22,453 nucleotides of DNA from a virus. Made by a program: the position numbers and the translations under genes. The notes under the pieces were generated by a model that ran no database searches, had not been told where the DNA came from, and saw only the letters and a list, made by a program, of their open reading frames with translations. The stretch is from positions 1 to 22,453 of the IMG/VR virus record IMGVR_UViG_3300030329_006207. One strand, written 5' to 3'. This document shows positions 1-22,453 of the stretch, piece after piece (within the stretch, counting starts at the first letter, position 1; every line of letters starts with the position of its first letter).

Positions 1-259
1 CTGCTATAACCTCCGGTGATATTACGCCTATAATACCATAAGTCATAGCTTTATATAAAGAGGATATCTCTGTTTGTTCTAACACAAACCAGGCTATCAA
101 TGATGCTATAGCAGCTGTGAGAATTTTTTTAAGTTGTTGAACCCACGTAAGTTTATTACCCGAGGACAGTAAGCGCGCCAGCATACCACCTGCTCCTATG
201 AGAGGTACAATCCATCCACCGCTTACAAATTCATTTAATAGGGACTTATCAGGTTCCAT
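1..259 (-). CDS. Probable phage holin (LydA-like), 3' end outside window
   Basis: The minus strand is open from ATG at 259 to the window edge (86 codons). It starts MEPDKSLLNEFVSGGWIVPL. The visible part has a Gly-rich hydrophobic stretch (residues about 14-31, GGWIVPLIGAGGMLARLL), a polar Lys-rich segment, a second hydrophobic helix (ILTAAIASLIAWFVL, about 46-60) and a third moderately hydrophobic segment ending ITPEV-like (GIIGVISPEVIA). A short protein with a GG-hydrophobic first helix and further helices fits class I/II holins of the LydA/superfamily III type, which permeabilise the inner membrane to release endolysin. A T4-late-like box lies 6 bases upstream of the ATG, as expected for a lysis gene. 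The family call is by motif resemblance only. Another small membrane protein is the alternative. Confidence 0.55.
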   Translation of the reverse strand, partial: MEPDKSLLNEFVSGGWIVPLIGAGGMLARLLSSGNKLTWVQQLKKILTAAIASLIAWFVLEQTEISSLYKAMTYGIIGVISPEVIA

Positions 260-265
260 ATGTAT

Positions 266-273
266 TATTTATA
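266..273 (-). promoter_or_regulatory. Class B (T4-late-like) promoter for holin
   Basis: The minus strand reads TATAAATA, identical to the T4 late promoter box, six bases before the holin ATG. The predicted transcript would start at or within a base or two of the start codon. Confidence 0.6.
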
Positions 274-286
274 GTCTTGAAATAGA

Positions 287-304
287 GGAATCCTAGATAT
301 AATA
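287..304 (+). promoter_or_regulatory. Class A promoter, variant, for PD-(D/E)XK nuclease gene
   Basis: GGAATC, five bases, then TATAATA, six bases before GTG at 311. This is the least regular member of the class A family (upstream hexamer altered, spacer 5 not 4). It is divergent from the holin promoter, so 260-310 is a bidirectional promoter region. Confidence 0.5.
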
Positions 305-310
305 AGATAA

Positions 311-1000
311 GTGAAAATTAAATTTGACGAAAAGTCTCATACGTATACTCACATTGACACAGAAAAGCCTTTTATATCTGTTACTACCTTAATTGGAAAG
401 TATAAACAGCCCTTTGATAGAGACGGCCATTCAAAGAGAGTTGCAGATAGAGAAGGCGTGTCTCAGGAGTTAGTGTTAGAGATGTGGGAACAAGAAAAAA
501 ATAGAGCATGCACTCGAGGCACTAATATTCATAAAGTTCTTGAAGATTACATTAATTATGGAGAAGCAGAAGGTGATTGGGGATGGTTATGTAAGTCTTA
601 CGATAAGGCTGTAGAGAGGTCGATCGATTCATTCAAAAATGTTTTGTGTGAGAACTTGTTATACGATGAAGAGTATAGTGTTGCAGGTACAGCAGATTTA
701 ATCTATGAACATAAGCATGAATTCACAATTGGAGATTTTAAAACTAATAAGAGATTTAGGTTTAGTTCACCCTATTCAGAACGCTTAAAGGACCCGGTAA
801 GCCATCTTCACAATTGTGAGTTTAATTTATATGGTCTACAATTATCACTTTATGCATATTTGTATGAAAAGATGTCAGGTAAGAGGTGTAGAAAATGTGT
901 AATATTTTATTTACAGGATGACAGATTTTTATCTTATCACATAAACTATATGAAAGCAGAGGTAGAAGCTTTATTACAGCATCAGTTGAATAACAAGTAA
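311..1000 (+). CDS. PD-(D/E)XK nuclease, RecB/Cas4-like exonuclease domain
   Basis: This 229-residue protein carries the ordered motifs of the Cas4/RecB-type PD-(D/E)XK fold: RGTNIH (G70...H74), VAGTADLI with D129, the catalytic GDFKT (D142, K144) and QLSLY (Q177...Y181). These coordinate Mg2+ and cut DNA. The size fits a single-domain phage exonuclease used in recombination, end processing or host DNA breakdown. Several cysteines are present (67, 94, 113, 169 and a CRKC near 195), but they do not form the regular Cas4 C-terminal trio, so an iron-sulfur cluster is not claimed. Start is GTG, six bases after a TATAATA box with no Shine-Dalgarno. First gene of a rightward run. The fold call is firm; the biological role is inferred. 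Confidence 0.85.
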   Translation: MKIKFDEKSHTYTHIDTEKPFISVTTLIGKYKQPFDRDGHSKRVADREGVSQELVLEMWEQEKNRACTRGTNIHKVLEDYINYGEAEGDWGWLCKSYDKAVERSIDSFKNVLCENLLYDEEYSVAGTADLIYEHKHEFTIGDFKTNKRFRFSSPYSERLKDPVSHLHNCEFNLYGLQLSLYAYLYEKMSGKRCRKCVIFYLQDDRFLSYHINYMKAEVEALLQHQLNNK

Positions 1001-1024
1001 TCGTTACTAAATACCAGACAAGAC

Positions 1025-1729
1025 ATGTTAGATTATATTTTAGATAAAATTAGAACTACTGAGACTTTTAAAGATCCCTATGAGCACCTTATTATCGATA
1101 ACTTTATACCAGAAGATGATTACAAGATTTTAGCTGAAGAACTTAACGGTATTAATTTACTAGAAGCTCCGGACAATCGAGAAAATGTTGAGGTATACCG
1201 TGAGAGAGGAGGGCTAGTAGGTGAAACACAATCAGTAGGTGATAGGATCATTTCTTTTGTAAAGGATCAAGATAAATTTCCAAATTATAAAAAAATAAAT
1301 GAATTTACTGGATTGTGGTTAGAAAATCAAAAAGAAATATTTACTGCTCTATCTGAAACATTTAGTATAAAGCGAGAAAGTTATGAGTTTTTAGATTTTT
1401 GTCTTATTAAGGATGAAACAGATTATCAAATATTACCACATACAGATCAGCCAGGAAATGTGTTCACTTTATTATTTTACTGCCCAATAGATACTACTAA
1501 TAGAGAGCTCGGTCTCTCTATTTATGAAGAGGGTATTGGTAGCTATATGAATACTAGAGATGCAGGTCCCAAACTCTTAAGGGAATATAAAAAGGCTGAA
1601 TTTTTACCTAATCGTTTAGTGTGTTTTACGCGGACAGATAAAACATGGCACGGTGTAGGAAGTGATAATGTTAGTTTACAGGGATCAAGAAACTCTTGTC
1701 AAATTTTCTTTATGAATCCAAATAGCTAG
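1025..1729 (+). CDS. 2OG-Fe(II) oxygenase-like protein
   Basis: The 234-residue protein has the HxD...H facial triad of Fe(II)/2-oxoglutarate dioxygenases: PHTD (H139, D141) and TWHGV (H209). An arginine about 13 residues on (R222) could bind 2-oxoglutarate. The strands FTLLFYCP and RNSCQIFFM flank them as in the double-stranded beta-helix core. The N-terminal YEHLIIDNFIPEDDYKIL is typical of the prolyl-hydroxylase-like branch common in marine T4-like phages, where substrates are mostly unknown. It follows the nuclease after a 24-base gap containing a short inverted repeat (AGTAA-tcg-TTACT). There is no Shine-Dalgarno. A TAAATA sequence lies 11 bases before ATG but is too far away to call. 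Enzyme class is likely; substrate unknown. Confidence 0.8.
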   Translation: MLDYILDKIRTTETFKDPYEHLIIDNFIPEDDYKILAEELNGINLLEAPDNRENVEVYRERGGLVGETQSVGDRIISFVKDQDKFPNYKKINEFTGLWLENQKEIFTALSETFSIKRESYEFLDFCLIKDETDYQILPHTDQPGNVFTLLFYCPIDTTNRELGLSIYEEGIGSYMNTRDAGPKLLREYKKAEFLPNRLVCFTRTDKTWHGVGSDNVSLQGSRNSCQIFFMNPNS

Positions 1730-1745
1730 CTCTAAATAGAGTAGC
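1725..1745 (+). repeat. Inverted repeat abutting the next start codon
   Basis: GCTA-g-CTCT-AAAT-AGAG-TAGC forms an 8-bp stem with one bulged G. It begins in the stop region of the oxygenase gene and ends directly at ATG 1746. It lacks a T-run, so it is not a typical terminator. It may be an operator or may control translation. It contains CTAAATA, a weak class B-like box seven bases before the ATG. Confidence 0.35.
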
Positions 1746-1961
1746 ATGACACGATCATCATTACTTAAAAAATTTGATACAAAGGTTCAAGCTTTGTATG
1801 ATTGTCTCTATGACGTCAAAGAGCTCTTAGACTCTACAGAGGACTATGAACTAGAATCCGTAGCCGATCAATTTGTAGAAGACATAGAGGAGATCTTAAG
1901 CGACGGCGAAGCAAGCATCGAGGTGATAAAGGGATTTATTACTGATGTCGACGAACATTAA
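1746..1961 (+). CDS. Small acidic protein of unknown function
   Basis: A 71-residue, strongly acidic, mostly helical-looking protein (many Glu/Asp, e.g. DFV-type stretch VADQFVEDIEEIL). No recognised motif. It has a basic first ten residues and then alternating Leu/acidic residues consistent with two or three helices. An acidic small phage protein could mimic DNA or bind a host protein, but nothing here shows that. It lies between the oxygenase gene and the promoter of the sugar operon. Codon use matches its neighbours, and the frame is supported by tight packing. Confidence 0.55.
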   Translation: MTRSSLLKKFDTKVQALYDCLYDVKELLDSTEDYELESVADQFVEDIEEILSDGEASIEVIKGFITDVDEH

Positions 1962-1965
1962 GAGT

Positions 1966-1992
1966 GGAACTATATACTTTACCCTTATAATA
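1966..1992 (+). promoter_or_regulatory. Class A-like promoter with operator-like palindrome, sugar operon
   Basis: GGAACT at 1966 and TATAATA at 1986-1992 are both present, but 14 bases apart instead of 4. TATAATA sits inside a perfect inverted repeat CCCTT-ATAATA-AAGGG (1982-1997) that ends two bases before ATG 2000. It is probably the promoter for the 2000-7930 operon. The palindrome over the -10 box could be a repressor site or a start-codon hairpin. Confidence 0.5.
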
Positions 1993-1999
1993 AAGGGAT

Positions 2000-3040
2000 A
2001 TGCGTATAGAAACTGAACTAAAATATGATTTTGATGATGTTTTAATTCGTCCTAAAAGATCAACACTCACGTCACGAAAAGAGGTAGACTTACATAGAAC
2101 GTTCAAATTTCGAAACGGGGGATCATATCACGGCATACCAATTATGGCTGCTAATATGGATGGTGTTGGTACGTTAGAGGTAGGGAGAACATTAAAAGAT
2201 CTAGATCTCTTTACCTGTTATAAAAAGAATATTGCTGAATGGGACTTAATCGAGGCCCTTCAAGAAAATGCCGGTAAACATGTAGCTGTTACAGTAGGTA
2301 GAAACAATCACGATTATGAGCGACTGTTACGTATTAGTAAAAAGGCTAATGTGCGCAATATTTGTATAGATGTTGCAAATGGATATACTCAAGCATTGGT
2401 AGATTTTGTAAAGGCAGTAAGAAGAAAGTTCAAGAAGTGTAATATTATTGCTGGTAATGTTGTTACTGGGGAAATGGTAGAAGAGTTGCTTTTAGCAGGA
2501 GCAGATATTATTAAAGTTGGTATTGGATCTGGAAGTGTTTGTACTACAAGAATTAAAACTGGAGTAGGTTATCCTCAGTTTAGTTGTATTGCTGAATGTG
2601 CTGATGCTGCTCATGGGTTAGATGGTCATATTATTGCTGATGGAGGGTGCACAACACCTGGTGATGTAGCTAAAGCGTTTGGTGCTGGTGCTGATTTTGT
2701 TATGTTAGGTTCAATGCTAGCAGGTTCATCTGAAGGAGGGGGCGAAAAGGTTACAATAGACGATAAAGAGTATGTTGAGTTTTATGGAATGAGCAGTAAG
2801 AAAGCTAACGAAAAGCATAATGGCGGTCTTAAGGATTACAGAACGTCAGAAGGACGTAGAGTGGTTCTTCCATATAAAGGCCCTATGCGTTATATTGTAC
2901 AAGACATTTTAGGGGGTGTTAGAAGTACATGTACATATGTTGGAGCTGCTAAACTAAAACATTTAAGCAAGTGCGCAACGTTTGTAAGATGCACAAAAAC
3001 TCATAGCAAAATATATGAATCAAATACTCTAGAAATATGA
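2000..3040 (+). CDS. guaC: GMP reductase
   Basis: 346 residues, nearly the length of E. coli GuaC (347), and recognisably colinear with it from the N-terminal FDDVLIRPKRSTL through ICIDVANGY, AGNVVTGEM, IKTGVGYPQ, DGGCTTPGDVAKAFGAGADF to FYGMSS and the C-terminal LGGVRSTCTYVGA. The catalytic cysteine is C181 in GSGSVCTTR. The enzyme converts GMP to IMP and ammonia with NADPH. It lacks the CBS domains of IMP dehydrogenase, so reductase is preferred over GuaB. First gene of a run of nucleotide-sugar genes and followed by a 4-base ATGA overlap. It could redirect guanine nucleotides towards adenine nucleotides or rebalance GDP-sugar pools; both ideas are inference. Confidence 0.92.
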   Translation: MRIETELKYDFDDVLIRPKRSTLTSRKEVDLHRTFKFRNGGSYHGIPIMAANMDGVGTLEVGRTLKDLDLFTCYKKNIAEWDLIEALQENAGKHVAVTVGRNNHDYERLLRISKKANVRNICIDVANGYTQALVDFVKAVRRKFKKCNIIAGNVVTGEMVEELLLAGADIIKVGIGSGSVCTTRIKTGVGYPQFSCIAECADAAHGLDGHIIADGGCTTPGDVAKAFGAGADFVMLGSMLAGSSEGGGEKVTIDDKEYVEFYGMSSKKANEKHNGGLKDYRTSEGRRVVLPYKGPMRYIVQDILGGVRSTCTYVGAAKLKHLSKCATFVRCTKTHSKIYESNTLEI

Positions 3041-3882
3041 ACATACTAATATTAGGAAAGGGATACATAGGAAATTACCTTAATGATCGATTGCAATCAA
3101 TTGCTGCCGTAGATTTTGAAAATAGGCGTTGGTTTGATTACACGAACACGCGCATACTCGACAAACGATTCAAAGAAAAAAAATACGACTATGTAATTAA
3201 TTGTTCTGGATATACTGGTCGCCCGAATGTAGATCAAGGGGAAGAAGAAAAGGAGCTATGCTATAGGCTTAATACATTTGCACCGTTAAAAGTAAGCAGT
3301 ATGTGTAAGTTACATAATATTAATTATATTCACATCTCATCTGGTTGTATATATACCGGGTATGGAAAGCAATATACAGAAGAAGATGAACCTAATTTTG
3401 GATTGTTTAGTGAAGAAGCTTCTACTTACTCTAAGAGTAAGCATGCATATGAATTAGGATGTGACTACGGGTTGACGTTAAGAGTTAGAATGCCGTTTTG
3501 TGATGAGTTGCATGATAGATCTATATTGACTAAATTATTAAATTATGATAAATTAGTAGATTATGTTAATTCCAAAACATACATTCCAGATTTGTTAGAT
3601 TTTATTGAGCTGTTAATTAAGGGAAGTTATTCAACGAAGGTAAAGATTCTTTTAAACTTTGTTAATCCTAAACCACTAGCAACTAATCAAATTACTGATA
3701 TAATGAAAGCTCATGAGCTATACAACACTAACTGGGAGTGGGTACATTTTGAAGAGCTACGCACAAAAGCTAATAGATCTAACTGCATCCTTTCTACTAC
3801 AAAGTTAGAAGAAACATATGGCTTTAAGCTCATTGACGAAGAGGTTGCAATTGAGAAAGCGTTAGCCAATATATCAACATGA
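3037..3882 (+). CDS. NDP-sugar epimerase/reductase, NRS/ER-like (rhamnose synthesis)
   Basis: A 281-residue extended SDR protein with an N-terminal nucleotide-binding loop GKGYIG (7-12), VINCSGYTGRPNVD (53-66), SSGCIY (101-106), the catalytic YSKSK (Y131, K135) and LTLRVRMP (146-153). This string of motifs resembles the bifunctional 3,5-epimerase/4-reductase (NRS/ER) of plants and mimivirus more than bacterial RmlD. NRS/ER turns UDP-4-keto-6-deoxyglucose into UDP-L-rhamnose. No separate RmlC-type epimerase gene is visible nearby, as expected if this enzyme does both steps; the matching dehydratase would be the gene at 6938. Overlaps guaC and the next gene by 4 bases each (ATGA). RmlD-like reductase is the alternative. 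Confidence 0.7.
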   Translation: MNILILGKGYIGNYLNDRLQSIAAVDFENRRWFDYTNTRILDKRFKEKKYDYVINCSGYTGRPNVDQGEEEKELCYRLNTFAPLKVSSMCKLHNINYIHISSGCIYTGYGKQYTEEDEPNFGLFSEEASTYSKSKHAYELGCDYGLTLRVRMPFCDELHDRSILTKLLNYDKLVDYVNSKTYIPDLLDFIELLIKGSYSTKVKILLNFVNPKPLATNQITDIMKAHELYNTNWEWVHFEELRTKANRSNCILSTTKLEETYGFKLIDEEVAIEKALANIST

Positions 3883-4811
3883 GTGAAAGAATTTTAATAA
3901 CAGGGGGCACTGGGCTGGTTGGAGCTGCTTTAGCTGAAGCTTATAATTCGACATCCGAAGAAGTAACTTCAATAGGTAGCAGTCAGTATAATTTAACTAA
4001 ACAGTCGCAAGTAAATTCAATGTTTATGAATCACCGACCTACAAAGGTTATACATGCCGCAGCTAAGGTTGGGGGCTTGGGCTCAAATATGAAATATAAA
4101 GGTGAGTATTTCTATAAAAATTTAATGATGAACACCAACGTTATTGATCAAGCTAATGTTTGGGGTGTTAAAAGATTAGTAGCGTTTTTGACTACATGTG
4201 CATTCCCAGCAGATGTTCAATATCCTCTAGATCATACAAAAATTCATTTAGGAGAACCACATGAATCTAATTTTGGTTATGCCCATGCTAAAAGGATGGC
4301 AGAGGTTCAAATTAGAGCATACCGGGAGCAGTACGGACGAAAATATTCTTGTGTAATACCTACAAATATCTATGGCCCTAATGATAACTTTTCCTTAGAG
4401 CATGGCCATGTAGTACCCATGCTAATCCATAAGCTTTATAAAGCGCAGCGTGATGGTACAGATTTTAATGTATGGGGGTCAGGTAAACCTCTCCGGGAGT
4501 TTATTTTCGCGCAGGATGTAGCAGAGCTTACAAAGTGGGTGCTTCATAACTATGATGGAGAAGATCCTCTTATTTTATCTACTTCAGATGAAATAAGTAT
4601 CGAACATCTAGTTGATTTATTAGTAAAGGAATTTAAATTTACAGGTAAGGTAAAATTTGATAGGTCAAAGCCTGATGGTCAATATAGAAAGCCATCAGAC
4701 AATTCGCTAATAAAAAGCCTAGTACCTGCATTTAAGTTCACCCCAATCGAAGAAGGAATAAAACAAACAGTAGAATGGTTCAAAGAAAATTATGACAAAG
4801 CAAGACGGTAA
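3879..4811 (+). CDS. fcl: GDP-L-fucose synthase (GDP-4-keto-6-deoxymannose epimerase/reductase)
   Basis: 310 residues, the usual length. It has the NADP-binding GGTGLVG (9-15), HAAAKVGGLGSN (59-70), the family-specific TTCAFP with the presumed epimerase cysteine C107, the catalytic YAHAK (Y134, K138), PTNIYGPNDNF (161-171) and HGHVVP with a conserved histidine near 177. It carries out the 3,5-epimerisation and 4-reduction that yield GDP-L-fucose from the product of Gmd. ATG overlaps the upstream stop by 4 bases, and its 3' end overlaps gmd by 20 bases, so the two are translationally linked. The order fcl-gmd is reversed relative to the pathway. Confident on function. Confidence 0.92.
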   Translation: MSERILITGGTGLVGAALAEAYNSTSEEVTSIGSSQYNLTKQSQVNSMFMNHRPTKVIHAAAKVGGLGSNMKYKGEYFYKNLMMNTNVIDQANVWGVKRLVAFLTTCAFPADVQYPLDHTKIHLGEPHESNFGYAHAKRMAEVQIRAYREQYGRKYSCVIPTNIYGPNDNFSLEHGHVVPMLIHKLYKAQRDGTDFNVWGSGKPLREFIFAQDVAELTKWVLHNYDGEDPLILSTSDEISIEHLVDLLVKEFKFTGKVKFDRSKPDGQYRKPSDNSLIKSLVPAFKFTPIEEGIKQTVEWFKENYDKARR

Positions 4812-5778
4812 AGTAGCTCTCATTACAGGTATAAATGGGCAGGATGGTTCTTATCTCGCTGAATTTTTAGTAGATAAAGGATACGAAGTATGGGGAACAG
4901 TAAAACGTAATTCTGTTGCAGAGAATCAAACTGCCCGTTTAAATGGTGTTTACGATAAGATTAAGGATAATTTACAGTACGTAGATATGACTGACCTATC
5001 GTCTCTTGTTAGAATTATTCAAGAGTCTCAACCCGACGAGGTATATAATCTTGCAGCGCAATCACATGTAAGAGTATCTTTTGATCAGCCAATATATACA
5101 GCAAACACAACTGGTATTGGTACTCTAAATTTATTAGAGGCAGTTCGCCTTATAAAACCAGATGCTAAAATTTATCAAGCATCTTCTTCTGAAATGTTTG
5201 GTAATAATATTGATGAAGATGGCTATCAACGTGAAACTACTTTAATGCACCCGGTATCACCATATGGTTGTGCTAAAGTCTTTTCATATAATATTTGCCG
5301 CAACTACAGAAATTCATATGGTATGTTTATTTCTAACGGAATACTCTTTAATCATGAATCACCTAGACGGGGTAGCAATTTTGTTACTAACAAAGTAGCT
5401 AAAGGAGCTGTAGAAATATCAAAGGGTCTTAGTAAGGAATTAACTTTAGGAAATTTACATGCAGCTCGAGACTGGGGGCATGCAAAAGATTATGTGGAAG
5501 CTATGTGGTTAATGTTGCAGCAAGAAGAGTCGGGCGATTTTGTATGCGCTACAGGAGTATCACATACAGTGTTAGATCTAGTTAAGCACGTATTTAAAAG
5601 GCTTGATTTAGATTGGAAAAAATTTGTTACACAAGATAAAAAGTTTTTGCGACCAGAAGAACTAGACGTATTAAAGGGCGATAGTACTAAGCTAAGAGAG
5701 GCTACAGGATGGGAGCCTAGATATACTTTTGAATCTATGATAGATGAAATGGTTGATCACTGGGTTGTGAGTTTATAA
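4792..5778 (+). CDS. gmd: GDP-mannose 4,6-dehydratase
   Basis: 328 residues, slightly shorter than bacterial Gmd. It begins with ALITGINGQDGSYLAEFL (9-26), the signature glycine loop of this family, then NLAAQSHV (86-93), SSSEMFG (131-137), the catalytic YGCAK (Y158, K162), FNHESPRRG (186-194) and the late motif ARDWGHAKDYVEAMW. It removes water from GDP-mannose to give GDP-4-keto-6-deoxymannose, the substrate of the adjacent Fcl. No mannose-1-phosphate guanylyltransferase is present in the window, so host GDP-mannose would be used. ATG lies 20 bases inside fcl. The next gene begins after one base. Confidence 0.93.
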   Translation: MTKQDGKVALITGINGQDGSYLAEFLVDKGYEVWGTVKRNSVAENQTARLNGVYDKIKDNLQYVDMTDLSSLVRIIQESQPDEVYNLAAQSHVRVSFDQPIYTANTTGIGTLNLLEAVRLIKPDAKIYQASSSEMFGNNIDEDGYQRETTLMHPVSPYGCAKVFSYNICRNYRNSYGMFISNGILFNHESPRRGSNFVTNKVAKGAVEISKGLSKELTLGNLHAARDWGHAKDYVEAMWLMLQQEESGDFVCATGVSHTVLDLVKHVFKRLDLDWKKFVTQDKKFLRPEELDVLKGDSTKLREATGWEPRYTFESMIDEMVDHWVVSL

Positions 5779-5779
5779 A

Positions 5780-6214
5780 ATGAAGAACGAAATAATAGGA
5801 TTTACAGCCGGTAACTTTGATTTATTACATCCAGGTTACATATATACTTTTGAAGAAGCAAAGAGACATTGTGATAAATTTTTAGTGTTCTTGCAAAGAG
5901 ACCCTTCAGCCACAAGGTATACTAAGTATAAGCCTGTTATACCGTTGTACGAAAGGTATAGAACATTAATGTCTATCAAATATATTGATGATGTATATAT
6001 CTATCAAACAGAAGAAGAGTTATATGAGCTGATCAAATTCTGGAAGCCACATGTTAGAATTCTCGGAGAGGACTATATCGGTAAATCTTTCACAGGCGAT
6101 GATTTACCTTTAAAAGTCATTTACACAACCAGGTCTCATGATTGGTCTACAACAAAGTTAAAAGATCTAATTACAAAACAGACTATTAAACAGAACCCCG
6201 ACATTATAAAATGA
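5780..6214 (+). CDS. Nucleotidyltransferase, TagD/HldE C-domain type, with altered HxGH
   Basis: The 144-residue protein fits the cytidylyltransferase-like family that activates glycerol-3-phosphate, heptose-1-phosphate and similar compounds with CTP or ATP. It has the N-terminal GNFDLLHPGY (11-20), the middle KPVIPLYERY (51-60) and ILGEDYIGKSFTG (94-106), and the C-terminal RSHDWSTTKL (118-127), equivalent to the usual RTxGISTT. Odd point: the canonical HxGH reads HPGY, so the second catalytic histidine is a tyrosine (Y20). Activity may be changed, or this may be a distinct subfamily. One base after gmd and overlapping the next gene by 4 bases; the context suggests activating a sugar or polyol phosphate for glycan assembly. 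Confidence 0.75.
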   Translation: MKNEIIGFTAGNFDLLHPGYIYTFEEAKRHCDKFLVFLQRDPSATRYTKYKPVIPLYERYRTLMSIKYIDDVYIYQTEEELYELIKFWKPHVRILGEDYIGKSFTGDDLPLKVIYTTRSHDWSTTKLKDLITKQTIKQNPDIIK

Positions 6215-6936
6215 AAATATGTGTTTTAGTAATGACATATAAAACAGATTTATATAATCATTTTGATAGAATTAAAAGAAAGTACTTAGAAACTAAAGAC
6301 GTAGATTATTATTTTTTATATAACGGAACTGATAAAAGTTTGAATAATCCAAAAGAACATAATCTTAACTATTATTCTGATTCTTATCACCCGTCGGGGG
6401 TACCAGTAATGTGGGATAAATTTATAGCATTTATATCTGAAACTACTGGAAAATATGACTACGTTATTAAAGTAAATAGTTCTACATTCGTAAATGTAGA
6501 TAAAGTAATAGAGAAAATTGAGCAGCACAGCGACAAAGAAGATTTGTACATGGGCTATGTTTCCGAGGAAGTACAAGATCAGTTCGCGGGTAAATTTGCT
6601 TCTGGAGCACTAGCTGTTTATTCTGACACAACATTAAAAAAGTTATTAGAAGTTAGCAAGATTTTCAAACATAATCCTGAAGCACGTATGCGAGAAGATG
6701 ATGTATTAATAGGTTTAGCTTTAAAAAAAGTGCTTAAAATACCTCTCACGTCTTTAGATAGATATGATATAGCAGATGCACCTGTTGATAAGAAATATAA
6801 GAGATTTACAGTACCCTCTAATGAGGATATAGAGGAAGCATTGACCTACTCCCATATACGTATAAGAAATGATTTTGATAGAGACTTAATTGACAAAGGT
6901 ATATGGAATATTATAGAGAAAAAGCTACAATTATAA
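6211..6936 (+). CDS. Putative glycosyltransferase (GT31-like), degenerate DxD
   Basis: A 241-residue protein starting with the hydrophobic strand MKICVLVMTYKTDLY, as in nucleotide-sugar-binding domains. YDYVIKVNSSTFVNVDKV corresponds in layout to the fringe/galactosyltransferase-31 region (YDFVLKTDDDVFVNL type), followed by FASGALAVYS and REDDVLIG, which match the G-x-G-Y-hydrophobic-S and E-D-V-x-x-G elements of that family. The metal-binding DxD position reads NSS, so metal dependence or activity is doubtful. It sits between a nucleotidyltransferase and a 4,6-dehydratase, supporting a role in attaching a sugar. Overlaps the upstream stop by 4 bases, one base before the next gene. Family call is moderate. 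Confidence 0.55.
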   Translation: MKICVLVMTYKTDLYNHFDRIKRKYLETKDVDYYFLYNGTDKSLNNPKEHNLNYYSDSYHPSGVPVMWDKFIAFISETTGKYDYVIKVNSSTFVNVDKVIEKIEQHSDKEDLYMGYVSEEVQDQFAGKFASGALAVYSDTTLKKLLEVSKIFKHNPEARMREDDVLIGLALKKVLKIPLTSLDRYDIADAPVDKKYKRFTVPSNEDIEEALTYSHIRIRNDFDRDLIDKGIWNIIEKKLQL

Positions 6937-6937
6937 A

Positions 6938-7930
6938 ATGAGCAATATATTAGTAACAGGTGGCTGTGGTTTTATTGGTTCATATGTAATCGATAAACTA
7001 ATTGATTTAGCCAAATGTAAAAATTTAGAAGACCCGGATGCTATTAATATCTATAATGTAGATAAAATGGGCATTGGTTCTTCTCATAAAAATATTCGCA
7101 CAAAGCCAGAAGCGCCAGTTACTAATATACATGTTGATATTTGCTCTGACTATATACAAGATTATCTTCCAAAAAAAATTGATCATGTAATTCATTTAGC
7201 AGCTGAGTCACATGTAGACCGTTCAATTGATAACCCATTAGCGTTTGTTGAATCTAATGTAAAGGGTACAGCGAATATTTTAGAGATAGTTAGAAAGCAT
7301 AATGCTAAAATGGTACATGTCTCTACTGATGAGGTGTACGGTCATTTAGAAAAGGACGATCCTCCCTTTACAGAAGAGAGTCCTCTTGCCCCTCGATCGC
7401 CCTATTCAGCAACTAAAGCTAGTTCAGATCTATTAGTACAGGCTTATATTGAAACGTTTGGCATTAACGCTTGTATTACCAGGTGCTGTAATAATTATGG
7501 ACCACGCCAACATGACGAAAAATTAATCCCTACTGTAATTAGATCTATCATTCGAGGAGATAAAATACCTGTTTATGGAACGGGAGAGAATATTAGAGAA
7601 TGGGTACACGTTGAAGACCATGCTGAGGCTATTTTAGAAGTACTAGCTGAAGGTGAGTCGGGCGAAGTATACAATATTCCCGGTTGTATAGAACAATCTA
7701 ATATAAGAGTAGTTAACGAAATTATTGATCGTATGGAATTTCATTACCCGGAGTATAAAAGAAAGCGAGAAGGAGCGCGCATGGAGTATATAGAGTTTGT
7801 AGAGGATAGGAAAGGCCACGATTTTAAATATGCGCTTTCTACAAAGCACAGCTTACACGCTGTAAATTGCCAGGGAGGATTCTTTCTTGAGGAAACAATT
7901 AAGTACTATGTTGAAAAATATACATCCTAA
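6938..7930 (+). CDS. dTDP/UDP-glucose 4,6-dehydratase (RmlB-like)
   Basis: 330 residues, the usual RmlB length. NAD-binding GGCGFIG (8-14), HLAAESHVDRSI (86-97), the dehydratase signature STDEVYG (129-135, with the Asp-Glu pair that protonates and deprotonates the sugar), the catalytic YSATK (Y156, K160), RCCNNYGPRQ (182-191) and VYGTGENIREWVHVEDH complete the family pattern. It forms the 4-keto-6-deoxyglucose nucleotide that the NRS/ER-like enzyme at 3037 would convert to the L-rhamnose nucleotide. Whether dTDP- or UDP-glucose is used cannot be read from the sequence. Last gene of the operon. Its stop lies three bases from the stop of a convergent gene, with a short hairpin between. Confidence 0.9.
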   Translation: MSNILVTGGCGFIGSYVIDKLIDLAKCKNLEDPDAINIYNVDKMGIGSSHKNIRTKPEAPVTNIHVDICSDYIQDYLPKKIDHVIHLAAESHVDRSIDNPLAFVESNVKGTANILEIVRKHNAKMVHVSTDEVYGHLEKDDPPFTEESPLAPRSPYSATKASSDLLVQAYIETFGINACITRCCNNYGPRQHDEKLIPTVIRSIIRGDKIPVYGTGENIREWVHVEDHAEAILEVLAEGESGEVYNIPGCIEQSNIRVVNEIIDRMEFHYPEYKRKREGARMEYIEFVEDRKGHDFKYALSTKHSLHAVNCQGGFFLEETIKYYVEKYTS

Positions 7931-7938
7931 CACTTAGG
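7926..7938. terminator. Short inverted repeat between convergent genes
   Basis: CCTAA-cac-TTAGG is a perfect 5-bp stem spanning both stop codons of the convergent genes. It is too short and lacks a long T-run, so it is only a weak candidate for a bidirectional terminator. Confidence 0.25.
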
Positions 7939-8404
7939 TCAAATATTTTAGGAGCATTTCTTCTTCAGTCATTTGTTGCTCCACGATGGTTTCATCTTCT
8001 GTCTCTTCTGTGTCACTGTAATACTTATAGATATCATCCTCTTCCATACTATAATCAAAGTTAGTTGTAGTAGCTATCGTAGTATCAAACTTGTCTTTGA
8101 TATCACTAATAATAGTGTGTTTAAGGTGATTAACAGCGCTGTCTTTTTTAGCTCTTTTTAAGAAATCGGTTATGCTGTCTTTGGTAAATTTACCTTTTAA
8201 CACTTCAAACGGTTCCGGGTAAGAGCTCCAAATGTGATGAACAAGATACTTTTGCGTAATCATTGCGCAGTCTCTAATAACATAGTAAGCTGACTTATTC
8301 TGAATCTCGACACCAATATCTGGCTTCTTATGAGCACGTTGGGCCGGTCCCAGTAGCTTAGCTTGTTTTTCTGAGCTATTTTCTAATATAATCTGTTCGA
8401 ACAC
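7934..8404 (-). CDS. Unknown protein with acidic C-terminal tail, late-type promoter
   Basis: The frame is open from GTG 8425, but a class B box (CATAAATA, 8410-8417) lies exactly five bases before an in-frame GTG at 8404. That codon is the better start, giving 156 residues beginning VFEQIILENSSEK. The N-terminal two thirds is basic and mixed helical (QAKLLGPAQRAHKKPD; FLKRAKKDSAVNHLKH). The last 45 residues are very acidic (EEDDIYKYYSDTEETEDE, EEEMLLKYL). A basic body with an acidic tail occurs in scaffold or packaging-related small phage proteins, but no family is recognised. Opposite in direction to the sugar operon and to the small genes on its right. Late expression is inferred from the box. 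Confidence 0.6.
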   Translation of the reverse strand: MFEQIILENSSEKQAKLLGPAQRAHKKPDIGVEIQNKSAYYVIRDCAMITQKYLVHHIWSSYPEPFEVLKGKFTKDSITDFLKRAKKDSAVNHLKHTIISDIKDKFDTTIATTTNFDYSMEEDDIYKYYSDTEETEDETIVEQQMTEEEMLLKYLT

Positions 8405-8409
8405 ATAAT

Positions 8410-8417
8410 TATTTATG
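8410..8417 (-). promoter_or_regulatory. Class B (T4-late-like) promoter
   Basis: CATAAATA on the minus strand, five bases before GTG 8404. The same 8-mer with the same five-base gap precedes the genes at 14420 (-), 16033 and 22405. It lies inside the longer reading frame that starts at 8425, which argues for the shorter gene. Confidence 0.65.
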
Positions 8418-8429
8418 TTGAACACGTAA

Positions 8430-8446
8430 GGAACTAGTCTATAATA
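8430..8446 (+). promoter_or_regulatory. Class A promoter
   Basis: GGAACT-agtc-TATAATA, preceded by AA, six bases before ATG 8453. It matches the consensus fully. Confidence 0.7.
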
Positions 8447-8452
8447 AAGTAA

Positions 8453-8641
8453 ATGCCTAAAAGAAGACCGCCCGTAAAACCTTTTGTTTATGGAAAGTAT
8501 CTTGTCGAATATAGAGAAGATAGTGGAGGGCTACTACGGTTTTATAAGGAACAAATAGATACTTTAAAGAGAGCCGAGGAAGTGCGTGAAGAATTATTAG
8601 TAAAGGGGTATCATGACCCGATCATAAAAAAAGTAGGATGA
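8453..8641 (+). CDS. Small basic protein of unknown function
   Basis: 62 residues: a proline/arginine-rich start (MPKRRPPVKPFVYG), a beta-type stretch (KYLVEYREDSGG) and a charged helix (TLKRAEEVREELLVKG). The end (KGYHDPIIKKV) resembles small phage proteins in which residues after a helix re-enter a strand, but no family can be named. A full class A promoter lies six bases upstream of its ATG. It overlaps the next gene by 4 bases (ATGA), indicating coupled translation with the HExxH protein. Confidence 0.65.
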   Translation: MPKRRPPVKPFVYGKYLVEYREDSGGLLRFYKEQIDTLKRAEEVREELLVKGYHDPIIKKVG

Positions 8642-9093
8642 TTAATTTTTTCCCATCAAGAAGGGTACAAAAAGATACAGGTCTAGATTTTAATCTATTA
8701 AGCAGGATCTTTTCAGAAATTTTCAATAGAGGTTTCAAAAAGGATCTATATTTCCGATGTTTAGTTCATAAAAGCAGAGAGGAAAAGACATCGACACTAG
8801 AAAAACTAGAGGAGTTCACTGAACCGTTTTATAAAATAAATCTAGATATAGACGGTAATAGGAGATATATTATTAGTAGTATTTTGCATGAGTTAAGACA
8901 CGCATTTCAGCAAACAATTTTTGAATATGATGTAGTTGCGCGATTCTCCTCCTACAGAGCTTATTACAATTCTACTGAGGAGAAAGATGCTAGAAAGCAA
9001 GAAAAACTCACTAGCGAAATTATCAAGATTTATGATAATTATCAGAAAGCCCAAGAAAAATTTGAAAGATTTGACCTTAAGGAACTAGGTTAA
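8638..9093 (+). CDS. Putative small zinc metallopeptidase (HExxH)
   Basis: 151 residues. The centre has SSILHELRHAFQQ with H84-E85-x-x-H88, the zinc-binding motif of metallopeptidases. About 27 residues later comes YYNSTEEKDARK, where E114/E115 could be the third ligand, as in gluzincin-type HExxH...E enzymes with an E-x-D-A-R helix. The N-terminal part is basic (FFPSRRVQK, FNRGFKKDLYFR), and the C-terminal part is a charged helix. It resembles peptidase-like proteins of phages that have no assigned substrate. The 3' end of the gene contains the class A box for DUF932 (GGAACT within its last codons). A non-peptidase with a chance HELRH is possible. Confidence 0.5.
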   Translation: MINFFPSRRVQKDTGLDFNLLSRIFSEIFNRGFKKDLYFRCLVHKSREEKTSTLEKLEEFTEPFYKINLDIDGNRRYIISSILHELRHAFQQTIFEYDVVARFSSYRAYYNSTEEKDARKQEKLTSEIIKIYDNYQKAQEKFERFDLKELG

Positions 9094-9097
9094 AATA
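9081..9097 (+). promoter_or_regulatory. Class A promoter for DUF932 gene
   Basis: AAGGAACT-aggt-TAAAATA, overlapping the end of the upstream gene. The expected transcript starts near 9103, giving a leader of about 23 bases that is almost free of G and T and rich in A and C (9103-9125). This is an unusual, unstructured leader for this phage. Confidence 0.65.
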
Positions 9098-9125
9098 TAG
9101 GAGTAACAAATAACAACAAAAAAAC

Positions 9126-9965
9126 ATGGGATTCTTAACAGAAATCAACACACTAGAAGAAGTACCTCGCTTTGAGGTAGTTAAAGAGCCGCTGTTTGAT
9201 AGCAGGGGCCAACACGACGGAGTATTTGCTTTGCAACGCTCTGATACGAATGCACATCTCGGATCTTGCGGAGAAAAATACCGCCCGATTCAGATGGAAG
9301 AAATGTTTGATGTACTCAACACTGCTAGCGATAGAGTTGGAGGCATTGATCACATTGGCTATACCACAACCGGTAACGGTAGGAAGGTAGTCGTTCAATC
9401 AAAACTTCATGACGAAATTAACGTCGACGGTGACAAGATTGAAGGATACTTCTACACTGTTGTTGATAACACAGGTATGGGGTCAAACAAAGTCGCGCCA
9501 TCCACTCAGCGGATCTCTTGCGACAATGCTTTTCACTTAATTGAGAAGCGCAAAGGTGACCGTCTCAGGCACTCTGATACCTTCGAGGCAAATGTTGATG
9601 TTATGATTGGTCGCATTATCGAGAACATCCAAACTGTTAAAGGATTTGGCGGGGTGGTTAAATTTCTTAAGAATGCTAAGTTCAGTCGCGACCAGATGAT
9701 CAAGCTTACTCAGAAGCTAATTCCGGTTGAGAAGGACGAATCTGTCAAGCGCAACAACAAGCGCGAAAAGCTTGTCGAGCTCTACGAGAGTGGAGTGGGG
9801 AATGTGGGAGAGACCAGGTGGGATGCATTCAACGCTATCACCGAGTTTGAAACTCACAATCGCAGGCAGACACCTGAGAAGCTTGTCAGAGGGCTGTTGA
9901 ACGGTAACCTTGCTAACAAGGCTCTGAAGATCCTTCAGACACCTAAAGCAGCTAAAGTAGCTTAA
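9126..9965 (+). CDS. DUF932 protein (phage/plasmid-like, YeeS/TIGR03299 relative)
   Basis: 279 residues. Features typical of DUF932 are present: GEKYRPIQMEEMFDVLNTA near residues 49-67, a beta-rich middle (GRKVVVQSKL; GYFYTVVDNTGMGS) and STQRISCDNAF followed by the helical RHSDTF...GRIIENIQ. The family is widespread in phages and plasmids; its biochemical role is unproven. Codon use differs from the neighbours (more C- and G-ending codons such as CGC, AAG, GTC), which could mean strong expression or recent acquisition. It has its own class A promoter and an A-rich leader. The following gene starts one base after its stop, and a strong hairpin lies about 50 bases into that gene, which may limit read-through. 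Confidence 0.85.
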   Translation: MGFLTEINTLEEVPRFEVVKEPLFDSRGQHDGVFALQRSDTNAHLGSCGEKYRPIQMEEMFDVLNTASDRVGGIDHIGYTTTGNGRKVVVQSKLHDEINVDGDKIEGYFYTVVDNTGMGSNKVAPSTQRISCDNAFHLIEKRKGDRLRHSDTFEANVDVMIGRIIENIQTVKGFGGVVKFLKNAKFSRDQMIKLTQKLIPVEKDESVKRNNKREKLVELYESGVGNVGETRWDAFNAITEFETHNRRQTPEKLVRGLLNGNLANKALKILQTPKAAKVA

Positions 9966-9966
9966 G

Positions 9967-10212
9967 GTGCATAAAGTAGTGCGCAGAACACAGAAGGTTC
10001 ACAGAATAGTTATACCCCCATCCCCAGACGGGGATGGGGTGTTTATTCAAGCACACTACACAATTTCGAAAAATATAGTTGAAATTAATAGATTAAGAGT
10101 CCATACTATTGTAGATGGTTATATCGGATCAGACATGAGCGAGGATTTAGATTTAATAAGCCATCTGTTTATGACAAAATTAGTAGAATCAGACCTTAAC
10201 GACATTTTATAA
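9967..10212 (+). CDS. Small protein of unknown function containing a strong hairpin
   Basis: 81 residues from GTG one base after the DUF932 stop. It has a basic start (HKVVRRTQKVHRIVI), then IPPSPDGDGVFIQ, a beta-like middle (YTISKNIVEINRLRVHTIVDGYIG) and an acidic helix (SDMSEDLDLISHLF). No family recognised. A 10-bp perfect GC-rich stem-loop (10016-10039) encodes the PPSPDGDG segment, an unusual base composition for this window. The gene could be expressed only when transcripts pass this structure. Ends with TTATAAAATG shared with the next gene start. Real gene is likely because of tight packing, but the start is uncertain. Confidence 0.55.
   Translation: MHKVVRRTQKVHRIVIPPSPDGDGVFIQAHYTISKNIVEINRLRVHTIVDGYIGSDMSEDLDLISHLFMTKLVESDLNDIL
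10016..10039 (+). terminator. GC-rich 10-bp stem-loop, possible terminator/attenuator
   Basis: CCCCATCCCC-AGAC-GGGGATGGGG: ten perfect pairs with a four-base loop, followed by a modest T-rich stretch (TGTTTATT). It lies inside the coding region at 9967. In such an AT-rich region it stands out strongly. It may end part of the DUF932 transcript or protect its 3' end. Confidence 0.5.
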
Positions 10213-10213
10213 A

Positions 10214-10396
10214 ATGAGAGGAAAAATCGGAGAATACACTTTCGAATTAGATAAAGAACTAAACAGAATAGACGTTTACCAAAAAGGAGACGCCGTAGAG
10301 CCTGGATGGCACATTCCTGTTAGTCCTGATGTAGATGAAAAGACTTTCCATTACGAGATAATGGATTGGTATGCAAAAAGAGGGTCAATTTCATAA
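10214..10396 (+). CDS. Small protein of unknown function
   Basis: 60 residues: two short beta-like segments (IGEYTFELDKELNRIDVYQKG; EPGWHIPVSPDVDEKTFHYEIMDWYAKRG). The pattern of a strand pair followed by an amphipathic helix ending in WYAK is common in small phage proteins, but no family can be named. Starts one base after the upstream stop at the shared sequence TTATAAAATG, with no Shine-Dalgarno. Followed immediately by a class A promoter, so it ends its transcription unit. Confidence 0.6.
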   Translation: MRGKIGEYTFELDKELNRIDVYQKGDAVEPGWHIPVSPDVDEKTFHYEIMDWYAKRGSIS

Positions 10397-10413
10397 GGAA
10401 CTCCTGTAAAATA
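10397..10413 (+). promoter_or_regulatory. Class A promoter with longer leader
   Basis: AAGGAACT-cctg-TAAAATA right after the stop of the upstream gene. The next annotated start is ATG 10462, so the leader would be about 40 bases, unlike other class A sites. A five-codon frame (10414-10431, MVRSS then TGA) and a hairpin lie in between. Confidence 0.6.
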
Positions 10414-10440
10414 ATGGTACGAAGTAGTTGAACCATTATA
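10412..10440 (+). repeat. Inverted repeat in leader of the gene at 10462
   Basis: TAATGGT...ACCATTA: 7-bp arms separated by about 13-15 bases, directly after the class A box. It could fold in the leader RNA or act as an operator over the transcription start. No T-run follows. Confidence 0.35.
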
Positions 10441-10461
10441 CAAAAGAGTTTATATTTAGTT

Positions 10462-10650
10462 ATGATAGTGACCTTAAGTAAGTCTGATAGAGAGTTTGCA
10501 AAAGCTCATGGTCTTTGCGATGAAGATATGAAAGGATTCATCAAAGACCAGATCGTCGAGGAGGAAAATGAGCGTAGTTTTAACGAGGAGGAAAAGCGCA
10601 AGAAGAGAGAGTTCTTAGACTCTCCTCAAGCTATTTACGCTGCCTGGTAA
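10462..10650 (+). CDS. Small charged helical protein of unknown function
   Basis: 62 residues, very rich in Glu, Lys and Arg: MIVTLSKSDREFAKAHGLCD, then a long charged helix (DQIVEEENERSFNEEEKRKK) and the end SPQAIYAAW. No family recognised. The upstream region is unusual for this window, with a class A promoter about 50 bases away, a hairpin and then TATATTTA three bases before ATG. It overlaps the next gene by one base (TAATG). Confidence 0.6.
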   Translation: MIVTLSKSDREFAKAHGLCDEDMKGFIKDQIVEEENERSFNEEEKRKKREFLDSPQAIYAAW

Positions 10651-10895
10651 TGAATTGCGGATGTGGTAATATAGTGGAGCCTGAGCGCGCTGAGTATGGT
10701 TTTGTTAACTGTGCTGCATGTGCTCATGCTGGTCCTGATGTTTCTAAATCGAAGGGTCGAATGGTATATGGCCATAAGACTGCGGGGGAGATAGAAATTA
10801 TGTCTGCGGAGACTTATGCTGCTAATAAGAAGTACTTTACTCCTAATGGCGCTAGGTCAGCGGTGAAGAACTTCAGCAGAAGTATCTGCGCTTAG
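10650..10895 (+). CDS. Zinc-ribbon phage protein
   Basis: 81 residues with C-x-C and C-x-x-C pairs near the N-terminus (C3, C5, C21, C24 in MNCGCGNIVEPERAEYGFVN and CAAC), a zinc-ribbon arrangement like short phage proteins with an IxPxR segment between the cysteine pairs. The C-terminal part (KGRMVYGHKTAGEIEIM...YFTPNGARSAVKNF) is a conserved-looking tail seen with such ribbons in phages, where it may bind DNA or RNA polymerase; no role is proven. Codon use is richer in C/G than its neighbours. Its stop codon overlaps the stop of the convergent late gene. Confidence 0.65.
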   Translation: MNCGCGNIVEPERAEYGFVNCAACAHAGPDVSKSKGRMVYGHKTAGEIEIMSAETYAANKKYFTPNGARSAVKNFSRSICA

Positions 10896-12433
10896 TACTG
10901 CGTCCTTGGCGGAAGGTAGGCAAGGCCCGTGCGACCTTGATCAGGCCACTTAAAAGCATCTCTTATCGCATCAGGCTGTAGGAAGTCAGGTGCACCGGCA
11001 CGAATACTTCCGCGATGGTCGCCGTGAAGGCCGCGCACCGGAGCAGGTAACGCCCTAGGCTCGAACCGATCGGGAATAGGCCACCCACCAACAAAAATTC
11101 TCCCCATAACAACTGTGTCCTGTGCACCGTCCAGAGACTCTAGAGGATTGCCTTCGATGTGAAGATCGCCGCCGATATACTTCGCGATGCCCTTTAGATT
11201 TTTAAGCTTATTGTAAGCTATTTTATAGTCACCCTCAACATGTTCAGGACCACCTTCAAGTGTTTCGATGTAATTCTGTCCAGCATATAAGTCACCGTCA
11301 ACATGTTCCGGACTATTCTTTAAATTAGTTAGAAGATTTCTCTGTAGGTTGAGATCACCTTCAACTACTGCAACTCCCAGCTCTTTAGGAATCTCTCTCA
11401 AATACATATACGCCAAATTCAGATTACCGTCTATGTATGTTTGGCCCTCCTCTTTATGTATTGCCTTTTTATTCTTTTCTATTCTGTCTTTTTGAGCAGG
11501 AATAATTTCTTTTTTGTATATCCTTTCCCATAGTTTTGAGTCTGGAAAAAAGTAATGTCTCCCAGGGCCAGATCCCCCCATCCAGTCATCATATGAAATC
11601 ATCCCTATATTGTCGCCATCCCCAACTACTACGCGATCTGGCTCATCTGGATCTTCATTGTACTCTGGGTCTTCCATCCAGCTTTGCACAAATTTAGCAG
11701 TTATGTCTTTGTATTTTTCTGCCGGCGCAGCATTTTGCTTTCCTTTGATTTGTACCATCTCCTGATAACCGTCTTCTTTCCCGCTAACCTCTAATGTTAC
11801 ATGAGGTTCGCCTTTCTTATCCCAAAGAGAAATTATTGTGTTATTAGGGTTATCAGGATCATATCCTCCAACACAGTGACCCATACCTTCTCCTTCACAT
11901 TCATAGGCTGCTTTAGTCTTTAACTTAACCCATGTATAGTCACCGTCCTTATAAAGAACCTCGTAGTCTTTATCTTTTTTTAATCGACCCTCTGATGATT
12001 TCTCCTGTTCAGCTAACTCTTTATCCCATTGTGCTACTTCTTTATCAACTTGCTCATATGGCTTTTTAACTATCTTTTCTCTTTCACGATCTGATAAAGA
12101 GTTAAAGTAATCCATTATATGCTCCATCTTATTCCAATCACCAACCTCAGTATAATCTACAACATCATCTTTCGCCATCCATTCTGGCTCACCTTCTTTA
12201 TACTTATGAGGCTCTAAACCTATTAATGATTGCTGGAAAGGGAATGAAACACTAGTTGCCGGACCAGTTAAAAACTTCATAAGGTTATTAGTAAACCACT
12301 TATAGATAGGCCCACCAGGCTCTAAGTTAGGCTTGCCCTGGCGCCTATTCTGCTGCAAAAGGCTTACTATCTCGTTCTTGACATCTTCAGCATTAGCTAT
12401 ATTAGCTTCATAATATACTTTAAAGGAGACCAT
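10892..12433 (-). CDS. PcfJ-like domain protein with leucine-rich-type repeats
   Basis: 513 residues. Residues 1-160 are charged, with no named domain. Residues about 160-255 contain GMGHCVGGYD (183-192), TIISLWDKKGEPHVTLEV (199-216) and QIKGKQN (228-234), matching the core of PcfJ-like proteins found on plasmids and phages; function unknown. Residues about 335-455 hold five or so repeats of roughly 21-23 residues with the pattern V-x-GDL-x-x-x-x-N-x-L-x-x-L-x-x-x-P (for example EHVDGDLYAGQNYIETLEGG), forming a leucine-rich-repeat-like solenoid likely to bind a partner. The last ~58 residues are Arg/Pro/Gly-rich and encoded by clearly GC-richer DNA. ATG follows AATAAATA by nine bases; late expression is inferred. 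Confidence 0.7.
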   Translation of the reverse strand: MVSFKVYYEANIANAEDVKNEIVSLLQQNRRQGKPNLEPGGPIYKWFTNNLMKFLTGPATSVSFPFQQSLIGLEPHKYKEGEPEWMAKDDVVDYTEVGDWNKMEHIMDYFNSLSDREREKIVKKPYEQVDKEVAQWDKELAEQEKSSEGRLKKDKDYEVLYKDGDYTWVKLKTKAAYECEGEGMGHCVGGYDPDNPNNTIISLWDKKGEPHVTLEVSGKEDGYQEMVQIKGKQNAAPAEKYKDITAKFVQSWMEDPEYNEDPDEPDRVVVGDGDNIGMISYDDWMGGSGPGRHYFFPDSKLWERIYKKEIIPAQKDRIEKNKKAIHKEEGQTYIDGNLNLAYMYLREIPKELGVAVVEGDLNLQRNLLTNLKNSPEHVDGDLYAGQNYIETLEGGPEHVEGDYKIAYNKLKNLKGIAKYIGGDLHIEGNPLESLDGAQDTVVMGRIFVGGWPIPDRFEPRALPAPVRGLHGDHRGSIRAGAPDFLQPDAIRDAFKWPDQGRTGLAYLPPRTQY

Positions 12434-12442
12434 TTCTTTGTA

Positions 12443-12450
12443 TATTTATT
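12443..12450 (-). promoter_or_regulatory. Class B-like promoter
   Basis: AATAAATA on the minus strand, nine bases before ATG 12433 and overlapping the stop of the small upstream gene. Spacing is longer than at other class B sites. Confidence 0.4.
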
Positions 12451-12595
12451 CCGGCGTTAGAATCTTCTCTATCTTTTCTAGACTGTCTTTCATTTCTGTC
12501 TGATGCTTCCTATCTTCTGCCATCATACATAGGAGAAAGAATAGAATGCCTATCCCAATGAGGGTTCTTAACCACGATAAGGTACCAGCTTTCAT
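12446..12595 (-). CDS. Tiny single-span membrane protein
   Basis: 49 residues: a short basic start (MKAGTLSWLR), one hydrophobic helix (TLIGIGILFFLLCMM, about 11-25) and a charged coiled-coil-like tail (EDRKHQTEMKDSLEKIEKI). N-terminal anchor plus a helical periplasmic or cytoplasmic tail resembles very small inner-membrane phage proteins, including miniature i-spanin-like ones, but length is short for a spanin. Its ATG overlaps the stop of the prenyltransferase-repeat gene (AAATGA), so the two are probably co-translated. No RBS of its own. Confidence 0.6.
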   Translation of the reverse strand: MKAGTLSWLRTLIGIGILFFLLCMMAEDRKHQTEMKDSLEKIEKILTPE

Positions 12596-14064
12596 TTAGA
12601 AGAGGGTAGGTATCTATAATAGACCTCCAGCATTAAAGTGCAGAGGCATGTAGAGTATAATGCTCCATCAGGTCCAACTTGACCATGCCCACCGGAAGGA
12701 AGCCATGATCCGTCTTTCTGCTGTGATTCAGATATTAGTGTTTGATAAGAATCGTTATATTGTCTCCAATGATTACCTTGTTTTTGGAATGCTGCTAAAG
12801 AATGATAGTACCAAGCATATGCTTGATTAGGAGGAAAGGATTTAGGTTTCTTAGAGATAATTAAATCTAAAGATTTGTCTTCGAGCTTAGAAGGTGCTCC
12901 CAACATTCTAGCGCTGTAAGCTCCTACACCTGTGAGAGATAATTTACCTCGTTGACCATCATTTACTCTATATCTAAAGTAGCCATCAGTGCCATTAGGA
13001 TCTTCAGCTGACTTCAAATAACGGACAGCTTTTTGTTTGGCTCTTTCTAGTCCAGAAAATTTAATGCCAGTTAGCTCGGCTGCTTTTAACGCTTGTATAT
13101 TCCATCCAGAGACAGATAAGTCTCCTGTACCATTTGATCCATAGGAATATAACCACCCGCCCCCATTTGTCTGACCTTCAATTACTATTGGAATGCCTAC
13201 CTTAAGCGCAGGAGATATTCTCCTAAAAGAGGTACGAGCATTTTTATTCATAGAATAGGCTTCTGCTAATGAATACATTGCAATGCCATGTTCATATGAA
13301 AGGTTACGATCACGAGAGGTTGTAATATATCCCTTACCTTTATCTGATACATCCAAGAGGTACTCAATTGCAGCTTTAACTGATTTACCGAACTCAGGTG
13401 AATCAACAGTCTCACAATGACCACTATATGCTAGTAAAGCAAACGATGTCATTGCGATAGGAAACTTTGTACCAAAAGAACCATCCGGCTTCTGCTGAGA
13501 TTTGATCCATCTCAGAGCATTTAAGACCTGAGTGTCCATTTTTCTCTTACCACCTGCTTTAATTAAACGATTAATTCTATCAGATGTACCACACCTACCT
13601 CCCATAGCTGTAGGTACTCTAAAGCCGCCTCCAATACCAGTCCCAAATCCACCAGCTCCAAACCCATCATTAAAACTAGTACCTATAGTTGGTGCTAAAC
13701 TATCAACAGACGGTAATGATATATTTGAAAGATTATTAGATACGATAACATCAGCTGGCTTGCTATCAGGTCTCGAGGGTCTACTGTTGCGAACAGAAGT
13801 AGCAAACGTATTTTTATTGATCTTTACTTCTTTTTGACCCTGTGTCGCAGATACTATTAATTCTATCTGCTCATCTTTTAAAATGGCAATAGTTAAAAAT
13901 GCTAGCAACATCATTAAGAGACCAATGATGCATATAGAAATGCCTAATGAGATTGCTTTGCTACGATTTTCTTGTCGACGTACTATATTTTCTATAGGAT
14001 CCTCTTCTGGTACATAAACAACATTAGCAACCGGAGCATAATAACTATGTTCGTTTGCCTTCAT
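12592..14064 (-). CDS. Membrane-anchored squalene-cyclase/prenyltransferase-repeat protein, host-derived
   Basis: 490 residues. Residues 1-36 are cytoplasmic-type, 37-62 a hydrophobic anchor (ISLGISICIIGLLMMLLAFL) and about 65-160 a Ser/Asn/Gly-rich linker ending in a glycine-rich FGAGGFGTGIGGGF. From about 180 to 485 comes an alpha/alpha toroid with prenyltransferase/squalene-cyclase repeats, seen as QQKPDGSFG (191-199), QTNGGGWLYSYG, and QQKDGSW near the C-terminus. This architecture is common in Verrucomicrobiota and Planctomycetota genomes and unusual in phages. The catalytic DxDD of true squalene-hopene cyclases is not visible, so terpene cyclisation should not be assumed; protein or lipid binding at the cell surface is possible. 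It lies six bases after the interrupted gene and overlaps a tiny membrane gene. Confidence 0.8.
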   Translation of the reverse strand: MKANEHSYYAPVANVVYVPEEDPIENIVRRQENRSKAISLGISICIIGLLMMLLAFLTIAILKDEQIELIVSATQGQKEVKINKNTFATSVRNSRPSRPDSKPADVIVSNNLSNISLPSVDSLAPTIGTSFNDGFGAGGFGTGIGGGFRVPTAMGGRCGTSDRINRLIKAGGKRKMDTQVLNALRWIKSQQKPDGSFGTKFPIAMTSFALLAYSGHCETVDSPEFGKSVKAAIEYLLDVSDKGKGYITTSRDRNLSYEHGIAMYSLAEAYSMNKNARTSFRRISPALKVGIPIVIEGQTNGGGWLYSYGSNGTGDLSVSGWNIQALKAAELTGIKFSGLERAKQKAVRYLKSAEDPNGTDGYFRYRVNDGQRGKLSLTGVGAYSARMLGAPSKLEDKSLDLIISKKPKSFPPNQAYAWYYHSLAAFQKQGNHWRQYNDSYQTLISESQQKDGSWLPSGGHGQVGPDGALYSTCLCTLMLEVYYRYLPSSK

Positions 14065-14069
14065 TCATT

Positions 14070-14420
14070 CTACTTTTTCTTTTTCTTAGGCGGATGCCCG
14101 TGAGATTGTTCACGAATAACTCTTACGTTATCAGCTTTCATCGTCACTAAAAAGCCATTAACATCAACATAATACTCTTCAATAATTCCCTGCGGTGTTA
14201 AGCTATGATCAACAACTCTAAACTCTTCATCTTCATCAGCACCGACCGGTGCAACGTGAGTAGCTCAGTTATGTTCTAGATCTTTACCAGTATGATCATC
14301 CTTACCGTGCTTCTTATCAGCCCAGTCAGGTACACCATCTTTATCAGCATCTGGCTTTTTCTTTTTACTTTCAATGAATGTTTTCCATATAGGATCTTGT
14401 CTATCACCAACTCGTTTCAT
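14070..14420 (-). pseudogene. Small charged protein gene interrupted by in-frame TGA
   Basis: From ATG 14420 the frame encodes 51 residues (MKRVGDRQDPIWKTFIESKK..., then PDADKDGVPDWADKKHGKDD, a Ca2+-loop-like Asp-rich segment) and meets TGA at 14265-14267. The same frame then stays open for 64 more codons (VAPVGADEDEEF, GIIEEYYVDVNGFLV, PPKKKKK) to TAG at 14070. Codon and amino-acid style are the same on both sides, so a single nonsense change, a sequencing error or stop read-through would explain it. TGA is an ordinary stop elsewhere in the window. A perfect class B box precedes the start. If not broken, the product would be 116 residues. Alternatively only the 51-residue N-terminal protein is made. 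Confidence 0.6.
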
Positions 14421-14425
14421 ATTAT

Positions 14426-14433
14426 TATTTATG
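14426..14433 (-). promoter_or_regulatory. Class B (T4-late-like) promoter
   Basis: CATAAATA on the minus strand, five bases before ATG 14420. It probably drives the whole leftward run through the prenyltransferase-repeat gene. Confidence 0.6.
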
Positions 14434-14452
14434 GTTATTTGTTGAATTTAAA

Positions 14453-14469
14453 GGAACATAGCTAAAATA
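14453..14469 (+). promoter_or_regulatory. Class A promoter for tRNA-Arg
   Basis: AAGGAACA-tagc-TAAAATA. The predicted start lies near 14475, about four bases before the mature tRNA. That this box also sits in front of a tRNA shows it is transcriptional and not a translation signal. Confidence 0.65.
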
Positions 14470-14478
14470 CACACAGAG

Positions 14479-14554
<76 letters not shown>

Positions 14555-14565
14555 GAAAATTATAA

Positions 14566-14582
14566 GGAACTATTATATAATA
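14566..14582 (+). promoter_or_regulatory. Class A promoter
   Basis: AAGGAACT-atta-TATAATA, eight bases before ATG 14591. Full consensus match. Confidence 0.7.
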
Positions 14583-14590
14583 AAGAAAAG

Positions 14591-15262
14591 ATGGGACATC
14601 CTAATTACTCTACCGACGACATCATTGCAATGTTAAAGTCTAATGTTGCGTCTCGTACCGTTATTAATAGCAAGGATATTGTTGCTGATATTACTCGTTT
14701 GCTTAATAGGTGGTACGAAAAGAAGAAGCGACCCCTCTACACATATGACATGTTGAGCGGGAAAAAATGCGCGATGGGAATTAAAAAGCTCTTTCACAGC
14801 CGTGTTAAAAAATTCGGCTCTATCGAAAAGGTAATGACCAGTTACCTCGGAAGGGCTAGCAAGCCTAAGAAGGAAGCTAACAGGGTGTTAGACCCAGATG
14901 ATCCAGCAGCATACAGGCGTTTTAAGACGAGAATGCCTGATGGCCGGGTTGATTGGTCTTGGAGGCATCCGGAGCAAGCAGCGAAATTATTCAACCGTCC
15001 TGCTCCACGACCACAGCTGAGTAATGACGAGAGAGTAGAGTGGGCTGCTGAACTTACCAAAGACACATGTCATAGAACTGACTTAGTAGTAGAGAATGGA
15101 TGTTTAGATTGCTGCTATGGGTATGTTTGTCAGGTTTACAATCGAAGGTATGAAACTGACTCCGGGAGAATTGTTAGAAAACCTAACAAAACTATGCTCA
15201 AGCATATGCGACAAAATCCGGATAAATACCGTGTACCATTAAATGAACAGCTTGAAAAATAA
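14591..15262 (+). CDS. Unknown basic protein with C-terminal cysteine cluster
   Basis: 223 residues, basic throughout. Residues 1-90 are helical-looking (YSTDDIIAMLKSNVASRT; DITRLLNRWYEKKKR). Residues 100-145 include the repeated-looking AYRRFKTRMPDGRVDWSWRH. A Cys cluster follows: C160, C171, C174, C175 and C180 within DTCHRTDLVVENGCLDCC-YGYVC, which could bind zinc or a metal cluster. The remainder is basic (RIVRKPNKTMLKHMRQNP). Nucleic-acid binding is plausible from charge and cysteines; no family recognised. It has its own class A promoter and follows tRNA-Arg. Slightly GC-richer codon use than the adjacent small genes. Confidence 0.65.
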   Translation: MGHPNYSTDDIIAMLKSNVASRTVINSKDIVADITRLLNRWYEKKKRPLYTYDMLSGKKCAMGIKKLFHSRVKKFGSIEKVMTSYLGRASKPKKEANRVLDPDDPAAYRRFKTRMPDGRVDWSWRHPEQAAKLFNRPAPRPQLSNDERVEWAAELTKDTCHRTDLVVENGCLDCCYGYVCQVYNRRYETDSGRIVRKPNKTMLKHMRQNPDKYRVPLNEQLEK

Positions 15263-15279
15263 CGAACTTACGTATAATA
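15263..15279 (+). promoter_or_regulatory. Class A promoter for tRNA-linked operon
   Basis: CGAACT-tacg-TATAATA, five bases before ATG 15285, overlapping the stop region of the upstream gene. It likely drives 15285-15982, including tRNA-Met and tRNA-Leu. Confidence 0.65.
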
Positions 15280-15284
15280 AAGAT

Positions 15285-15608
15285 ATGAAACTTGAACTTA
15301 AAATTTTTATCTGTTTTATCATTACTTTCCTGTATGTTAACTATAGTATATGGGCTAACAAAAGCGAAGAGCAAGAAGTTGTTCAAGTTGGACAGGAAAA
15401 AGTTGTTGAAGGATTTGAAGTCCGGATCGTTAACGACCATACAAACGAGCGTCTAGAATTAACAAAAACTCTAGATGAAGCACTAGCATATATTGAAAAA
15501 TACTCAATGCATCATAACGACCTTATAGCATTTGATCTGGCTACTGGGTCTAAAGTAGCCAGTAGTGGTGAAGGTAATGGAGCAATTTATAGGGGATCTT
15601 TTGAATAG
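15285..15608 (+). CDS. Small membrane-anchored or exported protein of unknown function
   Basis: An in-frame ATG exists at 15243, but it lies upstream of a class A promoter whose box ends five bases before ATG 15285, so 15285 is chosen (107 residues). It starts MKLELKIFICFIITFLYVNY, a hydrophobic helix of about 15-17 residues acting as signal or anchor, then SIWANKSEEQEVVQ and a soluble part with FEVRIVNDHTNERLELTKTLDEALAYIEKY. No named domain. The TAG stop shares its G with the first base of tRNA-Met, so RNase P processing would cut this mRNA inside its stop codon. Confidence 0.65.
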   Translation: MKLELKIFICFIITFLYVNYSIWANKSEEQEVVQVGQEKVVEGFEVRIVNDHTNERLELTKTLDEALAYIEKYSMHHNDLIAFDLATGSKVASSGEGNGAIYRGSFE

Positions 15609-15683
15609 CGCTTGTAGCTCAGTGGTTAGAGCACACGACTCATAATCGTTAGGTCGCAGGTTCAAATCCTGCCGGGCGCACCA
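15608..15683 (+). tRNA. tRNA with CAU anticodon (elongator Met or Ile2)
   Basis: 76 bases: acceptor GCGCTTG/CGGGCGC (G-C at 1-72, so not an initiator; two G-T pairs), D arm GCTC...GAGC, anticodon loop CTCATAA with CAT at 15641-15643, T arm GCAGG-TTCAAAT-CCTGC, discriminator A, encoded CCA. The 27-43 pair is C-T, a mismatch. CAU can read AUG, or AUA if modified to lysidine. Because the other two tRNAs here read AGA and UUA, an Ile2 role for the abundant AUA codon is plausible but not shown. Confidence 0.92.
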
Positions 15684-15694
15684 AATAAACAAAT

Positions 15695-15907
15695 ATGCTA
15701 TCTAATTTACAAAAAAGGCTCAAAGCTAAAAGACATATTAAGGGACTCAAATCTAGAAAGTCTCTATTAGAAACACAGCGAATGCTTGCATGCCAAAAAA
15801 GGGACGGTTATTGGATTAGGAATATTGACAATGAGCTACGAACAGTGAATAAACTTTTGGAAGAAGCTTTGTCAGATTTCGAAAATAAACGATACAGATG
15901 CGAGTAG
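15695..15907 (+). CDS. Small basic coiled-coil-like protein between tRNA genes
   Basis: 70 residues with a very basic N-terminal half (NLQKRLKAKRHIKGLKSRKS) and heptad-like Leu spacing (NIDNELRTVNKLLEEALSD). No family recognised. It starts 11 bases after tRNA-Met and its TAG stop shares its last base with tRNA-Leu, the same arrangement as the preceding gene/tRNA pair. It has no visible promoter of its own, so it is probably on the 15263 transcript and freed by tRNA processing. Confidence 0.55.
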   Translation: MLSNLQKRLKAKRHIKGLKSRKSLLETQRMLACQKRDGYWIRNIDNELRTVNKLLEEALSDFENKRYRCE

Positions 15908-15982
15908 GGAGTGTAGTCCAACGGCAGAGACAGCGGACTTAAAATCCGTCCAGTGCGGGTTCGACTCCCGCTGCTCCTACCA
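15907..15982 (+). tRNA. tRNA-Leu (UAA) with short variable loop
   Basis: 76 bases: acceptor GGGAGTG/TGCTCCT (G-T at 1-72 and 7-66), D stem GTC...GAC with GG in the loop, anticodon stem GCGGA/TCCGT, loop CTTAAAA with TAA at 15940-15942, variable loop only five bases (CCAGT), T arm GCGGG-TTCGACT-CCCGC, discriminator A and encoded CCA. The anticodon reads UUA leucine. Bacterial tRNA-Leu normally has a long variable arm, so this class I body is unusual and its charging is uncertain. Confidence 0.88.
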
Positions 15983-16019
15983 TTTTTATACCAACATCGC
16001 GATAACTCGTTCATATTTA

Positions 16020-16027
16020 CATAAATA
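16020..16027 (+). promoter_or_regulatory. Class B (T4-late-like) promoter
   Basis: CATAAATA, five bases before GTG 16033. Same 8-mer, spacing and start codon as at 22392. Confidence 0.65.
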
Positions 16028-16032
16028 TTTAT

Positions 16033-17142
16033 GTGAAAGTGTTGGCAAGCTTGTTTGGACTCCTAGCTTCTATTGTTCTAGGAACAGCAACCTATGCTCA
16101 GACGTCTATTTCTACTCCGTTTGGCTTTCATACTCAGACTATACAGCATGTGGGTCCCAATGGAAAACAAGGGCATTTTACCTTAGTAGGATCCCCGGCG
16201 TTTACAAAAGGGTCGTCCACAATTGAAGAAATCTTTGGCATAAGCAATCAATTTGGTCTAGCTCAGGGTGATTTTACAGAAGCTGATAAAATATGGATTC
16301 ATGACCCGGAAACGGATTATTGGTCCCAAATTTATTACCAAACGCCTCAATGGCCTTTTTTTACAGAGGGATGGAAACAGATAGGGCAAGGAGATTTAGA
16401 TGCTAGTACTGTAAAGATACCTCAGAATGCTAGTATATTTTTACAGAGTGGAGTTGGAGTAAGCGATCGACCTGCTTCTCATAGTGTAGCATTTGCTTAC
16501 CTTCTTAATATACCACCGTGCACTAATTACGAAGCAAAACCCGGTACTTTCAATTTTTTTAGCCGTAGTGCTCCTGTTGGCATACCTTTACGTGATACGA
16601 GTCTTGAAAATTCTCCCGGGTATACAAAAGGCGACCAACATAATTCAGCCGATGTTTTATGGCTTCCTAATGGTGTATGGAATGCGCGTATATACGGTTA
16701 CAGCCAGTTTTTTTATACCGATGACCTTCCGCCCTTTTTTACTGCAGGTTGGAAACAAGTAGGAAAGGGTGATGAAGATATGGGGCATGTGCTATTAACG
16801 CAGTCTTTTGTAATACAAACCAAAGGACCTGGAGGTAATATTGCAATATGCAATCCTTTTGCTACCAAAGTAACTACAGCTGCACCAGGAGCCCCGCCAT
16901 CACCAGAGGTAGATGTTACAATAGATCTAGATTTAGACAGATTTGTTGTGAGCTGGGTATCCGCGGGCAGAAATATTAGATACTCTATAGAAGCATGGGA
17001 CGAGTGGTCTCGCCAGTGGTCCCGGGTCATAGTTAATGACCCGGTCTCGTCCGGAGAGCGGATTTATAATTGGGCATCTCTTGAAATGCGGAGCGCTGTT
17101 GGCCGTATAGCATGTGAATGGATAATACCTGATATGCAATAA
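16033..17142 (+). CDS. Secreted beta-rich protein resembling Verrucomicrobiota exported proteins
   Basis: 369 residues with a classical Sec signal peptide (MKVLASLFGLLASIVLGTAT, cleavage near YA-QT at 22-23). The mature part has two related blocks: GDFTEADKIWIHDPETDYWS...FFTEGWKQIGQGDLD at about 78-122 and GDQHNSADVLWLPNGVWNAR...FFTAGWKQVGKGDED at about 200-250. Such blocks recall the TIGR02597-type repeat proteins of Verrucomicrobiota. A Pro/Ala linker (TTAAPGAPPSPE) leads to a C-terminal beta-sandwich-like domain (VDVTIDLDLDRFVVSWVSAG). A full late-type box precedes GTG. It could be a virion surface protein or a product exported by the infected cell. The family link is from memory of the pattern and is tentative. 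Confidence 0.6.
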   Translation: MKVLASLFGLLASIVLGTATYAQTSISTPFGFHTQTIQHVGPNGKQGHFTLVGSPAFTKGSSTIEEIFGISNQFGLAQGDFTEADKIWIHDPETDYWSQIYYQTPQWPFFTEGWKQIGQGDLDASTVKIPQNASIFLQSGVGVSDRPASHSVAFAYLLNIPPCTNYEAKPGTFNFFSRSAPVGIPLRDTSLENSPGYTKGDQHNSADVLWLPNGVWNARIYGYSQFFYTDDLPPFFTAGWKQVGKGDEDMGHVLLTQSFVIQTKGPGGNIAICNPFATKVTTAAPGAPPSPEVDVTIDLDLDRFVVSWVSAGRNIRYSIEAWDEWSRQWSRVIVNDPVSSGERIYNWASLEMRSAVGRIACEWIIPDMQ

Positions 17143-17159
17143 GGAACTCTCATATAATA
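17143..17159 (+). promoter_or_regulatory. Class A promoter
   Basis: AAGGAACT-ctca-TATAATA, five bases before ATG 17165 and immediately after the stop of the secreted-protein gene. Confidence 0.7.
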
Positions 17160-17164
17160 TTCAT

Positions 17165-17350
17165 ATGGAAGGACAACCAACTAATAAGTTACCAACTCTC
17201 AGAGAAGTTCAAGAGATTAAAAAACGGCAAGGGTTTCCACTCCCGAAACCATATGTAGAAGAAGAAGTTATCAAAGAAACTACACGCTTTAGTAGACAAA
17301 GTACTATAATCGCGAGAGCTAAAATGGAATCGACAGTTGGTTTGCTTTAA
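17165..17350 (+). CDS. Small protein of unknown function
   Basis: 61 residues, polar with Pro/Lys-rich stretches (LPTLREVQEIKKRQGFPLPK) and a basic C-terminal half (TTRFSRQSTIIARAKMEST). No family recognised. Bounded by class A promoters on both sides: one five bases before its ATG, the next starting one base after its stop. Confidence 0.6.
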   Translation: MEGQPTNKLPTLREVQEIKKRQGFPLPKPYVEEEVIKETTRFSRQSTIIARAKMESTVGLL

Positions 17351-17351
17351 A

Positions 17352-17368
17352 GGAACTAGTATATAATA
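17352..17368 (+). promoter_or_regulatory. Class A promoter
   Basis: AAGGAACT-agta-TATAATA. The last A of the box is also the A of an ATG at 17368, so that ATG cannot be in the transcript; ATG 17374, five bases after the box, is the likely start. Confidence 0.7.
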
Positions 17369-17373
17369 TGGAT

Positions 17374-17745
17374 ATGCCAGCGTTAAACAATTACTCACCC
17401 GATTCATCCAAGCGCCGCCTGAAGATTTCAATCAGGTATCATGACACAGGTGCCGTCTTCCACCAGGTGCGATACCTCGACAAGAAGCTCTCCAACAACG
17501 ATGTCTTAGAGCTGATGTGGTGCGAGTGGAATAGAGGCTCCCAGCGTGAGAGTCAGAGATTCTTAAACGCACAGGTCCGTAATATGATGGTCAGCGACAC
17601 CATCTCCATCCAGGAGGGAGGAGTGCGCGGTCCGACTAAGCACTACATCTGCGAGATGGTCGGCTGGCGGGAGCTGGGAGCATGGCCCGGTGACGACGAG
17701 GACATCAGCACCATCAACGAAGCTGTAAGCAGGGTAGCATTATGA
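17374..17745 (+). CDS. Unknown protein with GC-rich codon use
   Basis: 123 residues from ATG 17374 (an ATG at 17368 overlaps the promoter box). N-terminal RRLKISIRYHDTGAVFHQVR suggests beta strands; the middle has DVLELMWCEWNRGSQRESQRF; the end (GWRELGAWPGDDEDISTINE) is acidic. No family recognised. Codon choice differs sharply from its neighbours: ATC, CTC, AAG, GAC, CGC and ACC dominate over the usual ATT, TTA and AAA. That suggests selection for high expression or transfer from a GC-richer genome. Overlaps a tiny membrane gene by 4 bases. Confidence 0.65.
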   Translation: MPALNNYSPDSSKRRLKISIRYHDTGAVFHQVRYLDKKLSNNDVLELMWCEWNRGSQRESQRFLNAQVRNMMVSDTISIQEGGVRGPTKHYICEMVGWRELGAWPGDDEDISTINEAVSRVAL

Positions 17746-17810
17746 TAGTAATTTTCCTTATTATAGTTATATTGATACTCGCACATGACAAGTATCCAGA
17801 CGGAATCTAG
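17742..17810 (+). CDS. Very small membrane peptide
   Basis: 22 residues: one hydrophobic helix (MIVIFLIIVILILA) followed by HDKYPDGI. It overlaps the upstream stop by 4 bases (ATGA), a typical translational-coupling arrangement, and a class A promoter follows directly. Too short for any family call; the overlap and the hydrophobic run support a real membrane peptide. Confidence 0.4.
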   Translation: MIVIFLIIVILILAHDKYPDGI

Positions 17811-17813
17811 TAA

Positions 17814-17830
17814 GAAACTTTTATATAATA
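17814..17830 (+). promoter_or_regulatory. Class A promoter
   Basis: GAAACT-ttta-TATAATA with the exact four-base spacer; the hexamer differs at one base. ATG codons follow at 3 and 6 bases. Confidence 0.65.
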
Positions 17831-17833
17831 TAG

Positions 17834-17992
17834 ATGATGAGCAGAGCAGAAAAACATAAAGCCAAGATGGATAAAATGGGCTATAGTTTCTCAAAGGGAG
17901 CCGGTTATGTCCAAGGATTTTTATTGAGGAGAAACCCGACATTTGTTGATAGGAAGAAGCAGGCAAATAAGCGCGCTTGCCGAGCATTTTAA
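17834..17992 (+). CDS. Small very basic protein of unknown function
   Basis: 52 residues (51 if the second ATG at 17837 is used, which is six bases from the box and fits other class A genes better). Rich in Lys and Arg (SRAEKHKAKMDKMGYSFSK; RRNPTFVDRKKQANKRACR). A G-Y-S-F...G-A-G-Y-V pattern lies in the middle. It may bind nucleic acid by charge; no family recognised. Preceded by a class A promoter. Confidence 0.55.
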   Translation: MMSRAEKHKAKMDKMGYSFSKGAGYVQGFLLRRNPTFVDRKKQANKRACRAF

Positions 17993-18015
17993 TTGATACC
18001 AAGCTGGACTTGATA

Positions 18016-18033
18016 ACAACTTACTTTATAATA
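18016..18033 (+). promoter_or_regulatory. Class A promoter, variant
   Basis: ACAACT, five bases, TATAATA, then nine bases to ATG 18043. It keeps the AACT core and the full TATAATA. Confidence 0.5.
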
Positions 18034-18042
18034 CTGTAATAT

Positions 18043-18450
18043 ATGAGCGAAAGATCTACAAAATGGCAGAGAGATAACTTCTCTAATAAACAAATTCTAG
18101 AACACTTATCATTGTTAAAGGTCGAAGAGCCAGAGTGGGGAGACTTGGGAGAAAAGGGATGGAATGAAGGGTGGAATGAAGCTATTGAAACTCTTACTGA
18201 TATGTTTTATTGTCTTGATTTACCTGATGAAGAGTTTGGCGCGATGGCTCTTAATAAGGAAACTAACATGTTTGAGCATATCGGAAAAGAACCAGAAGAT
18301 GCAAAGCAAATTCGACTCGATAAGGAAAAGCAGCTTAAAGACTATGCACCCAAAAGTGTAGATACTGCACATTATTCTGAAATTACAGTCCCGGCATTAA
18401 GCTCAATTTTTGAAGGAGCAAGCGAATATAATATTCCACTAGCTGATTAG
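18043..18450 (+). CDS. Unknown acidic protein
   Basis: 135 residues. Starts SERSTKWQRDNFSNKQILEH, then an acidic Trp/Glu-rich segment with WNEGWNEAIETL, a helix (LTDMFYCLDLPDEEFGAMAL) and a more basic end with DKEKQLKDYAPKSVDTAHYS. No recognised family. The pattern of charged helices suggests a small soluble globular protein. A variant class A promoter precedes it. Confidence 0.6.
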   Translation: MSERSTKWQRDNFSNKQILEHLSLLKVEEPEWGDLGEKGWNEGWNEAIETLTDMFYCLDLPDEEFGAMALNKETNMFEHIGKEPEDAKQIRLDKEKQLKDYAPKSVDTAHYSEITVPALSSIFEGASEYNIPLAD

Positions 18451-18473
18451 CGTACAAAGTTTTATAAAAAAAT

Positions 18474-18695
18474 ATGGTATATAGCCAACATATTAATAAA
18501 TATCCCTTTATGGGATACGAAACAGAGCTTAAAAGAATGGTGGATATAGTTAAAGTAAATTTAACGGCTATTAACGCGTTATCTGAGTGTAGTGATGAGC
18601 AAAATGTATGTGATATGATATGTGCTATTAACGGGCCGATAGATCAGTTATCATGTTACATAGACACTTTGATTGAAGAAAAGGAACTAAGCTAA
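18474..18695 (+). CDS. Small helical protein of unknown function
   Basis: 73 residues, predicted helical (ETELKRMVDIVKVNLTAINA; MICAINGPIDQLSCYIDTLI) with four cysteines (including ECSDEQNVCDMIC). No family recognised. The upstream TATAAAAA is three bases from ATG, close to but not matching class B. The next class A promoter overlaps its last codons. Confidence 0.55.
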   Translation: MVYSQHINKYPFMGYETELKRMVDIVKVNLTAINALSECSDEQNVCDMICAINGPIDQLSCYIDTLIEEKELS

Positions 18696-18699
18696 TATA
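18683..18699 (+). promoter_or_regulatory. Class A promoter, altered -10
   Basis: AAGGAACT-aagc-TAATATA, four bases before ATG 18704. The upstream element and spacer are exact, while the box is TAATATA instead of TATAATA. Confidence 0.55.
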
Positions 18700-18703
18700 A
18701 CGT

Positions 18704-18790
18704 ATGAACAAAAAACTTTTAATCGCTCACTTGGTTGATATTGCATGCTGGTTTGCTCTGGGACTTTTCTTTGGAGCTTATTTTCTTTAA
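18704..18790 (+). CDS. Tiny single-span membrane protein
   Basis: 28 residues: MNKKLLIAHLVDIACWFALG then LFFGAYFL. It has a basic start and one long hydrophobic helix. Class A promoter four bases upstream. It opens a block of tiny membrane or lipoprotein genes that ends at the lysozyme gene, so a role in lysis or envelope modification is possible. Confidence 0.5.
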   Translation: MNKKLLIAHLVDIACWFALGLFFGAYFL

Positions 18791-18801
18791 CAGGTAAGTA
18801 T

Positions 18802-18990
18802 ATGAAAAAACTAGCTATTTTATTTTTAGTAGGAGGGTCTCTCCTGTTGTCAAGTTGTAGCAGTACTAGACATTCTGCATCAGTTGCCTGGCCTGAATAT
18901 AGCCCGTTTAGAATACCAACAGGGATCAGGGTACCAGTTATTACCCCGCCACATATTACAATACCATACCATAAACTTTGGCACTATTGA
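18802..18990 (+). CDS. Small phage lipoprotein, possible outer-membrane spanin
   Basis: 62 residues. The lipoprotein signal peptide MKKLAILFLVGGSLLLSSC places the lipobox cysteine at 19 (L-S-S-C). The mature 44 residues are proline-rich (WPEYSPFRIPTGIRVPVITP), like Rz1-type outer-membrane spanin subunits, which join the inner and outer membranes during lysis. It starts 11 bases after the 28-residue gene. No obvious inner-membrane partner with a coiled coil is nearby, so a host-interaction lipoprotein is the alternative. Confidence 0.65.
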   Translation: MKKLAILFLVGGSLLLSSCSSTRHSASVAWPEYSPFRIPTGIRVPVITPPHITIPYHKLWHY

Positions 18991-18998
18991 TAAAAATT

Positions 18999-19160
18999 AT
19001 GTTTAGGTATATTACACTTTTAATTGCGTTGTCTCTTACTTCCTGTGTTACAAATTGGCAGAGAAATAGAAAGCTTAACGAGGAGATTATCGAAAAATAT
19101 TTAATAGCCCCCATGGCTGCAGAGAGTATTAAGTGCTCTACTGCTCCTGTAGTAAAATGA
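18999..19160 (+). CDS. Second small lipoprotein
   Basis: 53 residues from ATG 18999. The frame opens at an earlier TTG-type codon, but the signal peptide MFRYITLLIALSLTSC fits the start here, with lipobox L-T-S-C at 16. The mature part is short and helical (NWQRNRKLNEEIIEKYLIAP). It ends overlapping the next gene (ATGA). Together with the preceding lipoprotein it could be part of the lysis set; a spanin role is inference. Confidence 0.6.
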   Translation: MFRYITLLIALSLTSCVTNWQRNRKLNEEIIEKYLIAPMAAESIKCSTAPVVK

Positions 19161-19285
19161 TTATTAACATAATAAAACTAACCAGCATGTCCATCCTCGC
19201 AGTTCTTCTTTTTTTATCAGTAATAGCTGCACTGGTTGCGTTTATGATATTTGGTACTATCTTTCTTGGATGTGGACCATATTAG
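19157..19285 (+). CDS. Tiny hydrophobic membrane protein
   Basis: 42 residues, largely one long hydrophobic segment (MSILAVLLFLSVIAALVAFM then IFGTIFLGCGPY) after a short polar start (MIINIIKLTS). Overlaps the lipoprotein stop by 4 bases. Its stop overlaps the class B box region of the lysozyme gene. It could be a second holin, antiholin or pinholin-like peptide given its place just before lysozyme; that is inference from position. Confidence 0.5.
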   Translation: MIINIIKLTSMSILAVLLFLSVIAALVAFMIFGTIFLGCGPY

Positions 19286-19286
19286 T

Positions 19287-19294
19287 ATTAAATA
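19287..19294 (+). promoter_or_regulatory. Class B-like promoter for lysozyme
   Basis: ATTAAATA, five bases before ATG 19300. The spacing rule selects this ATG over the out-of-frame ATG at 19296. Confidence 0.5.
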
Positions 19295-19299
19295 TATGA

Positions 19300-20112
19300 A
19301 TGACGGAACAGTTTGATGAAGGCGTGAAAGAGATCTTATTGAGCTTATTATCATTAGGGGCAACTGCATATGAAACGAGCTATTTGGTTGATCTTCTAAA
19401 AGACCGTCCAGAGCCTATAGAACAAAAAATTGATGCAGTAAAGCAAGCAGATAATATTATAATTTCTCCGTCGTTTAATAAAGCAGCAGAAGAGGTAATA
19501 GATAAGTTAGAGGATCAGCCACCTGAAGCAAAAGTTAGGAGAGTTACTAAAACGAGACCTGTACAGGATGTACCGCCTGACGAATCTAGAGCTAAATCTG
19601 ATTCGCGAATTAAATCACTAGCAGGTGACTTAATTAAGCCGTCAGAAATTTATGGTACAGATATAAACCATCCAAAGAATAAGAAATTCTTAGCTCCGTA
19701 TACAGATGATGTTGGTATATATACCATAGGGATAGGTCATAAAATAGGAGACGGTACAGTAGCTGCAAAAAATAACTGGATAAAAAAGCATGGCAGTTCT
19801 ATTACTCCGCAGTTTGCTGAGAATCTATTTGATAAACAATTAGATTATCACTTAAATAGAGTAAAGGAAATTTTTGGAGCAACATTTAATGATATTTCTG
19901 ATGAGCAGGCAGCTGTGATAGTAGATATTAGCTACAGAGGCGATCTTTTACCGGGGATGGATTGGGTGAAATTATTACGGCAGGGCAAAAATACTGAAGC
20001 AGCTGTTGAATACTTGGATCATAAAGAATACAAAAAGCGGAAAAAGAGGGGTAGAGATGGAGTGGTAAAGAGAATGGAGCGTAATGCTGAAATATTAGCT
20101 GGGAGAGCATAG
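19300..20112 (+). CDS. GH24 (T4-type) lysozyme with N-terminal extension
   Basis: 270 residues. Residues 1-105 are an extension with a moderately hydrophobic start (EILLSLLSLGATAYETSYLV), then charged, linker-like sequence. The lysozyme domain spans about 107-268: GDLIKPSE (candidate catalytic E116), TDDVGIYTIGIGH (D136 and T142 correspond to T4 D20 and T26), then HGSSITPQFAENLF, DISDEQAAVIVDISYRGD and GVVKRMERNAEI at the C-terminus. The gap between E116 and D136 is about 11 residues longer than in T4 lysozyme, so a loop is inserted. It cleaves peptidoglycan glycan strands. No classical signal peptide, so release through a holin, or incorporation in the virion, is likely. Confidence 0.85.
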   Translation: MTEQFDEGVKEILLSLLSLGATAYETSYLVDLLKDRPEPIEQKIDAVKQADNIIISPSFNKAAEEVIDKLEDQPPEAKVRRVTKTRPVQDVPPDESRAKSDSRIKSLAGDLIKPSEIYGTDINHPKNKKFLAPYTDDVGIYTIGIGHKIGDGTVAAKNNWIKKHGSSITPQFAENLFDKQLDYHLNRVKEIFGATFNDISDEQAAVIVDISYRGDLLPGMDWVKLLRQGKNTEAAVEYLDHKEYKKRKKRGRDGVVKRMERNAEILAGRA

Positions 20113-20113
20113 G

Positions 20114-20293
20114 ATGAAAAAGTTCAAAGATTACTTTCAAAATAAAATAGACAAGGTGCCTACTTGGTTAGCTGAGCTGAGAAAATTAAAAAAGAAAAAG
20201 GCAGATCTTGATGGAGATCCTGTAGACAATGAAAGTGGTGATCATTCATCAACAGAGAGATTAGGAGACGGTGAAGATGGTAAAGTAGGATAA
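20114..20293 (+). CDS. Small highly charged protein downstream of lysozyme
   Basis: 59 residues: a basic amphipathic helix (MKKFKDYFQNKIDKVPTWLA, ELRKLKKKKADL) followed by an acidic Gly/Asp-rich tail (DGDPVDNESGDHSS, GDGEDGKVG). No family recognised. Starts one base after the lysozyme stop, and a class B box overlaps its stop. Probably co-transcribed with lysozyme. Confidence 0.55.
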   Translation: MKKFKDYFQNKIDKVPTWLAELRKLKKKKADLDGDPVDNESGDHSSTERLGDGEDGKVG

Positions 20294-20300
20294 CTAAATA
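20293..20300 (+). promoter_or_regulatory. Class B promoter
   Basis: ACTAAATA, five bases before ATG 20306. The stretch CTAAATAATAATATG is nearly the same as the site before 14420 on the other strand. Confidence 0.55.
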
Positions 20301-20305
20301 ATAAT

Positions 20306-20620
20306 ATGTATAATTTCGATAAAGAGGTCACAAAAATACTTAATGAATCACGTCTACAGTATGAATTTGACGTTGAATTTAATGAGGTTGCGCGGCAGGT
20401 AGAAAACTTATTTAAATGGCTTATGAGTGAAGCTAACATACAAGGAGAGCGCATTATGAATGGAGTGCACTTTAAGATGAGTCAGATTAATAACGGACCT
20501 GTTAATTTAGAAATTTTAAATATAAACTTAGCTAATGATCCTGTGTTTGGTCAGTATGTTGATATGATTGAAAAGACACAGGCGCAGCTTCAGAAAAAAT
20601 ATGGAATAGATCCTGAATAA
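20306..20620 (+). CDS. Unknown late-type protein
   Basis: 104 residues. A charged helical N-terminal half (FDKEVTKILNESRLQYEFDV, EVARQVENLFKWLMSEANIQ), a beta-like centre (VHFKMSQINNGPVNLEILNI) and a helical end with EKTQAQLQKKYGIDPE. It resembles small structural or assembly proteins of T4-like phages in style, but no family can be named. The class B box and position suggest late expression. The next gene begins after one base. Confidence 0.6.
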   Translation: MYNFDKEVTKILNESRLQYEFDVEFNEVARQVENLFKWLMSEANIQGERIMNGVHFKMSQINNGPVNLEILNINLANDPVFGQYVDMIEKTQAQLQKKYGIDPE

Positions 20621-20621
20621 T

Positions 20622-20978
20622 ATGTACGAATACTATGCAGAACTAAGAAGAGTGGTAGATGGTGATACAGTAGATGTAGCCATTGATTGTGGGTTTAATG
20701 TTCACATTAAAGAGCGTGTGAGATTAAAGGGTATTAACGCCCCGGAGAGTCGAACTAGAGATCTTGAAGAGAAAAAGAGAGGTTTAGCAGCTAAGGAGCG
20801 GTTAATAGATATATTAACTTCATTTGGTGATAAATTTATCATCAAGACATCAATTGATAAAAAAGGAAAGTTTGGAAGATTGCTTGGTGAGCTAGTCAGT
20901 AAAGACGGGCAACAAAATGCCAATCAAATGCTTTTAGAGGAGGGGCATGCTGTAGAGTATCATGGAGGTAAGCGATGA
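20622..20978 (+). CDS. Thermonuclease (staphylococcal nuclease-like, SNc)
   Basis: 118 residues, a minimal SNc domain without signal peptide. VDGDT (12-16) supplies the first calcium-binding Asp, RLKGINAPE (34-42) corresponds to RLLIDTPE with the catalytic Arg and Glu, and KFGRLLGEL (83-91) contains the second catalytic Arg (R86). The position of S. aureus D40 is Asn (N39), a substitution also seen in other family members. It cleaves DNA or RNA with Ca2+. It overlaps the DUF1501 gene by 4 bases (ATGA), tying that host-like gene to a phage operon. Role in the phage unknown; host nucleic-acid breakdown or packaging support is possible. Confidence 0.85.
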   Translation: MYEYYAELRRVVDGDTVDVAIDCGFNVHIKERVRLKGINAPESRTRDLEEKKRGLAAKERLIDILTSFGDKFIIKTSIDKKGKFGRLLGELVSKDGQQNANQMLLEEGHAVEYHGGKR

Positions 20979-22396
20979 AGCCTACAAATACATTTTGTGG
21001 CCAGACTAGAAGAGATTTTCTCCACACAGTTGGAGGAGCATTCCCATCTCTAGCTCTTACAGGAATGTTAGCTAATGATAGTTTAGCTAATCCGCTTCCA
21101 ACTAAATCACAGATTAAGCCTGGTAAAGCTAAGTCTGTTATCTTCTTGTTTATGTATGGTGGTCCTAGTCATGTAGATACATTTGATTTTAAACCAGAGC
21201 TGTACAGATTAAACGATAAAACTATCGATGTTAAAACGTTTGGTAGAGGAGGAAAGAAAAATAAAGGTAGAGTGGTAGGTCCAAAATGGGACTTTAAACC
21301 ATATGGACAGAGCGGTAAGATGATATCAGATCTATTTCCCAATGTAGGTTCAATGGCAGATGATATTTCTTTTATTCATTCAATGGAAGCTGACTCCCCT
21401 ATTCATGGATCAGCTATGCTTATGATGAATAGTGGTTCATTAATAAGCGGTAAACCTTCTCTAGGCTCTTGGGTTAACTATGGGTTAGGATCGGTTAACG
21501 AAAACTTGCCCGGGTATGTTGTAATGTTAGATCAAACAGGAGGACCTATCTCTGGAGCAAAAAATTGGACCTCGGGATACATGCCAGCTAGCTATGCAGG
21601 TACAGTATTTAGATCACAAGGTGACCCTATTTTAAATTTAAAAAATAGTAAGGGAATGGGGTTCAGCGAACAACGGTCAATAATAGACTCGCTGAATAAG
21701 CTCAATACATTACATTTACAAGATAGAAAATATCAACCTGATTTAACTTCTAGAATTGACAGCTATGAATTAGCGTATAGGATGCAGATAGAAGCTCCTG
21801 AAGCCATTGATGTTGATAAAGAGCCTCAGCACATTAAAGACCTTTACGGGTTAGATGGTACGCGGACAGATGACTTTGCGCGTAAGATGATACTTGCAAG
21901 AAGATTAGTAGAGAGGGGAGTCAGATTTATTCAAGTATACTCTGGTGGAGCGCACAACGATTCTAACTGGGATGCCCATGGAGACTTAAAGAAAAACCAT
22001 GACTATCATGCAGGTAGAACAGATAAACCAATTGCAGGTCTGCTCAAAGATCTAAAGCAAAGAGGGTTATTAGATGAAACTATAGTTGTATGGGGTGGAG
22101 AGTTTGGAAGACAACCTACAGCAGAGTATGCAAAGGGTACAGGGAGAGATCATAACGCATATGGCTTTACAATGTGGATGGCCGGTGGTGGCCTAAAAGG
22201 AGGTACTAGCGTTGGTCAAACAGATGAGTTAGGCAGCAGAGCTGTTGAAAATAGATACCAGGTTAAGAACTTACACGCTACTATCTTAACTCAATTAGGA
22301 CTAGATCCTAATGAGCTTAGTTACTTCTTCAACGGGTTAGATCAAAAGCTAGTTGGCGTTGAAGGCGCTGACGTAATAGAAGAAATTATAGCATAA
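20975..22396 (+). CDS. DUF1501 protein with Tat signal, host-derived
   Basis: 473 residues, the usual length. The Tat signal has TRRDFL (11-16), then a hydrophobic stretch and ANDSLANP. The body contains the alkaline-phosphatase-superfamily pattern of DUF1501: LFMYGGPSHVDTFDFKPEL, SMEADSPIHGSAMLM, VYSGGAHNDSNWDAHGD, VVWGGEFGRQP and GTGRDHNAYGF, with conserved Asp/His likely to bind metal. Known DUF1501 proteins are exported and abundant in Planctomycetota and Verrucomicrobiota; substrates are mostly unproven (sulfatase or phosphatase-like). Unusually for this window it has a Shine-Dalgarno (GGAGG six bases before ATG). Overlaps the nuclease gene by 4 bases, so it is not a chance assembly joint. 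Confidence 0.92.
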   Translation: MKPTNTFCGQTRRDFLHTVGGAFPSLALTGMLANDSLANPLPTKSQIKPGKAKSVIFLFMYGGPSHVDTFDFKPELYRLNDKTIDVKTFGRGGKKNKGRVVGPKWDFKPYGQSGKMISDLFPNVGSMADDISFIHSMEADSPIHGSAMLMMNSGSLISGKPSLGSWVNYGLGSVNENLPGYVVMLDQTGGPISGAKNWTSGYMPASYAGTVFRSQGDPILNLKNSKGMGFSEQRSIIDSLNKLNTLHLQDRKYQPDLTSRIDSYELAYRMQIEAPEAIDVDKEPQHIKDLYGLDGTRTDDFARKMILARRLVERGVRFIQVYSGGAHNDSNWDAHGDLKKNHDYHAGRTDKPIAGLLKDLKQRGLLDETIVVWGGEFGRQPTAEYAKGTGRDHNAYGFTMWMAGGGLKGGTSVGQTDELGSRAVENRYQVKNLHATILTQLGLDPNELSYFFNGLDQKLVGVEGADVIEEIIA

Positions 22397-22399
22397 ATA
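22392..22399 (+). promoter_or_regulatory. Class B (T4-late-like) promoter
   Basis: CATAAATA overlapping the DUF1501 stop, five bases before GTG 22405. Identical in box, spacing and start codon to the site before 16033. Confidence 0.65.
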
Positions 22400-22404
22400 T
22401 TGTT

Positions 22405-22453
22405 GTGAATAGACGACAGTTTTTACGCGTAAATGGAGCACTAGCAACGCTTC
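22405..22453 (+). CDS. Start of a second Tat-exported protein, cut by window edge
   Basis: Only about 16 residues are visible: MNRRQFLRVNGALATL, a Tat signal start (R-R-Q-F-L-R followed by a hydrophobic run). Such starts are typical of DUF1501, DUF1552 and sulfatase-like exported proteins; which one cannot be told. GTG start placed by the class B box five bases upstream. With the preceding gene it forms a pair of Tat-exported proteins under phage control. Confidence 0.65.
   Translation, partial: MNRRQFLRVNGALATL

Follow-up and report, generated by a model that had tools for sequence, protein, structure and literature searches.

The window analyzed here, a stretch of 22,453 nucleotides (22.5 kb), is an IMG/VR viral record that contains the gene for a membrane-tethered toroid protein (Table 1). 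A 197-kb contig, IMGVR_UViG_3300030419_007641 (here L002), carries this gene with matching neighbors, and the reading frame is conserved there. Phage genes flank the toroid gene on both sides in both contigs, and since two distinct phage contigs share these neighbors, an assembly chimera was rejected as an explanation. The two toroid proteins differ at 2 residues, with 37 synonymous and 2 nonsynonymous changes between their genes, and the resulting dN/dS of 0.015 is the lowest among the eight genes compared between the window and L002; the toroid gene is kept under strong purifying selection in the phage. The 197-kb contig encodes a T4-type large terminase, matching those of T4-like phages of Rhizobium, Pseudoalteromonas, and Synechococcus at 33 to 38%, and a sheath protein. 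Although these genes were found on the related contig, the window being a fragment that lacks them, we conclude from them that the carrier is a contractile-tailed T4-like phage; its hosts are Verrucomicrobia-type bacteria.

Table 1. Features of the toroid gene and its immediate surroundings, in window coordinates
Feature	Position	Strand	Basis
490-aa membrane-tethered toroid protein gene	12592..14064	(-)	ORF, ATG start, 490 codons
Membrane helix, residues 24-62	13879..13995	(-)	DSSP of model; aligned columns
Codon of Ile47, at the motor-binding His position	13924..13926	(-)	His in 34/51 homologues; I/V/T in the window clade
D-box-like segment IELIVSAT, residues 67-74, just past the membrane helix	13843..13866	(-)	Sequence resemblance only
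Disordered Ser/Pro/Gly-rich linker, residues 75-157	13594..13842	(-)	pLDDT <50 for about residues 68-155
Codon of Cys158, predicted disulfide partner of Cys217	13591..13593	(-)	Cys co-occurrence
Alpha/alpha toroid, residues 160-485	12610..13587	(-)	AlphaFold2 model; VIA Z 26 to 2sqc; squalene-hopene cyclase profile match
Codon of Cys217, predicted disulfide partner of Cys158	13414..13416	(-)	Cys co-occurrence
49-aa single-helix membrane protein gene	12446..12595	(-)	Start overlaps toroid stop (ATGA); conserved in L002
Conserved frame beyond in-frame TGA, reaching almost to the toroid start	14070..14264	(-)	Same TGA in L002; 13 of 21 differences at third codon positions
Small upstream ORF, 51 aa	14265..14420	(-)	N-terminal part conserved in L002
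CATAAATA box, candidate late promoter	14426..14433	(-)	Consensus match only; weak

The tiny membrane gene that the original prediction had placed downstream is real: it codes for 49 residues, overlaps the toroid gene through an ATGA, and is conserved in L002. Its product is probably a partner or regulator of the toroid protein. Downstream of the host genes that we examined, no such gene was found; a convergent CtaA gene lies there. On the other side, the 51-residue ORF is probably the first cistron of the toroid gene's unit. This upstream frame (14070 to 14420, minus strand) is interrupted by a TGA in the context LEHN-TGA-ATHVAPVGA in both phages, the two known to carry it. Since the frame beyond the TGA is conserved and, close to where it begins, lacks any of the usual start codons, readthrough or a non-AUG restart is possible. 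The toroid gene had also been placed under a late box. The closest ATAAATA lies ∼360 nt upstream of the toroid start and precedes a different small ORF. Within the window, such boxes occur only 5 to 14 nt from start codons, where the A/T heptamer ATAATAA is equally frequent, and with the box so distant and ATAATAA as common near starts, expression of the toroid gene from a late promoter is not supported.

The claim that several host-type envelope genes are carried, here for this phage group, was strengthened by the 197-kb phage, in which a planctomycete-type PSCyt2 (DUF1549)/PSD1 (DUF1553) gene is directly followed by a DUF1501 gene at ∼11.3 to 13.8 kb (locus L092 of G001) and which also gave a weak match to an outer membrane beta-barrel. 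The window has a DUF1501 gene of its own (20975 to 22453) with a twin-arginine-like start, QTRRDFLH, which is absent from the matching place in L002; it is followed by a truncated frame that seemingly starts MNRRQFLRV. Elsewhere in the window, a nucleotide-sugar cluster (3037 to 7930) comprises genes for a GDP-mannose dehydratase, epimerases, RmlB-like and cytidylyltransferase-like proteins, and a Fringe-like glycosyltransferase; the glycosyltransferase gene at 6211 to 6936 is missing at that place in L002. A secreted 369-residue protein without a family match (16033 to 17142) is diverging faster than its neighbors (dN/dS of 0.20). Two small lipoprotein-like ORFs, followed by a lysozyme-domain gene that could not be aligned in L002, form a possible lysis/spanin cassette (18745 to 20112). 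L002 further carries a predicted phage-encoded RpoD-like sigma factor (positions 1260 to 2423).

An AlphaFold2 model of the window protein, built with 51 relatives, confirmed the predicted arrangement of membrane anchor, Gly-rich linker, and toroid. The anchor is the only hydrophobic helix in the protein, and the toroid consists of 12 helices, with pLDDT mostly above 90. When this predicted model was compared with known structures, squalene-hopene cyclase (2sqc) came first (Z 26.0 over 284 residues, rmsd 3.1 Å), followed by other class II cyclases and sugar-active toroids. Consistently, the family profile reached squalene-hopene cyclase at an E value of 5e-16, and 44 of the 51 members matched Pfam SQHop_cyclase_C (E ≤ 0.01). 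The window protein itself scores 16.5 bits against PF13243, below the cut-off of 26.1, and falls far under the cut-offs of the NCBIfam cyclase models. The QxxDGSxG-type repeats that had been read from its sequence are present in two copies (Q191-KPDGSFG and Q448-QKDGSW), the third being degenerate (Q298-TNGGGW). Of the 51 homologues, 41 have both Cys158 and Cys217 and the other 10 have neither; none has just one of the two. Such strict pairing suggests a disulfide and hence an oxidizing compartment, which would place the toroid on the periplasmic side.

As predicted, a pattern search detected no catalytic DxDD in the window protein. The motif is absent from 47 of the 51 members, the window protein included, and the D-x-D-D strings of the remaining four lie at scattered positions. 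An active squalene-type cyclase was therefore rejected, and a pattern search for the complement-type thioester motif also gave no match. All 51 members have the same residue at seven positions (Tyr257, Asp315, Ser317, Trp321, Tyr416, Tyr419, and Tyr420). The helix list of the model places these residues at or close to the beginnings of inner helices, which, by analogy with related toroids, would be the active-site end.

A scan of 84,980 genomes returned 327 relatives, the best of them from Verrucomicrobiales MAGs. The nearest bacterial orthologues, L003 to L010, share 61 to 66% identity with the window protein over nearly its full length (from residues 6 to 20 up to residue 490), so that the alignment covers membrane helix, linker, and toroid. 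In a maximum-likelihood tree (IQ-TREE PMSF), the window protein and its L002 counterpart are nested inside the Verrucomicrobiales genes L003 to L012 with support values of 97/90 and 100/97, and FastTree puts the window protein at the same place. Since the phage pair thus lies within a chromosomal clade, the toroid gene is a captured Verrucomicrobiales chromosomal gene, which bears out the relationship to Planctomycetota/Verrucomicrobiota proteins proposed in the original prediction. A tail or virion protein was rejected as an alternative identity, the nearest relatives being chromosomal and BFVD giving no match at E ≤ 0.001; no relative was found among 50,697 records of isolate phages, and PHROGs contained no match. 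Identity to the host copies is ∼75% in the toroid, ∼55% in the linker, and 36 to 56% in the membrane helix, which places the toroid under most constraint. The GC content of the phage gene (39%) is that of the rest of the window, and host copies range from 45 to 63%. In L003 to L009 the host toroid gene is convergent with a CtaA/COX15 gene. Family members were present in 53 of 57 genomes of the host order, with one to eight in each, and the literature searched yielded no phenotype for the host protein.

The window phage is not the only one to carry such a gene. Further viral members were found on contigs of 87 kb (L083), 192 kb (L084, together with L085 and L086), 37 kb (L100), 68 kb (L103, with a terminase), and 255 kb (L104); gene order is common to L084, L085, and L086, with toroid and terminase genes as neighbors. 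The viral label requires six changes on the tree. We left one further viral contig, L101, out of the count, since its toroid gene lies past a block of tail genes at a likely prophage edge, and this leaves at least five separate viral occurrences, that is, at least four phage lineages besides that of the window. A model of the L084 protein from eight sequences showed the same helix order, but its mean pLDDT of 57 is of low confidence and it was left out of the evidence.

Analysis of the bacterial loci pointed to an association with motor genes. In 20 of 79 bacterial toroid loci, an ExbB/TolQ-type gene and one or two ExbD/TolR-type genes lie directly upstream on the same strand, an arrangement for which we estimate from the ExbD counts per genome a chance expectation of about two loci. 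TPR genes lie near the motor-linked loci, and the ExbD gene of L062 overlaps with its toroid gene. Of the 20 toroid genes, seven code for a stand-alone membrane-toroid protein and the rest for larger proteins with a beta-propeller-like or other region ahead of the toroid. Planctomycete proteins of 1,162 to 1,524 residues (L055, L050, L074, and similar ones), located directly downstream of ExbB/ExbD, combine PD40 beta-propeller repeats with the toroid, and L055 and L050 have a carboxypeptidase-regulatory domain in addition.

In 34 of the 51 members, the membrane helix has a His at one aligned column. The position four residues ahead of this His is Ser or Ala in 33 of the 34 (background, 17%), and the position seven residues after it is Leu in 17. 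In TonB and TolA the corresponding pattern is Ser-X3-His-X6-Leu-X3-Ser, in which Ser and His contact ExbB/TolQ (PMC12215075). Many members also have an alternating hydrophobic segment right after the helix, such as EVEVTMME in L048, which resembles the D-box of TonB (PMC10907165). When helices were scored pairwise against that of TolA, 10 of the 34 His-bearing members beat their own shuffles at P < 0.05; since most scores were thus no better than shuffles, the argument relies on the aligned column and on synteny. On these grounds, the most fitting interpretation is that the bacterial family forms a class of envelope transducers that couple to a motor and have a toroid as their head. The vWA-headed "force transducers" reported from PVC bacteria in 2025 show this layout and gene order as well (PMC12204202); that study makes no mention of prenyltransferase or toroid domains. 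None of the papers found describes a toroid-headed or a phage-borne transducer.

The window protein departs from this pattern. Its modeled layout, with one N-terminal membrane helix, a disordered linker, and a globular C-terminal domain, is transducer-like, and its helix reads Ser43-X3-Ile47-X6-Leu54. In the phage pair and the bacterial clade L003 to L010, the His is replaced by Ile, Val, or Thr; the sister sequence L012 keeps it. No ExbB/TolQ or ExbD/TolR neighbors were found at the window or at the loci of its clade, and the pairwise similarity of the window helix to that of TolA was no better than with shuffled sequences. As both the motor His and the linkage to motor genes are missing, we do not class the window protein as a TonB/TolA-type transducer. 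The simplest reading is that its branch had a motor-coupled ancestor and then became a passive tether, and the window protein thus probably works as a passive tethered toroid.

Host origin, the predicted toroid fold, purifying selection, the lack of DxDD, motor synteny and the helix motif at the level of the family, and recurrence in phages are well founded, and motor coupling of the family is suggested by sequence and synteny. Taken together, we consider it fairly probable that the product of the captured gene is a periplasmic, non-cyclase, ligand-binding toroid that is tethered to the inner membrane and acts on the host envelope, belonging to a transducer-like family but to a passive branch of it. 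In this reading, which we infer for the side of the membrane, the non-catalytic role, the displacement of host protein, the timing, and the physiological effect alike, the product would be an inner membrane protein with its N terminus inside and a flexible tether in the periplasm, where a disulfide-stapled toroid of the terpene cyclase fold would bind a ligand rather than catalyze a reaction. The phage copy may supplement or displace the host's own toroid protein in the envelope, and while infection proceeds it could plausibly hold or block a process in the envelope. The original idea of a deliberate late remodeling of the host cell surface is unsupported, the protein most likely facing the periplasm from the inner membrane. 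The original prediction mentioned neither the likeness of the family to TonB/TolA-type transducers nor its repeated acquisition by phages.

Several other explanations were weighed against this one. That the phage carries a host gene without function as a passenger, or that host DNA was misbinned, is most improbable: a family carried by nearly all genomes of the host order could have been captured at random, but the excess of synonymous over nonsynonymous changes, the repeated viral occurrences, and the phage genes on either side in two distinct contigs all argue against it. An involvement in lysis or in late envelope timing, together with the overlapping 49-residue protein, would fit the phage-specific nature of that small gene and its conservation in both phages. 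We nevertheless regard it as improbable, because the lysozyme gene with its two lipoprotein-like ORFs lies elsewhere and because the toroid gene stems from a host in which its copies are unlinked to lysis genes. Quite unlikely, too, is an enzyme acting on an envelope lipid, isoprenoid, or glycan through a pocket other than DxDD. Such an activity would be consistent with the invariant residues near the inner-helix starts and with sugar epimerases and GH76 among the structural matches; however, we identified the catalytic signature of no matched enzyme family in the toroid, the cyclase motif is absent, and the same fold serves nonenzymatic proteins such as complement domains.

The phage toroids might also dock on host ExbBD/TolQR and divert the proton-driven force or block the host transducers, for example in superinfection exclusion. 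In favor of this, Ser-X3-His is retained in the membrane helices of the viral members L083, L084 to L086, L103, and L104. No ExbB/ExbD match was obtained in any of the viral records searched, some of which are fragments, so that such His-bearing phage toroids would depend on the motors of the host, and the host-clade genomes G013 to G015 do contain ExbD genes. Since the window protein itself lacks the His and part of the viral records are incomplete, we consider this predicted docking unlikely. A broader form of the idea is possible, if doubtful: phages of the Planctomycetota/Verrucomicrobiota group may repeatedly have taken up toroid-headed transducers that dock on host ExbBD/TolQR to commandeer or jam proton-driven envelope machinery. 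The bacterial family would then add an undescribed structural class, the third after TonB/TolA and the vWA proteins.

If the preferred reading is right, a large and functionally blank family of Planctomycetota and Verrucomicrobiota gains a testable role, as toroid-headed envelope proteins that are coupled to a proton motor or derived from such proteins. Its repeated capture by unrelated large phages would suggest that these phages must control some process in the envelope, and the family would give a handle on the envelope biology of bacteria that are hard to grow.

Among known systems, the closest counterparts are the Verrucomicrobiales "prenyltransferase/squalene oxidase repeat" genes L003 to L012, which share the membrane helix, linker, toroid, and paired cysteines and belong to the same clade; they adjoin CtaA/COX15, whereas the phage copy has a different N terminus and the overlapping 49-residue gene. 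The NCBIfam model of the SCO2321 family membrane protein (NF053823), a family without an assigned function, is matched by 42 of the 51 aligned members, although not by the window protein itself at the threshold used. Squalene-hopene cyclase and the other class II terpene cyclases resemble the window protein in their alpha/alpha toroid and QxxDGSxG-type repeats, but the window protein lacks DxDD, has one toroid only, uses its N-terminal helix as a membrane tether, and stays under the Pfam cut-off. With TonB and TolA it shares the topology, to which the family as a whole adds the Ser-X3-His-X6-Leu spacing and a D-box-like segment; the C-terminal domain is unrelated in fold. In contrast to TonB and TolA, the window protein has neither the motor His nor adjacent motor genes, and the loss of the His also sets it apart from the vWA transducers. 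The likeness of the family to the vWA force transducers (PMC12204202) extends to the SHLS-like helix motif, the post-helix strand, the disordered linker, the globular C-terminal domain, and the adjoining TPR, ExbB/TolQ-like, and paired ExbD/TolR-like genes, the difference being that a terpene cyclase-type toroid takes the place of the vWA domain.
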